The notes under the pieces are model-generated. The model saw nothing but the letters and a program-made list of their open reading frames with translations. It ran no database searches and was not told where the DNA came from. Position numbers and translations under genes: made by a program. DNA of 64,000 bases from Nonomuraea polychroma (GTDB lineage Bacteria; Actinomycetota; Actinomycetes; Streptosporangiales; Streptosporangiaceae), in the NCBI RefSeq assembly GCF_004011505.1, contig NZ_SAUN01000001.1:9885501-9949500 (forward strand). The letters are read 5' to 3'. The first letter of the stretch is position 1, and each line of letters begins with the position of its first letter. Shown one piece after another: positions 1 to 64,000 of the stretch.

Positions 1-455
1 CCGAGGCAGGGTTCAAGCACACCAGGTTCGCCATCTACGTGTGGCGAGCCGACCGAGCAGGAGGTGACACCAAGACCCGCAAGTCACGTCGCACGCTGGA
101 ACTGGCCGAGCTCGCCGCTGAGGCACTCCGGCAACACCACACGCGCCAGGCCGCCCACAAGCTCAAGGCGGGTGAGGCATGACAAGATCACAACCTGGTG
201 TTCTGCACGAACGTCGGCACCCCGCTCGACGCGGCGAACGTTCGACGGGCGTTCCGGCAGATCACGAAGAACGCAGGCATCGGAACCGACCGGACACCTC
301 GCGAACTGCGTCACTCGTTCGTCTCGATCATGAGTGACCAGGGCGTACCCATCGAGACCATCGCCGATCTCGTCGGGCACGCGGGCACCAGCGTCACGGA
401 AGCGGTCTACCGGCACCAGCTCAAGCCGGTGATCACCAAGGGCGCCACACCATGA
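1..455 (+). pseudogene. Tyrosine recombinase (integrase), C-terminal part, nonsense-mutated
   Basis: The frame beginning at base 3 reads as the C-terminal part of an actinomycete phage/AICE-type tyrosine integrase. It is interrupted by TGA at 180-182 and then continues in the same frame to the stop at 453-455. The segment before the stop ends ...KAGEA and the segment after it begins QDHNLVFC. Integrases of this group usually have a Trp at this junction (GEAW-QDH), so a TGG to TGA change is the simplest explanation. The catalytic C-terminal motifs remain: the Arg of ELRHSF, the His of LVGHAG and the nucleophile Tyr of AVYRHQ. The 5' part lies outside the window. The gene points at tRNA-Pro 135 bases downstream, the layout of int-attP in pSAM2-type elements. 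Function is probably lost unless a downstream start yields a fragment. Confidence 0.85.
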
Positions 456-498
456 ACACAATCTTCGGCGACAAGCCGACGGGTTGAGTCCGAGTGAG

Positions 499-519
499 TT
501 GGCTCCCCGATTGGCTCCC
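499..519 (+). repeat. Two direct repeats of TTGGCTCCC between integrase and tRNA
   Basis: TTGGCTCCC occurs at 499-507 and again at 511-519, 12 bp apart, about one helical turn. Short direct repeats between an int stop codon and the attachment core are typical of arm-type integrase binding sites. That role is inferred from position only. Confidence 0.5.
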
Positions 520-589
520 ATCGACTTCCAGAAACGGAAAAGGGCCCGACCCGCTTAGCAGATCAAGCCCTCTACCCGGTCAAACGGCG

Positions 590-663
590 TCGGGGTGGCG
601 GGATTTGAACCCACGACCTCTTCGTCCCGAACGAAGCGCGCTGCCAAGCTGCGCTACACCCCG
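590..663 (-). tRNA. tRNA-Pro (anticodon CGG)
   Basis: The minus strand folds as a 74-nt tRNA. The acceptor stem is CGGGGTG (663-657) with CACCCCG (597-591), discriminator A at 590. The anticodon stem is CTTCG/CGAAG around loop TTCGGGA, and the T-loop is GTTCAAATC. The anticodon CGG reads CCG codons, which are abundant in this DNA. No 3' CCA is encoded. The 3' half faces the integrase remnant, the usual target of tRNA-integrating elements, so the attachment core probably lies in the 590-640 part. Confidence 0.95.
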
Positions 664-728
664 GCGCACGCCGGTCTTGCGCGTGCTTGGAAAAGTCTAG
701 CGGACTCTCAAGGTGCTTGTGACCGCCT

Positions 729-1622
729 TTATCTCCGGGGCACGAGGGTGAGGAGGGAGGCCTCGGGGAAGCAGGCGAAGCGGGCAGGGGCGTAAGGAGA
801 GGTGCCGAGGCCGGCGGACACGTGGAGCCAGGCTGTGTCGTGGCGGCTCAGGCCCTTCACCCGGGCCCGGTCTATGCCGCAGTTGGTCACCAGGGCGCCG
901 TAGAAGGGGATGCAGAGCTGGCCGCCGTGAGTGTGGCCGGCCAGGAGGAACTGGTAGCCGTCGGCGGCGAAGAGGCTCATGTTGCGGGGCTCCGGCGAGT
1001 GCATGACGCCCAGGCGGAGGTCGGCGTCCGCAGGGGCGGGACCGGCCACCAGGTCGTAGCGGTCGCGGGAGATGTGGGAGTCGTGGATGCCGGCCACTGC
1101 CACGTCCAGGTCGGCCACCTTGATGCGGGCCGTGGTGTTGTTCATGTCCAGCCAGCCCTCGGCTGCCATGCCTGCCCCCAGCTCTTCCCAGGGCAGGTTG
1201 GGCACGTGCTGGCGGCGTTCGTTCCTGGAGGTGCGCCACAGGTAGCGGGCCGGATTTTTCGGCTGCGGGGCGTACAGGTCGTTGGAGCCGTAGACGAACA
1301 GGCCCGGGCGCGACAGCAGGGGCTCCAGGGCGTGCAGGAGTGAGGGCACGGCGTCCGGGTGTGCGATCGAGTCGCCGGTGTTGACCACCAGGTCCGGCTT
1401 GAGCGCGCCGAGCGAGCGAACCCAGTTGATGAGCATCGTACGGCGTGGCGTCAGATGCAGGTCCGACAGGTGGAGGATGCGCACAGGACGCTGGCCGCGC
1501 TCCAGCACGGGCACGTCGAAGCGGCGCAGCCGGAACCAGTTGCGCTCGACCACGGAGGCGTAACCCAGCCCGGCCAGGCCGAGACCGAGCATGGACAGAG
1601 GTACTGCGACGGCTTTCCTCAC
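729..1622 (-). CDS. Metallophosphoesterase
   Basis: A calcineurin-like phosphoesterase of about 297 residues starting at GTG 1622. A single N-terminal hydrophobic segment (AVPLSMLGLGLAGLGY) suggests a membrane anchor. Metal-binding motifs follow in order: the Asp and His of LHLSDLHL near residue 50, NTGDS, the GSND motif, and a C-terminal GHTHGG. The substrate cannot be told from sequence; relatives are annotated as YkuE-like phosphohydrolases. The frame stays open upstream to 1772, but that extension would overlap the oppositely oriented YqeY gene and looks unlike the family. The GTG start has only a weak ribosome site. Confidence 0.85.
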   Translation of the reverse strand: MRKAVAVPLSMLGLGLAGLGYASVVERNWFRLRRFDVPVLERGQRPVRILHLSDLHLTPRRTMLINWVRSLGALKPDLVVNTGDSIAHPDAVPSLLHALEPLLSRPGLFVYGSNDLYAPQPKNPARYLWRTSRNERRQHVPNLPWEELGAGMAAEGWLDMNNTTARIKVADLDVAVAGIHDSHISRDRYDLVAGPAPADADLRLGVMHSPEPRNMSLFAADGYQFLLAGHTHGGQLCIPFYGALVTNCGIDRARVKGLSRHDTAWLHVSAGLGTSPYAPARFACFPEASLLTLVPRR

Positions 1623-1681
1623 CCACCCATGATGCCCGACAACCGGCGCGAGGTGTTGGCGCAGGCGGCAAGATGGACCGC

Positions 1682-2140
1682 ATGAGCGCATTGAAAGACA
1701 AGCTGAAGGCCGATCTGACGGCCTCGCTGAAGAGCCGGGACGAGGTACGTCTCCGGACGATTCGCATGGCACTGGCCGCGGTGAACGTCGAGGAGGTCGC
1801 TGGCAAGGAGGCCAGGGAGCTGTCCGACGACGAGATCATCAAGGTGCTGACCAAGGAGGCCAAGAAGCGGCGGGAGGCGGCGGAGGCGTTCAGCAACGCC
1901 GGGCGCGCCGAGCAGGCCCAGGCGGAGCTGGACGAGCAGGCGGTGCTGGAGGAATACCTGCCGGCGCAGCTGTCCGACGAGGAGCTGGTTCAGCTCGTGG
2001 ACGCCGCCATCGCCGAGGTCGGCGCCTCCGGGCCGCAGGCCATGGGGCAGGTCATGAAGGCGGTCAATCCGAAGGTCGCGGGCCGGGCTGAGGGGGGTCG
2101 GGTGGCCGCCACCGTCCGGGCCCGCCTGGCCGCCGGCTGA
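1682..2140 (+). CDS. GatB/YqeY domain protein
   Basis: A 152-residue protein starting MSALKDKLKADL, with the family pattern RDEVRLRTIRMALAAV, a conserved KEAKKRREAAEAF segment, LPAQLSDEEL and a C-terminal MKAVNPKVAGRAEGG. YqeY proteins resemble the tail domain of the GatB subunit of tRNA amidotransferases; a stand-alone function is not established. An upstream in-frame ATG at 1673 is possible. The gene is divergent from the phosphoesterase with only about 60 bases between starts, so the two probably share a promoter region. Confidence 0.9.
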   Translation: MSALKDKLKADLTASLKSRDEVRLRTIRMALAAVNVEEVAGKEARELSDDEIIKVLTKEAKKRREAAEAFSNAGRAEQAQAELDEQAVLEEYLPAQLSDEELVQLVDAAIAEVGASGPQAMGQVMKAVNPKVAGRAEGGRVAATVRARLAAG

Positions 2141-2507
2141 CGGTCCCACCTGCCTGCCTTTCCCGTCGGCTGACAGCCTCACCCGCCGGCCCCTCCCTGC
2201 TGGCGCTCGTCCTACCCAGCACGCTTCGGTGCAGGTCCCTCGGCAGGGGGCCGAGAGTAGAGGTGCGGGAAGCGGCGGCGACGGCGATCGCGATGAGGTG
2301 CGGGAAGCGGCGGCGGCGATCAAACGGACGGACGGCGGTCAGACGACGGTGTCGGAGGCCCGTGGCTGGGCTTGCCGCCCGTGGTGGCCCTCGTGCGGGC
2401 CTGTAGTGACCTCGTACGGGCCCGCGGCGTCGATCACCTCCTGCGGCGTGGCGACCCTCGTACGGGCCCGCGGCGACTCTTGCGCGGGCCCGTGGTGGGT
2501 GGCCGGA
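2141..2507. repeat. Intergenic 367 bases with degenerate short repeats
   Basis: No convincing gene. A GAGGTGCGGGAAGCGGCGGC segment occurs twice (about 2260 and 2295). Four imperfect copies of a CTCGTACGGGCCCGCGG-like unit lie between about 2385 and 2500. The region separates the convergent YqeY and penicillin-binding protein genes. No clear hairpin terminator was seen. Confidence 0.45.
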
Positions 2508-4781
2508 TCAGTCGCCGGGGGAGATAACCGGGCCGGCGTCGCCGCGGCCGTTGCCGCCCGGGCCGTCGCCGTTGCCCGGGCCGCCGCGGTCACCAGGCGG
2601 CCCGTCGCCGTTGTCCGGCGGGTCGAAGATGTCGAACGGGTCCCCGTCTCCGGGCCCCTCCTCGTCCTTCTTCTCCTTCTTGGGCTTGGGCGCGCAGTGC
2701 TCCGTGCACCCGCCGAACCGCGACCGGTCCACCGCCGTGAACTCGACCGCCTCGATTCCCTTCAAGGCCGCGATCATGGAGTCCTTCCAGATCCGCCCTG
2801 AGATCGTGGCGCCGAAGACCTGCGGGTAGTACGTCCCGCCGATCGTGATGCTCGTCAGCCTGTGGCCGGCCGCGCCGCGCGGGTCGCCCAGGCTGACCGC
2901 GGAGGCGAGGTTCGGCGTGTAGCCGGCGAACCAGGCCGACATGTAGTCGTCAGTGGTCCCGGTCTTACCGGCCGCGTCCCGCCCGATGCCGCCGACCCCT
3001 TGCATCGTGCCCTTGGTGAAGACCCCGGACAGGATGCCGTTGACCGCGTCGGCGACCTCCTCCTCCAGGACCTGCGAGCACTTGGGCTTGTACTGCTTGG
3101 CCTTGCCGTTCCTGTCCTTGATCTCGGTGATGGCCAGCGGCTTGCAGTATTTGCCGCGGGAGGCGAACACCGCGTAGGAGTTGGCGATCGTGATCGGGTC
3201 GACCTCGTTGACCCCCAGCGTGAACGTCTCCACCTCCGACAGCTTCTGCCCGTCGGCCCGCTTGACCCCGAGCTTCTTGGCCATCTTGACCACGCTGCAG
3301 AGCCCGACCCTCTCCTGCAGCTTCACGAAGAAGGTGTTGACCGAGCCCCAGGTGCCGCTCTCCAGGGTCTTGAAGCCGGCGCTGCTCTCGCTGGAGTTGC
3401 GCACGGTGTGCGACGGGTCGCCGACGTTCTGGCCCTTGCAGTTCTTGAACGCGCTGTAGCCGTTGGCCTTGTAGCCCGCTGGGGAGGGGAAGCCGTCGCC
3501 GTACTTCATGCCCTCCTCGAGCGCCGTGGCCAGCGTGTAGACCTTCGCGGTCGAGCCTTGCTGGAAGCCCGTGCCGCCACCGTGTGCCGCGTCGGCCACA
3601 ATGTTGTAGCTCATCTCGTTCTTCTTCTTGCTCCCGCCGAACGTCCGCGAGGCGGCCATCGCCTTGATCTCGCCGGTGCCGGGGACGACCATGGCCTGCG
3701 AGGCCACGGGCTTGTCCTTGCGGGAGACGTACTTCTTGATGGCCTTGTCCGCGGCCGCCTGCATCTTGGGGTCGATCGTGGTCTTGATCGTCAGACCGCC
3801 CCGCTGGAGCAGCTTCCTGCGCTCGTCCGGGTTCTTGCCGAACTCCTCGTTGTTGAGGATCTCGTACTGGACGTAGAGGCAGAAGTAGGGATATTTGCTG
3901 GCTTCGCAGCCGCCGGGGAACTCGACGTCCTTGTAGCCCAGCTTCTTCGCCCTGGCCTCGGCGGCCTCCTGCGGCGTGATCATCTTGAGCTCGAGCATCC
4001 GGTCGAGGACGGTGTTGCGCCGGTCCAGCAGGCGCTGCCGCGACTCGGGGCCGACGTTGGGGTCGGTCCTCGCGGGGTTCTGTACGGCGCCGGCCAGCGT
4101 GGCGGCCTCGACGAGGGTGAGCTCGGAGGCGGGCTTGTCGAAGAAGCGCTTGGCCGCGGCCTGGATGCCGTGGGCGCCGGCGCCGAAGTAGGCGATGTTC
4201 AGATATTTCTCGAGGATCTGGTCCTTGGTGTATTTCTTTTCGATCGCCATTGCGTAGCGCAGCTCGGCCAGCTTGCGGGAGACCGTGGGGGCGATGGCCG
4301 CCGCCTGCTCCTCCGGCGTCTCGGCCTTGTTGACCAGCACCTGTTTGACGTACTGCTGGGTGATCGACGAGCCGCCCTGCGTCACGCCGCCCTGCGTCAA
4401 ATTCTTGACGAGCGCTCTGGCCGTTCCTTCCACATCGATCGGCCCGTGCTGGTAGAAACGGAAGTCCTCGATCGCGATCAGGGCCGTCCGCATGATCGGG
4501 GCGACCTTGTCGAGCGACACGGACTGGCGGTTCTCGTAGTAGAAGCGCCCGATCTCCTTGCCGTTGGAGTCCTGCAGGATCGTGCGCTCGGGAAGAGGAG
4601 GCTCGTCGAGCTCTTCGGGCTTGAGGTCCAGGGCCTCGACCGCGCTCTTCGCCGACACTCCTGCGCCGCCGACCGCAGGCAGGGCCACGGCGGCCGCGAG
4701 CACCCCCGCGGCCGTCCCCGCGATGATCAGACGCAGGAGGGCCAAGACGGGGTTGGAGCGATCTTTGCGCTGCGCTTGCAC
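2508..4781 (-). CDS. Class A penicillin-binding protein (transglycosylase/transpeptidase)
   Basis: A bifunctional peptidoglycan synthase of about 757 residues from GTG 4781. Numbering from that start there is a short cytoplasmic N-terminus, one membrane segment (about 12-38), a glycosyltransferase domain with catalytic Glu105 in IEDFRFYQHG and QGGSSITQQY near 135-144, then a transpeptidase domain with the SxxK box STAK (410-413), an SVN motif and a KTGT box. The C-terminus is a Pro/Gly/Asp-rich tail. The frame is open to ATG 4862, but the extra 27 residues look unconserved and neither start has a strong ribosome site. Adjacent wblA matches the ponA2-whiB4 arrangement of mycobacteria. The tail may be a disordered linker. 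Confidence 0.93.
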   Translation of the reverse strand: MQAQRKDRSNPVLALLRLIIAGTAAGVLAAAVALPAVGGAGVSAKSAVEALDLKPEELDEPPLPERTILQDSNGKEIGRFYYENRQSVSLDKVAPIMRTALIAIEDFRFYQHGPIDVEGTARALVKNLTQGGVTQGGSSITQQYVKQVLVNKAETPEEQAAAIAPTVSRKLAELRYAMAIEKKYTKDQILEKYLNIAYFGAGAHGIQAAAKRFFDKPASELTLVEAATLAGAVQNPARTDPNVGPESRQRLLDRRNTVLDRMLELKMITPQEAAEARAKKLGYKDVEFPGGCEASKYPYFCLYVQYEILNNEEFGKNPDERRKLLQRGGLTIKTTIDPKMQAAADKAIKKYVSRKDKPVASQAMVVPGTGEIKAMAASRTFGGSKKKNEMSYNIVADAAHGGGTGFQQGSTAKVYTLATALEEGMKYGDGFPSPAGYKANGYSAFKNCKGQNVGDPSHTVRNSSESSAGFKTLESGTWGSVNTFFVKLQERVGLCSVVKMAKKLGVKRADGQKLSEVETFTLGVNEVDPITIANSYAVFASRGKYCKPLAITEIKDRNGKAKQYKPKCSQVLEEEVADAVNGILSGVFTKGTMQGVGGIGRDAAGKTGTTDDYMSAWFAGYTPNLASAVSLGDPRGAAGHRLTSITIGGTYYPQVFGATISGRIWKDSMIAALKGIEAVEFTAVDRSRFGGCTEHCAPKPKKEKKDEEGPGDGDPFDIFDPPDNGDGPPGDRGGPGNGDGPGGNGRGDAGPVISPGD

Positions 4782-4912
4782 GCTACCAAGAGTACGTGGA
4801 AAGCCTGACGTTTTCGGTATCCGGGGCCCATTTCGCCTTGACTGGCGGGGGTGACTAGTCATTCCCGGTCAAGATGGCCGCGAGAATTTGGTCCTCTGGG
4901 GTCTGTCGGCCC

Positions 4913-4934
4913 GAACGTCTCGTTGCGTACGTTC
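4913..4934. promoter_or_regulatory. Inverted repeat in the PBP-wblA divergent promoter region
   Basis: GAACGT (4913-4918) and ACGTTC (4929-4934) form a perfect inverted repeat with a 10-base spacer. It lies about 90 bases upstream of wblA and 130 bases upstream of the PBP start. A binding site for a shared regulator is plausible, but no matching known consensus was recognised. Confidence 0.3.
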
Positions 4935-5023
4935 TCCTCTGCGGCAACTGAATACGGAGGCTCGGCGCCCGCGCCCGTCGGCCCCAAATGACGACTGACC
5001 ACCTAAGGGGAGTGGGGTCGAAA

Positions 5024-5320
5024 ATGTGGATCACGGATTGGACCTCCCGTGCCGCCTGTAAAGGTGCGGATCCGGATGCCCTGTTCGTGCAGGGCGCCGC
5101 GCAGAACAGGGCGAAGCTCATCTGCCGGGGTTGCCCGGTCCGTACTGAGTGCCTCGCCGATGCGCTGGACAACCGCATCGAGTTCGGGGTGTGGGGCGGT
5201 ATGACCGAACGGGAACGTCGCGCGCTGCTGCGAAGGCGGCCCGACGTGGACTCGTGGCGAGAGCTGCTCGAGTCGGCGAAGGAAGAGTACGAGCGAACCA
5301 ATGAGCTGATCGCGGGCTGA
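5024..5320 (+). CDS. wblA: WhiB-family regulator, WblA/WhiB4 type
   Basis: A 98-residue Wbl protein. The four iron-sulfur cysteines are in RAACKG, LICRGC and TEC, followed by the GVWGG turn and the basic ERERRALLRRR tail. ATG 5024 is preferred because AAGGGGAG lies about 12 bases upstream and the protein then begins MWITDW, like WblA. An upstream ATG at 4988 is in frame but lacks a site. The neighbours (penicillin-binding protein on one side, two ArsA ATPases on the other) are those of Streptomyces wblA and mycobacterial whiB4. Known members sense redox signals and repress antibiotic or sporulation programmes. Orthology here is inferred from motif and context. Confidence 0.93.
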   Translation: MWITDWTSRAACKGADPDALFVQGAAQNRAKLICRGCPVRTECLADALDNRIEFGVWGGMTERERRALLRRRPDVDSWRELLESAKEEYERTNELIAG

Positions 5321-5339
5321 TCCAAGCCCGGCGAGCCGT

Positions 5340-5368
5340 GTACGGCCGGCGCCGTCCGCCGGCCGTAC
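5340..5368. terminator. Bidirectional hairpin between wblA and ArsA genes
   Basis: A perfect 12-bp stem, GTACGGCCGGCG (5340-5351) with CGCCGGCCGTAC (5357-5368) and a 5-base loop, sits in the 61-base gap between two converging genes. It is followed by TTCT on the plus strand. It probably ends both transcripts. Confidence 0.8.
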
Positions 5369-5381
5369 TTCTATGAGATTT

Positions 5382-6509
5382 CTACGTGCTCGCCAGCAGC
5401 TCGCCGATCTGCCGCAATCCGGCAAGATCGTGAACGTCCTCGGACATGGCGCGGACCTGCGCCACGGGCACCGTGGGGTGGGCCGAGACGAAGTGTTCCC
5501 GCTCGCGGCTCTCGCGGGCGGTGAGCTGCATCCGACCGGCGTGCAGCCGCAGCACGGCGGCGGTCAGCTCGTGTTCGCCCCGGGACTCCAGGTCCTCGGC
5601 CGCGGCGGCGCTACGGGCCGCTGAGAGCGCGACGGCGGGGGACATGTGCACCCGGTTGACCACCAGGCCGGCCAGGGGCATACGTTCCTCGGCGAGCCGT
5701 TCGACGAAGTAGGACGCCTCGCGCATCGCGTCGCGCTCCGGCGCGGCCACCACGAGGAAGGCCGTGCCGGGGGCCTGCAGCAGCCGGTACGTCATGTCCG
5801 CACGCTGCCTGAACCCGCCGAACACGGCGTCGAGCGCGGACACGAACGTCTGCAGATCCTTGATCACCTGCGCGCCGAGCAGTTTGGTCATGGCCCCGGC
5901 CATCAGCCCGAACCCGGCGTTGAGCAGCCGGAACGCGCTGCGCCCCCCGGCCTTGGCCGGTGCGGTCAGCAGCCGGATGAACCGGCCGTCCAGGAACCGC
6001 CCGAGCCGCTCGGGAGCATCGAGGAAGTCGAGCGCCGAGCGTGACGGCGGCGTGTCCACGATGATCAGGTCCCACTCGTCGGAGCGGCGCAGCTGGCCCA
6101 GCTTCTCCATGGCCATGTACTCCTGCGTGCCCGAGAAGCTGGAGGAGAGCGACTGGTAGAAAGGGTTCGACAGGATCTGGCGGGCCCGCTCGGGATCGGC
6201 GTGCGCCTCGATGATCTCGTCGAACGTACGCTTCATGTCGAGCATCATGGCGTAGAGCTGGCCGTCGCCATCTGGGGAGCTGATCAGCCGCGGAGTGTTG
6301 TCCAGCTCGGTGAGCCCCATCGACTGGGCCAGCCGCCGGGCCGGGTCAACGGTCAGCACGACCGCGCACCTGCCGCGCTCGGCCGCACGCAGCCCGAGCG
6401 CCGCCGCGGTGGTGGTCTTGCCCACGCCGCCGGCGCCGCAGCAGACGATGATCCTGGTGCCCTGGTCGTCGAGGATCGCGTCGATGTCCAGTCGGGCGGG
6501 CTTCTTCAC
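5382..6509 (-). CDS. ArsA/Get3-family ATPase (second of pair)
   Basis: A 375-residue soluble ATPase. The Walker A is GAGGVGKTT near residues 25-33, without the leading signature lysine of deviant P-loops; DTPPSRSALDFLDAP is the switch region. No arsenite efflux pump is encoded nearby, and the pair corresponds by context to mycobacterial Rv3679/Rv3680. The GTG start at 6509 overlaps the stop of the upstream ATPase by 4 bases (GTGA), so the two are translationally coupled and probably form a heteromeric complex. Client is unknown. Confidence 0.88.
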   Translation of the reverse strand: MKKPARLDIDAILDDQGTRIIVCCGAGGVGKTTTAAALGLRAAERGRCAVVLTVDPARRLAQSMGLTELDNTPRLISSPDGDGQLYAMMLDMKRTFDEIIEAHADPERARQILSNPFYQSLSSSFSGTQEYMAMEKLGQLRRSDEWDLIIVDTPPSRSALDFLDAPERLGRFLDGRFIRLLTAPAKAGGRSAFRLLNAGFGLMAGAMTKLLGAQVIKDLQTFVSALDAVFGGFRQRADMTYRLLQAPGTAFLVVAAPERDAMREASYFVERLAEERMPLAGLVVNRVHMSPAVALSAARSAAAAEDLESRGEHELTAAVLRLHAGRMQLTARESREREHFVSAHPTVPVAQVRAMSEDVHDLAGLRQIGELLAST

Positions 6510-7507
6510 GCTGCTCCCTGGGTGCGGATGCTCTCTGCCAGCTCGTACAGTCCTGCCAGGTCCACGCCGTCGGCCAGCAGCGGCAGCTCGTACCTCTTCA
6601 GGCCGGCCTCGGCCAGCGACTCGCGCTCGGCCTCTTCCAGTTGGGTACGGCGGGCGTGCTCGGCCACCTCGTCGGCGAGCGCCTCGGCCAGCGTCGTGGC
6701 CTCCGCGCCGTCGGCCAGCCCTGCCGCCTTGAGCCCGAGCACGAGCTCCCCGACGTCGAACCGGCCCTTGACAGCCGTGTCAAGAGCCGACTGGGGGAGC
6801 AGTGATTCGCGGACCATGTTGACGAAGATCCCGCCGGCGGGCAGCCCGGCCGCACGCAATTCCGCGATGCCGTCGAGTGTCTCCTGAACGGGCATCTCCT
6901 CCAGCAGCGTCACGAAATGCACCGCCGTCTCAGGAGATTTCACGACACCGCTGACGAGGTCCGAGTGGTTCTTGATCGGCCCCACCTTGGCCAGCCCGGC
7001 GACCTCCTTGGTGACGTTCAGGAAGCGCGTGATGCGGCCGGTGGGCGGCGCGTCCAGCACGACCGCGTCGTAGACCCGGCGGCCGTTCTTGGCCCGCCTG
7101 CGGACCGCCTCCGTGGTCTTGCCGGTGACCAGCACGTCGCGGAAGCCCGGCGCCACGGTGGTGGCGAAGTCGACGACGCCCATCTTGGTCAGCGCCCGGC
7201 CGGCCCTGCGCATCCCGTAGAACATCTCCATGTATTCGAGCATGGCCTCTTCGGGGTCGATCGCCAGCGCGTACACGTCGCCGCCGGACGGCGCGACGGC
7301 GATCCTGCGCTCCTCGTAAGGCAGCGGCGGCAGGTCGAAGATCTGTGCGATGCCCTGCCTGCCCTCCACCTCCACCAGGAGCACCTTGCGCCCGCCCGAG
7401 GCCAGTGCCAAGGCGAGGCCGGCGGCGACGGTCGTCTTGCCCGTGCCGCCCTTTCCAGTGACGACGTGGAGCCGTACGCCGGCCCAGTCCGTGTCCGGAG
7501 AGTCCAC
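6506..7507 (-). CDS. ArsA/Get3-family ATPase (first of pair)
   Basis: A 333-residue partner of the downstream ATPase. This copy has the full deviant Walker A with signature lysine (GKGGTGKTT near residue 18) and DAPPTGRITRFLNV as the switch region. The two proteins therefore have unequal nucleotide sites. The GTG start at 7507 leaves only 77 bases to the divergent DUF4177 gene. In mycobacteria the homologous pair has been linked to stress tolerance; a role in membrane-protein delivery is only an analogy to Get3. Confidence 0.88.
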   Translation of the reverse strand: MDSPDTDWAGVRLHVVTGKGGTGKTTVAAGLALALASGGRKVLLVEVEGRQGIAQIFDLPPLPYEERRIAVAPSGGDVYALAIDPEEAMLEYMEMFYGMRRAGRALTKMGVVDFATTVAPGFRDVLVTGKTTEAVRRRAKNGRRVYDAVVLDAPPTGRITRFLNVTKEVAGLAKVGPIKNHSDLVSGVVKSPETAVHFVTLLEEMPVQETLDGIAELRAAGLPAGGIFVNMVRESLLPQSALDTAVKGRFDVGELVLGLKAAGLADGAEATTLAEALADEVAEHARRTQLEEAERESLAEAGLKRYELPLLADGVDLAGLYELAESIRTQGAA

Positions 7508-7584
7508 GTTTCGAGGCTACCGAACGGTCACTTGTCGAAAGCCGGTGACCACCCTTTGAGATTGCTCACACTAATGTGACCGTC

Positions 7585-7740
7585 ATGAAGAAATGGGAGT
7601 ACCTCACAGCCCCGGTGCTGATCCACAACACGAAGATGATCCTCGACAACTTCGGGTCGGACGGCTGGGAGCTGGTCCAGATCCTGCAGGGCGCCTCGCC
7701 CGAGCAGCTGGTCGCCTACTTCAAGCGGGAGAAGCAGTGA
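7585..7740 (+). CDS. DUF4177 small protein
   Basis: A 51-residue protein starting MKKWEYLTAPVL, containing GWELVQ and ending YFKREKQ, the pattern of DUF4177. The stop overlaps the GTG of the RidA gene (GTGA at 7737-7740), so the two are coupled. The same small gene precedes a RidA homologue in mycobacteria as recalled. Function is unknown. Confidence 0.88.
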   Translation: MKKWEYLTAPVLIHNTKMILDNFGSDGWELVQILQGASPEQLVAYFKREKQ

Positions 7741-8195
7741 CGCCCGAGGAGCGCCTCGAGGCGCTCGGCCTGACGCTGCCCGAGGTGCCGAAGCCGGTGG
7801 CGGCCTACGTGCCGGCCGTACGCACGGGCGACCTCGTCTACACCTCCGGCCAGGTGCCCCTGGTCGACGGCAAGCCCGCCAGGACCGGCAAGCTGGGTGC
7901 GGAGCTGACCACCGAGGAAGGCGCCGAGATGGCCCGTATCTGCGGGCTCAACGTCCTCGCCGCGCTCAAGTCGGAGGTCGGCGATCTGGGGCGCATCAGG
8001 CGCATCGTCAAGGTCGTCGTGTTCGTGGCCAGCGATCCGGCGTTCAGTGAGCAGCCGAAGGTCGGCAACGGCGCGAGCGAGTTGTTCGCCGAGGTGTTCG
8101 GGGAGGCGGGCAAGCACGCGCGTAGCGCGGTGGGTGTGTCCGCGCTGCCGCTCGACGTGCCCGTGGAGGTGGAGGTGATCGCCGAAGTCGCCTGA
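7737..8195 (+). CDS. RidA family protein
   Basis: A 152-residue protein from GTG 7737, beginning TPEERLEALGLTLPEV. Family hallmarks are LVYTSGQVPLVDG near the N-terminus and VSALPLDVPVEVEVIAEV at the end. RidA proteins deaminate reactive enamines or imines formed by PLP enzymes. This longer, Ser-rich subgroup may lack that activity. It overlaps DUF4177 by 4 bases and is followed after 47 bases by the NUDIX gene, suggesting one operon of four genes (7585-9834). Confidence 0.9.
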   Translation: MTPEERLEALGLTLPEVPKPVAAYVPAVRTGDLVYTSGQVPLVDGKPARTGKLGAELTTEEGAEMARICGLNVLAALKSEVGDLGRIRRIVKVVVFVASDPAFSEQPKVGNGASELFAEVFGEAGKHARSAVGVSALPLDVPVEVEVIAEVA

Positions 8196-8242
8196 GCGGG
8201 GATATGTCACCATGACCGAGTGATGTTCTAGAAGGAGGTCAT

Positions 8243-9046
8243 GTGACCGGATTTCCGCTTCCAGCCGAGCTTGCCGCGCGGGCCAGGGAGATTCTCGCCG
8301 GACGGGTGGAGCCGGTGCCCACACGGGACGCCGCCACGGTGGTGATTCTCAGGGATGGGGTCGAGGTCTATCTGCTGCGGCGTAAGTCGACCATGGCCTT
8401 CGCGGCGGGTGCGTACGTCTTCCCCGGCGGGTCGGTGGACGCCCGCGACACCGACCAGGCCGTGGCGTGGGCCGGGCCGTCGCCCGCGGAGTGGGGCACG
8501 GTGTTCCACGCGAGCGAGCGGGTCGCGCGCGGCCTGGTCTGCGCGGCCGTACGGGAGACGTTCGAGGAATCCGGCGTGCTGCTGGCCGGACCAGGCCCGG
8601 ACTCCGTGGTCGCGGACACGACGGGGGACGACTGGGAGGCCGACCGGCTGGCGCTGATCGACCGGAGCCTGGCCTTCGCCGACTTCCTGGCCAGGCGCGG
8701 CCTGGTGCTCCGGTCGGACCTGCTCAAGCCCTGGGCGCACTGGATCACGCCGGAGATCGAGCAACGGCGCTTCGACACCCGGTTCTTCGTCGCCGTGTTG
8801 CCCGAGGGCCAGCGCACCCGCGACGTCGGCGGCGAGGCCGACCAGGTCGCGTGGCGGCGCCCGGCCGAGGCGATCGAGTCGGCGCACCGGGGGGAGATCT
8901 TCCTGATGCCGCCGACGTACCACACGCTGTCCGAGTTGTCGGGGTACGACAGCGTGGCCGGCGTCCTGGCCGCGCACCGGGAGATCGTGACCATCATGCC
9001 GCGGGCCGTGGAGATCGAGGGCGAGATGCGGCTGGTGACAACATGA
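8243..9046 (+). CDS. NUDIX hydrolase, NUDT19-like
   Basis: A 267-residue NUDIX protein. The start GTG 8243 has a strong ribosome site (AAGGAGG). The Nudix motif is split as in NUDT7/NUDT19 relatives: FPGGSVD near residue 56, then after an insertion VRETFEESGVLL near residue 100. Relatives hydrolyse CoA or acyl-CoA derivatives; substrate here is inferred from that resemblance only. Its stop overlaps the start of the MBL-fold gene (ATGA). Confidence 0.87.
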   Translation: MTGFPLPAELAARAREILAGRVEPVPTRDAATVVILRDGVEVYLLRRKSTMAFAAGAYVFPGGSVDARDTDQAVAWAGPSPAEWGTVFHASERVARGLVCAAVRETFEESGVLLAGPGPDSVVADTTGDDWEADRLALIDRSLAFADFLARRGLVLRSDLLKPWAHWITPEIEQRRFDTRFFVAVLPEGQRTRDVGGEADQVAWRRPAEAIESAHRGEIFLMPPTYHTLSELSGYDSVAGVLAAHREIVTIMPRAVEIEGEMRLVTT

Positions 9047-9834
9047 GCGGCCTGCATATTCCGCTGGACACGCCCGACGGCTCGCGTACGGAGCACGCCG
9101 AGAACCTGCTCGCCCCCAACCCGTCGATCATGACGCTCGACGGCACCAACACGTGGGTGATCGGCGCCGGCGAAGAGGTGATCGTCGTCGACCCCGGGCC
9201 GGACGACGACCGGCACCTGCGCCGCGTCCGTGACCACCTGGTAGGCCGCCGCGTCACCCAGATCCTGCTGACCCATGGGCACTTCGACCACAGCGGCGGC
9301 GCCAAGAGCTTCGCCGGGATGGTGCACGCCCCCGTACGCGCCCTGGACCCGCGCCACCGGCTCGGCGACGAGGGCCTGGCGGACGGCGACGTGGTGACCG
9401 TGGCCGGCCTGGAGATCCACGTGTACGGCACCCCGGGCCACTCGTTCGACTCGCTGTGCTTCTGGCTGCCCGCCGACCGGGCCATGCTGACCGGCGACAC
9501 GGTGCTCGGCCGGGGCACCACGATCATCGCCCAGGACGGCGGCCTGGCCGACTACCTGCGCAGCCTCGACCGGCTCAGGGCGGCGGCGGAGGGCCTGGAG
9601 GCGCAGGCGCTGCTGCCCGGGCACGGCCCCGTGCTCCCGGACCCGATCGGGGCGCTGGACGGCTATATCGCGCACCGGCGCGAGCGGCTCGACCAGATCA
9701 GGGCGGCGCAGGCACAGGGCGCGCGCACGCCGCGCGAGATCGTCCGCATCGTGTACGCCGACGTCGACAGGTCACTCTGGGCGGCCGCCGAGATGTCGGT
9801 GCGGGCGCAGCTGGACTATCTGGAGCGGTTGTAG
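9043..9834 (+). CDS. MBL-fold metallohydrolase (LACTB2-like)
   Basis: A 263-residue metallo-beta-lactamase-fold protein. Metal ligands are visible in THGHFDHSGG (HxHxDH), GTPGHSFDS, TGDTVLG and PGHGPV. The C-terminal helical segment with RRERLDQI and PREIV is typical of the LACTB2/Rv3677c group, which includes endoribonucleases. It overlaps the NUDIX gene by 4 bases and converges with crp, their 3' ends overlapping by 19 bases. Confidence 0.88.
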   Translation: MSGLHIPLDTPDGSRTEHAENLLAPNPSIMTLDGTNTWVIGAGEEVIVVDPGPDDDRHLRRVRDHLVGRRVTQILLTHGHFDHSGGAKSFAGMVHAPVRALDPRHRLGDEGLADGDVVTVAGLEIHVYGTPGHSFDSLCFWLPADRAMLTGDTVLGRGTTIIAQDGGLADYLRSLDRLRAAAEGLEAQALLPGHGPVLPDPIGALDGYIAHRRERLDQIRAAQAQGARTPREIVRIVYADVDRSLWAAAEMSVRAQLDYLERL

Positions 9835-10496
9835 AGCCGGTCCATGTCCAGGATGACCACGGCCTTGGCCTCGATGCGCAGCCAGCCGCGCTGGGCGAAG
9901 TCGGCAAGGGCCTTGTTGACCGTCTCCCGGGAGGCGCCCACGAGCTGGGCCAGCTCCTCCTGGGTGAGGTCGTGGTGCACCCGCAGGCCGTCCTCGGTCC
10001 TGGTGCCGAACCGCTCGGCCAGGTCGAGCAGCTGCTTGGCCACCCGTCCTGGCACATCGGTGAACACCAGGTCGGCCAGCACGTCGTTGGTGCGGCGCAG
10101 CCGCTGCGCGAGCGCGCGCAGCAGGTGCAGCGCCACCTCGGGACGGCCGGTCAGCCACGGGCGCAGATCGTCGTGGCCGAGGCCTGCCAGCCGCACCTCG
10201 GTCAGCGCCGTCGCCGTGGCCGTGCGCGGCCGCGGGTCGAACAACGACAACTCGCCGAACATCTCGCTCGGCCCGAGCACGCTCAGCAGGTTTTCCCTGC
10301 CGTCGGGCGCGGTGCGGGAAAGCTTGATCTTGCCTTCGAGCACGACGTAGAGCCGGTCGCCGGTCTCGTTCTCGTGGAAGAGCGTCTGTCCCTTGGACAG
10401 CTGGACTTCGGTGATGCTGGTGCGCAGCGCCGCGGCGCTCTCGCGGTCCAGCGCGGCGAACAGGGGGGCCTTGCCCAGCACATCTTCGGTGTTCAC
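9816..10496 (-). CDS. crp: Crp/Fnr-family transcriptional regulator
   Basis: A 226-residue regulator from GTG 10496, with GAGGAGG a few bases upstream deciding the start. The cyclic-nucleotide domain has GQTLFHENETGDRLYVVLEGK and FGELSLFD plus RTATATA, matching the cAMP-binding Arg-Thr region. A helix-turn-helix follows (LTQEELAQLVGASRETVNK). Context (MBL upstream, nth downstream) is that of Mtb CRP and Streptomyces Crp, a global regulator of development and metabolism. cAMP dependence is inferred. Confidence 0.93.
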   Translation of the reverse strand: MNTEDVLGKAPLFAALDRESAAALRTSITEVQLSKGQTLFHENETGDRLYVVLEGKIKLSRTAPDGRENLLSVLGPSEMFGELSLFDPRPRTATATALTEVRLAGLGHDDLRPWLTGRPEVALHLLRALAQRLRRTNDVLADLVFTDVPGRVAKQLLDLAERFGTRTEDGLRVHHDLTQEELAQLVGASRETVNKALADFAQRGWLRIEAKAVVILDMDRLYNRSR

Positions 10497-10623
10497 TCTG
10501 CCTCCTCTGCTGCCATTGTGACTCACCCCACTCGAAGCGGCACACACAGGCTATGGGAATGCCGGAGTGTTCTGGTTCGTAACGATGAGCCGTATCCAGG
10601 GGAAAACTACCGGAAGCCCCTGG

Positions 10624-11097
10624 TTAGGAGGCGAGCAGGTCGTCGACAGAGGCCACGGCCGCCGCCACGGTGTGGCCGAGGAGGACGCGCAGCAGGTCCG
10701 CGGCCCTCGGGCGGGCCGCCGCGTCGGGATGGCGGCATTGCTCGACCGCGATGCGCAACGCGGGAGGCAGGACCGCGCGATCGCCGTCCTGGACGCCGGT
10801 CGCGGCGAACACCACGAGGTCGGCCCAGGCCCGTACGTCCTCCGCCACCGAACCGCCCGCGGTCGGATGCCGGCCGATGAGCACCTGACCGCGCGTGCCG
10901 AGCGCCACGCTCTCTGGGGTGAGCCGCAGCCCGGACGTGCCGCGTCCGTGCAGCCTGGCCAGGGCGGCGGCGCAGGCGATGGCGAGGCGGTGCAGCGCCT
11001 GCCCGCGCAACGGTCCCGAGTGCCGAACGAAGTCCGCAAGCGCCGCGCCCTGACCGCTCATGGCCACCGCCTCCCGTGTCGCCAGGTTGTACGTCAT
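10624..11097 (-). CDS. Kinase C-lobe-like protein (pseudokinase fragment)
   Basis: A 157-residue protein resembling only part of a bacterial Ser/Thr kinase. [20 protein letters not shown] aligns with the HxxGxxHRDLKPxN catalytic loop, but the catalytic Asp and Lys are replaced; [15 protein letters not shown] resembles the DVYALGVLLFELLTG region, and [21 protein letters not shown] the end of the C-lobe. No glycine-rich loop or N-lobe is present. It is probably not catalytic. The start may be ATG 11097 or the internal ATG at 11061. It is divergent from nth. Confidence 0.65.
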
Positions 11098-11140
11098 CGA
11101 GGCGGTCCAGGGTTCAAACCTTTATGGCTACCCTTGCGGC

Positions 11141-11863
11141 ATGGCGACGAACCCGGCGGGGCGCAAGCCGGAGACCCAGCTGGCACTGGTGCGGCGGGCG
11201 CGCAAGATGAACCGCATCCTCGCGGAGACGTACCCGGACGCGCACTGCGAGCTCGACTTCCGCAACCCCCTCGAGCTGCTGGTCGCGACGATCCTCTCCG
11301 CGCAGTGCACGGACAAGCGGGTCAACATGGTGACCCCCATCCTCTTCGCGAAATATCCGACGGCCGAGGATTACGCCGCTGCGGACCGGTCCGACGTGGA
11401 GGAGATCATCCGCTCGACCGGATTCTTCCGCGCGAAGACCAACAGCATCATCGGCATGGCGCAGGCCATCTGCGAGCGGCACGGCGGCGAGGTGCCGGGC
11501 AAGCTGAAGGACCTGGTCAAGCTGCCTGGGGTGGGCCGCAAGACCGCCAATGTGGTGCTGGGCAACGCGTTCGGCGTGCCGGGGCTCACGGTCGACACGC
11601 ACTTCCAGCGGCTGGTGCGCCGCTTCGGCTGGACCGAGGAGACCGACCCGGTCAAGATCGAGCATGTCGTGGGCGAGTTGCTGCCCAAGCGGGAGTGGAC
11701 GATCTTCTCGCACCGGGTGATCTGGCACGGCCGCCGCATCTGCCATGCCCGGCGCCCGGCCTGCGGCGTCTGCCCGCTGACCGCCCTCTGCCCCTCGTAC
11801 GGCACCGGCCCCACCGCGGCCGCCGAGGCCCAGAAGCTCGTCAGACCCGGCCCCTTCTCCTGA
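11141..11863 (+). CDS. nth: Endonuclease III
   Basis: A 240-residue DNA glycosylase/AP lyase of base excision repair. The helix-hairpin-helix [12 protein letters not shown] carries the catalytic Lys, followed by VDTHFQRL with the catalytic Asp. The C-terminal iron-sulfur cluster is formed by C-x6-C-x2-C-x5-C ([17 protein letters not shown]). ATG 11141 gives the usual N-terminus; the frame is open 81 bases further upstream, without homology. The neighbourhood is conserved from crp to marP. Confidence 0.96.
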
Positions 11864-11980
11864 CCGACGGAGAACCCACCGGCGCAGCGGCGCCCCTGTA
11901 CGTCCTCAAGGGGACCTCGGCCGAAGTGTGGTGGTGTAGGGGTGGGGAAGTGACGGAAGCCCCGGCGTGTTGGAGGATGC

Positions 11981-12622
11981 GTGACCCAAGTGCCCGACTG
12001 GCTCCACAGACTGGCGGCGCAAGCGCAGCAGACCCAAGTCCCCCGATACATGCGACCCCCCGCCGGGCGCGGGCGGGCCGCGGCGGTGCTGATGTTGTTC
12101 GGAGAGGGGCCGCACGGGCCTGACGTGCTGCTCATCCAGCGCAGCACGCGCGGCCGCAGGCACGCGGGCCAGCCCGCCTTCCCCGGCGGCGGCGTGGACC
12201 CGGACGACGGCGGCCCGATCGAGGCGGCTCTGCGCGAGGCGGAGGAGGAGACCGGGGTCGACCCGCGCGGGGTCGACGTGTTGTGCACGTTGTCGGAGCT
12301 CTACCTCAATCACAGCGACAACCGGGTCACGCCGGTGATCGCATGGTGGCGTGAGCCGTCGGCGGTGCACGCGGCCTCACCCGATGAGGTCGACTCCGTG
12401 GAGCGGGTGCCGATCGCCGAGCTGGTCGACCCGGACAACCGGATCATGTTGCGGCACCCCAGCGGCATGGCGGGACCGGCGTTCCGGGTACGGGGCATGC
12501 TGGTGTGGGGGTTCACGGCGATGATCCTGGACTCGGTGCTACGCGAGGCGGGGCTCGAAAGGCCGTGGGATTCCTCGCGGATCGAGGAACTGCCTCCTGA
12601 CGTGGTCAAGCTAGCGCGCTGA
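11981..12622 (+). CDS. CoA pyrophosphatase-type NUDIX hydrolase
   Basis: A 213-residue protein from GTG 11981 with GGAGG upstream. It contains the UPF0035 signature (RSTRGRRHAGQPAFPGGGVD) running into the Nudix box EAALREAEEETGVD near residue 90, as in CoA diphosphatases that release phosphopantetheine. It sits directly before marP in other actinomycetes, sometimes with a thioredoxin-like gene that is absent here. Its 3' end overlaps the convergent HEAT-repeat gene by 12 bases. Confidence 0.9.
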   Translation: MTQVPDWLHRLAAQAQQTQVPRYMRPPAGRGRAAAVLMLFGEGPHGPDVLLIQRSTRGRRHAGQPAFPGGGVDPDDGGPIEAALREAEEETGVDPRGVDVLCTLSELYLNHSDNRVTPVIAWWREPSAVHAASPDEVDSVERVPIAELVDPDNRIMLRHPSGMAGPAFRVRGMLVWGFTAMILDSVLREAGLERPWDSSRIEELPPDVVKLAR

Positions 12623-13123
12623 CCGGAGCGTCACGCCCAGGGAGGCCCAACCCGCCACGTCGGCATCGCTGTCGTCGGCCAGCATGCGCAGCGCGTCCAG
12701 GCCCGCCGGGTCCGGCGGGTCGCCGAGCACGTGTTGCAGCGCGTACGCGGCGCCGTACCTGACCCTGGCGTCGTCGTGGCCGGCCAGGTCGATCACGGAC
12801 GGCAGCGAGCGCGGGTCGCCCAGATGGCCGAACGCGATCAGCACCGAGTAGAGCACCATGGCGTCGTCCTCGCTGGCGGCCAGGTAACGCAGCACCGGCA
12901 GCGTACGGTCCACGAACGGCCCCAACATCCCCATGATGTCCACCCCGAGCAGCCGCTCGGGCACGATCTCGGAGGCGCACAACCGCCGCGCCTCGATGAA
13001 GGACTCCAGATCGCCGCGCTGACGCAGCACGGAGATGACGTGCCAGCGCAGCGGGCCGTCGGGATCGCTGTCCCGTAGAGCTGCGTCGATCAGATCGCGC
13101 ACTGTTCCCTCGGCCGGCGGCAT
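12611..13123 (-). CDS. HEAT-repeat protein
   Basis: About 170 residues from ATG 13123 (a TTG at 13132 is also possible). Repeated helical pairs such as MVLYSVLIAFGHLGDPRSLPSV and RVRYGAAYALQHVLGDP fit HEAT/PBS-lyase repeats. No catalytic motif was seen, so a scaffolding or binding role is likely. It is divergent from marP with about 80 bases between starts. Confidence 0.75.
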   Translation of the reverse strand: MPPAEGTVRDLIDAALRDSDPDGPLRWHVISVLRQRGDLESFIEARRLCASEIVPERLLGVDIMGMLGPFVDRTLPVLRYLAASEDDAMVLYSVLIAFGHLGDPRSLPSVIDLAGHDDARVRYGAAYALQHVLGDPPDPAGLDALRMLADDSDADVAGWASLGVTLRSAR

Positions 13124-13203
13124 ACCGCTCAAGGTAGCCAGGGGTGACGCCGTCCTGGCGGAAGACGTGCACGCTTGACCGTATCGCTGGCTACCTTTGA
13201 AGC

Positions 13204-14394
13204 GTGCGCGGTGATCTGCTTGACCTCATCTTGATCGGCCTCATGATCGCCTTCGGCATATCGGGATATCGCCAAGGCTTCATCATCGGGGTCATGAGCT
13301 TCGTGGGGTTCGCCGGCGGAGCCGTGCTGGGTGTGTTCATCGCGCCGCCCATCTCCAAGGCCGTCGTGGACGGTGACACGCCGCAGGCACTGCTGGCGAT
13401 CGTGATCGTGTTCCTGTCCGCCACCATCGGCCAGTTCGCCTCCTCGACCATCGGCGCCGTCGTACGCAGCCACGTCACGTGGGAGCCCGCGAAGATGGCC
13501 GACGCGGTCGGCGGCACCTTCGCCAGCGCGCTGTCCGTGCTGGTCTTCGCCTGGCTGATCGGCTCGCTGATCATCTCCACGGCCTTCACCCCGCTCGTCG
13601 ACCAGGTCAAGAACTCCGCGCTGCTCACCACGGTCGACGACGCGATCCCGCAGGCGGCACGCAACTGGCAGCAGCCGTTCAAGAAGTTCATCGACCGCTC
13701 GGAGTTCCCGCCCGTCTTCGACGCCATCGGCGCGGGCACGCTGATCGACGTGCCGCCGCCGGACCAGAGCGTGTTCCAGGGCAACCGGCTCAACCGGGCC
13801 CGTCGGGCGATCGTCAAGGTGCAGGGCAACGCGGAGAGCTGCAACAAGCACATCGAGGGCACGGGCTTCGTCTACGCCGCCGGCCGGATCATGACCAACG
13901 CGCACGTGGTCGCGGGCGTGACCAGGGACCTGCAGGTGATCGACCACAACAACGTCCGGCACGCGGCCACGGTCGTCCGCTACAACCCGCGCCGCGACAT
14001 CGCCGTGCTCTACGTACCGGGGCTGGACCTGCCGCAGCTCACCTTCGACGGCGAGGGCAGCCGGGGTGACGGCGCGATCATCGCCGGCTTCCCGAAGGGC
14101 AAGGGCTTCACCGCCGTACCGGCCAGGATCGGCGGCCGGCTCGACGCCGAAGGGCCCGACATCTACCGGGAGAACACCGTCACCCGCAAGGTGTACGCGA
14201 TCCGCGGCGAGGTGCTGCCCGGCAACTCGGGCGGCCCTCTGCTCACCCCTGACGGCCGCGTCTACGGCGTGATCTTCGCCGCGGCGATCAACGAGGCCGA
14301 GACCGGCTACGTCCTGACGGCCGAGGAGGTCGCCCCGGACGCCTCCGCCGGCCGCAACGACACCACGCCGGCCAGCACGCAGGAGTGCGACTAG
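13204..14394 (+). CDS. marP: MarP-type periplasmic serine protease
   Basis: A 396-residue membrane protease starting at GTG 13204. Four N-terminal CvpA-like membrane segments (about residues 5-130) are followed by an extracytoplasmic chymotrypsin-like domain. The catalytic triad is visible as His in TNAHVVAG, Asp in RRDIAVLYV and Ser in PGNSGGPL. In M. tuberculosis this protease processes a peptidoglycan hydrolase and is needed for acid resistance. Two cysteines, in ESCNKH and the C-terminal QECD, may form a disulfide. Same context as Rv3671c. Confidence 0.93.
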   Translation: MRGDLLDLILIGLMIAFGISGYRQGFIIGVMSFVGFAGGAVLGVFIAPPISKAVVDGDTPQALLAIVIVFLSATIGQFASSTIGAVVRSHVTWEPAKMADAVGGTFASALSVLVFAWLIGSLIISTAFTPLVDQVKNSALLTTVDDAIPQAARNWQQPFKKFIDRSEFPPVFDAIGAGTLIDVPPPDQSVFQGNRLNRARRAIVKVQGNAESCNKHIEGTGFVYAAGRIMTNAHVVAGVTRDLQVIDHNNVRHAATVVRYNPRRDIAVLYVPGLDLPQLTFDGEGSRGDGAIIAGFPKGKGFTAVPARIGGRLDAEGPDIYRENTVTRKVYAIRGEVLPGNSGGPLLTPDGRVYGVIFAAAINEAETGYVLTAEEVAPDASAGRNDTTPASTQECD

Positions 14395-14423
14395 GTCGCC
14401 AGACGACGGCACTCCCTCGCCGG

Positions 14424-14867
14424 TCAGCTGGGGAGCTTCTCCAGGATCAAGGCGATCGCCGCGTCCGCGTCGCTGTCGTGGCTCAGGTGAGAGGCGGCCT
14501 TGCCCACCGCGTCGTACGCGCCCCCGTACGCCTGCGCCTTGGCCGCGCCGCGGCTGAAGAGCGTCACGGCGCCGCGCCCGTTCCCGCGCTGCAGGTGCGT
14601 CAGCCCGACGCAGATCTGCGCCAGGCCCTGCCACAGGTCGCGCTCCTCGTCGGGGGCACACTTCCAGCGGCCCTCGAACACCTCGTGCGCGTTGAACGGC
14701 AGCCCTTCGCTCAGGAACCTGCGGCCGTCGGCCAGAGCCTGCTCGGTCGTGGGCGCGTAGTCGTCGGGAACCCTGGCCACGCCGGGCGAGCCGTAGGGGA
14801 GCGGCCTGCCGAACGCGTCACGCGGTCTGGCGTTGCGCGGCCTGCCCTCGGGATCGCGGTCTCTCAT
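14424..14867 (-). CDS. DUF309 domain protein
   Basis: A 147-residue protein with the DUF309 core: GLPFNAHEVFEGRW, then DLWQGLAQICVGLTHLQRGN. The motif His-Glu-x-x-Glu could bind metal, but no activity is known. Its ATG overlaps the stop of the epoxide hydrolase gene by 4 bases, so it is the last gene of the three-gene operon 16205-14424. Confidence 0.87.
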   Translation of the reverse strand: MRDRDPEGRPRNARPRDAFGRPLPYGSPGVARVPDDYAPTTEQALADGRRFLSEGLPFNAHEVFEGRWKCAPDEERDLWQGLAQICVGLTHLQRGNGRGAVTLFSRGAAKAQAYGGAYDAVGKAASHLSHDSDADAAIALILEKLPS

Positions 14868-15784
14868 CGGTCGGGCTCCGGGTCGGCCAGCCAGCCCAGC
14901 AGCTCGGTGTCGAACACGTCAGGGATCTCCTCATGGGGGAAGTGGCCCGCTCCTTCGAGCAGCCGCCACCGGTACGGGGCCGCCACGTAGCGGCTCGAGC
15001 CCTGGGCCGTACGCGGCAGGACCCTCGGGTCGAGCGCGCCGTGCAGGTGCAACGTGGGCGCCTCGACCTCGGTGCGCATGGCGCGGGCGTAGCGGCGGCC
15101 GTCGGGACGCAGCTGTGAGCGGCCGAACCAGCGGTGGTACTCCAGCGCGCAGTGCGCCACGGCCGGGATCCTGAACGCCTCACGGTAGGTGCGCGCCTCC
15201 TCGGGCTCCGGCCAGCCGGGCCGCGACCATTCGTCGAGGAACCGCCCGACCATCGCCCCTTCGCGGCGCCTCAGCCGGTGCTCCGGCAGCAGCGGCAGCT
15301 GGAAACCCAGCGCCTGGGCACTGGCCTTGAGCTGGCCGAACGGGTCGGTCAGCAGGGCGCTGCGCAGCCGCAGCGGATGCGGCGAGGACACGATGACCAG
15401 CCGTCGCACGCTCTTGGGGTCGAGCGCGGCCATCGTCCAGGCCAGCAGCCCGCCCCAGTCGTGCCCGACCACGATCGCCCCGGTCTCACCCAGGGCCCGG
15501 ATCAGGCCGGCCGCGTCGGCGGCCAGCGTGGGCAGGTCGTAGCCGCGCGGCGGCTTGTCGCTGCCGCCGTAACCGCGGAGATCGGCCGCGACCGCCCGGT
15601 ATCCGGCCTGCGCCAGGGAGGCGAGCTGGTGTCGCCAGGTCCACCAGAACTGCGGGAACCCGTGCAGCAGCAGGACCAGCGGTCCCTCGCCGGCCTCGAC
15701 GACGTGGAAGCGGGTGCCGCCCGCGTGCACCGTGCGGTGCGTCCACGGCCCGGGGATCTGGACGACCGACTCGTCAGGTGCCAT
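14864..15784 (-). CDS. Alpha/beta hydrolase, epoxide hydrolase family
   Basis: A 306-residue hydrolase. It has HGFPQFWWTWR (oxyanion HGFP), nucleophile Asp in VGHDWGG, acid Asp in HGALDPRV and base His in EGAGHFPHEE, the epoxide hydrolase triad. Position next to marP and the holin-like gene matches EphE of M. tuberculosis. The start is ATG 15784 or GTG 15787, overlapping the upstream gene's 3' end. The natural substrate is unknown. Confidence 0.9.
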   Translation of the reverse strand: MAPDESVVQIPGPWTHRTVHAGGTRFHVVEAGEGPLVLLLHGFPQFWWTWRHQLASLAQAGYRAVAADLRGYGGSDKPPRGYDLPTLAADAAGLIRALGETGAIVVGHDWGGLLAWTMAALDPKSVRRLVIVSSPHPLRLRSALLTDPFGQLKASAQALGFQLPLLPEHRLRRREGAMVGRFLDEWSRPGWPEPEEARTYREAFRIPAVAHCALEYHRWFGRSQLRPDGRRYARAMRTEVEAPTLHLHGALDPRVLPRTAQGSSRYVAAPYRWRLLEGAGHFPHEEIPDVFDTELLGWLADPEPDR

Positions 15785-16205
15785 CACGGGTCACCGGCTC
15801 GGGGCGTACGGCGGGGAGGTGCTCATCGGGAGAGGCGATCTCCTTCAGGTCCTTGATCGACCTGGCGGTGCGCTTCATCCCGGCCAGACCCTTGAGCCGC
15901 CGGTACCCGAAGAACGCGGCGGCACCCGCGCCCGCCAGGTAAACCACGGTCACGATGAGGAAGGCCAGCCAGTTGGGCAGCCACTGGGCGAGCACGTAGG
16001 CGATGGTGAACGAGGCGAGGATCAGACACAGATGCGCGCTGAACGCGGCCGCGGCGAACAGGGCCCCCGCCATGCCGACCCGCTTGGCGTCGAACCTGAA
16101 CTCGGCCTTGGCCAGCTCGATCTCCGAGCGGACCAGGTCCGAGATGTGACTGCTCGCCTGGGCGACCAGGGAGCCCAGGGATTCTTCCTCGGGAGTCTGC
16201 GGCAT
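15774..16205 (-). CDS. Holin-X-like membrane protein
   Basis: A 143-residue protein with an amphipathic N-terminus (LVAQASSHISDLVRSEIELAKAE) and two adjacent membrane segments (about 48-75 and 80-102), ending in a charged tail. This is the layout of the actinobacterial Holin-X/phage-holin superfamily III domain (PF07332). These are housekeeping envelope proteins despite the name. It is the first gene of the operon with epoxide hydrolase and DUF309. Confidence 0.83.
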   Translation of the reverse strand: MPQTPEEESLGSLVAQASSHISDLVRSEIELAKAEFRFDAKRVGMAGALFAAAAFSAHLCLILASFTIAYVLAQWLPNWLAFLIVTVVYLAGAGAAAFFGYRRLKGLAGMKRTARSIKDLKEIASPDEHLPAVRPEPVTRDGT

Positions 16206-16521
16206 GAACGTCTCCTATCGAGGCCTGGTGGCCGTGTCAATCATCATCCAGCGCATTGCGACGCTCGCGTAGCCGAACGTGCTGCCTATCGCCGCGATGT
16301 CCCGGCGGTGGAGCCTCCTTAGACTCCCAGATCTACCCGATCGGAGAAGATAACGCCCAGGCCGGGGTCGTGCGGTTCCGCCCCCTCGACGGAGCGCGTT
16401 CGCCACCTGGGGCCTTGGCACGACCCCTTCCGCTGCAATGCCTCGCCCTTCCATGCCTCACCACGAGCACGTCCGCGGCAACCCGTCGGTCGGCGAGGCT
16501 GGGAGGAGCGCCCCACGAGAA
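16206..16521. other. Intergenic region upstream of the holin-like operon
   Basis: These 316 bases separate the holin-like gene start from the acs terminator. No open frame with coding character was recognised. The promoter of the 16205-14424 operon must lie here. Confidence 0.4.
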
Positions 16522-16553
16522 GGCGCATGTCCCGATTTTTCGGGACATGCGCC
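16522..16553 (-). terminator. acs transcription terminator
   Basis: A perfect 14-bp stem, GGCGCATGTCCCGA (16522-16535) and TCGGGACATGCGCC (16540-16553), with a TTTT/AAAA loop, begins 17 bases beyond the acs stop codon. On the minus strand it is followed by TTCTC. A strong intrinsic terminator. Confidence 0.88.
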
Positions 16554-16569
16554 GTTCTGTGGAGTGACG

Positions 16570-18543
16570 TCAGTCTTCGGACTTCGCCGAGGGGAGCTTG
16601 TCCGCGATCAGGTTCATCACCGTGCTGTCGGCCAGGGTGGTGACGTCACCGATGCTGCGGTTCTCGGCCACGTCGCGCAGGAGGCGGCGCATGATCTTGC
16701 CGGAACGGGTCTTGGGCAGCTCGGGCACCACCATGATCTGGCGCGGCTTGGCGATCGGGCCGAGTGTCTTGGCCACATGGTTGCGCAGGTCGGACGCGAT
16801 GTCCTCGTTCTCCTCCGCGCTGCCGCGCAGGATCACGAACGACACGATGGCCTGTCCGGTCACCGGGTCGGTCGCGCCCACCACGGCCGCCTCGGCCACC
16901 TTCGGGTGGCTGACCAGCGCGCTCTCCACCTCGGTGGTGGAGATGTTGTGGCCGGAGACCAGCATGACGTCGTCCACGCGGCCGAGCAGCCACAGGTCGC
17001 CGTCCTCGTCCTTCTTGGCGCCGTCGCCGGGGAAGTACATCCCCTCGAACCTGCTCCAGTACGTGTCGATGTACCGCTGGTCGTCGCCCCAGATCGTGCG
17101 GAGCATCGACGGCCACGGCTCGCGTACCACGAGGAAGCCGCCACCGCCGTCGGGCACGCTGTTGCCCTGGTCGTCGACCACGTCCGCGGTGATGCCGGGG
17201 AGCGGGCGCATCGCGGCGCCCGGCTTGCCCGAGGTCACGCCGGGCAGCGGGCTGATCATGATGGCGCCGGTCTCCGTCTGCCACCAGGTGTCGACGACCG
17301 GGCAGCGGTTGTCGCCGATGTGCTCGCGGTACCAGACGTACGCCTCGGGGTTGATCGGCTCGCCGACGGAGCCCAGGATGCGCAGGCTAGACATGTCGTA
17401 CTTGGCGGGGATGTCGTCGCCCCACTTCATGAACGTCCGGATCGCCGTGGGGGCCGTGTAGAGGATCGTGATCTTGTATTTCTGCACGATCTCCCAGAAC
17501 CGGCCGCGGTGCGGCGTGTCCGGGGTGCCCTCGTAGATGACGCTGGTGGCGCCGTTGGCGAGGGGGCCGTACACGATGTAGGAGTGGCCGGTCACCCAGC
17601 CGATGTCGGCCGTGCACCAGTAGATGTCGGTTTCCGGCTTGAGGTCGAAGACCGCGTGGTGCGTCCAGGCCGTCTGCGTCAGGTAGCCGCCGGTCGTGTG
17701 CAGGATGCCCTTGGGCTTACCGGTGGTGCCGCTGGTGTAGAGGATGTACAGCGGGTCCTCTGCGTCGTGGGGCACGGCGGTGTGCTGGTCGCTCTGGCGC
17801 TCCACCACGTCGTGCCACCAGACGTCCTTGCCGTTCGTGGGGACGTCCTGGCCGGTGCGCCGTACGACGAGGACGTGCTCCACCTGCGGGCACTCGGCGA
17901 CGGCCTCGTCCACGGTCGGCTTGAGCGCGCTCGGCTTGCCCCTGCGGTAGCCGCCGTCGGCCGTGATGACCAGTTTGGCGTCGGCGTCGTCGATGCGGCT
18001 CTTCAGCGCGCTCGCCGAGAACCCGCCGAACACCACCGAGTGGACCGCGCCGATGCGGGCGCAGGCCAGCATCGCGATGGGCAGCTCGGGGATCATCGGC
18101 ATATAGATCGCGACCCGGTCGCCCTTGCCCACGCCCAGCTCCTGGAGGGCGTTGGCGGCCTTGCTGACCTCGGTCTTCAGGTCGTTGTAGGTGAGGGTGC
18201 GGGTGTCGCCGTCAGGCTCGCCCTCCCAGTAATAGGCGACCTTGTCGCCGCGGCCCTCCTCGACGTGCCGGTCGACGCAGTTGTAGGCGACGTTGAGCTC
18301 GCCGCCGATGAACCACTTGGCGAAGGGGGCGTTCCATTCAAGGGTCCTGTCCCACCGTTTGGCCCAGGTCAGCCGCTCGGCCGCACGCTCCCAGAAGGCG
18401 AGACGGTCCGCGGCGGCCTCGTCATAAGCGGTTGCGGTCACGTTCGCGGCCGCCGCCAGGTCAGCCGGAGGTGCGAACCGGCGGTTCTCCTGCAGCAGGT
18501 TGGACAGCGCCTGGGGTTCGGTGCCAGGGGTCTCCGGGGCCAC
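16570..18543 (-). CDS. acs: Acetate--CoA ligase (acetyl-CoA synthetase)
   Basis: A 657-residue AMP-forming synthetase that converts acetate, ATP and CoA to acetyl-CoA. GTG 18543 is preferred because AAGGAG lies 6 bases upstream and the length fits the family; the frame is open to 18675. Motifs are [11 protein letters not shown] (P-loop), [20 protein letters not shown] and the C-terminal [14 protein letters not shown], whose Lys is the acetylation-regulated catalytic residue. The gene is monocistronic with its own terminator, and its promoter region carries two palindromes. Confidence 0.96.
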
Positions 18544-18673
18544 CTCGTGCTCCTTCTTTGGCCAGGTTGGATAGGTCGTGTCCCACTTCACCAGCTCACG
18601 GCATCCGTACACAAGAGGTCTAGACAGGTCTGTACCGTGGAGTTCGAGGGACGGAGCGCGCTTATCGGGTCGC

Positions 18674-18714
18674 ATGACAAATGCTATTGAAATGTTGTCA
18701 TCCTGAAATCAGGA
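18674..18714. promoter_or_regulatory. Two palindromes upstream of acs
   Basis: ATGACAA (18674-18680) and TTGTCAT (18695-18701) form a perfect inverted repeat with a 14-base spacer. Directly beside it TCCTGA-AA-TCAGGA (18701-18714) is a perfect 14-bp palindrome. They lie 130-170 bases upstream of the acs start in a locally AT-richer stretch. Neither matches the Crp consensus. They are probable binding sites for regulators of acs. Confidence 0.5.
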
Positions 18715-18949
18715 GAATATGCGACGGGGTCGGCTCGGGTTTATGGACCCCTTGGGATGACCGTTGTTCGGCCGTCGGCCGGTCCGGTCGTCCTTTCCCG
18801 CGACTTTCCGCCCGGTCCCTACCAGTTGTGCGGTACGGCGCCGGCGGCGTGCCCGGTGGCGACCGGGACGTCGGCCTTGCGGAGCCATTCAGTCAGCCTC
18901 GGGCAGGCCTTGAGTGAGCAGACCGTACCCGCGGGTAAGGTCGGTTTCC

Positions 18950-19729
18950 GTGAGTGACCCATTGGCCGTCATCGCTCGAATCCCCGGCGTGCCGGAGGCG
19001 GTGGAGGAGGCCCGCCAGGCCGTCGACAGGCTCTACCGCCACCGGGTGCTGCGACGGGCGAGCCCTGCCGTGTCCGCGGAGTCGTCGTTGCGCGGCGCGC
19101 GCGCATCGGCCGCCGTCGAAGGAGCCGACGTACCTCTCGACGCCCTGCGCAGAGACGAGATCCACGACCCGCTCGTCCAGGGGGCGCTGCGGGCGTCGGC
19201 CGAGATGGGCCGCATGGGCCCGACCTGGCGTAAGGCGCCGCGGCAGGTGCTGGCGCGCCTGCACACGGTCGCGGCGGCCGGCCTCGCGCCGCAGGCCGCG
19301 CTGGGCCGTCCGCGTGCGGAGGACGAGGCCCCTGACCCGCTTGGGCTGGGCCCGGCGCCGGACGCCAAGGAGACCGCTGTTCGCATGGACGGGCTGATGG
19401 ATCTGCTGGAACGTCCTACGAAGGCCCCCGCGATCGTGCTGGCCGCCGTCGTGCACGCCGAGCTGGCCGTGTTGCGGCCGTTCGGCTCCGCGGACGGGGT
19501 GGTCGCGCGTGCGGCCGAGCGGCTGACCCTGGTCGAGTACGGGCTGGACCCGAAATCCCTGGTGGCCGTGGAGGTGGGGCACGTGGAGCTGCCGTACGCG
19601 GAGGGGCTGCGGGCCTACCTGAGCGGCACGCCGGAGGGCGTCGGCCAGTGGGTACAGCAGTGTGCCTCCGCGGTAAGTCTCGGTGTGCGCGAGACGACCG
19701 CCATCTGCGAGGCCATGCAAAGGGGCTAG
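18950..19729 (+). CDS. Fic-like protein with degenerate active-site motif
   Basis: A 259-residue protein from GTG 18950. The N-terminal half has SAESSLRGARASAAVEGADV, like the inhibitory or substrate-groove region of Fic proteins. The segment LRPFGSADGVVARAAERL aligns with the Fic motif HPFxxGNGRxxR, but the catalytic His is Arg and the GNGR core is eroded. AMP transfer is therefore unlikely. Genes at this position in other actinomycetes are often labelled oxidoreductase without clear reason. It precedes the 6C RNA-ssd-tad region. Confidence 0.65.
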   Translation: MSDPLAVIARIPGVPEAVEEARQAVDRLYRHRVLRRASPAVSAESSLRGARASAAVEGADVPLDALRRDEIHDPLVQGALRASAEMGRMGPTWRKAPRQVLARLHTVAAAGLAPQAALGRPRAEDEAPDPLGLGPAPDAKETAVRMDGLMDLLERPTKAPAIVLAAVVHAELAVLRPFGSADGVVARAAERLTLVEYGLDPKSLVAVEVGHVELPYAEGLRAYLSGTPEGVGQWVQQCASAVSLGVRETTAICEAMQRG

Positions 19730-19749
19730 CCAGAGCGGCTGACATAGCT

Positions 19750-19777
19750 GACGGCGTCTCAGTCAAGAGACGCCGTC
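19750..19777 (+). terminator. Terminator after the Fic-like gene
   Basis: GACGGCGTCTC (19750-19760) pairs perfectly with GAGACGCCGTC (19767-19777) around a 6-base loop, 20 bases after the stop codon. No T-tract follows, as is common in high-GC genomes. Confidence 0.75.
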
Positions 19778-20229
19778 TGCCGGTGCATCACACCGGGTTA
19801 CCAAGCGTGCAACTCTATCCGTCGGAGCGGGTCAAGCCCGTCACGACGCGCCTCCCGCGGCTGGTCGCGCGTGGGTGCCCGGCTGATGCACCCGGACAAT
19901 TGGTCCGTGACACCTTTCTACGACGGATTCGCCCTGATGGGAACCCCTCGGACCAAGACCTTTACCCCGTCGTGGGACGGGTCTGCGGGCGGCGTGGGCG
20001 CTCTTGGGCGTGCCGACCTGGTTACCAACCTGTGACGATCACTCTCCGTGATTGTCTTTACGTGATCGTTATCATTCAGCGAAAAAACTTGGCGAAAATG
20101 CGAGATTGCTCCTCGACGAAACTCGATCCGATCGGGCAGCATACGGTGGTATCGCCTCGAAACTAGAGCGACCTTGCACGGGATTGGTTTGCCGGTCCCT
20201 TGCCAGGCTCTGGTGAAGTGATGAAAGCT
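19778..20229. other. Intergenic region upstream of the 6C RNA
   Basis: About 450 bases without a recognisable gene. The part from about 20030 to 20160 is markedly AT-richer than its surroundings and probably holds promoters for the small RNA and the ssd-tad genes. No further structure was identified. Confidence 0.4.
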
Positions 20230-20318
20230 TTCTTCTGAAACGGGACCGGCTCTACCCCCCCGGAGCCGGACCGATCAGGCGACCCCCGCTCTCCCCCCCG
20301 GCGGGGGTCGCCCCTTTT
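20230..20318 (+). ncRNA. 6C small RNA (twin C-loop hairpins)
   Basis: Two successive hairpins each carry seven cytosines in the loop. The first is CCGGCTC (20246-20252) with GAGCCGG (20263-20269). The second is GGCGACCCCCGC (20278-20289) with GCGGGGGTCGCC (20301-20312), followed by CCTTTT, which would act as terminator. This is the hallmark of the 6C RNA family of high-GC Gram-positives (Rfam), whose mycobacterial member lies beside the ssd gene Rv3660c, exactly the context here. C-rich loops are thought to pair with G-rich translation starts. The 5' end is approximate. Confidence 0.87.
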
Positions 20319-20520
20319 CCGGCCCGTGCCGTCCTTCCCCGCCGTCCAGGCAGTCCCAGATGGGCAGGGCGGCCGTTCGGTCGGGCTCCTGGATCCGGTG
20401 GTCGTCCACAGCCGCGACACCATTGGCGCCGGCTGTCCCCAGAACGTCGTTCGCCTTCTCGCCGCCGCCGCCACCTGCCACATGCTGTCCCTCCCATCGA
20501 AACGGGAGGCCGACACCGAC

Positions 20521-21564
20521 ATGCACCGCCCCCTCGTCATCACCGAGGACCACGCCCTACTGGACGACCTGGTCCGCATCGCGGCCGCGGCCGGCGCGCA
20601 ACTCGACGTGGCCCACGTCCCGGCCCACGCCCGCCCCTACTGGAACCTCGCCCCGCTCATAGCGGTGGGCGCCGACCAGGCGGACGCCGTGGCCGCCTCG
20701 TCGCCTCCCGCCCGGGACCAGGTCCTCCTCGTCACCCGCGACGTCGAGGACCCGGACACCTGGCGAAAATGCGTCGCAGTAGGCGCCCAAGCCGTCGTGA
20801 CCCTCCCCGCCGACGAACGCCACCTGGTGGAGCGATTCGCGGACGCCATGGAGCCGGAGCCGCGCTCCGGAGCGGTGATCTGCATGATCGGCGGCCGAGG
20901 GGGAGTGGGCGCGAGTGTCCTGTCAGCCTGCCTCGCTCTTCACGCATCCGGCAGTGGCCACCTCCGTACGCTCCTGGTGGACGCCGACCCCCTGGGTGGC
21001 GGCATGGACGCGCTGCTGGGCCACGAGGAGGCGTCGGGCGCGCGCTGGGGAGACCTGGTGGCCCGGGAGGGCCGGATCGGCAGCGTGGCCCTGCAGGCGG
21101 CGTTGCCGTCGTTCGGCGACCTGGCAGTCCTGTCCTTCCACAGGGGCGAGGCGGCCGCGATCCCGGCCCAGGCCATGCGATCGGTCCTCGAATCCGGCCA
21201 GAGAGGCTTCGACCTGGTGGTCGTGGACCTCCCCCGCCGGCTCGACCCGGCAGCCGTCGAGGCGCTCTCCAGGGCCAATGCCACCCTCCTCGTGGCGGCT
21301 GCCGACGTACGCGGCATCCTCTCCGCGGTCCAAGTCCTGTGCGAGGCCCGCAAGCACACCTCGGACCTTCGCGCGATCCTCCGCCCCGGCGTGGTGGACG
21401 ACGATCTGGCCGTGGCATCGCTGGGCATCCCGTGTGCGGGCACCCTCCCCGACCAGCCAAGACTGACCGCCACCCTCAATCGCGGCGAGCTGCCGAAACT
21501 GGGCCCGCGCACCGTCCTGGGCGGCCTGTGCGCATCCCTCCTCCGCGACGTCCTGCCGTCGTGA
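20521..21564 (+). CDS. ssd: Septum site-determining protein Ssd (TadZ/MinD-like)
   Basis: A 347-residue protein from ATG 20521 with GGGAGG upstream. The N-terminal 110 residues resemble a divergent receiver-like domain. The C-terminal part is a MinD/ParA-like domain with IGGRGGVGASVLSACLA as P-loop, LLVDADPLGGGMD and DLVVVDLPRR. The Walker A ends GGVGAS, lacking the usual catalytic Lys before Ser/Thr, so ATP hydrolysis is doubtful. It heads the tad cluster, where TadZ proteins localise the pilus machine; the mycobacterial homologue affects septum formation. Confidence 0.87.
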   Translation: MHRPLVITEDHALLDDLVRIAAAAGAQLDVAHVPAHARPYWNLAPLIAVGADQADAVAASSPPARDQVLLVTRDVEDPDTWRKCVAVGAQAVVTLPADERHLVERFADAMEPEPRSGAVICMIGGRGGVGASVLSACLALHASGSGHLRTLLVDADPLGGGMDALLGHEEASGARWGDLVAREGRIGSVALQAALPSFGDLAVLSFHRGEAAAIPAQAMRSVLESGQRGFDLVVVDLPRRLDPAAVEALSRANATLLVAAADVRGILSAVQVLCEARKHTSDLRAILRPGVVDDDLAVASLGIPCAGTLPDQPRLTATLNRGELPKLGPRTVLGGLCASLLRDVLPS

Positions 21565-21691
21565 CCTGCTCCCACCGAGCACAACCCCCAAACCGGCAGC
21601 AGCCCATCCCCATCAGCCCCTGACCGGCACCCGGCACCAACATTCCGAAGATTCCCGATAGGAGGCGAGCACCCTGACGCCCACCACCACC

Positions 21692-22915
21692 ATGCCTTCG
21701 CCGGCCAGGCAACCGGCTGTCTCCTCCTCCCCTTCCGAGCCGACGTGCGCCGTGTCCCCGGAGTTGGTGGAGGCCGTCCGCGTACGCCTGGCCCGCACCG
21801 GCGCCGAGCCCAGCGCCGCCCAGGTCGCCGTCGCTCTCAGAGCCGAGAAGGCCGTGTACGGCGACGCGGAGATCCTCGCCGTCGCCCGGGCCCTGTGCGC
21901 GGACCTGATAGGCGCGGGCCCTCTGGAGCCGCTCCTGGCTCGGCCCGATGTTACGGACGTCCTGGTCAACGGCCCTCGCGAGGTGTGGATCGACGACGGC
22001 GGCGGCCTGAGCCGCACGTCGGTCACCTTCGCCGACGACCCGGCAGTCCGCAGGCTGGCCCAGCGCTTGGCGGCCGCCGCGGGCAGACGACTGGACGACG
22101 CCTCCCCCTACGTGGACGCCAGGCTCGCGGGCGGCGTACGCCTCCACGCCGTTCTCCCGCCCGTCGCCCCCGGCGGCACGTGCGTGTCACTACGTCTCCC
22201 GCCGCGCCGCACGTTCACCCTGGCGGATCTGGTGTCAGCCGGCACGATCACCCCTTCCGCGATGCCCGTGCTGACCGCCGTGGTGGCCGCCCGGCTGGCC
22301 TTCCTCGTGACCGGCGGCACCGGAACAGGCAAGACGACGCTGCTGTCGGCCCTGCTCTCGCTTGCCGACCCCGGCGAACGGCTTCTCCTGGTAGAGGACT
22401 CGGCCGAGCTCCGACCGCTGCACCCGCACGTGGTACGCCTGGAGACCCGCCCGGCGAACCTGGAGGGTGCGGGCGGTGTGGGCCTGCGTGACCTGGTACG
22501 GCAGGCCTTGCGGATGCGTCCGGACCGTTTGGTGGTCGGTGAGGTGCGTGGCTCCGAGGTGGTGGACCTGCTGGCCGCGCTCAACACCGGCCATGAAGGA
22601 GGCTGTGGCACGCTGCACGCGAACACGGCGGCGGACGTCCCACCCCGGCTGGAGGCGCTGGGCTGCGCGGCCGGGTTGAGCAGGGAAGCGGTGCACAGCC
22701 AGTTGTCCGCGGCTCTCGACGCCGTCATCCACCTGACCCGCGATCGCCGGGACGGCCGAAGACGCATCGCCGAGATCTGCCTGCTCTCCAGAACGCCGGC
22801 AGGTTTCGTCGAGGCGCTCCCCGCGCTGACCTTCGACATGAAGGGCGACTCCCGGATCGGACCGGGTTACGACGCCCTCACCAAGGCCGTGCAGCAGGAC
22901 ACCCGCTCCCGATGA
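21692..22915 (+). CDS. tadA: TadA family pilus/secretion ATPase
   Basis: A hexameric-type secretion ATPase of 407 residues. It has Walker A GGTGTGKTTLL, the Asp box LLLVEDSAEL, Walker B region RPDRLVVGEVRGSEV and His box GHEGGCGTLHANT. It powers Flp pilus assembly with TadB/TadC. ATG 21692 is distant from the ribosome site AGGAGG at about 21660; CTG 21674, in frame and 8 bases from that site, is a likely alternative start, adding six residues. Confidence 0.93.
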   Translation: MPSPARQPAVSSSPSEPTCAVSPELVEAVRVRLARTGAEPSAAQVAVALRAEKAVYGDAEILAVARALCADLIGAGPLEPLLARPDVTDVLVNGPREVWIDDGGGLSRTSVTFADDPAVRRLAQRLAAAAGRRLDDASPYVDARLAGGVRLHAVLPPVAPGGTCVSLRLPPRRTFTLADLVSAGTITPSAMPVLTAVVAARLAFLVTGGTGTGKTTLLSALLSLADPGERLLLVEDSAELRPLHPHVVRLETRPANLEGAGGVGLRDLVRQALRMRPDRLVVGEVRGSEVVDLLAALNTGHEGGCGTLHANTAADVPPRLEALGCAAGLSREAVHSQLSAALDAVIHLTRDRRDGRRRIAEICLLSRTPAGFVEALPALTFDMKGDSRIGPGYDALTKAVQQDTRSR

Positions 22916-23000
22916 CCCGCGCATCGCGCTGGGCGGCCATCCACCGCCGGCCGACGAAGACAAGACCGATGTTGATGACCCGGGCGAAGGCAGGCCCTCG

Positions 23001-23717
23001 ATGGTGACAGACGCCGCCGTGGTGGTCGCCGCGTTGTCCACAGCCAGCGCACTGTGGTTGTGGACAGGCCCGACCACCGCCACGACCCGCCTTGCCAAAC
23101 TGACCGCAGACCACCGCGAGCCCCGGTGGCGGTCCCTGCCCGGGCTGTTCACCCGGCAGAGTCCGGGACGCCGAGCCCAAGCCTGGCGCCTGGCATCGAT
23201 CGAGCTGTGCCAGGCGCTCTCCGCCGAGTTGTCCGCAGGCCGCACCCCGGGAGAGGCGCTGACCAGAGCCGTGGCGGCAGTCGACTTCCCCGACCCCGCG
23301 GCCCTACGTCCGATCGTCGCGGCCGCCAGAGACGGCGGCGACGTTGCCGCGGCTCTGCTCGCCTCGGCCCCACCGCAGGGCGGCGAGGGCCTGCGCCAGC
23401 TCGCCGCGTGCTGGGACGTGAGCGTCACGGTGGGCGCGGGCCTGGCGGCCCTGGTCGAGCGCGTAGCGAGCACGTTACGCGCGGCTCAGGCGCACCGTCA
23501 GGACGTCGCGGCACAACTGGCAGGGCCCCGCACCACGGCCAGGATGCTCGCCGCACTTCCCGCCCTCGGCCTCCTCATGGCCGCTGCCCTGAACATGCAC
23601 CCTCTGGACTTCCTGCTCGGCAGCCTCCCCGGCTTCGCCTGCCTGGTGACGGGAATCATCCTCGACGCCTGTGGCCTGTGGTGGACCAGCCGAATGGCCG
23701 CCCGAGCACAAGGCTGA
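23001..23717 (+). CDS. tadB: TadB-like type II secretion F domain protein
   Basis: A 238-residue membrane protein. There is one N-terminal membrane segment, then a GspF-type cytoplasmic domain (ELCQALSAELSAGRTPGEALTRAV, later GLAALVERVASTLRAAQAHRQDV and AQLAGPRTTARMLAALPALGL), then two C-terminal membrane segments. With TadC it forms the inner-membrane platform for pilus assembly. It lies 85 bases after tadA. Confidence 0.85.
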   Translation: MVTDAAVVVAALSTASALWLWTGPTTATTRLAKLTADHREPRWRSLPGLFTRQSPGRRAQAWRLASIELCQALSAELSAGRTPGEALTRAVAAVDFPDPAALRPIVAAARDGGDVAAALLASAPPQGGEGLRQLAACWDVSVTVGAGLAALVERVASTLRAAQAHRQDVAAQLAGPRTTARMLAALPALGLLMAAALNMHPLDFLLGSLPGFACLVTGIILDACGLWWTSRMAARAQG

Positions 23718-23729
23718 AGGATCTTGCCG

Positions 23730-24596
23730 ATGCTCCTGCTCCTGCTCCTGCTCCTGCTGTCCGCCCTGTGCGCCGGCATGGCCACGTGGTTGTGGCTCTC
23801 ACCAAGGACACCGCGCGAACGGCTGGCCCGGCTGTGCCCTCCGCAGGAGGACGCTCGTAGCCGTACCGTCCCTCTGTCACCGGCTTCCTCCTCGCACCAA
23901 GCCCCCCGCACCCCTCCCGGCCAACCCACCCCTACACCCAACATCGAGCAACCTCACCCGAGCTGGCTCGATCCCACCCATGACCAGGCACGACCGATCA
24001 CCCGCAAGACGCTCATCACCGCCACCTGCGCTGGGCTGGCGACCGCCGCGCTGATCGGCGGCACGATCGGCATCCTGGCCGGCCTCCTGATCACTCCCGC
24101 CACCGGGATTTACCTCCACAGGAGGAAACCTGCGCAGTCCCAGCACGAGCACGAACGAATCGCCGCCGATCTGCCGTTCGCCGCTGACCTGATGACCGCC
24201 TGCCTGCTCGCCGGACGCCCGGTGAGCGCCGCCACCGAGATCGCCGCCAACGCGATCGGTGGCCCACTGGGCGAGCGGCTCACCTGGGTGAGCAGCCAGC
24301 TACGCCTGGGCGCCGACCCCGAGCCCACCTGGGCCGTCCTTGCCAAGGACCCCGCACTGGGCCGGCTCTCCCGGGCCATGACCCGAGCAGCTCAGAGCGG
24401 CGCCCCAGTAGCGGATGTCCTGACCCGCCTGGCCGACGACGCCCGGGAGGCCGCCCGAGCCGCATCCGTCGCCTCGGCCCGGCGCGTCGGCGTCAAGGCG
24501 GTAGCGCCCTTGGGCCTGTGCTTTCTGCCGGCGTTCGTCCTCCTCGGCATCATCCCCGTGATAGCCGGCCTCGCCTCCACGATCGTCCTCCCCTAG
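23730..24596 (+). CDS. tadC: TadC-like type II secretion F domain protein
   Basis: A 288-residue membrane protein from ATG 23730 with GAAGGAT upstream. It starts with an almost pure leucine segment encoded by tandem CTCCTG hexanucleotides (23733-23757), followed by a Pro/Ser-rich loop, two membrane segments around residue 100, a GspF-like domain (DLPFAADLMTACLLAGRPVSAA, RLTWVSSQLRLGADP) and a C-terminal membrane pair. It starts 12 bases after tadB. Confidence 0.85.
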   Translation: MLLLLLLLLLSALCAGMATWLWLSPRTPRERLARLCPPQEDARSRTVPLSPASSSHQAPRTPPGQPTPTPNIEQPHPSWLDPTHDQARPITRKTLITATCAGLATAALIGGTIGILAGLLITPATGIYLHRRKPAQSQHEHERIAADLPFAADLMTACLLAGRPVSAATEIAANAIGGPLGERLTWVSSQLRLGADPEPTWAVLAKDPALGRLSRAMTRAAQSGAPVADVLTRLADDAREAARAASVASARRVGVKAVAPLGLCFLPAFVLLGIIPVIAGLASTIVLP

Positions 24597-24714
24597 CGGC
24601 TGTTCCTCGTTCATCCACAGAACGCCGCTCGGCCCATCGAACCCGACCTCATCTCGGCGAACCTAGGTCTCCCGCCGGACCAGACTCCGGCTCCACCGAG
24701 CACCTGGAGGCACG

Positions 24715-25191
24715 ATGCACAGTCCCGCCACCACGCCAGACACCATCAGCGCCATCCCAGTAGCGCCCCCAACCACAACGTCGCAGCACAGCGCGGCAGC
24801 CCGCAAGGCGCATCCCGGCAAGACGGACCCGACCTCGAGCGCTCCCACGCCCACCCTGCACTCGGAGACAACCGCACCCCGCAACGCCGCAAAAGCGGTC
24901 CCCACAGCTCATGAGCCCGCAAGTGACATCGAGCCGGAGTCCAAGCGTGATCCCGCGCCTGCCGTTTCCGAGGACCACGGTGCATCCCGAGGCTCGCGAC
25001 GGCGGCGGCCTAACAGGTGGCTGCACCATGCGGCTGCCAACCGCGAGCGAGGCATGTCCACAGCGGAGTACGCGGTAGGCACCATCGCGGCGTGCGCGTT
25101 CGCCGCACTCCTTTTCAAGGTGGTGAGCAGCCCGGAGGTCCAGGAAATGTTGTCGTCCCTCATCGACCGCGCTCTCAACACGAACGGGTGA
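24715..25191 (+). CDS. Flp-type pilin (DUF4244) with long N-terminal leader
   Basis: A 158-residue prepilin. ATG 24715 has GGAGG 5 bases upstream, which supports the long form. Residues 1-113 form a Pro/Thr/Ser-rich, then strongly basic, leader (RGSRRRRPNRW). It is followed by G113 and MSTAEYAVGTIAACAFAALL, the prepilin-peptidase pattern with Glu at +5 and Tyr at +6. The mature pilin would have 45 residues. DUF4244 pilins usually have leaders of roughly 20-30 residues. An internal start near the basic patch cannot be excluded. No prepilin peptidase gene is in the window. Confidence 0.85.
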   Translation: MHSPATTPDTISAIPVAPPTTTSQHSAAARKAHPGKTDPTSSAPTPTLHSETTAPRNAAKAVPTAHEPASDIEPESKRDPAPAVSEDHGASRGSRRRRPNRWLHHAAANRERGMSTAEYAVGTIAACAFAALLFKVVSSPEVQEMLSSLIDRALNTNG

Positions 25192-25607
25192 CCCTCCGCC
25201 CCGTGCAGGTCATACGCGCGACGCAGGGCCTGGGGCTCGCGCGAACCGCCGTGGCGGACGGTCGGCGGCGGGCATCGCGCGGCTCGGTGACGGCCGAGAC
25301 CGCTGCGATGTTGCCGGCGCTCATGGTCGTCCTGGCGGCCGCGCTATGGGCCATCCAGGCCGTAGGCGCCCAATTGGAATGCGTGGACGCGGCCCGGGCG
25401 GCGGCCCGTGCCGCCGCGCGAGGCGAGCCGCTGGACCAGGTTCGCGACGTCGCTCGCTCAGCCACACGCCCAGACGCTCAAGTAGCCGTGACCCGTGACC
25501 CAGAGACCACAAAAGTGCAGATCACAGTACGAGTGCGACCAGCATGGGGATCCTCGCTGCCGGCAGTACGCGTATCCGCCTCGGCCACCGCCGACACCGA
25601 ACCATGA
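25188..25607 (+). CDS. TadE-like minor pilin
   Basis: Up to 139 residues from GTG 25188, which overlaps the pilin stop (GTGA); GTG 25203 is also possible. The core RGSVTAETAAMLPALMVVLAAALW is a class IV signal with one membrane helix, followed by the CVDAARAAARAAARGE helix common to TadE. The C-terminal part is a small extracytoplasmic domain. It is probably a minor pilin or assembly factor co-translated with the Flp pilin. Confidence 0.85.
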   Translation: MTLRPVQVIRATQGLGLARTAVADGRRRASRGSVTAETAAMLPALMVVLAAALWAIQAVGAQLECVDAARAAARAAARGEPLDQVRDVARSATRPDAQVAVTRDPETTKVQITVRVRPAWGSSLPAVRVSASATADTEP

Positions 25608-25953
25608 CGACGTCCGCCTTACGGGCACTGACGACCGCCCCGCCCCTGCGAGAGATGACGACCGCCCAGCCTTTGCGAGCCCTGGCGACTGCTGCGCCTT
25701 ACGGGCCATGACGACCGCCCCGACATATGAGCCGTGACGACCGGCCCGCCTTCCGGGCCATGACGACCGCTCCGACATACGAGCCATGTGAGACCACGAG
25801 AGCGGCGGGGCTGTGAGACCCACGAGAGCGGCGGGGCTATGAGACGCACGAGAACAGCGGGGCCGCGCGAGACCTATGAGACATGGACGGGGCTCACGAG
25901 ACCTACGAGACCACAAGAGACATGACCAGACGTACCAGATGAAGAGATGTGGG
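25608..25953. repeat. Repeat-rich gap between two TadE-like genes
   Basis: The 346-base gap holds two repeat sets. An imperfect unit of about 50 bases beginning CGGGCCATGACGACCG occurs near 25700 and 25755, with weaker relatives near 25620-25690. Then three tandem copies of 26-28 bases beginning CACGAGAGCGGCGGGGCT occur at 25795-25820, 25821-25846 and 25847-25874. No gene of normal coding character was found here. In other actinomycetes these genes are usually close together. Confidence 0.6.
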
Positions 25954-26481
25954 ATGAGCCATGGAGCCGGGAGACATCGATCCACCGTCCGGCGTCTCCG
26001 GCGGGTTCGACTGTCCTATGACGACGTCGCGGCATTTGATCCGTCACGGCTCCATGGCCTCCGCCCTCAGCACCGGCAAGGGGAGGTAGCGATCCGTTCC
26101 AGGGAACGAGGGTCAGCGACGCTATGGGGCGTGGCCCTCATGGGACTCCTGATGGCCGTCGCCACAGCGTTCGCCACGGTGGGCGCCGTGCGCGTGGCGC
26201 GCCATCGCGTCAACACCGCCGCTGATCTGAGTGCCTTGGCTGCCGCCAGGCTGGCACTGTTCGATCCACAAGGCGCGTGCGCCGAAGCTGCTGCATTGGC
26301 CACTCAGAACGGCGTCGAGCTGACCGGATGCGAGATCAACGATGAGGTGGCCGACGTCTGGACCTCGTTGTCGATCTCGTTGCCGATAGTCGGCACACGC
26401 ACCGTGACCGGCAGATCGCGAGCGGGCCCGGCAGGGGCGGAAGGGGGCAGCGCGGATGCCGCCCTTCGGCATCCGCGCTGA
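25954..26481 (+). CDS. Rv3654c-like TadE-family protein
   Basis: A protein of up to 175 residues. The conserved part starts at RERGSATLWGVALMGLLMAVATAF, a class IV-type membrane segment, followed by RVARHRVNTAADLSALAAARLAL, the pattern of the helicase/secretion neighbourhood TadE-like family. Two Cys residues (GACAEA and TGCEI) may pair. The start is uncertain: ATG 25954 lies in low-complexity, repeat-derived sequence and the native start may be closer to the conserved part (about 26090). Confidence 0.72.
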   Translation: MSHGAGRHRSTVRRLRRVRLSYDDVAAFDPSRLHGLRPQHRQGEVAIRSRERGSATLWGVALMGLLMAVATAFATVGAVRVARHRVNTAADLSALAAARLALFDPQGACAEAAALATQNGVELTGCEINDEVADVWTSLSISLPIVGTRTVTGRSRAGPAGAEGGSADAALRHPR

Positions 26482-26631
26482 GTCGTCCGCGTGGCCGGAC
26501 GGCCCGGCCGTACCTGGCCAATCGACATGCGGCGATCCATGTGAGACGGCATGCGGTGGGTCTGCGGGGAGGGATGGGTGTGGAGCGGCCTATGCGGAGT
26601 GTGAGGCAATGTCGCAATCGAGTCACGACTT

Positions 26632-26661
26632 CTTGGACAAGGTGTCCAAGAGTTGGATATC
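26632..26661 (+). promoter_or_regulatory. Palindromic operator over a predicted promoter
   Basis: CTTGGACA (26632-26639) and TGTCCAAG (26643-26650) form a perfect 8-bp inverted repeat with spacer AGG. TTGGAC at 26633 can serve as -35 with GATATC at 26656-26661 as -10, 17 bases apart, so a bound repressor would cover the promoter. The half-site resembles TetR-family operators. A near-identical 17-bp site lies at 62378. Confidence 0.6.
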
Positions 26662-26859
26662 TCGCGTAACGTTCCGCTCACCCTCGGTCCATGCCGTCTG
26701 CGACAAAGGGTCTGGGAGAGCCGGAACGAAGTCGCTAAGGTGCGGGTCCCAGGGGCGGTCGGTGACCGTATCGCCGGACGGACTGCACTTCCGGTCGTCG
26801 TCCGAACGCTCTCAGCGGGGCGGCCGGGCGGCGCGAGGCTCTCGATGGAGGGAAGCGTC

Positions 26860-28968
26860 GTGACGGTAGTTGGCAGAGTGGTGACCGCGGGGATCGTCGC
26901 GGTCGGATCCATCGTGCTAGGCGGCTCCGCTGAGGCGGCAACGTCGGGCACCATGTCCACGTCGTCCACGTCGTCCGCGACCTCCGCGACCTTCGTGACC
27001 TCCGCGACCTTCGCGGGGAGGCAGGCCGGGGCGGCCGGGGAGATCACCTCGCCCTCCGACGGGCAGGTCATCTCGAACTCGTCCGTCACGGTTTCCGCAC
27101 GTACGGGATTGATCCAGCTCCGCGTGGGGCTGTACGTCGAAGGTCCGTCGACGCCCACGCAGAAGGTGGCCGATGGCGGAGCGAACCAGACGATCTCCGG
27201 TACGTTCGACGCCGGGAACGCCCCCAACGGCACCTTCACCGTGACGCTCAAAGGCGAGCTCACCGGCACCAGCTACGCGACCAGCACATTCAAGCTGCGG
27301 CGGCCCGCCGAGACGCCGAGCAACGTGGCGGCCCGGCTGCAGGGCACCAAGAAGATCCTCGTGACCTGGAGCAAGGGATCCGAGCCCGACCTGCAGTCGT
27401 ACGAGCTGGCCAACAGCCGGTCCGGCGTTGTGGGGCGGCTGCCTGTGGACAGCGCGTGCGCCGGCGGCACGTGCGAGGCGGCGGTCGCCGTGCCGGCCAA
27501 TGCGGCGGGGCAGAAAGTGGGCTTCACCGTCAAGGCGTTCAGGGGTGACGGCGACGGCGGGTCGATCGGGTCGGACGCATCAGGCCCCGCCGTCGTCACG
27601 ATCCCCGCCCCGCCCGCCGCCCAGCCGAAGAAGAAAACGGCCAAGACCCGGGAGACGCCGAAGGGCACCAGGAATGTCGACCCGCTGCCGACCTTGCCCG
27701 CCAAGAAGCAGACCCTGCCCACGAACAAGCCGACCACCCGGAAGCCGACGACCTCCCAACTGCCCGCCATCCCCGATACCGACGCCGACGGCAACCTTCC
27801 GATCCCGACCGCCGACGGCCAGAGCGAGACGGGCGGCCTGACCCCGGCGGGCACCAAGGAAGACGGCACGGATGCCGCGCCTGTCCAAGCGGGTGGCGTG
27901 AAGGCCCAGTCGGACGAGTCCCCGATCGGCAGTCTCGGCCAATACGGGCTCTACATCGTGGGTGGCCTGCTCCTGCTGCTGCGCGGCGCCCACGCGGGGG
28001 CTTGGGCCCGGCGGCGCGCACTCGCCGCAGAGGGAACTCGGCGCCTCCAGTCGCCGGCTGCCATGGCTTCCAGGACGGCCGCGGGTTCGGGGGGAGCAGG
28101 CGAGCCGGCGGCTGATGCGGTGCGGGGCGATGACGACGGCGCACCACTCACCTCGACACCTCCTCGGCGCAGACCCGCCGTGATCCTTGCCGTGGCCAAG
28201 ACCCGTGTTCCCGACCATTCGGCTGCCTCGAAAGTGCCCTCGGCCGATCTCTCAGGGGCCAAGGCCGATCTGCCACGTGGCCGGGCAACGTCATCCGTCG
28301 CGAGTACGGGCGCTCAAGATCGGTCCTCGGCCGGTCGGTTCCCGGCTATCAGTGCATCGTCCGTCGATCGGCTGGAGGCTGTGGACGTCGACCGTCTGGA
28401 AGCGGTCGAGATCCATCGTCCGGAGGCTGTGGACGTCGACCGTCTGAAGGCTGGGGAGGTCGATCGCCCGGAGACCGGGGAAAGCGATCGTTTGGATGTG
28501 GGGCAGGTGGAGGCCTCCTCTTCCGGCAGTCGGCGGGCACAGGGGTCATCCCCTGCCGACCGTGCCGAGGAGCTTCCCCAGGCGGTTCTGCTCCGCAAGG
28601 AGTCGCCTGCCGCCGGCGTGCCGTCAGACGGTGGCGAGGTGCTGGCCGGGGAAACCGGCGCTGCCGACGAAGGGCACGTGAGCTGTCAGGAGCCGGTTCG
28701 GATCGCCTTGCCCAGTTCGGCCGTTACGGAGGTGCCTGAGGCTTCCGTTTCCGTTCTCCACACCGACATACGAATCGAAGATCGCTGGGACGACTACCTT
28801 CCGCCCTCGCCCAGGTCGATGGAGGACAGCGGGTTCTGGGAGCGGCCGCAGCCCGGGGCCGCCGACTTCTGGGCCGCGGACGACGATGATGACGACCACG
28901 CCGGCGATGACGGCGATGATGACAAGCGCGTCTATGCGGTGCGCCGGCACAAGGGCAGTCACAGCTAG
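26860..28968 (+). CDS. Surface protein with fibronectin-like domain and repetitive C-terminus
   Basis: A 702-residue protein from GTG 26860, chosen because GGAGGG precedes it and the product then starts with a clean signal peptide (VGRVVTAGIVAVGSIVLGGSAEA). The exported part has an Ig-like region (EITSPSDGQVISNSSVTVSA) and a fibronectin-III-like domain (PSNVAARL...ILVTWSKGSEPDLQSYEL), then a Pro/Thr/Lys linker. A membrane segment near residue 365 (YGLYIVGGLLLLL) is followed by a long cytoplasmic tail with 8-residue repeats of the DRLEAVDV type (28361-28510) and an acidic DDDDDD patch. It lies between tad genes and the helicase. Function is unknown; pilus anchoring is a guess. Confidence 0.75.
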   Translation: MTVVGRVVTAGIVAVGSIVLGGSAEAATSGTMSTSSTSSATSATFVTSATFAGRQAGAAGEITSPSDGQVISNSSVTVSARTGLIQLRVGLYVEGPSTPTQKVADGGANQTISGTFDAGNAPNGTFTVTLKGELTGTSYATSTFKLRRPAETPSNVAARLQGTKKILVTWSKGSEPDLQSYELANSRSGVVGRLPVDSACAGGTCEAAVAVPANAAGQKVGFTVKAFRGDGDGGSIGSDASGPAVVTIPAPPAAQPKKKTAKTRETPKGTRNVDPLPTLPAKKQTLPTNKPTTRKPTTSQLPAIPDTDADGNLPIPTADGQSETGGLTPAGTKEDGTDAAPVQAGGVKAQSDESPIGSLGQYGLYIVGGLLLLLRGAHAGAWARRRALAAEGTRRLQSPAAMASRTAAGSGGAGEPAADAVRGDDDGAPLTSTPPRRRPAVILAVAKTRVPDHSAASKVPSADLSGAKADLPRGRATSSVASTGAQDRSSAGRFPAISASSVDRLEAVDVDRLEAVEIHRPEAVDVDRLKAGEVDRPETGESDRLDVGQVEASSSGSRRAQGSSPADRAEELPQAVLLRKESPAAGVPSDGGEVLAGETGAADEGHVSCQEPVRIALPSSAVTEVPEASVSVLHTDIRIEDRWDDYLPPSPRSMEDSGFWERPQPGAADFWAADDDDDDHAGDDGDDDKRVYAVRRHKGSHS

Positions 28969-29065
28969 CACACGGCGAACGGAGCTGTGCCTCCCCGGTC
29001 GCTGACGTGTCGGGTTGGTGCGGCTCAGCTGCTCACGGTGGCGGGTCGTGGCCGTTCGGTGCTGG

Positions 29066-31606
29066 TCATTCGGCGGCCAAGAGAGTGTTCAGGAGACGGA
29101 TCGCGCCGCGTTTGTGCAAGGGTTCGTTGCCGTTGCCGCATTTGGGGGACTGGATGCAGGAAGGGCAGCCGCGCTCGCATTCGCAGGACGCTATGGCTTC
29201 GCGTGTGGCCGTGAGCCAGTCCGTGGCGCGGGCGTAGCCGCGTTCGGCGAAACCGGCGCCGCCTTCGTGGCCGTCGTACACGAACACCGTGAGCAGGCCG
29301 GTGTCGGCGTGCAGCTCTGTGGAGACGCCGCCGATGTCCCAGCGGTCGCAGGTGGCGAACAGCGGCAGCAGCCCGATCGAGGCGTGTTCGGCGGCGTGGG
29401 CGGCGCCGCCGAGGTCGATGCCGGCTTCCGCGAGAGGGGCCACGGCGGAGGCGGGCAGCGTCCACCAGACCGCGCGGGTACGGAGGGTGCGAGGCGGCAG
29501 GTCGAGTGGCTCGTCGCCGAGCATCTCACCTGATTGGATGCGCCTCTTGAGGTACGAGACCACCTGCCTGGTCACCTCCACTTCCCCGAAGTGCAGCGTG
29601 CCGGGGCCCAGCGGCTGGGACCGCTCGGTGGTGAGGATGGAGATGTCGGTTATATCCCGGGCGAACGTCGAGTAATCGGGGTTGGCGCTGGAGACCAGGG
29701 CCACCCCCGCCTCCAGATCGAGGAGCTCCACCAGGAACGTCTCGCCCTGGTGGATGTAGACCGCGCCGGTGTGGACGGTGGTGTGCGCGGACGGCTCGTC
29801 CACGCTGCCCAGGAGCCGGCCCGTGGACGCCTCGACAACCTGGATCGGAGCGCCGCCGCCGCCCCTGATGTCGGCGAGGTCGGTGGCGCGCTCCCGCCTG
29901 GTCCAGAACCAGCCCGCCTGCCGTTTCCGCAGCAAGCCCGCGCTGACCAGCTCGTCGAGGACATCGGAGGTGGTGGGCCCGAAGATGGGCACGTCGTCCT
30001 CGGTCAGCGGGATCTCTGCGGCCGCCGCGCAGAGGTGCGGGCCCAGCACGTACGGGTTGCCGGGGTCCAGGACGATGGCCTCCACGGGCTGGCCGAACAG
30101 GGCCTGCGGGTGGTGCACGAGATAGGTGTCCAGCGGGTCATCTCTGGCGATCAGCACGGCCAGGGCGTCCCGGCCGTCGCGGCCCGCGCGGCCCGCCTGC
30201 TGCCACAACGATGCCCGGGTGCCGGGCCAGCCCGCGATCAGCACGGCGTCGAGACCGGAGACGTCGACGCCGAGCTCGAGGGCGTTCGTGGTGGCCAGGC
30301 CCATGATGGTGCCCTCGCGGAGCGCCTTCTCCAGGAGGCGGCGGTCTTCCGCGAGGTAGCCGGCGCGATAGGCGGCGATCTTGTCGGGGAGGTCGGCCAG
30401 CTCGGAGAGGTCCCGCATCGCCCAAGGGGCAGAGCTCTCCGCGGAGGGCTCGCCTGCCGTGGCATGGGAGTCGCTCGTGGACGCTGTGCCGGTTGTGGCT
30501 GACGTCGTGTCGCCGAGGTCGTGGGTTGTGGCTGACGTCGTGTCATCGAGGTCGTCGGTCGTGGCGGACGCGTCCGCTGCCTGGGGCGTGCCCGTATCGG
30601 TGAAAGTACCCGTACCGGTGAAGGGGGTGGAGAAGGCGACGTCGGCCAGTTTGGCGCGGGCAGACAGCGCGACCGTCTCGGCGCCGCGCCGGGAACGGAC
30701 GAAGGCGAGCGTGCGGACGTCCGCCAGAACGAGGTCCGCCAGCAGATCCGCCGCCTCCGCCGTCGCCGTGCGCCGCACAGGAGCCCCTCCCTCGCCCCGT
30801 AGCTCCGTCAGGGGCGGCTCCCACAACGCGATGGTGGTAGAACCCTTGGGAGAGGCGTCCATGGTCACCTCGTCCATCTCAAGCCCCGTCAGCCTCATCG
30901 CGAACGCTCCCGGCTCGCTGGCCGTCGCCGAGGCGAGGAGGAAGGTCGGCCGCGAGCCGTACCGGGCGCAGACGCGGCGCAGGCGGCGCAGGATCTGGGC
31001 GACGTGGGAGCCGAAGACGCCGCGGTAGCCGTGGCATTCGTCAACGACGATCATGCGCAGCCGGCGGAAGAACGCGGACCACTGGGAGTGTCGCGGCAGA
31101 ATCCCCCGATGGAGCATGTCCGGATTCGTCAGGACGTAGTTGGCGTGTTGGCGTACCCAGGTCCGCTCCTCGAACGGCGTGTCACCGTCGAAGCAGGCCG
31201 CGCGCACCTGCGTGATGCGCAGCTCCCGCAGCCCGCGCAGCTGGTCGGCGGCCAGGGCCTTGGTCGGCGTCAGGTACAGCACCGTGCCGCCGTCGAGACA
31301 TGAGGCGACCGCGGGCGTGAGGTACGCCAGGGACTTCCCGGATGCCGTGCCTGTGGAGATGATCACGTTTCGGCCACGAAACGCCAGGTCGGCGGCCTCG
31401 TATTGGTGAGGCCAGAGTCCTGTCACCCCTCGGTTCGCCAAGCGCGTAACAAGCACTTCTGGCGTCCATTTGGGCCATCGGGCTTGACCGGCCTGACGTG
31501 CTGGAACATGCTCCACATGGGTGACACGCTCATGACGTGCAGGAACACTGAGCAGGTGGCGGAGGAGTGGACCTGCTCGTTGTGGGGAGGATGCCGTGGA
31601 AGTCAC
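29066..31606 (-). CDS. DEAD/DEAH-box helicase with C-terminal Zn-binding domain (Rv3649-like)
   Basis: An 846-residue superfamily 2 helicase from GTG 31606. Motifs are: Q-like [11 protein letters not shown], Walker [24 protein letters not shown]-like [17 protein letters not shown], then in the second domain [17 protein letters not shown] and [12 protein letters not shown]. The DUF1998-like C-terminus has the metal-binding [17 protein letters not shown] Thr/Asp/Ala-rich insertion of about 60 residues with internal repeats interrupts the second RecA domain. The frame is open to 31699. The gene is divergent from bldG, as in Streptomyces. Confidence 0.9.
30492..30557 (-). repeat. 33-bp tandem repeat inside the helicase gene
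   Basis: Two near-identical 33-bp units (30492-30524 and 30525-30557, differing at 3 positions) encode repeats of the [11 protein letters not shown] type. A shorter pair of CCCGTA(T/C)CGGTGAA units lies just beyond (about 30590-30625). All keep the reading frame. Confidence 0.75.
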
Positions 31607-31776
31607 TGTTTCCAGTCTTGCATCGATGGGCAAAGTCGTCGGGAATCGTGATTTCGTATAGACACAAGCCAGGCGCGTGGTTGAATGCCCACGCGTCAAG
31701 GTCGGACAGTCTGGGGCCAGACTCCAGATTGCCAGGCTGGCAAGAGTACTTTCGCAGGCGAGGCGCTGGAGGATCT

Positions 31777-32127
31777 GTGGATCTGAAGTTGGATCACCAC
31801 AACGAGGACCGACTCACCATCGTCGAGGTCGAGGGTGAGATCGATGTCTACACCGCGCCGAGATTGCGTGAGCTTCTCATCGACCTGGTGAACAAGGGTA
31901 ACTTCCACCTTCTCGTCAACATGGAGAAGGTCGACTTCCTCGACTCCACGGGCCTTGGCGTCCTGGTCGGAGGGCTCAAGCGGGTGCGGGCGCACGACGG
32001 CTCCCTGGAGCTGGTCTGCACACAGGAGCGCATTCTCAAGATCTTCCGGATCACCGGACTGACCAAGGTCTTCGGGATCTACGCTTCGGTCGACGAAGCC
32101 AAGGAAGCTCACGGCAAAGACAAGTAG
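31777..32127 (+). CDS. bldG: Anti-sigma factor antagonist BldG
   Basis: A 116-residue STAS protein from GTG 31777 with GGAGG upstream. [18 protein letters not shown] and [20 protein letters not shown] are near-identical to BldG. The phosphorylatable serine in DSTGLG is residue 57, the position known for S. coelicolor BldG. The dephosphorylated form releases sigma factors from anti-sigma kinases and is needed for aerial growth and antibiotic production in Streptomyces. The next gene, one base away, encodes its partner kinase. Confidence 0.95.
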
Positions 32128-32128
32128 C

Positions 32129-32557
32129 ATGGCTACCGTCGAGCTGACGTTCAGTGCTCTCCCCGCGCATGTGCGGACCGCCCGGTTGGTCGCGACGGCG
32201 ATAGCTCGCCGCACCGGCGTGGAGGAGTCCCTGCTGGACGAGGTCAGGCTCGCCGTGGGTGAGGCCTGTTCCCGGGCGGTGGAGGCGCACCGCGCCCACT
32301 GCCCGGGCGAGCCCATTCGCATCGAGCTGCGTGATGACGCCGGGCGATTCGAGGTCACGGTCAGCGATCAGGCCCCCAGTGATGAGATCCAGCAGCAGGA
32401 GAAGCCTCTCGATCTGGGGATGCTGTCTGACTCGTTCATGACGGGCTTCGGCCTCGCGGTCATCGCGGGACTCGCCGACGATGTGGAAGTCTTCCCCAGC
32501 CCGAAGGGCACCGACATCCGCATGAGCTGGCCCGCCGCGGGCATCCCGTCCCAATAA
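32129..32557 (+). CDS. Anti-sigma factor kinase (RsbW/ApgA-like) paired with BldG
   Basis: A 142-residue GHKL ATPase-type protein. LLDEVRLAVGEACSRAVEAHR is the N-box, FEVTVSDQAP the Asp box, and FMTGFGLAVIAGLADDV the glycine-rich lid. It should phosphorylate BldG and bind a sigma factor, as SCO3548 does in Streptomyces (established for the family, inferred here). The two genes form an operon ended by the strong hairpin at 32724. Confidence 0.92.
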   Translation: MATVELTFSALPAHVRTARLVATAIARRTGVEESLLDEVRLAVGEACSRAVEAHRAHCPGEPIRIELRDDAGRFEVTVSDQAPSDEIQQQEKPLDLGMLSDSFMTGFGLAVIAGLADDVEVFPSPKGTDIRMSWPAAGIPSQ

Positions 32558-32723
32558 TCCTTCCTGGTTTTCTTTACGGTTGCCCAGCCCGGCCCCAACC
32601 GCCGCACGGGGCTGAGGTCTGTCCAGGGAGACGCTTCTGACTCGTTCAGTGGCGGGCCGCCGTTACGGCGCACGGGCACCATTGCCTCAGTTCAGGCGTG
32701 GGCCGTGGGCTCCGTCTCGCCAC

Positions 32724-32763
32724 AGACGTGACCGTGGGCTTCGGATCGCCCACGGTCACGTCT
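32724..32763 (+). terminator. Terminator of the bldG operon
   Basis: A perfect 16-bp stem: AGACGTGACCGTGGGC (32724-32739) with GCCCACGGTCACGTCT (32748-32763), 8-base loop, followed by CGTTTGC. It is the strongest hairpin in the window and lies 166 bases after the operon stop. Confidence 0.88.
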
Positions 32764-33085
32764 CGTTTGCCTGCCCTCTGCATACTGGGTTTCGGACCGG
32801 CCGTATCAAGACCTTGTCATGACCGTAAACAGAGGGAAATTACGGTTGTCAGGGTGCAAACCCGGGCACGGGCAGGGGATTACTAGACGCGTGCATAATT
32901 AGTGACCTTCGGAGCCTTCATATCCGTTCACTGCCTGCGTAGACTCCCGGCACCGGCCAAGGTGATCCGGCGGAACGCGGATTCAACCGGAAGCGGCACC
33001 CACAACCCGGATGGTGCCGCAACACCCGCCGAGGTAGCCGGGAGGCACCGCCCGGGCAGGACGACCGGTCTTGCCGAGGAGAACG
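32764..33085 (+). other. hppA promoter and 5' leader
   Basis: These 322 bases contain small hairpins. CCGTAA/TTACGG occurs near 32822-32846, within an AT-richer promoter-like stretch. GCGGCACC (32993-33000) with GGTGCCGC (33013-33020) lies within the likely untranslated leader. GAGGAGA at 33076 is the hppA ribosome site. No known riboswitch class was recognised. Confidence 0.4.
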
Positions 33086-35398
33086 ATGAGCAGGCACATG
33101 CTGGCAGCGGAGCCAGCGTCCAATCTGGCCCTGAGCGCAAACAATCTCACCATCGTGATCGTGGTCGCCGCGGTCGCACTGATCGCGCTAGCCGTCGCCG
33201 GCGGCCTGGTGCGCGAAGTGCTGTCCGCCGGCCAGGGCACCGAGCGCATGCAGAACATCGCCCGTGCCGTACAAGAAGGCGCCGCGGCCTATCTCGCGCG
33301 CCAGTTCCGCACGTTGGCGATCTTCGTCGTCATAATTCCCTTCCTGTTGTTGCTGCTACCCGGGGAGATGGACGTCCGCATAGGGCGGTCGATCTTCTTC
33401 GTGGTCGGGGCGGTGTTCTCCGCGCTGACCGGGTTCATGGGCATGTGGCTGGCCGTGCGCGGCAACGTCCGCGTCGCCGCCGCGGCCAAAGACTCGGGCG
33501 AGAAGCGCGCCATGCGCATCGCGTTCCGCACCGGCGGCGTGGCCGGAATGTTCACCGTGGGCCTCGGTCTGCTGGGCGCGGCCGTGGTCGTGTTCATCTA
33601 CCGGGGCGAGGCGCCCCACGTGCTCGAAGGGTTCGGGTTCGGGGCGGCGCTGCTGGCGATGTTCATGCGTGTCGGCGGCGGCATCTTCACCAAGGCCGCC
33701 GACGTCGGCGCCGACCTGGTCGGCAAGGTCGAGCAGGGCATCCCCGAAGACGACCCGCGTAACGCCGCCACCATCGCCGACAACGTGGGCGACAACGTCG
33801 GCGACTGCGCGGGCATGGCGGCCGACCTGTTCGAGTCGTACGCGGTCATGCTGGTCGCCAGCCTCATCCTGGGCAGCGCGGCCTTCGGCGAGCAGGGGCT
33901 GATCTTCCCCCTGATCGTCCCGATGATCGGCGTCATCACGGCGATCATCGGCATTTTCGTCACCGGGATGCGTGACGGCGACCGCAACGGCATGGCCGCG
34001 ATCAACCGCAGCTTCTTCATCTCGGCCGCGATCTCCGCGGTGCTGGTCGCCGTGGCGGCGTTCTTGTACCTGCCCGCCGACTTCGCCGGTCTGACCGGCT
34101 CGGTCGTCCAGTCCGACGCCGACCCGCGGCTCATCGCCATCGGCGCCGTCCTCATCGGCCTCGTGCTGGCCAGCGCCATCCAGTTGCTGACCGGCTACTT
34201 CACCGAGACCACCCGGCGTCCCGTACGCGAGATCGGCGAGAGCTCCCGCACCGGCGCCGCCACCGTCATCCTGGCCGGCATCAGCGTCGGCCTGGAGTCG
34301 GCGGTCTACTCCGCCCTGATCATCGGCGGCGCGGTCTACGGCGCGTTCCTGCTTGGCTTCGGCAACGTGACGCTCGCGCTGTTCGCGGTCGCCCTGGCGG
34401 GCACCGGCCTGCTGACCACGGTCGGCGTCATCGTGTCCATGGACACCTTCGGCCCGGTCTCCGACAACGCGCAGGGCATCGCCGAGATGTCGGGCGACAT
34501 CGACGGCGAGGGCGCCCGCGTGCTCACCAGCCTCGACGCCGTCGGCAACACCACCAAGGCGATCACCAAGGGCATCGCGATCGCCACGGCCGTGCTGGCG
34601 GCGACCGCGCTGTTCGGCGCCTTCCGTACCGCCGTGGAGGGCGAGCTCGCCAAGGCCGACGCGTCGATCAAGGATGCGCTGGGCATCTTCCAGAACTTCA
34701 GCCTGGGCATCGACAACCCGAACGTCCTCGTCGGCCTGATCATCGGGGCCTCGGTCGTGTTCCTGTTCTCCGGACTGGCGATCACGGCGGTCGGGCGGGC
34801 CGCGATGCGGGTCGTCTTCGAAGTACGGGAGCAGTTCCGCAGCAAGCCCGGCATCATGGACGGCTCGGAGAAGCCGGACTACGGGCGCGTCGTGGACATC
34901 TGCACTCGCGACTCGCTGCGCGAGCTGGCCACGCCCGGCCTGCTGGCGATCATGACGCCGATCGCGGTCGGTTTCGCCCTCGGGTACGCGCCGCTGGGCG
35001 CGTTCCTCGCCGGAGCGATCGCCTGCGGCACGCTGATGGCCGTGTTCCTGGCGAACTCCGGTGGCGCCTGGGACAACGCCAAGAAACTGGTCGAGGACGG
35101 GCACCACGGTGGCAAGGGGTCGGAGGCGCACGCCGCCACGGTCATCGGCGACACGGTCGGCGACCCGTTCAAGGACACGGCCGGGCCTGCCATCAACCCG
35201 CTGATCAAGGTGATGAACCTGGTGGCGCTACTGGTCGCGCCCGCGGTGGTGCTGTACGCGGGCAACCCCGTCCTGCGCATCTCCATCACCCTGGTGGCGG
35301 TGGCCGTCGTGGTCGGCGCCATCGTCGTGTCCAAGCGGCGTTCGGCGACCAGCGAGCCGGCCAGCAACAATCGCGAGCAGGAGCCGGTGGCGTCGTAG
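33086..35398 (+). CDS. hppA: Membrane-bound proton-translocating pyrophosphatase
   Basis: A 770-residue polytopic pump with about 16 membrane segments that couples PPi hydrolysis to proton export. Catalytic signatures are DVGADLVGKVEQGIPEDDPRNAATIADNVGDNVGD near residues 210-240 and DTVGDPFKDTAGPAINPLIK near the C-terminus. The segment GNTTKAITKG carries Lys at the position that separates potassium-independent from potassium-dependent enzymes, so it should be the K-independent type. ATG 33086 follows GAGGAGA. It lies downstream of the bldG operon as in Streptomyces. Confidence 0.96.
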   Translation: MSRHMLAAEPASNLALSANNLTIVIVVAAVALIALAVAGGLVREVLSAGQGTERMQNIARAVQEGAAAYLARQFRTLAIFVVIIPFLLLLLPGEMDVRIGRSIFFVVGAVFSALTGFMGMWLAVRGNVRVAAAAKDSGEKRAMRIAFRTGGVAGMFTVGLGLLGAAVVVFIYRGEAPHVLEGFGFGAALLAMFMRVGGGIFTKAADVGADLVGKVEQGIPEDDPRNAATIADNVGDNVGDCAGMAADLFESYAVMLVASLILGSAAFGEQGLIFPLIVPMIGVITAIIGIFVTGMRDGDRNGMAAINRSFFISAAISAVLVAVAAFLYLPADFAGLTGSVVQSDADPRLIAIGAVLIGLVLASAIQLLTGYFTETTRRPVREIGESSRTGAATVILAGISVGLESAVYSALIIGGAVYGAFLLGFGNVTLALFAVALAGTGLLTTVGVIVSMDTFGPVSDNAQGIAEMSGDIDGEGARVLTSLDAVGNTTKAITKGIAIATAVLAATALFGAFRTAVEGELAKADASIKDALGIFQNFSLGIDNPNVLVGLIIGASVVFLFSGLAITAVGRAAMRVVFEVREQFRSKPGIMDGSEKPDYGRVVDICTRDSLRELATPGLLAIMTPIAVGFALGYAPLGAFLAGAIACGTLMAVFLANSGGAWDNAKKLVEDGHHGGKGSEAHAATVIGDTVGDPFKDTAGPAINPLIKVMNLVALLVAPAVVLYAGNPVLRISITLVAVAVVVGAIVVSKRRSATSEPASNNREQEPVAS

Positions 35399-35424
35399 CA
35401 CCACCGCCCTCCACAGCCGAGACG

Positions 35425-35448
35425 CCCGCTCCCCCTCGTGGGGGCGGG
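35425..35448 (+). terminator. hppA terminator
   Basis: CCCGC-T-CCCCC (35425-35435) pairs with GGGGGCGGG (35440-35448) around a 4-base loop with one bulged T, followed by TGTTTCGTGTTG. It begins 27 bases after the hppA stop and also separates the convergent PPOX gene. Confidence 0.75.
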
Positions 35449-35514
35449 TGTTTCGTGTTGTGAGGGGCGGCTCGGGGCGCTGCCGTTCCGCCAGGGTCCG
35501 GCGGCTGCGGGAGA

Positions 35515-36012
35515 TCACCGATCCGTGTCTGGAGGGCTGAGCCACCTGCCGTCGATCATGAGGTCGCGCTCGGCGAGCTCGTTCACCTCGCGCCAGGCCT
35601 GCACCTGGAGCGGGACGATACGGAAGTACGGGTAGGCGCCGCGCAGCTTGCGCGGGTCGAAGCCCGTCTTGACGGCGAAAGTGTCGCCGACCTCGGCCGG
35701 GATCTCCGCGGTGGGTATCACCTCACGCAACTCGGCCTCGATCAGGACGACGTCGCGCGTGGTGCCGAGCGCCACCCTGACCTTGCCGGTGGCCTCCAGG
35801 AACCTGGCCGTCGGGTTGGTCCTGGCCGTGGAGATGAGCATGGTCTGGCCGTCCCACAGGAACGACAGCGGCATCAGGTATGGCAGGCCGGCGGCCGGAT
35901 CGGCGGTGGCGAACCAGGCGTCGACGTCGCGCTCGAGCCGGTCCAGGGTGTCGCGGATGCGCCGGTCCAGGGTGCGGGCGGGAGGTTTCACGGTGGTCAG
36001 GGTAGCGGTCAT
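35515..36012 (-). CDS. PPOX-fold flavin/F420-type oxidoreductase
   Basis: A 165-residue protein of the pyridoxamine 5'-phosphate oxidase-like split-barrel fold. Typical pieces are PYLMPLSFLWDGQTMLISTAR, NPTARFLEATGKVRVALG and FAVKTGFDP. These bind flavin or F420; the cofactor cannot be decided. ATG 36012 is chosen for its CTGGAG site. The frame stays open through the adjacent 21-bp repeat array, but that extension looks non-genic. Confidence 0.78.
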   Translation of the reverse strand: MTATLTTVKPPARTLDRRIRDTLDRLERDVDAWFATADPAAGLPYLMPLSFLWDGQTMLISTARTNPTARFLEATGKVRVALGTTRDVVLIEAELREVIPTAEIPAEVGDTFAVKTGFDPRKLRGAYPYFRIVPLQVQAWREVNELAERDLMIDGRWLSPPDTDR

Positions 36013-36109
36013 CGGGCACGCTCCAGGCCCTCGGCGATCTGCCGCGTCGACCGCCCTGCGAGGGAGCGCTGAGAGGTGGCGGGTTCTGGGGCCGCCGTCG
36101 TGGCGCACA

Positions 36110-36235
36110 GGGCACAGGGCGTGGAGCGCAGGGCACAGGGCGTGGAGCGCAGGGCACAGGGCGTGGAGCGCAGGGCACAGGGCGTGGAGCGCAGGGCACA
36201 GGGCGTGGAGCGCAGGGCACAGGGCGTGGAGCGCA
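36110..36235. repeat. Six perfect 21-bp tandem repeats
   Basis: Six identical consecutive copies of a 21-bp unit beginning GGGCACAGGGCGTGG lie at 36110-36235, flanked by partial copies on both sides. Because 21 is a multiple of three, several frames are open through it. It lies between the PPOX gene start and a small membrane protein gene, in the shared upstream region. Perfect identity suggests recent expansion. Confidence 0.93.
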
Positions 36236-36298
36236 GGGGTGGAGCGCCAGGACTGGGGCTCCGGCCGCACCGGGGGCCCTCGGTGGGAAACTGGGCGC

Positions 36299-36415
36299 GT
36301 GGAAGATGACAAGCAGCCCAACGGCGCAAAGACCCTGGGCCTGATTCTGCTGGCCATGCTCGTCATCCTGGCCGTGCTCGTCGCATTGGCCATCTGGGCC
36401 TCGAAGACAGGGTGA
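36299..36415 (+). CDS. Small single-span membrane protein
   Basis: A 38-residue protein from GTG 36299: a charged N-terminus (EDDKQPNGAKT), then one hydrophobic helix (LGLILLAMLVILAVLVALAI) and a short WASKTG tail. It ends 4 bases before the SixA-like gene and is probably co-transcribed. No family was recognised. Confidence 0.6.
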   Translation: MEDDKQPNGAKTLGLILLAMLVILAVLVALAIWASKTG

Positions 36416-36419
36416 TCCG

Positions 36420-36887
36420 GTGCGGACGTTGATCGTGCTGCGGCATGCGAAAGCCGCCCACATCCCCGGACTGGCCGACCGGGAGCGGCCGTTGACCGAC
36501 CGCGGCGAGCGGGACGCCAAGCGGGCAGGAGACGAGCTGAGAGCGGCCGGGCTGGAACCGGACGCGGTCCTCTGCTCGCCGGCGCTCAGGACCAAGCGCA
36601 CCGCCGAGATCGCCTTCCCGGAGGCGGAGATCAGCTACGAGCGCGACATTTACGAGGCGTACCCGGAGGAGCTGCTGGAGCTGGTCCGCCGGTCCGATCC
36701 CGACCTGGACACCGTGGTGTTGTGCGGCCACAACCCCGGAGTGCACGAGCTGGCCCTGGGCCTGGCCGGAGGCGACTACGTGTTCCGGCCAGGGGCGTTC
36801 GCGGTGATCCGGGTGGAGTCGGCGTGGGCGGACCTGTACCCGGGTGAAGGCCGGCTGGTCACGCACTGGGATCCGAAGGAGAGCTAG
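36420..36887 (+). CDS. SixA-like histidine phosphatase
   Basis: A 155-residue phosphoglycerate-mutase-fold phosphatase from GTG 36420. The catalytic motif is LRHAKA (RHG-type), followed by RPLTDRGERDAKRAGDEL, CSPALRTKRTAE and CGHNPGVHEL with the second His. SixA-type enzymes remove phosphate from histidine or other small substrates; the target is unknown. Confidence 0.88.
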   Translation: MRTLIVLRHAKAAHIPGLADRERPLTDRGERDAKRAGDELRAAGLEPDAVLCSPALRTKRTAEIAFPEAEISYERDIYEAYPEELLELVRRSDPDLDTVVLCGHNPGVHELALGLAGGDYVFRPGAFAVIRVESAWADLYPGEGRLVTHWDPKES

Positions 36888-36956
36888 CCGCGGGCCAGGC
36901 CGCGAAGCAGAACCAGCCGCGGACCAGGCCGGCGAAGAGCAGAGCGAGTCGTGAGG

Positions 36957-38177
36957 TCAGCCGGCCGTGAGGACGCCGTCCTCGGCGTCGGCCGCCTCCA
37001 CCTCGTCCCGCGAGATCCCCAGCAGGTAGAGGATCGAGTCCAGGTACGGCGTGTTGACCGCGGTGTCCGCGGCCTGCCGGACGACCGGCTTGGCGTTGAA
37101 GGCGATCCCGAGCCCGGCCGCCGCGATCATGTCCAGGTCGTTGGCCCCGTCGCCGATGGCCACGGTCTGGGAGATCGGCAGGCGGGCCTCGCGCGCGAAG
37201 CGCTCCAGCGCCCGGGCCTTGCCCGGCCGGTCGACGATCTCGCCGACGACGCGGCCGGTCAGCCGCCCGTCCACGACCTCCAGGACGTTGGCGGCGGAGT
37301 AGTCGATGCCCAGCTCCTCGACCAGCCCGTCGGTGATCTGGGTGAAGCCGCCGCTGACGATGGCGAAGCGGAAGTCGAGCCGCTTCAAGGTCCGGACCAG
37401 CGTACGGGCGCCGGGCGTGAGCACGACCTCCTTGCGCACGTGTTCGAACACCTCGGCGGGCAGCCCTTCGAGCAACGCGACCCGCTTGCGCAGCGACTCG
37501 GCGAAGTCCAGCTCGCCGCGCATGGCCTGCTCGGTGACCTTGGCGACCTCATCGAGGCAGCCGGCGTGCGCCGCCAGCAGCTCGATGACCTCGCCCTGGA
37601 TGAGCGTCGAGTCGACGTCCATGACGATCAGCCGCTTGGCCCGCCGGGACAGGCCCGTACGCTGCACGGCCACGTCGACTTCCTGGGCGGCGGCCTCGGC
37701 GGCCAGCTCGATGCGCAGGGCGTCCGGGTCGGCACCGGAGACGGACAGCTCGATGCAGGTGACGGGCCACTGGGCGAGGCGTTCGATGCGGTCGATGTTG
37801 GCGCCGGCGGCGGCGATGCGCCCGGCGATGCCCGCGATCGCGGCGGGCTGGAGCGTGGCGCCGAGCACGCTGACCGACAGGCGGCCGCGGCGGCGCTGCT
37901 CCTTGGTCTGGGATCCGGTGGAGAGCTCGACCTCCATGCCGAGGTCCTCGGCCACCCGCTCGACGGCGGTCCACATGGCGCCGAGCGTGGTGCCGGTGCC
38001 GGTCGAAGGGCCGCCCGCGTACGTGACGAGCACGCCGAGGGTGAGCCGGCCCCGGATGACGACCTGCTCGATGTCCGAGACTGTCACGGGAAAGCCGGAA
38101 AGGACGGAGAAAAGACGCGACGTGACACCGGGCCGGTCGGGGCCGGTCAGGGTGATCAGGAGGGTGCGCTGGTCCAC
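36957..38177 (-). CDS. serB: Phosphoserine phosphatase SerB
   Basis: A 406-residue enzyme for the last step of serine synthesis. Two ACT-like regulatory domains fill residues 1-175. The HAD domain follows with nucleophile Asp187 in VMDVDSTLI, the SGGFTQ motif and GDGANDLDMI. The two-ACT-domain form is typical of actinobacteria (SerB2). The start is GTG 38177. Confidence 0.95.
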   Translation of the reverse strand: MDQRTLLITLTGPDRPGVTSRLFSVLSGFPVTVSDIEQVVIRGRLTLGVLVTYAGGPSTGTGTTLGAMWTAVERVAEDLGMEVELSTGSQTKEQRRRGRLSVSVLGATLQPAAIAGIAGRIAAAGANIDRIERLAQWPVTCIELSVSGADPDALRIELAAEAAAQEVDVAVQRTGLSRRAKRLIVMDVDSTLIQGEVIELLAAHAGCLDEVAKVTEQAMRGELDFAESLRKRVALLEGLPAEVFEHVRKEVVLTPGARTLVRTLKRLDFRFAIVSGGFTQITDGLVEELGIDYSAANVLEVVDGRLTGRVVGEIVDRPGKARALERFAREARLPISQTVAIGDGANDLDMIAAAGLGIAFNAKPVVRQAADTAVNTPYLDSILYLLGISRDEVEAADAEDGVLTAG

Positions 38178-38245
38178 ATCCAGTCACGGTACTGCGCCCG
38201 GCCCGATGGTCGCGCAGCAGGTGCACCATTCGGACCGGGCACGGG

Positions 38246-38809
38246 TCAGCGAACGACCTTGGTGGTGACGCTCTTCGTGTAGCCGAACTCGGGGATGCCC
38301 AGCCGGTCGAGCTCCTCCTTGCTCATGTCCTCCATGCCCTGGTCGACGTTGTACGAGACCACGCCGAGTGTCGCCTTCTGCGTGCCCTTGGCGCTCTTCT
38401 TCACCTTCGCGTAGAAGTTCATGACGACCGAGTCACCCACCTCAATGACCTCAGTCGGCGGGCACCAGAACGCGCGGGCCGAGACGAGCTCACACCTCAT
38501 CTTGGAGTGATTGGTGTCGTAGCGGATGCTGTTCACGTCGACACCCTTGGGGAACTCGCCGCCGAGGAACCAGGCGTCCGCGTAGTGCGGGCCCTTGTTG
38601 GTGGCGACGATGGTGTACTTGATCTTCCCGCCGGCCTTGACCGTCTTGGTCGCCTTGACCTTGACGGAGAAGGCCGAGAAGGGGTCGGCAGCCTTGGTCA
38701 CGGTGGTGGCCGTGGTAGCCGTCGTGGTGGCGGCGGCGGGAACAGCCGGGATGAGCAGGGCACCGGCCAGCAATGCCAGCGAGGCGGCCTTGGGAAGGGA
38801 GTTGCGCAT
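38246..38809 (-). CDS. Secreted protein of unknown family, paralogue A
   Basis: A 187-residue protein with a signal peptide (RNSLPKAASLALLAGALLIPAVPAAA), a Thr-rich linker and a beta-sandwich-like domain with KAGGKIKYTIVATNKGPHYADAW, the look of a DUF11-like cell-surface domain. A characteristic motif DQGMEDMSKEELDRLGI lies near the C-terminus. The same motif and layout occur in the gene at 42426-43085. Two Cys (MRCELV and FWCPP) may form a disulfide. GGAG precedes the ATG. No function is known. Confidence 0.75.
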   Translation of the reverse strand: MRNSLPKAASLALLAGALLIPAVPAAATTTATTATTVTKAADPFSAFSVKVKATKTVKAGGKIKYTIVATNKGPHYADAWFLGGEFPKGVDVNSIRYDTNHSKMRCELVSARAFWCPPTEVIEVGDSVVMNFYAKVKKSAKGTQKATLGVVSYNVDQGMEDMSKEELDRLGIPEFGYTKSVTTKVVR

Positions 38810-38907
38810 TCAACGTCTCCGGTGAGGAATTGGGCACGGGGACGTACATCGCCAAGCCCCCGTAAATGTCGGCTGTTCCTATCACGATGGCAAAATCTAT
38901 GTAAAGC

Positions 38908-39921
38908 CTATTTCTTCAGAATCAGGTGTGTGTCGCCGAACTCGTGCCACAGGTACCCCTGCCGTAGCGCCTCTTCATACGCCCGCGCCAGCGCTTCCTC
39001 GCCCGCGATCGCCGTGAGCATCAGCAGATGGCTGGAGCGCGGCTCGTGCAGGCCGGTGATCAGCCCCGTGACCGCCCGCACGCCACGCTCCGGAGTGACC
39101 ACGTGCCTGGTCCAGCCCGCTGCCGCGGTCACCCGCCCGGCCGCGTCCACAGCCGTCTCCAGAGCCCGTACGACCGTCGTGCCCGCCGCCACCACCCGGT
39201 TGCCGTTCCGGCGGGCCAGATTGACCAGCCGCGCCGTCGAGGCCGGCACCTCGTACCGCTCCGCGTACGGCGGTTCGTCCTTCTCCGGCGAGGCCACCCC
39301 CGTGTGCAGGGTGATCGGCGCGATGCCGACTCCGCGCGCCACCAGCGCGGTCACGAGATCGGTGGTGAACGGCCGCGCCGCGCTCGGCATCTCCGCGCTG
39401 CCCGGCACGGTCGCGAACACGGTCTGGTAGGCGTCGATCGGCCAGTCCCGTTCCACGTAGGAATAGCGGATCGGCACCCCGTACGCGCGCAGGTACGCCT
39501 CCACGTCACGATCCAGCGCCGCCCGCCACAACCGCGGCGTCTCCCGCTCGATCAGCCGCAGCGTGGCCCGCCCCGGCAGCGGGAGCCACTCCCCGGCCTC
39601 GCCCCCGCCGTACGGCTCGGACGCCTTCGCAGTACGCCTGCGCAACTCGACCAGCCACGTGCCGTCCTCCCGCGCCGTGGAGAAGTGCACCGCCAGCCGG
39701 TCCAGCCTGACGGCCGCGGGCAGCGTGGCCGAGTTGTTCACCACGATCAGGTCTCCGGGGTCGAGCAGCCCCGGCAGTTCCGCGAACCGGCGATGCTCGG
39801 GCTCCAGGTCGCCGCGCGAGACCATCAGGCGAACCGCGTCCCTGGACATCCCCCTGGCCTCCGGTGGCTCCTGGGCCGTCAGGCCGGGCGGCAGCACGAA
39901 GTCGAGCGTCGGCGCCGTCAT
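38908..39921 (-). CDS. queA: QueA-like S-adenosylmethionine:tRNA ribosyltransferase-isomerase
   Basis: A 337-residue QueA-family protein. It has LDPGDLIVVNNSATLPA, WLPLPGRATLRLIE, DRDVEAYLRAYGVPIRYSY, YQTVFATVPGSAEMPSAARPFT and the C-terminal SSHLLMLTAIAG and FGDTHLIL. The canonical enzyme makes epoxyqueuosine in tRNA. No other queuosine genes are in the window and many actinomycetes lack the pathway, so this stand-alone shorter variant may have another role. Its start overlaps the stop of the SDR gene by 4 bases. Confidence 0.85.
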   Translation of the reverse strand: MTAPTLDFVLPPGLTAQEPPEARGMSRDAVRLMVSRGDLEPEHRRFAELPGLLDPGDLIVVNNSATLPAAVRLDRLAVHFSTAREDGTWLVELRRRTAKASEPYGGGEAGEWLPLPGRATLRLIERETPRLWRAALDRDVEAYLRAYGVPIRYSYVERDWPIDAYQTVFATVPGSAEMPSAARPFTTDLVTALVARGVGIAPITLHTGVASPEKDEPPYAERYEVPASTARLVNLARRNGNRVVAAGTTVVRALETAVDAAGRVTAAAGWTRHVVTPERGVRAVTGLITGLHEPRSSHLLMLTAIAGEEALARAYEEALRQGYLWHEFGDTHLILKK

Positions 39922-40577
39922 TGCAGGCTCACTTTTCCGCTGGCCGGACGGGAGCTCACCAGGTCGTGCAGGGCCGCGGCCACCTTCGCCGGGTCGGCCG
40001 CGCCGGCCGCCTCCTCGGCGCCCACGGCGTCGGCCAGCATGCGGGTGTTCATCTCGCCGGGGTCCACCCACCAGACGCGAACGGAGGGCTCCTCGGCGGC
40101 CAGCACGTTCGACAGTTGCTCCAGGGCTGCCTTGCTCGCCCCGTAGCCGCCCCAGCCCTCGTACGCGCCGGTGGCGGCGTCCGAGGTGACGTTCACGACG
40201 GCGCCGCGGGAGGAAGCGCGCAGCGCCGGCAGCGTGGCCTGGACGAGGGCGAGGGGAGCGGTCACGTTCGTCTCCAGCAGAGCTCTGAACGTTTCCAGCG
40301 GGTAGCCCGCCAGCGGCGGCAGCGGCGTCACGCCCAGGTCGCTGGCGTTGTTGACCAGCAGGTCCAGCTCCGGGGCCGCCCGGGCCAGCCGCTCGACGTG
40401 CGCCGGGTCGGTCACGTCGCCTGGGATCGCGGTCGCGCCCAGCTCGGCCGCGACCCTCTCCAGGTCGTCCGCCCCGCGGGCGGTGAGGACGAGGTTCCAG
40501 CCGGACGCGGCCAGCGAGCGCGCCAGCGCGAGACCCAGGCCGCGGGAGGCGCCGGTGATGAGTGCGGTGTTCGTCAT
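39918..40577 (-). CDS. Short-chain dehydrogenase/reductase
   Basis: A 219-residue SDR. It has the Rossmann motif TGASRGLGLAL, LVNNAS, catalytic Ser in VNVTSDAA and YGASK with the catalytic Tyr and Lys, and DPGEMNTRM. The substrate is unknown. The 4-base overlap with queA suggests the pair is co-translated; conservation of this pairing would hint that the QueA-like protein acts in a different pathway. Confidence 0.88.
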   Translation of the reverse strand: MTNTALITGASRGLGLALARSLAASGWNLVLTARGADDLERVAAELGATAIPGDVTDPAHVERLARAAPELDLLVNNASDLGVTPLPPLAGYPLETFRALLETNVTAPLALVQATLPALRASSRGAVVNVTSDAATGAYEGWGGYGASKAALEQLSNVLAAEEPSVRVWWVDPGEMNTRMLADAVGAEEAAGAADPAKVAAALHDLVSSRPASGKVSLQ

Positions 40578-40620
40578 GCTTCGACGCTAGGAACGCGACG
40601 GCTCGCGGACATCGGGCTGA

Positions 40621-40655
40621 GGACCGGTCCGGGCCTGGGCACATCGTCCTAGGAC
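40621..40655. promoter_or_regulatory. Two palindromes in the SDR-histidine kinase divergent region
   Basis: GGACCGGTCC (40621-40630) and GTCCTAGGAC (40646-40655) are perfect 10-bp palindromes with centres 25 bases apart. They sit between divergent starts at 40577 and 40687. GAF-kinase/LuxR pairs of the DevS/DevR type bind GGAC/GTCC-containing palindromes, so these may be autoregulatory sites for the adjacent response regulator (inference). Confidence 0.4.
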
Positions 40656-40686
40656 CCGGGGTGCCGGGGGATCATAGAGTGGTCTC

Positions 40687-41805
40687 GTGACGGCCGACCG
40701 AGACGAGATCCTGCAGGCGGTGAGCTCCGCGGTGCTCGCGGTCACCCGCCATCTGTCGGTCCGCGAGGTGCTGCAGGTCATCGTACGCTCGGCGCAGCGG
40801 CTGCTCGACGCCCGCTACGCCGCGCTCGGCGTGCCCGACGACGACGGGTCGTTCGCCGAGTTCGTCGCCGAGGGCATCACCGACAAGCAGTGGGACGCGA
40901 TCGGGCCGCTGCCCCGGCAGCATGGCATGCTCGGCGCGATGCTCCGCGATGGCGCCCCCGTCCGGCTCCCCGACCTGCGCAAAGACCCCAGGTTCGAGTG
41001 GTGGCCGAAGGCGCATCCGGTGATGAAGGACTTCCTGGGCGTCCCCATCCGCGACGGCGAGCAGGTGCTCGGCATCATCTTCCTGGCCAACAAGCGCACG
41101 CCCGGCGGCGGCTTCACGCAGGAGGACCAGGAGCTGCTCACGTTGTTCGCCGCGCACGCCGCGATCGCGCTGACCAACGCCAGGCTCTACGAGCGCGGTC
41201 GCGAGCTGGCCATGCTGGAGGAACGCAACCGGGTGGCCAGAGAGCTGCACGACGCCGTCACGCAGAAGCTCTTCTCACTCCGGCTCACCGCCCAGGCCGC
41301 CGGGGCGATGCTGACGCAGGACCCCGGCAAGGCGGCCGTGGAGCTCGAACGTGTCCAGCGCCTGGCCGGCGAGGCCCTGTCGGAGCTGCGTGCCGTGATC
41401 GTGGAGCTCCGCCCGGCCGAGCTCGACCGGCACGGGCTGTCGGAGACGCTGCGCAAGCACGTCCGCATGCTCGACAGGCTCCATCCGTCCCTGGTCGCGT
41501 TCGAGTGCGGCGAGCTGCCGCCGCTGGATTCGGCGGTCGAGGTCGCGGTGTTGCGGGTGGCCCAGGAGGCGCTGCACAACGCGCTCAGGCACTCGGGAGC
41601 CGCCCGCGTCCTCGTACGGATGGTCTATGAGGACGGCAAGCTGGTGCTGACCGTCAGCGACGACGGCAGCGGGTTCGAGCAGGCGGAGTCACGCGGTCTC
41701 GGGCTGGTGTCGATGCGGGACAGGGCCGAGTCGGTCGGCGGCGTGATGACCGTCGAGTCGGCCCCCGGCCACGGGACCACGGTACGCGTGGAGGTGGGCG
41801 TTTGA
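40687..41805 (+). CDS. GAF-domain sensor histidine kinase
   Basis: A 372-residue cytosolic kinase. The GAF domain spans about residues 20-165 (FLGVPIRDGEQVLGIIFLANK). It is followed by HisKA_3 with phosphoacceptor His188 in RNRVARELHDAV and an HATPase domain (ALHNALRHSGA, VSDDGSGFE, GLGLVSMRDRAESVGG). It resembles DevS/OsdK-type sensors, though with a single GAF domain; heme binding cannot be judged. Its stop overlaps the response regulator start (TTGA). Confidence 0.92.
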   Translation: MTADRDEILQAVSSAVLAVTRHLSVREVLQVIVRSAQRLLDARYAALGVPDDDGSFAEFVAEGITDKQWDAIGPLPRQHGMLGAMLRDGAPVRLPDLRKDPRFEWWPKAHPVMKDFLGVPIRDGEQVLGIIFLANKRTPGGGFTQEDQELLTLFAAHAAIALTNARLYERGRELAMLEERNRVARELHDAVTQKLFSLRLTAQAAGAMLTQDPGKAAVELERVQRLAGEALSELRAVIVELRPAELDRHGLSETLRKHVRMLDRLHPSLVAFECGELPPLDSAVEVAVLRVAQEALHNALRHSGAARVLVRMVYEDGKLVLTVSDDGSGFEQAESRGLGLVSMRDRAESVGGVMTVESAPGHGTTVRVEVGV

Positions 41806-42422
41806 TCCGGGTGCTGATCGCCGACGATCATCCGGTGGTGCGGCAGGGGCTGCGGACGTTCCTCGACCTGCAGGACGACATCACGGTCGTCGGTGAGGCC
41901 GGCGACGGCGAACAGGCCGTCGAGCTGGTCGGAGAGCTGGCCCCCGACGTGCTGCTGCTGGATCTGAAGATGCCGGTGCTCGATGGCCTCGGCACGCTGG
42001 AGCGGCTGGCCGGCACCGCGACCAGGGTGGTCGTGCTGACGTCGGTGAGCGATCGGGGGGACGTGGCGCCGGCGATGCGCGCGGGCGCGTCCGGGTTCCT
42101 CTACAAGGACGTCGATCCGTCCGCGCTGGTCCAGGCGGTTCGCGCCGTGCACGGTGGCCAGGTGCTGCTCGCGCCCGAAGCGGCCGAGGCGATGTTGTCC
42201 GCGGGCGGCGCCCCGGACGTGCCCGCGCCGGTCCCGCTGACCGACCGGGAGCGCGAGGTGCTCGCACTCATCGCGGCCGGCCGGTCCAACAGGGAGATCG
42301 CGAGGAGCCTCGCCGTCGCGGAGAAGACGGTCAAGACCCACGTCTCCAACGTGCTGATGAAGCTGGGCGTGCAGGACCGCACCCAGGCCGCGCTGTACGC
42401 GGTACGGCACGGCCTGGGGTGA
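41802..42422 (+). CDS. LuxR-family response regulator
   Basis: A 206-residue NarL-type regulator. The receiver has Asp8/Asp9, phosphoacceptor Asp54 in LLDLKMP, Thr in VVLTS and Lys in FLYKD. The LuxR helix-turn-helix is LTDREREVLALIAAGRSNREIA plus EKTVKTHVSNVLMKLG. The start TTG 41802 gives the canonical MIRVLIADDH and overlaps the kinase gene, ensuring coupled synthesis. It ends 3 bases from the convergent secreted-protein gene. Confidence 0.93.
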   Translation: MIRVLIADDHPVVRQGLRTFLDLQDDITVVGEAGDGEQAVELVGELAPDVLLLDLKMPVLDGLGTLERLAGTATRVVVLTSVSDRGDVAPAMRAGASGFLYKDVDPSALVQAVRAVHGGQVLLAPEAAEAMLSAGGAPDVPAPVPLTDREREVLALIAAGRSNREIARSLAVAEKTVKTHVSNVLMKLGVQDRTQAALYAVRHGLG

Positions 42423-42425
42423 AGA

Positions 42426-43085
42426 TCAGGTGTCCTTCTTCTTGTTGGACTCGACGTGGCTGGACGGCGGGTTGTACTCCTTGACCGGGGGCGGCGGGGT
42501 GTAGCTCCGCCCGGGGCGCGGCGGGCTGACGATCGTCGTCTTGGCCGTCTTGAGCCAGTGGTAGCCCTTGATGCCGAGGCGCTTGAGCTCGGCCTCGCTC
42601 ATGTTCTCCATGCCCTGGTCCACGTCGAACGAGAGCACGCCGACGCGGGCCTTGGCGGTGCCCGTGGTGCCCTTCTTCAGCGTCACCTGGAAGTTGAGCC
42701 AGTCGGTCTTGCCCTTCTCCAGGCGCAGCGGGCCCCAGCACCAGAACCAGCGGCCCTCCCAGGTGCACTTCGTGCCCTTGGGACCGCCCCAGCGCAGGGT
42801 CGGCACGACGCCCTTCGGCACCTCGCCGCCCATCCAGTAGTAGTCGGCGTAGTGCGGGCCGAGGTTCTTCGCCTTCACGTAATATGTGATCTTGCCACCG
42901 CGCTTGGTGCGCTTGGTGTGCTTGACCGAGATCTTGAAACTCGAGTACGGCGCCGGCCGCGCCGTCGTCTTCGTGGGTGTCACCGCGGTCGTGGTGCTGG
43001 TGGTGGCGGCGCTGACCTGGCCGGGCGCGGCCAGGGTGCCGGCGGCGAGACCTCCGGCTAAGAACAGGCTGAAGCTTCTGCGCAT
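42426..43085 (-). CDS. Secreted protein of unknown family, paralogue B
   Basis: A 219-residue protein from ATG 43085 with GGGGAG upstream. It has a signal peptide (RRSFSLFLAGGLAAGTLAAPGQVSA), a Thr-rich linker and a domain sharing GGKITYYVKAKNLGPHYADYYWMGGEVPKG and DQGMENMSEAELKRLGI with paralogue A. A Pro/Lys-rich tail of about 30 residues is extra. It sits beside the kinase/WD40 gene, oriented divergently. Function unknown; an extracellular binding domain is likely. Confidence 0.75.
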   Translation of the reverse strand: MRRSFSLFLAGGLAAGTLAAPGQVSAATTSTTTAVTPTKTTARPAPYSSFKISVKHTKRTKRGGKITYYVKAKNLGPHYADYYWMGGEVPKGVVPTLRWGGPKGTKCTWEGRWFWCWGPLRLEKGKTDWLNFQVTLKKGTTGTAKARVGVLSFDVDQGMENMSEAELKRLGIKGYHWLKTAKTTIVSPPRPGRSYTPPPPVKEYNPPSSHVESNKKKDT

Positions 43086-43255
43086 GTGACGGCTCCCCGT
43101 ACGGTGCTGGAAATCCCCGATCATCTCCACGATTATTGCGAAGGGCAAATTTTTCGCAAAGAGCGATGATCTTTCGTGACCTGGGATGGCTTGCGGGGGT
43201 TCGCGTGGGCCCATCACGCTTGTGATCGGGGGATTAGCACAAGGGGGAGGGCCAG

Positions 43256-46200
43256 GTGCCGGAGACGCACCCTTTACAGGCGGGTGATCCGCAGACCCTG
43301 GGCAGCTACCGGTTGCTCGGCCGCCTGGGCAAGGGGGCGCAGGGGATCGTCTTCAAGGGGGAGGCGCCCGACGGGCGGCTTGTGGCGATCAAGCTACTGA
43401 AAACCCGGCTCGACAAGCCGGGGATCGACGGCGAGCGCTTCTTGCGAGAGGTGGCCGCGGCGCGCCGGGTCGCCCAGTTCTGCACCGCCCAGGTGCTGGA
43501 CGCCAACATGGACGGCGAGCAGCCGTACATCGTGAGCGAGCTGGTCGACGGCGTGTCACTGCAGATCGTGGTGCAGCGTGACGGGCCGCGTGCCGGTGGC
43601 GCGCTGTACCGGCTGGCCGTCGGCACGGTGACCGCGTTGGCCGCCATTCACCGGGCGGGCATCGTGCACCGGGACTTCAAGCCGAGCAACGTGCTGATCG
43701 GCAGCGACGGGCCGCGGGTGATCGACTTCGGTATCGCGCGGGCGTTGGACTCGGGGATGACGCTCAGCAGCGGGGTGGTGGGGACGCCGGCGTACATGTC
43801 GCCCGAGCAGATCTCCGCCGAACGAGTCGGGCCGGCCAGCGACATGTTCAGCTGGGGCCTGACCATGGTGTTCGCCGCTACGGGACGGCCCGCGTTCGGG
43901 GAGGACAGCCTGCCCGCGGTGATCTACCGGGTGATCAACGAGGAGCCGGATCTGTCGGTGTTGCCCGACGATCTGCGGCCGATCGTGCAGGCGTGCCTCA
44001 GCAAGCGGGCCGAGGATCGGCCGACGGCGGCCGACGCGCTGTTCGCGCTGCTGGAGAACCAGGGGGAGTCGTCCCGGCTCGACGACGAGGTGGCCCTCAC
44101 CACCGGCTCCCAGTTCGCCGCCGAACAAAGCACCCCGCCCAACCCCGTCCCGTCGCCGGCGCCCGCTCCCGTTCCGCCGGCTCCTCCTGCGCCCTCCTGG
44201 GCCGGTTCAGAAGGACCTCCGCCCCGGCCGCCGCGCGCCGGGGCTGCGCCGCCCCGGGTCGGCTGGGCGAGCCCGGAAGGCCGGGCGCCCGGCCCGGACT
44301 CCGCCACCCCACCACCCGCCACCCCCGACTGGCGCGCTTCCACCCCACAGGCCGGTGGAGCAGGTCCTTCGGGCCCGCATGTCGTGGGGCCGCAACGTTC
44401 CGGTCAGCAGGCCACCGATCCACAGGCCGGTGGCCCCGGCGTGTCGGGCCCGCAGGTCGCCGGTCCGCAGGGCGGTGGCCCCGGCGTGTCGGGCCCGCGA
44501 GCCGCTGGTCCGCAGGCCGGAAGCTCGGGCGTGTCGGGCCCGCAGGTCGCCGGTCCGCAGCGCGGTGGCCCCGGCGTGTCCGGCCCGCGGGCCGCTGGTC
44601 CGCAGGCCGGGAGCTCGGGCGTGTCGGGCCCGCAGCCCGCGGGTCCGCAGGCTTCGGGACCGGAGGGTCCTGGGGCGGGTGGAGCGTTCTCGGCCTCGGG
44701 GTGGGCAGGTCAGGGAGGACAGCCGGCTGCCGCATCCGGGTGGGTGAGTCCCGATGGGCAGGTGCCCGCTGGCGGGGGTGCGGCCTCGGGGTGGGCCAGC
44801 CCTTCAGGGGACGCCTATGCGCGGCCACAGGCGGCGCAACAGCCTTCTGGTGGGCAGCCGCACAACCCACCGCCGCAGGCTCAGCAGTACCTGCCGCCGC
44901 CCTATCCGATGGGCGCCGCCCCGCAGGCGCAGTCGCCTGGGCGGGTCCCTGCGGCCGGTCACCTCAGAGAGCCCGGACAGCCGGGCTCGGCCGGGCCGGC
45001 GGGTGCCGATGGTCAGGCGGGTGACCGGGGCCGGGACGGAGCCGGCCGGGCCGGTGCGGCGTGGCCGGACAATTCGCGTCCCAGTGCGGACAACGACGCG
45101 TTCTTCAGGCACATCCCCGTGGAGGAGCGGCCCGATGAGGCCAACGCCAGGCGGAGGCGCGCCACCCTGGTGGCGGGCACCCTGGTCGTGGCACTCACCC
45201 TGGCCGGCGGCGTGCTCTACTTCGGCCCGAAGATGTTCGCGCCCACGTCCGGCCCCGGAGGGGACAACGTCGCCCAGCTGACCACGTCCGCCAGTCCGAC
45301 GGTCCCCACCCCGACGACGGCGACGACCCAGGCGAGTTCGGCGACCCCGACCCCCACCCCCACAGTGGTGACGCCGACCCCCACGCCCACCCAGGACCAG
45401 CCCCAGGAGCAGACGGTCCCGGTGGTGGGCGAACAGGACGGGGAGTCGCTCAAGGGCCACACGAAGGGCGTCCAGACGTTCTCCGCCGTGTCCGTGGGCG
45501 GCAAGACGACCTGGCTGGTCACCGGCGGCCAGGACGGCCGGGTTCGCCTGTGGGACCTGGCCACGCACAAGTCCCTGGCTTCCATGAAGGGCCACAGGCA
45601 GGAGGTGTACGCCGTGGCCGGCGCGATGATGGGCAAGACCCCCGTCGCGGTCTCCGGCGGCTACGACGGCAGTGTCCGCCTGTGGAATCTCAAGACCCGC
45701 AAGGGCAAGATCCTCGGCTGGCACGGCGACGCCGTCTACGCCGTCGCGGTGACCAAGGTCAAGGACAAGTGGGTGGCGGTCACCGGCGACGCCGACGGCT
45801 ACCTCAGGTTCTGGGACCTGGGCAAACGCAAGGCCACGGGCAAGAGCATCCGGGCCCACCGCAAGCCGGTGAACTGGCTCAGCGCCACCCACATCGGCGA
45901 CCGCGCGATCGCGGTCTCGGCCAGCGAGGACGAGTCGTTGCGCATGTGGGACATGTCCAGCCGCAAGTCGTACGGGAAGGCGTACAAGGGCCACTCCAAG
46001 GGCGTGTACGCCGTCACCGTCGGCAAGGTCGACGACAAGACGGTCGTGGCGTCCGGTGGCAAAGACGGAAAAATCCGGATCTGGGACCCGAAGAACGGCA
46101 AGACCATCGGCACCATGTCCGGTCACAAGAAGATCATCTACTCGCTGTCCTTCGGCACCGTGGGCGATCGGACGGTCCTGCTGTCCGGCAGCACCGACGG

Positions 46201-46381
46201 CACGATCAGGCTCTGGGACCCGGACGCCCGCAAGCCACTGGGCAAGCCCGTGAAGGCCCACAAGAGCGGCGTGTACGCCGTCGGCATCGTCCGCGTCGAC
46301 GACCGGGTCGCCCTCGTCTCGGCCGGCAAGGACAAACTGGTCCGCTTGTGGAAGGCCGGGGACGCGGCTACTGGCTCCTGA
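43256..46381 (+). CDS. Ser/Thr protein kinase with extracellular WD40 propeller
   Basis: A 1041-residue membrane kinase from GTG 43256 (GGGGGAGG upstream). The kinase domain (about 1-270) is complete: glycine loop GRLGKGAQG, Lys46, Glu in FLREVAAARR, HRD Asp140 and DFG Asp157. A Pro/Gly/Ala-rich linker follows with five 15-residue repeats, then a basic stop and membrane helix near residue 640 (TLVAGTLVVALTLAGGVLYF). The C-terminus has seven WD repeats (VRLWDL, VRLWNL, LRFWDL, LRMWDM, IRIWDP, IRLWDP, VRLWKA), enough to close one propeller. It probably senses an extracellular partner. Confidence 0.93.
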   Translation: MPETHPLQAGDPQTLGSYRLLGRLGKGAQGIVFKGEAPDGRLVAIKLLKTRLDKPGIDGERFLREVAAARRVAQFCTAQVLDANMDGEQPYIVSELVDGVSLQIVVQRDGPRAGGALYRLAVGTVTALAAIHRAGIVHRDFKPSNVLIGSDGPRVIDFGIARALDSGMTLSSGVVGTPAYMSPEQISAERVGPASDMFSWGLTMVFAATGRPAFGEDSLPAVIYRVINEEPDLSVLPDDLRPIVQACLSKRAEDRPTAADALFALLENQGESSRLDDEVALTTGSQFAAEQSTPPNPVPSPAPAPVPPAPPAPSWAGSEGPPPRPPRAGAAPPRVGWASPEGRAPGPDSATPPPATPDWRASTPQAGGAGPSGPHVVGPQRSGQQATDPQAGGPGVSGPQVAGPQGGGPGVSGPRAAGPQAGSSGVSGPQVAGPQRGGPGVSGPRAAGPQAGSSGVSGPQPAGPQASGPEGPGAGGAFSASGWAGQGGQPAAASGWVSPDGQVPAGGGAASGWASPSGDAYARPQAAQQPSGGQPHNPPPQAQQYLPPPYPMGAAPQAQSPGRVPAAGHLREPGQPGSAGPAGADGQAGDRGRDGAGRAGAAWPDNSRPSADNDAFFRHIPVEERPDEANARRRRATLVAGTLVVALTLAGGVLYFGPKMFAPTSGPGGDNVAQLTTSASPTVPTPTTATTQASSATPTPTPTVVTPTPTPTQDQPQEQTVPVVGEQDGESLKGHTKGVQTFSAVSVGGKTTWLVTGGQDGRVRLWDLATHKSLASMKGHRQEVYAVAGAMMGKTPVAVSGGYDGSVRLWNLKTRKGKILGWHGDAVYAVAVTKVKDKWVAVTGDADGYLRFWDLGKRKATGKSIRAHRKPVNWLSATHIGDRAIAVSASEDESLRMWDMSSRKSYGKAYKGHSKGVYAVTVGKVDDKTVVASGGKDGKIRIWDPKNGKTIGTMSGHKKIIYSLSFGTVGDRTVLLSGSTDGTIRLWDPDARKPLGKPVKAHKSGVYAVGIVRVDDRVALVSAGKDKLVRLWKAGDAATGS
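44423..44647 (+). repeat. Five 45-bp repeats in the kinase linker
   Basis: Five in-frame 45-bp units encode variants of QAGGPGVSGPQVAGP starting at residue 390. Copies 2/4 and 3/5 are more alike than neighbours, suggesting a doubled 90-bp unit. They form part of the extended linker between kinase and membrane. Confidence 0.8.
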
Positions 46382-47084
46382 TGGGCTCGAAGATCGCGTG
46401 GTGGGCGGCGACGAGCGCACGTCGTACCGCGCGGTCGAGCTCGCGCAGCGCGGCGCCGCGGGCGGCGATCTGACCGGAGGTGAGCCCTCGGTCGTCGGCC
46501 AGGCGCAGCACCGCGGCCAGTCGCGTGGCCAGCGTGGAGACGCGGTGCGCCCGTGCGGGATAACCGGGCGCCAGCTCGCCGCCCTGCCGCCCCAGTGCGG
46601 GACGGCTCTGGAGAGGCCCGTCGACGGAGGCCAGCGCCTCGGTGGCCGAGCGCATCGCGTCCGACAACTCACGCTCGGCCTCGGACAGCGAGGGCAGGTC
46701 GTGGCGTATCGGCCCGGACTCATGCACGTCCAGGCGTACCCCGACATAGGACGACCCGCGCAGGTCCGGTGCCGGCACCAGCCCGATGTTGTGGTCGTCG
46801 AGCACGGCGATGGCGGCCTGCCCGGCGTCGACCGCGGCCGAGTTGAACGAGGCCGGACCCGACAACCCGAGCGGGTCGCCCGGCGCGGGCAGCGCGAGCC
46901 GCAACTCGCGCATGCCGCCCGCGCGGAGGTTTGCGAGGTATTTACGCAACGGGACCTCGCCCGCGACGGCGGGCCCGCCGGCGGATTCCACGTGGTCAGC
47001 CGCCTCGTCGAGGCCCACGTGGCCGGCGAGCCACGCGTTGCCCCAGGCGACCAGGGTGGGACAGACAGGCGATTCAGGGCGCAC
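46368..47084 (-). CDS. Conserved hypothetical protein
   Basis: About 238 residues from GTG 47084. No domain was recognised. Visible parts are LVAWGNAWLAGHVGLDEAADHV, LRAGGMRELRLALPAPGDPLGL and a helical C-terminus with many Ala/Arg. The length and even composition suggest a soluble protein. It is divergent from the ABC ATPase and overlaps the kinase gene's 3' end by 14 bases. Confidence 0.68.
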   Translation of the reverse strand: MRPESPVCPTLVAWGNAWLAGHVGLDEAADHVESAGGPAVAGEVPLRKYLANLRAGGMRELRLALPAPGDPLGLSGPASFNSAAVDAGQAAIAVLDDHNIGLVPAPDLRGSSYVGVRLDVHESGPIRHDLPSLSEAERELSDAMRSATEALASVDGPLQSRPALGRQGGELAPGYPARAHRVSTLATRLAAVLRLADDRGLTSGQIAARGAALRELDRAVRRALVAAHHAIFEPIRSQ

Positions 47085-47152
47085 CGATCCACGATAAGCG
47101 TTCGCCCTGCAATAGGTTTGTCCCCAGGGTGACTCCAAAGGGAGGTTCGGGG

Positions 47153-47941
47153 ATGGGTGGTCAGGTGCTGCGGCTCCAGGACGTCGCCGTCAGGCGCGAC
47201 GGAGCGGCCCTGCTGCGCGGCATCGACTGGACGGTCAACGCGGACGAGCGGTGGGCCGTCATCGGCCCCAACGGCGCTGGCAAAACCACGTTGCTGCAGG
47301 TCGCCGCCACGTTGCTCTATCCGAGCGAGGGCGTGGTCGAGGTGCTCGGGGAGCGGCTGGGGCAGGCGGACGTGTTCGATCTGCGGCCCCGCATCGGGCT
47401 GGCGAGCGCCGCGCTGGCCGAGCGCATCCCGCCGGAGGAGAAGGTCATCGACCTGGTGCTGACCGCCTCCTACGGGATCATGGGCCGCTGGACCGAGGAA
47501 TACGACTCCAACGACGTGACCAGGGCCGTGGAGCTGATCGACATGATGGGCGCGGCCCATCTGATCAGGCGGCGCTTCGGCACGTTGTCCGAGGGCGAGC
47601 GCAAGCGGGTGCAGATCGCCCGCGCCCTCATGCCCGACCCCGAGATGCTTTTGCTCGACGAGCCCGCGGCCGGGCTTGACCTGGGCGGTCGCGAGGACCT
47701 GGTGCGCCGCCTGTCGTTGCTGGCCGGCGACTTCCGCTCGCCGACGCTGGTCCTGGTGACGCACCACGTGGAGGAGGTGCCCGCCGGGTTCACGCATGGG
47801 CTGCTGCTGCGGCACGGCTCCGTGGTGGCGCAGGGGCCGCTCGAGCATGTGATGACGTCTGACACCCTCTCCCAGACGTTCGGGGTGCCGCTGACGCTGG
47901 ATCGCAGCTCGGAGGGCCGCTGGTACGCCCGCGCTTACTGA
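47153..47941 (+). CDS. ABC transporter ATP-binding protein
   Basis: A 262-residue ATPase with GGAGG upstream of ATG 47153. It has Walker A GPNGAGKTTL, signature LSEGERKRV, Walker B MLLLDEPAAGLDLGG and His-loop VTHHVEEV. It resembles the YlmA/ModF-like soluble subfamily. No permease gene is adjacent, so either it acts without a transporter or pairs with an unlinked one. Confidence 0.92.
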   Translation: MGGQVLRLQDVAVRRDGAALLRGIDWTVNADERWAVIGPNGAGKTTLLQVAATLLYPSEGVVEVLGERLGQADVFDLRPRIGLASAALAERIPPEEKVIDLVLTASYGIMGRWTEEYDSNDVTRAVELIDMMGAAHLIRRRFGTLSEGERKRVQIARALMPDPEMLLLDEPAAGLDLGGREDLVRRLSLLAGDFRSPTLVLVTHHVEEVPAGFTHGLLLRHGSVVAQGPLEHVMTSDTLSQTFGVPLTLDRSSEGRWYARAY

Positions 47942-48029
47942 TTGATCACCTTTATGCGCATAAAGGCCTCCGCCAGCTGAAACCAAATAGGATCTACGGA
48001 GTCGGTTCCCTCGGCTTCGGAGCGTCGCC

Positions 48030-48950
48030 ATGTCCGTCGAGCAGCTCATCGTCGCCCTCGTCGTGGTCGCGGCGGTGGGCTTCGGAATGGTCCGCACCAT
48101 CCGCATCATCCCGCAGGCCACGGCGGCCATCGTCGAGCGGCTCGGGCGCTACCACAGGACGCTGACTCCGGGGCTGAACTTGGTGGTGCCGTTCATCGAC
48201 CGCATCAAGGACATGATCGACCTGCGGGAGCAGGTGGTGTCGTTCCCGCCCCAGCCGGTGATCACGTCCGACAACCTGGTGGTCTCCATCGACACCGTGA
48301 TCTATTTCCAGGTCACCAACCCGAAGAAGGCCACCTACGAGATCGCGAACTTCCTCGTCGGCGTCGAGCAGCTCACGGTCACCACGCTGCGCAACGTGGT
48401 CGGCGGCATGGACCTGGAACGTACGCTGACCTCGCGCGAGGACATCAACACCGCGCTGCGCGGCGTGCTCGACGAGGCGACCGGCAAGTGGGGCATCCGC
48501 GTCAACCGCGTCGAGCTTAAGGCCATCGACCCGCCTGCCTCCATCCAGGACTCGATGGAGAAGCAGATGCGCGCCGATCGCGACAAGCGTGCCGCCGTGC
48601 TGACCGCGGAGGGGCAGCGCCAGGCGGCGATCCTGCAGGCCGAAGGCGAGAAGCAGGCGTCGGTGCTGCGGGCGCGCGGCGAGGCGGAGGCGGCCGTGCT
48701 ACGGGCCCAGGCCGAGGCCGAGGCGCAGGCCATGCGCGCCAAGGGACAGGCGGATGCGATCGGGATGGTGTTCAAAGCCATCCATGAGGGGAAGCCCGAC
48801 CAGCAACTGCTCGCTTACCAGTATCTGCAGACCCTGCCGGAGATCGCCAAAGGCGAGGCAAATAAGATCTGGATCGTCCCATCGGAGATGGGCAAGGTCC
48901 TAGAGAGCCTTGGCGGTCTGTTCACACCCCCCAAGAGCCCAGATACGTAA
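48030..48950 (+). CDS. SPFH/Band 7 domain protein
   Basis: A 306-residue membrane-anchored protein with one N-terminal helix, then the Band 7 domain (TAAIVERLGRYHRTLTPGLNLVVPFID, LREQVVSFPPQPVITSDN, RVELKAIDPPASIQDSMEKQM) and an Ala/Glu/Gln-rich coiled coil (residues about 190-250). Typical of QmcA/stomatin-like proteins that organise membrane microdomains. No NfeD partner is adjacent. The next gene starts 12 bases later. Confidence 0.92.
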   Translation: MSVEQLIVALVVVAAVGFGMVRTIRIIPQATAAIVERLGRYHRTLTPGLNLVVPFIDRIKDMIDLREQVVSFPPQPVITSDNLVVSIDTVIYFQVTNPKKATYEIANFLVGVEQLTVTTLRNVVGGMDLERTLTSREDINTALRGVLDEATGKWGIRVNRVELKAIDPPASIQDSMEKQMRADRDKRAAVLTAEGQRQAAILQAEGEKQASVLRARGEAEAAVLRAQAEAEAQAMRAKGQADAIGMVFKAIHEGKPDQQLLAYQYLQTLPEIAKGEANKIWIVPSEMGKVLESLGGLFTPPKSPDT

Positions 48951-48961
48951 AAGGAGGGTTC

Positions 48962-49717
48962 GTGACGGGGTGGGAACTGGTCGCGGTCTGCGCGGCCGGT
49001 GTAGTGGCGGGCGCCATCAACGCGGTCGTGGGGTCGGGCTCGCTGATCACGTTTCCGACGCTGGTGGCCATCGGAATCGATCCCGTCACGGCCAACGTCT
49101 CCAACACCATCGGCCTGGTGCCGGGCTCCTTCAGCGGCGCGTACGGCTACCGCCCCGAACTCCTCGGCCAGCGCGACCGTCTGCTGCGCCTGGGCGCGGC
49201 CTCGGCGACCGGAGCGTTGATCGGCGGGATCCTCCTGCTGTTCCTGGACCCCGACATCTTCGAGATCATCGTCGTCGCGCTGATCGCGCTGGCCTGCGTG
49301 CTGGTCGTGGCGCAGCCGTGGATCAACCGCTGGCTGGCCGATCGGCGCGAGCACGCGCACCCGCACGGGGGCCTGGAGTTGTGGCTGGGCGTGCTGGCCG
49401 CGGGCGTTTACGGCGGCTATTTCGGCGCGGCCCAAGGCGTCCTGCTGATCGGCCTGCTGGGCAGCTTCCTCGACGACCACCTCCAGCGGGTGAACGCCGC
49501 CAAGAACGTCCTCGCCCTGATCGTCAACCTGGTGGCCGCCACGTTGTTCGTGCTGGTCGCGGAGGTGGACTGGCAGGCCGTGGCCGGGGTGGGGCTGGGC
49601 GCGGTGGCGGGCGGGTTCCTGGGGGCCCGGGTGGGGCGGCGGATCCCGGCGCCCGTGTTGCGCGGAGTCATTGTGTGTGTGGGGATCGCGGCAATTATCG
49701 TACTGGTGTACGGATAG
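48962..49717 (+). CDS. TSUP family permease (TauE/SafE)
   Basis: A 251-residue membrane protein with about eight helices. GTG 48962 is preceded by AAAAGGAGGG. The two-fold repeat GAINAVVGSGSLITFPTLVAIG and GVYGGYFGAAQGVLLIGLLG is characteristic. These permeases export sulfite, organosulfonates or other anions. It probably forms an operon with the Band 7 gene. Confidence 0.88.
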   Translation: MTGWELVAVCAAGVVAGAINAVVGSGSLITFPTLVAIGIDPVTANVSNTIGLVPGSFSGAYGYRPELLGQRDRLLRLGAASATGALIGGILLLFLDPDIFEIIVVALIALACVLVVAQPWINRWLADRREHAHPHGGLELWLGVLAAGVYGGYFGAAQGVLLIGLLGSFLDDHLQRVNAAKNVLALIVNLVAATLFVLVAEVDWQAVAGVGLGAVAGGFLGARVGRRIPAPVLRGVIVCVGIAAIIVLVYG

Positions 49718-49739
49718 GTGTGATGGGTATAACCCGGAC

Positions 49740-49961
49740 ATGAAGGGTGACCGGGTGGAGATCGTCATCGACGCCGGCGGCACGCCGCGTACTTACGAGA
49801 TCAAGGCCACCCGGGCCGGTCGGCGGGTGGAGGTGACCACGGGCCGGGGTGTCGTCGAGGTGAGCGAAGTCACCCGCAGCGGCACCCCCGTACGCACGGC
49901 TCGGTTCATGTCCAGCCGCATCCTCGCCCTCGTGGAGCACCCGGCGGACGAGGTCAGCTGA
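49740..49961 (+). CDS. Small conserved protein, 73 residues
   Basis: Starts MKGDRVEIVIDAGGTPRTYEI and is rich in beta-forming residues (RRVEVTTGRGVVEVSEVTRSG). No family was recognised. It follows the TSUP gene by 22 bases and its 3' end overlaps the convergent reductase gene by 8 bases. No Shine-Dalgarno was seen; it may be leaderless or read-through. Confidence 0.65.
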   Translation: MKGDRVEIVIDAGGTPRTYEIKATRAGRRVEVTTGRGVVEVSEVTRSGTPVRTARFMSSRILALVEHPADEVS

Positions 49962-50772
49962 AGTCGGCGGCGTGGTCGCGCGCCCACTGGCGGAACGTCA
50001 GCGCCGGCCTGCCGAGCAGCCGCCGCACGGTGTCGGTGACCTGCTCCGGATGCGTCACGAAGCGTTCCCACGTCGTCAGGGCGCCGTCCACGAACGCCGG
50101 GTCGCCCCAGGCGGCCATGAGCCGCTCGCGGGCCTCCTCCGCCGGCTGCTCCTCCCAGCGCACCTCGCGCCCGATCACCTCGCCGATCAGGCGGACCTGC
50201 TCGGCCTGGGTCAGCTGTTCGGGGCCGGTGAGGACGTATGCGGCACCGTTGTGACCCGCCGACGTGAGCACATGCGCCGCCACGGCAGCGATGTCCTTCT
50301 CGTGGATGAGCGACCGTGACGCCTGTCCGAACGGCCACCGCACGACGCCCTGCCTGATCTGCCCGGCCCACCCCAGCGTGTTGGCCGCGAAGCCGCCCGG
50401 CCGCAGGAACGTCCAGCCGAGCCCGGAATGGCGGATCAGCCGCTCGATCTCGTGATAATGCGTCTCGGGTTCATCCGCCACGTTCGCCGACAGGAACACC
50501 ACGCGCCGCGCGTGCTTGGCGATCACCGTCACCATGTCAGCGGCGTTGCCCGTCGTGAAGCCCGGCCAGAGCAGGAACACGCTCTCGACGTCCCGCAGCG
50601 CCGGCTCCAGCGTCTCGGCCGCCGTCAGGTCGCCCCGGACCGTCTCGACGGGCAGCCGCGACCGCTCAGGGTCCCTGACGAGCGCACGCACCTCCAGCCC
50701 GGCCTCCCCCAACTGGGAGACCACATGCCTGCCTACATTGCCGGTCGCGCCGGTCACCAGAATCTTGCCCAT
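49954..50772 (-). CDS. NmrA-like NAD(P)-binding reductase
   Basis: A 272-residue atypical SDR from ATG 50772. The dinucleotide motif is VTGATGNVGRHVV; GDLTAAETL, FLSANVAD and HYHEIERLIRHSGLGWTFLRPGGF follow, as in NmrA/QorB-type quinone or sensor reductases. Substrate unknown. Upstream in-frame ATG at 50793 is less likely. Confidence 0.88.
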   Translation of the reverse strand: MGKILVTGATGNVGRHVVSQLGEAGLEVRALVRDPERSRLPVETVRGDLTAAETLEPALRDVESVFLLWPGFTTGNAADMVTVIAKHARRVVFLSANVADEPETHYHEIERLIRHSGLGWTFLRPGGFAANTLGWAGQIRQGVVRWPFGQASRSLIHEKDIAAVAAHVLTSAGHNGAAYVLTGPEQLTQAEQVRLIGEVIGREVRWEEQPAEEARERLMAAWGDPAFVDGALTTWERFVTHPEQVTDTVRRLLGRPALTFRQWARDHAADFS

Positions 50773-50800
50773 GGACCGACCGTAGAACCTCAATCAAACT

Positions 50801-51712
50801 TCAGGTCAAGCCCGGCCGGACCTGGATGGTGCCGTCCCGCCTGATCCGTGTCTCGAACGTGGGCGCGGGCGCGGTCGCGGGCCCGTGCCGCACCGAGCCG
50901 TCCCCCAGCCGGAACGTGCTGCCGTGCCACGGGCAGACCACGCACGCCTCGCCGTTGTCCATGACGAGCCTGCCCTGGTGCAGCGGGCCGGCCAGATGGG
51001 GGCATTGGTCCACCATCACGGTCACGCCGTCGCCCTGGCGCAACACGAAGAGCTGGATGTAACCGAGCCGCCGCGCCACCGGCCGCCCGTCCGGCAGGTC
51101 CTTGATCGGGCACAGATCGTGCCAGCCCAGCGGCACCAGGTGCGACACCTGCGGGGCGTGGTTGGCCCCTGCCGCCTGCCGGTAGGCCATGTGGCCGCCC
51201 AGGTAGGCGCCGAGCGTGCCGACGCCCAGACCGGCGAAGGAGAGAATCTTCCCGGGGCGCTCATGGCCGCGCAGCCGGGCGATCAGCGACGCGGAGAACA
51301 GGCTGAGCGCGGTCAAATTTGACAACATGTGGACGAAGCCGACCCGCTGCTGCTCGCGGTGGAGCGAGGACCAGTCGGTCAGCCCGGCGGCGGCAGTGGG
51401 GAACGCATTGGCCACGCCGGTGGCCAGCAGCAGCCTCGCGGCCCGGGGGTCGGCTCCGGCCAGGTCGAGCACGGCCGTCGAGATCCAGCAGCCCAGGCTG
51501 ACCGAGGCCAACGGCGGGTGCAGGGGCTCGCCGATGGGCACGCCGTGGAGCAGGTCGCGTAGCATGCCTGTGCGGATGCGCCGGCGTATCGCCTTGGCGA
51601 GCACCCTGATCGGCCGATCCATGGACTTCGATTTCTCGAGCCGGTCGGCAAGGGCAACCGGTCCGGCGAAACCGCGCAATTGCCGACGCCTCGCTCGTAC
51701 TTCCTCTTTCAC
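50801..51712 (-). CDS. Rieske [2Fe-2S] protein with DUF2231-type membrane domain
   Basis: A 303-residue fusion. The N-terminal half (about 60-180) has hydrophobic helices with HPPLASVSLGCWI and PTAAAGLTDW, resembling DUF2231. The C-terminal part is a Rieske domain with the ligands in CPHLAGPLHQG and CVVCPWHGSTF. It would be a membrane-tethered electron carrier. GTG 51712 start. No oxygenase partner is adjacent. Confidence 0.87.
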   Translation of the reverse strand: MKEEVRARRRQLRGFAGPVALADRLEKSKSMDRPIRVLAKAIRRRIRTGMLRDLLHGVPIGEPLHPPLASVSLGCWISTAVLDLAGADPRAARLLLATGVANAFPTAAAGLTDWSSLHREQQRVGFVHMLSNLTALSLFSASLIARLRGHERPGKILSFAGLGVGTLGAYLGGHMAYRQAAGANHAPQVSHLVPLGWHDLCPIKDLPDGRPVARRLGYIQLFVLRQGDGVTVMVDQCPHLAGPLHQGRLVMDNGEACVVCPWHGSTFRLGDGSVRHGPATAPAPTFETRIRRDGTIQVRPGLT

Positions 51713-51767
51713 GACAAGTCCCCTACCCCCGCCGTGAGGGGGTCACTCGGACAGGGTCGCCATGAGA

Positions 51768-52379
51768 TCACTCGGACAGGTGTCCCCTGGCCACGGAGAG
51801 TTCGACCAGCTCCAGGGCGTACGCGCCGAGCGAGGGCGAGCCCTCCTCGATGATCCGCACCTTCTCCCTGACCTGCGAGGCCTTCACTTTGAACAGCGGC
51901 CACGTGCCGCCCTCGGTGTGGTGATTGGCCAGGATCGGGGCGAAGCGGTCGAGCGCCTTGGCGAAGCGTGCCTCCGGCGTCTTCCTGGCCTCGAACTCGT
52001 CCCACAGCTCCCGCACCCACACCGCCTGGTCGGCGGGGAGCAGGCCGAAGATGCGGTCGGCGGCGGCCCGCTCGGCCTCGGCCTGGGCGGCGACCTCCAC
52101 CGGGTCGTAGATGAACGTGTCGCCGGCGTCGATCTCCACCAGGTCGTGCACCAGCAACATGGCCACCACCCGTTGGAGGTCGGTCCCCGGCGGGGCATGC
52201 TCGCCGAGGACCATCGCCAGCGTGCCCACGTACCAGGAGTGCTCTGCGGTGTTCTCCCGCCGCGAACCGTCGATGAGATGGTTGCGGCGGATGATCCGCT
52301 TCAACTTGTCGATTTCGATGGCGAAGGAGATCTGGGCGTTCAGGCGGTCCTCTTCTGGCGCGATAGTCACGCGCGACAC
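51768..52379 (-). CDS. HD-domain nucleotidase-like hydrolase (YfbR/HDDC2 type)
   Basis: A 203-residue HD protein. Metal ligands are in ENTAEHSWYV, LLVHDLVEIDAGDTF and the later Asp of KALDRFAPILANH. Relatives are 5'-deoxynucleotidases. Its GTG start lies one base after the stop codon of the molybdopterin oxidoreductase gene, so it is probably co-translated with it. Confidence 0.88.
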   Translation of the reverse strand: MSRVTIAPEEDRLNAQISFAIEIDKLKRIIRRNHLIDGSRRENTAEHSWYVGTLAMVLGEHAPPGTDLQRVVAMLLVHDLVEIDAGDTFIYDPVEVAAQAEAERAAADRIFGLLPADQAVWVRELWDEFEARKTPEARFAKALDRFAPILANHHTEGGTWPLFKVKASQVREKVRIIEEGSPSLGAYALELVELSVARGHLSE

Positions 52380-52380
52380 C

Positions 52381-54561
52381 CTAATGTGCGGTGATCACCC
52401 CGGTTGGTGAAATCGTGACCGGAACTCCGTTGAACACTGCGTTACCACTTGGAACGTCAATGGCCGATTCGTCCGTGAGCGTGTTCACGGAGACGCCCGC
52501 GTGCTCGGCCGCCACGCTCTGGGCGCTGCCCGCGTGGCCCCAGCCGTGCGGCAGGCTGACCACGCCCGGCATGATGGTGTCGGTGGGCTCCAGCGGCACC
52601 GTGAGCTGGCCCTTCGCCGAGCGGACCACGGCCTCGCCGTCGAGCCCGAGCCGGGCCACGTCGGCCGGGTTGATCTGCAGCGTGCAGGTGTTGCTGCCGC
52701 CGACCAGCGAGCCCACGTTGTGCAGCCAGCTGTTGTTGGAGCGCAGGTGGCGCCGCCCGATCAGGACGATCTCCGGCGGCTCCTCGTCCAGCTTGCTCCG
52801 CAGCCGCTCCACGTCCTCGATGAGCTGCGGCGGCGCCAGCTCGATCAGCCTGGAGGCGGTCTTGAGTACCTCGTCGAGCCGGGGCTCCAGCGGGCCGAGG
52901 TCCAGGCCGTGCGGGTGGTCGAGCAGTTTGCGCAGCGACAGGTCACCCTTGCCGGCCCACTCGCCGTACGGGCCGAGCCGCAACATGAGGTCGAGCCTGC
53001 GCTCGCCGCCGCTCTCGCCGTCCAGCGCATCACGAAGCTCGGCCACGTCGCGTCCTTCGACGCCGGAGCCGGGTGTCTCCGTGGCCTTGCGCAACATCTC
53101 GTCGATGACGAACGCGTCCAGGTCCCCTTCGAGCCCCGAGGCGATCATGGCCAGCCTGGCCAGGATCTGGGCCTCTGAAGGCTGCCCGTCCAGCGGCAGC
53201 AGCGGCGGCGAGTACCGCGTGTAGTTGCGTACGGCGAACCCGAGCAGCGCGAAGTCGTAGTGCCCTGACTGCAGCACCCGCGGCGGCGGGAGGATGACGT
53301 TGGCGTGTTTGGTGGTCTCGTTCAGGTACGGGTCCACACTCACCATGAAGTCGAGCCGTTCGAAGGCCGCGTCCAGCCTGTCCCCGTGGGGCGCCGACAA
53401 CACGGGGTTGCCCGCGATCGTGAGCAGGAACCTGACCTGCCCCTCGCCCGGCGTCTCGATCTCGTCGGCGAGCGTGGCCACCGGCAACTCGCCATTGGCC
53501 TCGGGCAGGCCGCGGACCCGGCTCGTCCACCGGCCCACCTGGTATGGCCTGCGGCGTGCCGCGAACTCCGTGGCGGGCTTCGGGAACATCGCGCCGCCCG
53601 GCCGGTCGAGGTTGCCGGTGAGCACGTTGAGCACGTCCACCAGCCATTGGGCCAGCGTGCCGAACTCGGCGGTGCAGGTGCCGATCCTGGCGTAGACGGC
53701 GGCCGTACGCGCCGCCGCCAGCTCCCTGGCCAGCCGCACGATCACCTCGGCCGGCACCCCGGTACGGCGTGCCACCGACTCCGGAGGGAAGTGTTTGGCC
53801 GCCTCCCGCACCTGATCCAGGCCGTTGACCTCGTGGGACGGCCTGACCAGATCCTCGGCGAACAGCGTGTGGACGAGGCCGAACAGCAGGTAGGCGTCCG
53901 TCCCTGGGCGGACGAAGACGTGCTCGTCGGCCAGTGCGGCGGTCCGCGTCCGGCGCGGATCGATCACGACGAGCCGGCCGCCGCGCCTGCGCAGCGCCTT
54001 CAGCCTGCCGGGGAAGTCCGGCGCGGTGCACAGCGAGCCATTGGACTCCAGCGGGTTGGCGCCGAGCATCAACAGGTAGTCGGTGCGGTCCAGGTCGGGG
54101 ACCGGGATGGCCAGCGGGTGCCCGAACATCAGGCCGCTGGCCACGTGCTTGGGCATCTGGTCGGCGGTGCTGGCGGAGTAGATGTTGCGGGTGCCGAGCG
54201 CCTTGATCAGCGGGGCGCCGTAGAGTGCGCCCGCCATGCTGTGGGCGTTCGGGTTACCGAGGTAGACGGCGACGGACTGGCGGTCGCCCACCTGGTCCAG
54301 CGCCGCCTTGACGGCGCCGAAGGCCTCGTCCCAGCCGACCTCCCGCCACAGATCGCCCTCCCGGATCAGCGGCTTGCGCAGCCGGTCGGGGTCCTCGTCG
54401 AGCCGGCCGAGGCTGGCCCCCTTCGGGCAGATGAAGCCCTTGCTGAACGGATCGTCCTTGTCGCCGCGGACGCTGGTCACGTGCCCGCCCTCGTCAAGGG
54501 TCAGCGTCAGGCCGCAGACGGCTTCGCAGAGGGGGCATGTCCGGTGGACGGTCGAGGTCAT
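52381..54561 (-). CDS. Molybdopterin-dependent oxidoreductase (formate dehydrogenase/nitrate reductase superfamily)
   Basis: A 726-residue DMSO-reductase-family enzyme. An N-terminal [4Fe-4S] is bound by Cys9, Cys12, Cys16 and Cys45 (CPLCEAVCG ... GFICPKG). Molybdopterin-binding pieces include LMLGANPLESNG, VVIDPRRTRTAALADEH and the C-terminal dinucleotide-binding domain (LRSNNSWLHNVGSLVGGSNTCTLQINP). There is no twin-arginine signal, so it is cytoplasmic. No electron-transfer subunits are adjacent. ATG 54561; GTG 54564 is an alternative. Confidence 0.92.
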   Translation of the reverse strand: MTSTVHRTCPLCEAVCGLTLTLDEGGHVTSVRGDKDDPFSKGFICPKGASLGRLDEDPDRLRKPLIREGDLWREVGWDEAFGAVKAALDQVGDRQSVAVYLGNPNAHSMAGALYGAPLIKALGTRNIYSASTADQMPKHVASGLMFGHPLAIPVPDLDRTDYLLMLGANPLESNGSLCTAPDFPGRLKALRRRGGRLVVIDPRRTRTAALADEHVFVRPGTDAYLLFGLVHTLFAEDLVRPSHEVNGLDQVREAAKHFPPESVARRTGVPAEVIVRLARELAAARTAAVYARIGTCTAEFGTLAQWLVDVLNVLTGNLDRPGGAMFPKPATEFAARRRPYQVGRWTSRVRGLPEANGELPVATLADEIETPGEGQVRFLLTIAGNPVLSAPHGDRLDAAFERLDFMVSVDPYLNETTKHANVILPPPRVLQSGHYDFALLGFAVRNYTRYSPPLLPLDGQPSEAQILARLAMIASGLEGDLDAFVIDEMLRKATETPGSGVEGRDVAELRDALDGESGGERRLDLMLRLGPYGEWAGKGDLSLRKLLDHPHGLDLGPLEPRLDEVLKTASRLIELAPPQLIEDVERLRSKLDEEPPEIVLIGRRHLRSNNSWLHNVGSLVGGSNTCTLQINPADVARLGLDGEAVVRSAKGQLTVPLEPTDTIMPGVVSLPHGWGHAGSAQSVAAEHAGVSVNTLTDESAIDVPSGNAVFNGVPVTISPTGVITAH

Positions 54562-54615
54562 CACGACTCCTGAGTTCGCCAGATGGACTCATCTTGGCCC
54601 GTGCCACGCGCGTGG

Positions 54616-54651
54616 GGAAGCCCCGGAGCCCCCGCGGTCTCCGGGGCTTCC
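54616..54651 (-). terminator. Terminator of the 55549-54685 operon
   Basis: GGAAGCCCCGGAG (54616-54628) pairs perfectly with CTCCGGGGCTTCC (54639-54651). It lies in the 123-base gap after the membrane-protein gene and before the molybdopterin enzyme gene. A second C4G4 inverted pair lies at about 54654-54682. Confidence 0.75.
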
Positions 54652-54684
54652 GCCCCCGGGGAAGGCCCCTTTACCCCGGGGTCC

Positions 54685-55332
54685 TCAGCCGACCTGCGCC
54701 AATCTCACCGGTGTACGCAGATCGGGCGGCTCCTCGAGTTCGGGTCTGAGCGAGACCCAGGCGCGCCTGCCGTAGAGCCGGTCCAGCCCCGGCGAGGCGG
54801 CCCCGGGGGCCTCGTCACGCCGGACGACCTCCACGATCAGCAGCTGCGCCCGCGTGCGGTGCCGGTAGACGTTCACGCTCCTGGCCCAGCAGGCCGCCGC
54901 GATCTCCTCGCTGTACGCCTCGAACTCCTCGGCGCTGATCCCGGCCCGCGTCAGGATCAGTGCCTTCTCGCCGGTCGTCGTCGGAGTGATCCAGAGCACC
55001 AGCGGGATGCGCCCGGCCCTGGTGTGCATCGTCGTCTCCAGGCAAACCCGCTGCAGGCGGTGCCTGGAGAACACGCACCAGAAGTGGGCGGCGATCCAGT
55101 TGCGCCCGGTCCGGGTGGCGGCCGGCGCCGAGATCGCGCTCGTCAGCAGGAGGAAGGGCACCCACCGGCCCTCCCGCGTCGCGTCGAGCAAGGTCAGCGT
55201 GGCCAGCGTCAGCGTGGCGGCCACCAGCAATTCGGCCCGTGCCCGCCAGAGCCTGACGAGAGGCCCGCCGCCCCGGGCGGCGGGGAGATCCTCGTTGGCG
55301 GGGAAAATCTGGTTGCGTGGGTTCCTCGGCAC
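54685..55332 (-). CDS. Two-span membrane protein of unknown function
   Basis: A 215-residue protein from GTG 55332. Residues about 33-72 contain two membrane segments (AELLVAATLTLATLTLLDA and WVPFLLLTSAISAPA). The rest is a soluble domain with VLWITPTTTGEKALILTRAGISAEEFEAYSEEIAAACWA and QLLIVEVVRRD. The order, a small basic protein followed by a PrgI-like membrane protein with a C-terminal domain, resembles genes in actinomycete conjugative elements, but no family was recognised with certainty. It starts one base after the preceding gene's stop. Confidence 0.65.
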   Translation of the reverse strand: MPRNPRNQIFPANEDLPAARGGGPLVRLWRARAELLVAATLTLATLTLLDATREGRWVPFLLLTSAISAPAATRTGRNWIAAHFWCVFSRHRLQRVCLETTMHTRAGRIPLVLWITPTTTGEKALILTRAGISAEEFEAYSEEIAAACWARSVNVYRHRTRAQLLIVEVVRRDEAPGAASPGLDRLYGRRAWVSLRPELEEPPDLRTPVRLAQVG

Positions 55333-55333
55333 G

Positions 55334-55549
55334 TCAGGTCACCTCCTCGTGCACCCGGCGCGGCAGGCGGAGCTGGTCGAAACGTGGATCCCGATAACGA
55401 CGGGCCCCGAACCCCGTCCTGCTCACGGTCCAGCCGACGTGGTGTGCGAATTCGTCGGGCTCCATGCAGATTTCGCGGTCGGCCCATGCGACGAGTTCCC
55501 GGATCCGGGACTTGATTCGACTGAGTCCCTTGGTACCTTGTGAGTACAT
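55334..55549 (-). CDS. Small basic protein, first gene of operon
   Basis: A 71-residue protein from ATG 55549, with AAAGGGG about 8 bases upstream deciding the start. It is charged (LSRIKSRIRELVAWADREI, later RRYRDPRFDQLRLPRRV) with no membrane segment. No family recognised. It is tightly coupled to the downstream membrane-protein gene. Confidence 0.62.
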   Translation of the reverse strand: MYSQGTKGLSRIKSRIRELVAWADREICMEPDEFAHHVGWTVSRTGFGARRYRDPRFDQLRLPRRVHEEVT

Positions 55550-55588
55550 AGAAGACCCCTTTCGCGGCATTTCTAGAGGTGGCTTCTT

Positions 55589-55676
55589 AGCCGGTCCGAG
55601 GGCTCATGACCAGGTCTTTCGCAGGGTGGCAGCCCATATGCGGGGACATTGGTCGTGGGTCTCGGACCGGCTTTTT
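55589..55676. other. Long structured hairpin in the divergent leader region
   Basis: AGCCGGTCCGAG (55589-55600) pairs perfectly with CTCGGACCGGCT (55661-55672), followed on the plus strand by TTTTT. Inside, ATGACCA (55606-55612) pairs with TGGTCGT (55650-55656). On the plus strand this has the form of a rho-independent terminator without an upstream gene, so it could end a small RNA. On the minus strand it lies in the 5' leader of the 55549-54685 operon. The rest of 55571-56243 contains no recognisable gene. Confidence 0.5.
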
Positions 55677-55992
55677 CTTGCAGGGGTGAGTCAACGTGCG
55701 GCGGATTCGTCAGCGCCGGCTGCTTCAGTCGATTGCGAGATCCTTCCGGCAAACGGCCTCCCTGGGCATGAGCTTCATTTCCGGGACGGCGACGTTGCCG
55801 GCGATGCGGCCCCGGCAGGGGCGCGCGACCACAGGGGAAAGGCCCGGTGCGTGCGGCGGTGTCGTCATGCCCGGCCTCCCTCACACTCGAGAAACCCTCG
55901 TCGCTACCGATCGTCCTCCGAGGTCCGCGTTGCTGCAATACCTTAAGCAAGGAAGATTTCATTTTCTTCGCTTCTTGCCCTATGGCTTGCCC

Positions 55993-56159
55993 TGCAACTT
56001 GCACGAGAAGTGTCGAGGACTCCCTGGCCGGGGGATAGGGGCGGAAACCCTGATCCGACCGAGAAGGCTTCACGGAGCTTGTCTTGCTCCTACGCTCTCT
56101 CCGTGACAGCCTTCTGGCAAGGCCGAACGCGACTACTCATGCAACTTGCAGTGTAAGAT
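55993..56159 (+). promoter_or_regulatory. Two TGCAACTTGCA palindromes and promoter of the XRE gene
   Basis: The 11-bp palindrome TGCAACTTGCA occurs at 55993-56003 and exactly again at 56140-56150. The second copy lies just upstream of TAAGAT (56154-56159), a good -10 for the XRE gene. Its position suggests autorepression. A 15-bp hairpin with one bulge, GAAGGCTTCACGGAG (56063-56077) with 56099-56114, lies between the copies. Confidence 0.55.
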
Positions 56160-56243
56160 TGGCCGACTAGTCCCTCAAAAGCTGAGCTTCCAAACGATTC
56201 CCTCCGGTTACACCTTCCTTCCCGACAAGCAGGAGAGCGGACG

Positions 56244-57107
56244 GTGCCAAGGCAGCAAGGCAGCCCGACGGTACGCAGGCTCCGGCTCGGCCAGGAGCTG
56301 CGTTTGCTGCGCGAGCGGCGAAAGCTCACCGGGGCCAAGGCGGCCAGTGAGCTCGGCTGGTCGCCGAGCAAGGTCAGCCGCATCGAGGCCGCGAGGACCA
56401 TGCCCAGCACCGACGACATCAAGGCGCTGGTGAAGCTCTATCGGGTCGATGGGGACAAACTTGATGAACTCATCGGCCTGTTGCGGGATGCGGAGCAGCG
56501 AGGGTGGTGGGAAGATTACGAGGACGCTCTGCCCGAGGAATACACCAGATTCCTGGGGCTAGAGGCGGAGGCGGTCTCCCAGCGATCCTGGGAGCCGCAG
56601 ATCGTGCCGGGCCTCCTGCAGACCGAGGACTACGCGCGGGAAGTCATCCTGGCTTCCCGGGGCATCGCGCGCATCACGCACAGCGGTGTCCGCAGCCGGG
56701 TCGAGGCCCGCCTCGACCGCCAGCGGCGCGTGCTGCACCGGCCGGAGCCCTGCCGGCTCACGGTCGTGCTCGACGAGTCGGCGCTGATGCGCCGCTTCGG
56801 CGAACCGTCGGTGATGCGTGAGCAGATGGAGCATCTCCTGGAGATTTCCCTGCTCCCGCATGTCGGCGTCCACGTCCTCACCCTGGACTCACTTCATCCG
56901 GTGAACACCGGCACCTTTATTCATCTGCAGTTTGCGGAATTCGACGACGTCGTATACCTGGAACAGTTGTATACTGCCAACTTCGTTGAAGACCTCCAAC
57001 GTGTGGCCGGATACGAAATCGCTTTCGATCACATCAGATCGGAGGCGCTCGACGAGGACGAGTCCCGGGTCCTCATCCAGCGCAAGGCCATGCTGTGGCG
57101 GCAATAG
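56244..57107 (+). CDS. XRE-family regulator with DUF5753 domain
   Basis: A 287-residue protein from GTG 56244 with AGGAGAG upstream. An N-terminal helix-turn-helix (LGQELRLLRERRKLTGAKAASELGWSPSKVSRIE) is followed by the DUF5753 domain (WEPQIVPGLLQTEDYAREV, VVLDESALMRRFG, LPHVGVHVL). Together with the downstream DUF397 gene it forms the WhiJ-type pair widespread in Streptomyces and relatives, sometimes compared with antitoxin-toxin systems. Base composition is somewhat less GC-rich upstream and at the 3' end. Confidence 0.93.
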   Translation: MPRQQGSPTVRRLRLGQELRLLRERRKLTGAKAASELGWSPSKVSRIEAARTMPSTDDIKALVKLYRVDGDKLDELIGLLRDAEQRGWWEDYEDALPEEYTRFLGLEAEAVSQRSWEPQIVPGLLQTEDYAREVILASRGIARITHSGVRSRVEARLDRQRRVLHRPEPCRLTVVLDESALMRRFGEPSVMREQMEHLLEISLLPHVGVHVLTLDSLHPVNTGTFIHLQFAEFDDVVYLEQLYTANFVEDLQRVAGYEIAFDHIRSEALDEDESRVLIQRKAMLWRQ

Positions 57108-57160
57108 CCGCCTTACCTCAACAAGGGGCAATGGAGCCCCTTTAGCCATTTGGGGAGATA

Positions 57161-57388
57161 ATGCACAACCACCCTTTGAAGGCGGCGTGGCGGAAGAGCA
57201 CCTTCTGCAATGGCGCAGACGCCTGTGTCGAGGTTGCCCCGCTCGCTGACGGCAACGTCGCGCTGCGTGACAGCAAGGAGCAGGACGGTCCCGTCCTCGT
57301 GTTCACTCCTGCGGAGTGGGCCGCGTTCACCTCCGGCGTTCGCCAAGGTGAATTCGACCTGACGACACTGGCGACGACGAGCGCCTAA
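57161..57388 (+). CDS. DUF397 protein
   Basis: A 75-residue protein with the DUF397 signature AAWRKSTFCNGADACVEVAPL, VALRDSKEQDGPVLVFTPAEWAAF and GEFDL. Partner of the upstream XRE/DUF5753 regulator, 53 bases away. In WhiJ-like systems the small partner modulates DNA binding by the regulator (family knowledge). Confidence 0.93.
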   Translation: MHNHPLKAAWRKSTFCNGADACVEVAPLADGNVALRDSKEQDGPVLVFTPAEWAAFTSGVRQGEFDLTTLATTSA

Positions 57389-57393
57389 AGAAA

Positions 57394-57431
57394 CGGCCCG
57401 GCGACGTTGAGGACGCAACATCGCAGGGCCG
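57394..57431 (+). terminator. Terminator after the DUF397 gene
   Basis: CGGCCC-G-GCGACGTTG (57394-57409) pairs with CAACATCGC-A-GGGCCG (57416-57431) with two mismatches, five bases beyond the stop codon. The 319 bases from 57432 to the next gene contain no other feature that I could recognise. Confidence 0.65.
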
Positions 57432-57750
57432 CTCCCCGCAAGGCCCGTCAGGGCCATGGCTGAACTCCGGCTCGCCTCGCGAGCGAGCGAGCGTAGAACA
57501 CGTACACATCATGGCACAGCATCCCCCCGGATGATCAACCTTTGACACGGCGCCCGTCGCAGGGACTTCGGCGGCGGGCGTGTGCCGGGGCTCTGCCGCA
57601 CCGCGCCGCGACAGGCGGGTGGGACGCGGCGCGAGCGTGCGCACGGTCGCATTTGTGTTGAGCCTTCAGGGACTGCGCGTATCCAGAATCTCGTACGGGC
57701 GAGCCGCATAAACGACTGTTTATTTCTGGTCAGTTACCAGGAGCCCCGTA

Positions 57751-58233
57751 ATGACCTTTCTTCCGCGCGAATATCACCATCGGTGGGTCCTCCCCAATCG
57801 CGATTGCGTGGTCCGCGCCATGTTCAACGTGGAACAACTTCTCAAGCCGGCCGCAAAGGAGATAGAGATTGAGATCGAGCTCGCGGATGCCGGCCGGATC
57901 CACGCCGCGGACCTGCGCAGCGCCTTTGCGCACCCTCATGCCCGCGGTGTGAAAATGAGCGTGTTCGACGCGGGTTACCGGATATGCATCCATGCGGATC
58001 TCGAGTCCTCGCCGCTGACCATCGAGGTCACCGGATATGGGAGTGTCCCTCAGGAGGTCCGGGACGCGATCTCCAAGGAGATCCGCCCGTACGCGCTGCC
58101 GGATACACGAAAGCCCTGGCCGAAACGCCTGTGGAGGTGGCTTCGAGCTGATCTGCTGCGCGAGATCGTGGCAGGGGTGATCGTCACCGCGATTCTCGGA
58201 GCGATCGGCTGGGCGGTCAGCCAGCTGACATGA
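57751..58233 (+). CDS. Orphan protein with C-terminal membrane anchor
   Basis: A 160-residue protein with AGGAG upstream of ATG 57751. The first 110 residues are a soluble alpha/beta domain (RAMFNVEQLLKPAAKEIEIEIELADAG, IHADLESSPLTIEVTGYG, VRDAISKEIRPYAL). Then a basic Trp-rich stretch (WPKRLWRWLRADLL) and a C-terminal helix (IVAGVIVTAILGAIGWAV) form a tail anchor. No family recognised. It is alone between two terminators within an accessory region. Confidence 0.65.
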   Translation: MTFLPREYHHRWVLPNRDCVVRAMFNVEQLLKPAAKEIEIEIELADAGRIHAADLRSAFAHPHARGVKMSVFDAGYRICIHADLESSPLTIEVTGYGSVPQEVRDAISKEIRPYALPDTRKPWPKRLWRWLRADLLREIVAGVIVTAILGAIGWAVSQLT

Positions 58234-58234
58234 A

Positions 58235-58269
58235 AGTGCGGCGCGTCCTTTTCCTGGACGCGCCGCACT
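58235..58269. terminator. Bidirectional terminator
   Basis: A perfect 14-bp stem (58235-58248 with 58256-58269, core GTGCGGCGCGTCC) and a TTTTCCT loop lies immediately after the orphan gene stop and just before the end of the catalase remnant on the other strand. Confidence 0.85.
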
Positions 58270-58278
58270 GGTTTCAGG

Positions 58279-58440
58279 TCAGGCGAGACCGAGGCCCTGG
58301 CCGAGGTCCTTGTGGACGTGGCGCCAGTAGTCCACGACCTTCTTCTTCATGTCGGCGGTGACCTCGGGAGCCGAGGTGTGGCCGACGATGTTGCTCACCA
58401 GGTGGGCGCGGCCCGGACAGCGCGTCCTTCTGGATCAGTT
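58279..58440 (-). pseudogene. Catalase C-terminal remnant
   Basis: On the minus strand, 43 codons ending at 58279 read AHLVSNIVGHTSAPEVTADM then KKKVVDYWRHVHKDLGQGLG, the typical C-terminus of a clade-3 catalase (LVSNIVGH...YWRNVDxDLG). A one-base frame shift near 58408-58416 joins this to LIQKDALSG upstream. Everything else of the enzyme is missing: the fragment begins directly after the fur stop codon. fur-katA is a common operon, so this is most likely katA deleted internally. It cannot encode an active enzyme. Confidence 0.78.
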
Positions 58441-58442
58441 GA

Positions 58443-58850
58443 TCATCTTTGACAGTGCGGGCAGACGCCCCAGAAGGTGACTTCGGCTTCGTCCACGACG
58501 TAACCGCCCGTGTCGGCGGGCTCGAGGCAGGGGGCGACCCCCACCACGCAGTCGACGTCGGCCACGGTGCCGCACTCCCGGCAGACAATGTGGTGGTGGT
58601 TGTCGCCCACGCGTGCCTCGTAGCGCGCCGGGCTGCCCATGGGCTCGATCTTCCGTACGAGACCGGCCTCGTTGAGCGCGTGCAGCGAGTCGTAGACCGC
58701 CTGGAGTGAGACCTGCCCCACGCGCTCGCGTACGCCGTGATAGACGTCGTCCACGTCCGGGTGGTCGGCGTCGCGCACGGTCTGCATGATCGCCAGTCGG
58801 GCGGCGGTCACCCGGAGCCCGGCCTGGCGGAGAAGGTCGTCGTCCCCCAT
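58443..58850 (-). CDS. Fur-family regulator (FurA/CatR type)
   Basis: A 135-residue metal-dependent repressor from ATG 58850 (GTG 58868 is an alternative). Winged helix with RVTAARLAIMQTV and SLQAVYDSLHALNEAGLV; dimerisation domain with the HHH cluster in DNHHHIVCRECG, and a second Cys pair in VCPHCQR for structural zinc. Its normal target, the adjacent catalase gene, is reduced to a remnant. It probably still represses itself and may act elsewhere. Confidence 0.92.
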   Translation of the reverse strand: MGDDDLLRQAGLRVTAARLAIMQTVRDADHPDVDDVYHGVRERVGQVSLQAVYDSLHALNEAGLVRKIEPMGSPARYEARVGDNHHHIVCRECGTVADVDCVVGVAPCLEPADTGGYVVDEAEVTFWGVCPHCQR

Positions 58851-58905
58851 GCCAGACACGCTATGCACTCAACCTGAATGATTCGAGTAAAGGATTTCCA
58901 CAAGT

Positions 58906-60321
58906 TCAGGCACGTGACGGCACGCGGCCGCGTACGAGGAAGATCGAGCTCAGGCCCGCGAGCACGGCCAGGCCGGCCATCGCGAGCGCGGCGCCCAGGG
59001 ACGCCGACAGGGTGCCGTGGCCCTGGCTCAGGGCGATGAACAACGTTCCCACCGTGGCGACGCCGATGACCTGGCCGAGCTGCATCACGGTGAGCAGCGC
59101 GCCCGACGCGTCGGCCGCGTACGCGCCGTCCACCCGCTCGGTCGCCATGTTGGTCACCGCGACCTGCACGCCGAGCCCGGCGCCGATGAGCGCGCTCATG
59201 ATCGCATACGCGAGCCCGCCGCCGGCGGCCAGCCCGAGGCCGAGGTAGGCGGGGGCGGCCACCACGTAGCCGAAGGGCACCAGCGGGCGCTGCAACTGGA
59301 TCGGCAGGCGCGGCCAGAGGAGCCCGACCAGGCCGAAGGCCAGCGCGCAGGGGACCATCATCATGCCGGACGCCAGCGGCGACAGGTGCAGCTCCCCCTG
59401 CAGGTGCAGGGCCGAGGTGAACAGGAAGGCGCCCCAGGTGGCCGGGCCGAAGAGCAGGATCACCAGGCCTGGCCGCATGCCGGGCGCGCGCAACACCCGC
59501 GCGTCCACGAGAGGGCGGCCGCCGCGCGCGGTCACCCACCGCTCGACCCTGACGAAGGCCCCGAACATCGCCACGCTCAGCCCCATCGAGACCCAGCCCC
59601 ACAGCGGCCAGCCGAGGTCGCGGCCGAGCACCAGCGGCACCACGAACAGCAGCACCGCCGCCGACAACGTCACCAGACCCCACGGGTCCAGCCCGGTCCG
59701 CCCGCCGCCCTCGTCGACGGGCAACACCTTGAGCCCGGCCGCCAGCAGGATCGCGCTGATGGGCACCACCACCAGGAACACGATGCGCCAGCCGGCGCCG
59801 AAGCCCAGCAGGATCCCGCCGAGCGCCTGGCCGACCACGATGCCGCCACTGATCGTCAGCGACCACAACCCGATCGCCCGCCCTCGTGCCGCGCCCTGGT
59901 AGTTCCGCTGGATCAGCGTCAGGACCTGCGGCATCATCAGCGCCGCGCCGGCGCCCTGGAGCAGGCGGAACGCCACCAGCCAGCCGGTGGAGGGCGCCAG
60001 ACCCGCGGCCAGCGTGGTGGCGGTGAACACCGCCAGGCCGCCCAAGAAAGCCTTGCGGTAGCCGAGCAGGTCACCGACCCTGGCTCCGGTGATCAACAAG
60101 ACGGCATAGACAATGGTGTAGCCGGCCACGACCATCTGCAGGCCGGCGCCCGAGGAGTGCAGGTCGGCCTCGATGGTCGGGGTGGCCACGTTGACGATGT
60201 TGACGTTCAGGATGGCCAGGAACTGCCCCACGAGGATGATCGCAAGGAGCAGGCCGCTGGCTCTGGTCCCTCTCTGTGGGTTTGTGTCCACGGTAGAGGT
60301 GAAAGCAGCAGCTTGTGTCAT
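58906..60321 (-). CDS. MFS transporter, DHA2 (14-helix) drug exporter type
   Basis: A 471-residue membrane protein. It has IVNVATPTIEADLHSSGAGLQMVVAGYTIVYA near the N-terminus, then the motif A region GARVGDLLGYRKAFLGG and the antiporter motif C-like GGIVVGQALGGILLGFG. About 14 helices fit the DHA2 group of proton-coupled multidrug exporters. It is divergent from an XRE regulator with an operator between them. Confidence 0.92.
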   Translation of the reverse strand: MTQAAAFTSTVDTNPQRGTRASGLLLAIILVGQFLAILNVNIVNVATPTIEADLHSSGAGLQMVVAGYTIVYAVLLITGARVGDLLGYRKAFLGGLAVFTATTLAAGLAPSTGWLVAFRLLQGAGAALMMPQVLTLIQRNYQGAARGRAIGLWSLTISGGIVVGQALGGILLGFGAGWRIVFLVVVPISAILLAAGLKVLPVDEGGGRTGLDPWGLVTLSAAVLLFVVPLVLGRDLGWPLWGWVSMGLSVAMFGAFVRVERWVTARGGRPLVDARVLRAPGMRPGLVILLFGPATWGAFLFTSALHLQGELHLSPLASGMMMVPCALAFGLVGLLWPRLPIQLQRPLVPFGYVVAAPAYLGLGLAAGGGLAYAIMSALIGAGLGVQVAVTNMATERVDGAYAADASGALLTVMQLGQVIGVATVGTLFIALSQGHGTLSASLGAALAMAGLAVLAGLSSIFLVRGRVPSRA

Positions 60322-60343
60322 GCTGCTCAGTCTGCCGGTGTTT

Positions 60344-60380
60344 CAGTACCAGTAACGAGAGCCCATTTATACTGGTACTG
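60344..60380. promoter_or_regulatory. Operator between MFS exporter and XRE regulator
   Basis: CAGTACCAGTA (60344-60354) and TACTGGTACTG (60370-60380) form a perfect 11-bp inverted repeat with a 15-base spacer. TATACT (60368-60373) can be the -10 of the regulator, and TATAAA on the minus strand (60371-60366) the -10 of the exporter, so the right arm overlaps both promoters. It is a strong candidate binding site of the regulator at 60407. Confidence 0.75.
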
Positions 60381-60406
60381 ACGGTAACCGGATAACAGGT
60401 GGCTAT

Positions 60407-61234
60407 ATGGCGGTGGCGACGGCGAAACGTGCGGATCTGTCGGCGTTCCTGCGGACGCGTCGTGAGCGGATCACCCCGGAGATGGTGGATCTGGCGCCCG
60501 GCCCGCGCAGGCGCACCCCTGGCCTGCGGCGCGAGGAGGTCGCCCAGCTGGCCGGGGTGGGCGTGACCTGGTACACGTGGCTGGAGCAGGGGCGGCCGAT
60601 CAACGCCAGCACCCAGGTGCTCGACGCGATCGCGCGTACGCTGCGGCTCGACAGCGCCGAGCGGCAACACCTCTACCGACTGGCGGGCCACGCCGAGGAT
60701 CCTGTCACCGTGGACTCGGGGCACGTCACGCCCGAGCTCCAGGGCATACTCGACCGGCTCGGCGACATGCCGGCCGTCGTCTCCAACGGCCGCTGCGACG
60801 CCCTCGCCTGGAACGACGCCTACGCCGCGCTGTTCCCCGAACTCGTCAACGCGCCCGAGGCGGAGCGCAACTCGCTCTGGCAGACCTGCCTCAACCCCGC
60901 GCTGTCCGCCATGCTGCTCAACCGCGACCAGGAGCTGGCGCGAGCGGTCGCCGTCTTCAGAAGCGCCTACAGCCGGCACGCGGACGACCCGTGCTGGCAG
61001 GACTTCGTCCGCCGGCTCAGTGCCGAGAGCGCCGAGTTCGCGCGGTTGTGGGCCAGGCAGGACGTGGCCGAGCCCGGGCCGAGGGCGAAGACGTTCAAGC
61101 ACGCGGAGCTGGGGCAGCTGCGGTTCAGCACGACCAGCCTCACGGCCGTCCCGGAGATCCGGGTGATCGTGTACACGCCGATGGACGACGCGACCAGGTC
61201 CGCAATGAGCAAATTGGTGGGGTCTGCCCACTAA
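60407..61234 (+). CDS. XRE-family regulator with MmyB-like ligand domain
   Basis: A 275-residue protein. The N-terminal helix-turn-helix has the typical RRTPGLRREEVAQLAGVGVTWYTWLEQGR, then DAIARTLRLDSAERQHLYRLAG. The C-terminal MmyB-like PAS-type domain has NGRCDALAWNDAYAALF and LRFSTTSL. Such regulators commonly control an adjacent divergent exporter or oxidoreductase and bind a small or fatty ligand. Here the partner is the MFS gene. Confidence 0.92.
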   Translation: MAVATAKRADLSAFLRTRRERITPEMVDLAPGPRRRTPGLRREEVAQLAGVGVTWYTWLEQGRPINASTQVLDAIARTLRLDSAERQHLYRLAGHAEDPVTVDSGHVTPELQGILDRLGDMPAVVSNGRCDALAWNDAYAALFPELVNAPEAERNSLWQTCLNPALSAMLLNRDQELARAVAVFRSAYSRHADDPCWQDFVRRLSAESAEFARLWARQDVAEPGPRAKTFKHAELGQLRFSTTSLTAVPEIRVIVYTPMDDATRSAMSKLVGSAH

Positions 61235-61294
61235 TCTGCCGTACATGGCATGCTCGATCCCTGAAAGTCAGGATTCGAGCGGAAATGGCGGCAG

Positions 61295-62365
61295 ATGAGA
61301 TTCCCCCATGCCCTCCCGTTGTTCGCTGTCGCCTTGCTTGCCTCGTGTTCATCGGCGCCTGAGCAGGAGTTGCAGAGCAAGAAGGTCGATCAGCAGGCGG
61401 CCGCCTCGCCGACGGAGAAGCCGACGCCGGAGCGGCGGCCGTACACCATCTCCTTCGGTGGGGACGTGCACTTCGAGGGGATTCTGCGGCCCAGGCTGGC
61501 GAACCCGCGCACCGCGCTCGGGCCCATCGCGAGCGTGTTGCGCCGGGCCGACTTAGCGATGGTGAACCTGGAGACGGCGATCACCACCGCGGGCACGCCG
61601 GCGCCGGGCAAGCAGTACACGTTCCGGGCGCCCGCGAGCACGTTCACCGCGTTGAAGGCCGCCGGGGTGGACGTCGTGTCGATGGCGAACAACCACGGCA
61701 TGGACTACATGGAGAGCGGGCTGGCCGACTCGCTGGCGGCGATCAAGCGCAGCAAGTATCCCGTGGTGGGGATCGGGAAGAACGCGGCGGAGGCGTACAA
61801 GCCGTACAGGAAGGTCGTGAACGGGAACCGGGTGGCGATCATCGGCGCCACTCAGGTGATGGACGCGGAGTTCATCCAGTCGTGGACGGCGACGGCCGAC
61901 AAGGGCGGGCTGGCCTCGGCCAAGGACGAGGCCAGCCTGCTACGGGCGGTGCGGCAGGCACGTAAGAACTCCGACACCGTGATCGTCCACCTGCACTGGG
62001 GCACCGAGATGCAGAAGTGCCCGAACCAGGCCCAGCTCTCGCTGGCCCCCAAGCTGGTCAAAGCCGGCGCGGACGTCATCGTCGGCGGGCACGCGCACAT
62101 CCTGCTCGGGTCCGGATATCTCGGCAAGGCGTACGTGAACTACGGCATGGGCAACTTCGTCTTCTACAACTCCAATCCGGCGACCACCGGCAGGACCGGG
62201 GTGTTGACGTTGACGATCAACGGGCGGAAGGTGCTGAAGGACAGCTGGACGCCGGCCACCATCCAGGGCGGTGTCCCAGTGCCGATGACCGGCTCCGCGA
62301 GGACCCAGGCGGTGGCGGACTGGAAGGCGCTGCGTTCCTGCACCGGGCTGGCAGCCCGGCCCTGA
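61295..62365 (+). CDS. CapA-family lipoprotein
   Basis: A 356-residue protein with a lipoprotein signal peptide (RFPHALPLFAVALLASC, lipid-bearing Cys18). The CapA/PGA-synthesis metallophosphatase-like domain has SFGGDVHFEG, NLETAIT, MANNHGMDY and GGHAHILLG. Homologues take part in poly-gamma-glutamate capsule formation, but no other capsule genes are nearby, so the role here is open. No signs of operon structure. Confidence 0.9.
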   Translation: MRFPHALPLFAVALLASCSSAPEQELQSKKVDQQAAASPTEKPTPERRPYTISFGGDVHFEGILRPRLANPRTALGPIASVLRRADLAMVNLETAITTAGTPAPGKQYTFRAPASTFTALKAAGVDVVSMANNHGMDYMESGLADSLAAIKRSKYPVVGIGKNAAEAYKPYRKVVNGNRVAIIGATQVMDAEFIQSWTATADKGGLASAKDEASLLRAVRQARKNSDTVIVHLHWGTEMQKCPNQAQLSLAPKLVKAGADVIVGGHAHILLGSGYLGKAYVNYGMGNFVFYNSNPATTGRTGVLTLTINGRKVLKDSWTPATIQGGVPVPMTGSARTQAVADWKALRSCTGLAARP

Positions 62366-62371
62366 CCGATC

Positions 62372-62394
62372 TATATTTTGGACAGCTCGTCCAA
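62372..62394 (+). promoter_or_regulatory. Promoter and TetR-type palindromic operator
   Basis: TATATT (62372-62377) is a good -10. TTGGAC (62378-62383) and GTCCAA (62389-62394) form a perfect inverted repeat spaced by AGCTC, lying over the expected transcription start and just before the AGGAGG of the fusion gene. The site matches the one at 26633 outside the central four bases. Confidence 0.65.
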
Positions 62395-62406
62395 TAGGAG
62401 GTCGCG

Positions 62407-64000
62407 ATGCGGTGGGTCGAGTCCGGTGACGTGCGGCTGGCGGTTTTCGAGGACGGTGATCCGGCCCAGCCGACGGTGCTGTTGCTGCACGGTTATCCGG
62501 ACACGCATCGGGTCTGGGACGAGGTGGTCGCGCTCCTGCGCGACCGCTTCCATGTGGTGCGGTACGACGTACGCGGGGCCGGGGCGTCCACCGAGCCGCG
62601 GGACCGCCGCGACTACGGCTTCGACCGGCTGATGGACGATCTCTCGGCCGTGCTCGACGCCCTGGGAAAGCCCACAGTGCATCTCGTCGGGCACGACTGG
62701 GGGTCGCTGCAGGGCTGGGAGGTGCTGGCGCGGCCCGGGATGACGGCGCGGGTGGCCTCGTTCACCAGCGTCGGCGGGCCGGGGTTGCGTCAGGCGGCGC
62801 ACTTCCTGCGGCACGGCAGGCGGCGCGAGGTCGCCGCGCAGCTGATCAGGTCCTGGTACATCGGCGGGTTCCTGGTCCCCGTGGCGCCGGAACTCGTGTG
62901 GAAGACGATCCTGCCCCGGCTGATCGCGCGGGGCTTCGGCGACGGGGTCGTGGCGCGGGCCGGCCATCCCGCCGAGACGCTGGTCAAGGACGGGCACAAC
63001 GGGCTGTGGCTGTACCGGCGGAACATGCCTGTCACGGTCGCGGACCCTGATCTCAGCCCGGCCGTCGGAGACGTTCCCGTGCAGCTCATCGAGCCCACCA
63101 GGGACGACTTCGTCACACCGGCGCTGCTCGCCTCGATCGGTCAGTGGGTGCCCAGGTTGTGGCACCGCGAGATCGCGGCAGGCCACTGGGCGCAGCGCAG
63201 CCATCCCGAGCTCGTCGCAGGAATGATCGCCGAGTTCGCCGCCCACGTGGAGGGCGCACCCGCGTCCAGAGAGCTGCGGCGGGCGCGGGCGGGGGCGCGG
63301 CGCGGCGCGTTCGAGGACCGGCTGGTGGTGGTCACCGGGGCCGGGTCGGGGATCGGGCTGGCCACGGCGCGGGCGTTCGCCGCCCACGGGGGCGAGGTGA
63401 TCTGCGCGGACATCGACGCCGACGCCGCCGCACGGGTCGCGCGCGGGATCGTCGAGGACCTTGGGGGCACTGCCTGGGCCAAGCAGGTGGATGTCGCGAA
63501 TATCGATCAAATGGAAGACTTTTCGCGAAATATCATCGCTGAATATGGGGTGCCGGACATTGTGGTGAACAATGCCGGGATCGCGGTCGCCGGGCCGATC
63601 CTCGACCATACGCTTGCCGACTGGCGCAGGACGATCGACGTCAATCTCTGGGGCGTCGTCCATGGTTGCCTGCTGTTCGGGGCCGCCATGGTGGAGCGCG
63701 GCCAGGGGGGACACATCGTCAACATCGCCTCCTTGGCCGCGTTCGCGCCGTCCAGGATGTTGCCCGCGTACTCGGTCTCGAAGGCGGCCGTGAAGATGCT
63801 CAGCGACTGTCTCAGGGCCGAACTGGCCGGGCACGGGATCGGCGTCAGCGCCGTCTGCCCCGGCTTCGTGTCCACGCCCCTGGCGCGGCACGCCACGTAC
63901 GTGGGGCGGGACCTGCGTGAAGAGGCCGTACGCGGGCTGGCGCGGCGCCGGTACCCGCCCGAGCGGGTGGCCGCCCACATCCTGCGGGCGGTGCACCGGA
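62407..64000 (+). CDS. EphD-like fusion: alpha/beta hydrolase plus SDR (3' end outside window)
   Basis: The frame is open from ATG 62407 (AGGAGG upstream) to the window end, at least 531 residues. Residues about 1-285 are an epoxide-hydrolase-like domain: LLLHGYPDTHRVW, nucleophile Asp in VGHDWGS and His in AAGHWAQRSHPEL. From about 305 an SDR domain follows: VTGAGSGIGLATA, VVNNAGIA, catalytic Ser in IVNIASLA and YSVSKAA. The same fusion is known in mycobacterial EphD, linked to mycolate metabolism there; the substrate here is unknown. Only a short C-terminus should be missing. Confidence 0.92.
   Translation, partial: MRWVESGDVRLAVFEDGDPAQPTVLLLHGYPDTHRVWDEVVALLRDRFHVVRYDVRGAGASTEPRDRRDYGFDRLMDDLSAVLDALGKPTVHLVGHDWGSLQGWEVLARPGMTARVASFTSVGGPGLRQAAHFLRHGRRREVAAQLIRSWYIGGFLVPVAPELVWKTILPRLIARGFGDGVVARAGHPAETLVKDGHNGLWLYRRNMPVTVADPDLSPAVGDVPVQLIEPTRDDFVTPALLASIGQWVPRLWHREIAAGHWAQRSHPELVAGMIAEFAAHVEGAPASRELRRARAGARRGAFEDRLVVVTGAGSGIGLATARAFAAHGGEVICADIDADAAARVARGIVEDLGGTAWAKQVDVANIDQMEDFSRNIIAEYGVPDIVVNNAGIAVAGPILDHTLADWRRTIDVNLWGVVHGCLLFGAAMVERGQGGHIVNIASLAAFAPSRMLPAYSVSKAAVKMLSDCLRAELAGHGIGVSAVCPGFVSTPLARHATYVGRDLREEAVRGLARRRYPPERVAAHILRAVHR

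Follow-up and report, generated by a model that had tools for sequence, protein, structure and literature searches.

Competence pili and the Nonomuraea locus

In the ComK and ComX/SigX regulons, one cis element stands ahead of the pilus, DNA-import, dprA and ssb genes. Flp pilins of the DUF4244 kind typically carry a short leader of about 20–30 residues, although this length is not strictly defining. Among the Actinobacteria, Flp pili are required for natural transformation in Micrococcus luteus (PMC4322843). The sections of that paper used here give no operator for the M. luteus competence regulon, and a 2026 paper, in the part cited here, describes this regulon as currently unknown and its upstream signals as unidentified (PMC12849477). 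In Rhodoluna lacicola, the com genes other than comEA go up together with the tad genes in darkness, according to the cited part of PMC8591293.

The locus analyzed in this study lies in a 64-kb stretch of Nonomuraea DNA, the whole of which is called the window. As in the ComK and ComX/SigX regulons, the same set of genes was found behind one element; the sequence of the Nonomuraea box differs, and a Tad pilus replaces the Com pilus. The locus resembles that of M. luteus in its Flp-type pilin, its Gly/XXXXEY processing site and the presence of tad and com genes, whereas the prepilins differ in size, with 77 residues in all in M. luteus and 158 residues, including a leader of 113, in Nonomuraea (PMC4322843). 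The gene order was tadZ, tadA, tadB, tadC, the pilin gene and the genes of two TadE-like proteins. The features, numbered from the first letter of the window, are as follows.

20240–20316, + strand: 6C RNA upstream of tadZ (RF01066, 60 bits, gathering cut-off 47)
20432–20456, + strand: second copy of the conserved box, ahead of tadZ, 25.8 bits (pattern search and matrix)
20521–21564, + strand: tadZ/CpaE-like ATPase (ParA-type Pfam matches)
21692–22915, + strand: tadA (PF00437, 5.2e-58)
23001–23717, + strand: tadB (PF00482)
23724–24596, + strand: tadC (PF00482)
24610–24634, + strand: conserved box ahead of the pilin gene, 38.8 bits (upstream alignment and matrix)
24674–24691, + strand: putative hairpin GCCGGA-N6-TCCGGC, lying between the box and the ribosome site (stem search; weak)
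24706–24710, + strand: GGAGG ribosome site, 4 nt ahead of the ATG (conserved in 50 of 52)
24715–25191, + strand: Flp/DUF4244 prepilin gene, 158 aa (open frame; PF14029, 1.7e-24; orthologous starts in 52 of 54 genomes)
24715–24759, + strand: first 15 codons, all three codon positions conserved in MHSPA-type pilins (codon-position comparison)
24715–25053, + strand: leader of 113 codons, predicted to be disordered (start analysis, composition, AlphaFold2)
24979–25053, + strand: last 25 leader codons, an Arg-rich juxtamembrane stretch with final residues NRERG (composition, AlphaFold2)
25054–25191, + strand: mature pilin of 45 aa and stop codon (open frame, PF14029; dN/dS 0.09)
25188–25607, + strand: TadE-like minor pilin, its start overlapping the pilin stop (PF07811, 7.5e-4, below cut-off; start from sequence)
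26098–26481, + strand: TadE/G-like protein, start approximate (PF13400, 2.1e-8)

The pilin gene and its start codon

PF14029 (DUF4244) matched residues 105–155 of the pilin with 85.4 bits against a cut-off of 27. The match aligned 51 of the 54 model positions, and the leader fell wholly outside the model. As read from the sequence, the cleavage site is Gly113|Met114-Ser-Thr-Ala-Glu, which gives a leader of 113 residues. The class III signal is complete, with Gly before the cut, Glu at position +5 of the mature part and a hydrophobic helix at residues 116–137. Upstream of the cleavage site the frame stays open over 128 codons. It offers two possible starts: ATG 24715, and an ATG that immediately follows the cleavage Gly and would give a protein with no leader at all. 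No in-frame ATG, GTG or TTG was found between ATG 24715 and the cleavage site. The sequence-only reading had placed translation at ATG 24715 behind a good ribosome site, with a leader far longer than usual. Both statements were borne out, as GGAGG stands at a spacing of 4 nt before the sole in-frame ATG, GTG or TTG ahead of the cut, and 113 residues compare with the usual 20–30 or so. A start near 25000, which had been named as the opposing case, would need a codon other than ATG, GTG or TTG there.

A DUF4244 match was present in all 54 Nonomuraea genomes examined, and in 52 of them an in-frame start preceded by a Shine–Dalgarno (SD) sequence was found upstream of the cleavage site. The leader set leaves out one genome whose contig begins inside the pilin gene (G035) and one whose pilin gene is interrupted by an insertion (G047). 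GGAGG lies 4–5 nt ahead of the start in 50 of the 52 pilins, and the other two (L023 and L048) carry GGAG only. Wherever enough sequence is available upstream, as it is in 51 genomes, the ATG follows the box by 96–107 nt at any leader length. Because this distance is nearly constant, the start is anchored independently of the reading frame.

Length, composition and constraint of the leader

The Nonomuraea leaders ranged from 32 to 232 aa with a median of 95 (n = 52); 32 of them had at least 87 aa and 20 had at most 68 aa. One pilin (L014) had candidate leaders of 268 and 95 aa, and the latter was picked by hand because its start reads MHSPATTPD. Outside Nonomuraea, SD-called leaders of at least 60 aa were found in 28 of 81 pilins, including those of other Streptosporangiaceae, and the longest, 348 aa by an SD-based start call, belongs to Acrocarpospora. 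The design had been put forward as a pilin with no described parallel; long leaders are in fact common and not unique to this gene, as they occur across Nonomuraea and, by SD-based start calls, in other Streptosporangiaceae. Orthologues without conservation of leader length or composition had been named as a refutation, and the outcome is divided: across the 52 genomes the length of the leader is not conserved (32–232 aa), whereas in the leaders of at least 60 aa the composition is, with a Pro/Thr/Ser/Ala middle and an Arg-rich end.

On a TadA tree, the leader lengths of nearest relatives differed by a mean of 17.5 aa, compared with 47.0 aa after shuffling (lowest of 2000 shuffles, 28.5). The tree holds 52 genomes, 50 of them with leader lengths; G002 (below the match threshold) and G028 (split gene) were left out. 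In one group of the tree, with a bootstrap of 41, all 27 measured members had leaders of at least 87 aa. Because relatives have similar lengths and the group is uniform in this respect, the length of the leader may be under selection instead of drifting freely.

In the 39 leaders of at least 60 aa, Pro, Thr, Ser and Ala make up 56.8% of the pooled middle, which is near neutral, and Arg makes up 22.6% of the last 25 residues. This agrees with the earlier description of a Pro/Thr/Ser-rich stretch followed by an Arg-rich one. The pilin frame had 0 stops in 2930 codons of these leader middles, while the two remaining forward frames had 49 and 38, and the zero arises partly by construction because starts were sought within the open frame. 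AlphaFold2, run with a 27-sequence alignment, gave a model with a mean pLDDT of 59.9 that has no secondary structure in residues 1–99 and predicted helices at 100–110 (before the cut), 116–137 and 140–156. The dN/dS was 0.60 in the first 15 codons, 0.76 in the middle, 0.52 in the last 25 codons and 0.09 in the mature pilin, from 21 independent species pairs that include distant ones with poorly aligning leader middles. The suggestion of a chaperone-like domain was not sustained by the predicted lack of structure in residues 1–99 or by a dN/dS of 0.76 in the middle compared with 0.09 in the mature pilin, and on the AlphaFold2 result the leader was ruled out as a folded domain. A paralogous family was also ruled out, as the query (P0001) had one real match in the genome and the next had an E value of 0.07 or worse.

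The start of the leader behaved differently at the nucleotide level. In 27 non-redundant MHSPA-type sequences, agreement with the consensus at codon positions 1, 2 and 3 was 0.91, 0.93 and 0.88 in codons 2–6, compared with 0.95, 0.99 and 0.72 in the mature part. The modal codon share was 0.93 at the 5 conserved first residues, 0.71 at 34 mature residues and 0.66 at 8 juxtamembrane residues. Since the codons and not only the residues are conserved, the constraint may act partly or wholly on the nucleic acid; a targeting role of the conserved first 15 or so residues is also possible. The start region of TadE, used as a control, had no third-position relaxation either (0.83, 0.67 and 0.75, then 0.75, 0.74 and 0.87; n = 22), at a lower overall agreement. 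Nucleotide constraint around starts may therefore be general, and the case for a trait of the pilin alone is weakened. Between the box and the ribosome site, the best stem ends 17–28 nt ahead of the ATG in 43 of 51 upstream regions, and the best stems at −41 to −24 averaged 16.2, against 12.5 (sd 4.0) in shuffles. RNAalifold on alignment A1 did not recover this hairpin and gave 4 other pairs with zero covariation. At the gathering level, no known RNA family was found at the pilin; the only one was 6C ahead of tadZ.

A leader that is probably disordered and removed by the prepilin peptidase

Release of the leader as a peptide, which had been offered as one possible purpose, is a general consequence of prepilin cleavage. 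The genome has a single A24 prepilin peptidase match (PF01478, 6.6e-13). In the cited part of PMC10191384, leaders of class III signal peptides remain in the cytoplasm and are cleaved there, and for this reason leader length need not matter for export. The type IVb pilins with longer leaders described in the same source share the class III signal peptide and a variable leader length with the pilin studied here; the Nonomuraea leader differs in varying several-fold within one genus and in being rich in Pro, Thr, Ser and Ala (PMC10191384). The leader belongs to a known kind of prepilin leader, of which it is an extreme form with hypervariable length. By structure prediction and composition, it is most likely a disordered cytoplasmic pre-segment that is taken off by the single A24 peptidase of the genome.

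The prepilin would be inserted in the membrane with its leader on the cytoplasmic side. The A24 peptidase would cut the disordered tail after Gly113, and the 45-residue pilin would then be assembled. The middle would need no particular sequence, and its length could for that reason become hypervariable through slippage and drift. The start would be held by the needs of initiation, with codons conserved as nucleotides, and the basic end by the needs of topology and peptidase recognition. In Blastococcus sp. TF02-8 (L157), the leader consists mostly of a tandem ATTQP repeat, which points to slippage. The leader of TadE (25188–25283, + strand) is also variable, with 10–73 residues in the 43 of 52 genomes that have an overlapping start and 19 residues in 27 of these.

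Two other explanations of the leader were weighed. The leader could be an annotation artefact, with the pilin initiating at a rare codon near 25000, and the weak codon constraint of its middle would fit. We regard this as highly improbable, considering that in-frame ATG, GTG and TTG are absent near 25000, that the SD-ATG is spaced constantly from the box in every one of 51 genomes, and that it is in frame in all 52 usable genomes across many leader lengths. A long leader could instead have a selected function. It might act as an entropic spacer of tuned length or a solubility tail, holding back insertion or premature assembly, or else serve as a docking tail. The 27 long leaders in one group of the tree, kept despite turnover of the middle, favor this idea, as do the N-terminal motif, found by regular expression in 29 of 52, and the long leaders of other genera. 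Nevertheless, congeners manage with leaders of at most 68 aa in 20 of 52 genomes, and the supporting group has a bootstrap of only 41. We hold such a function to be possible but unlikely, and it is the principal alternative for the leader. The docking-tail version, in which the N-terminal motif MHSPATTPDDI binds a part of the machine, is rated just as tentatively, and the motif is also conserved at synonymous sites, beyond the need of a protein motif alone. We prefer to see the leader as a disordered segment with a free middle.

A conserved box upstream of the pilin gene

About 100 nt before the pilin ATG lies a box of 25 nt with the consensus CTTATCCACAGAACGCCGCTCGGCC. Its core TCCMCAGARC was found in 50 of 51 pilin upstream regions; one locus (L036) was left out of the set because it has too little upstream sequence. 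The box contains a GAAC-N3-GTTC palindrome, whose spacer measures 3 nt in the ssb, yraN and comEA sites inspected. TCCACA recurs 29–33 nt upstream of the box in 114 of 136 sites, compared with 4 of 136 on the opposite strand in the same interval. The pilin box of the window itself has no second TCCACA upstream.

In the 64-kb window, the pilin and tadZ sites alone reach 10 bits, and in 311,686 bases searched on both strands no second matrix site of at least 14 bits was found. A search of the whole window genome with at most 2 mismatches gave 17 sites, compared with 1 for the reversed pattern; the same search gave 13 against 3 in G034 and 12 against 3 in G006. Beyond Nonomuraea, 47 of 82 pilin upstream regions, a set that includes the truncated L024, scored at least 14 bits. 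More distant pilins (Klenkia, Geodermatophilus, Blastococcus and Nanopelagicales) have a TCCACAGA-like core near −100 and did not score with the full matrix. No published description of the box was found in the open-licence PMC literature, where the literal string TTATCCACAGAAC was also unmatched.

The box at competence genes

ComEA, ComEC, DprA and SSB are all encoded in the window genome. The ComEA protein has SLBB and HHH domains, comEC lies just downstream of comEA, and the SSB-type genes were recognized by domain. yraN is followed by comM and then by a frame with DprA (PF02481, 1.7e-63). Besides those at the pilin gene and tadZ, matches to the pattern in the genome precede comEA, the operon of yraN and comM, and two genes of the SSB type.

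A matrix built from the 51 pilin sites only was tested at ssb, yraN and comEA across the genus, with 30 loci for each gene, taken from sets of 52, 53 and 54 matching genomes. The box was present in 30/30 ssb loci, about 100 nt upstream, in 29/30 yraN-comM-dprA loci and in 26/30 comEA-comEC loci, together 85 of 90 independent loci. At each of the five misses (L284, L292, L296, L297 and L332), the contig breaks off inside the gene or immediately ahead of it. By comparison, 60 column-permuted matrices found at most 5 of 90 loci, with a mean of 0.3. The spacing between the box and the comEA start was 61–62 nt in all 21 loci with a placeable start. The tadZ box was present in the three genomes checked.

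Because the same box stands at pilus, DNA-import, DNA-processing and ssb genes, the pilin gene is probably part of a natural-competence regulon whose operator is newly recognized. The sequence-only reading of the pilin gene had seen the start and the leader correctly and had missed the conserved box and the link to competence. The common box suggests that DNA uptake in this group is turned on by a shared switch: one regulator would bind it and switch on the pilus, DNA import and DNA processing together. Such an operator would cover the genes of the Tad pilus and its pilin with the long leader, those of ComEA-ComEC and YraN-ComM-DprA, and those of dedicated SSBs. Overall, we believe with good confidence that the product of 24715–25191 is the major prepilin of a Tad (Flp) pilus, most likely for DNA uptake, that its gene is run by the box as part of a regulon, and that it carries a disordered leader with a free middle.

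With at most 2 mismatches, the box also precedes genes with no known role in competence, such as a DUF4192 gene in two of three genomes. In all three genomes looked at, it lies 40 nt ahead of a conserved MTAP-like phosphorylase gene (L181, L256 and L269), and a box-like site lies 129–132 nt ahead of a family 4 glycosyltransferase gene (L180, L257 and L262).

Candidate regulators and meaning

Actinobacterial LexA binds a GAAC-N4-GTTC palindrome. The box could be such an SOS operator, so that the pilus and com genes would be induced with repair in a DNA-damage regulon; it does carry GAAC-N3-GTTC, and SSB, DprA and ComM all handle DNA. We consider this improbable, because the spacer in the inspected sites is 3 nt instead of the 4 nt of that palindrome, and because the palindrome leaves out much of what is conserved, namely TTATCCACAG and its repeat some 31 nt upstream. 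DnaA is a somewhat better candidate, though still a doubtful one. TTATCCACA is identical to the DnaA-box consensus, two copies stand about 31 bp apart in most sites, and the TCCACAGA-like core recurs near −100 in the Klenkia, Geodermatophilus, Blastococcus and Nanopelagicales pilins; if these repeats are DnaA boxes, competence would be coupled to the replication state. Boxes of the TTATCCACA type match in the pilin and ssb sites, whereas most comEA and yraN sites have TCCCCA variants, and the GAAC-N3-GTTCGG half is not explained by DnaA. In M. luteus, a mutation study points, in the part cited here, to an HTH_17 DNA-binding protein beside the RcpC/CpaB gene (PMC8467076), and this protein is one regulator candidate among several. 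An initial idea that the box is read by a sigma factor was set aside.

We lean towards a true competence regulon in Streptosporangiaceae of mycelial growth and large genome size, with an operator made of a direct repeat of TTATCCACA and GAAC-N3-GTTC. Within the same reading, the TCCACAGA core may extend to distant Actinobacteria, and the DnaA-box form may tie uptake to replication. The regulon result weighs more than the leader result. For the control of competence in Actinobacteria, a defined operator that precedes the entire uptake pathway offers a bait for the regulator and a reporter basis for finding inducing conditions. It also lists candidate new competence genes, namely those of the MTAP-like phosphorylase, the glycosyltransferase, DUF4192 and a second SSB. 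Natural transformability of these antibiotic producers, if real, would bear on the spread of their large genomes and biosynthetic clusters and on engineering them. The leader, for its part, is a clean natural experiment on the content that a prepilin leader requires.

Variable N-termini and mobile elements

Other putative proteins of the regulon may also carry variable N-terminal parts. ComEA ranged from 281 to 484 aa in length (20 measured; L280–L309), and in the window genome the DprA domain begins 340 residues into the open frame (L371:1877–3904, + strand).

Mobile elements were found in some of the pilus and competence genes, and they may have been selected for blocking DNA uptake. In G028, tadA is split at the Walker A codons by an element of roughly 13 kb that encodes a serine recombinase and a primase of the D5 type (L373, G028:C30:99300–113900). 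In G047, the pilin gene and yraN are each split by an element of roughly 8–9 kb with a phage-type integrase (PF00589); the interrupted loci are L252 (G047:C43:1500–16500) and L372 (G047:C1:81900–90400).
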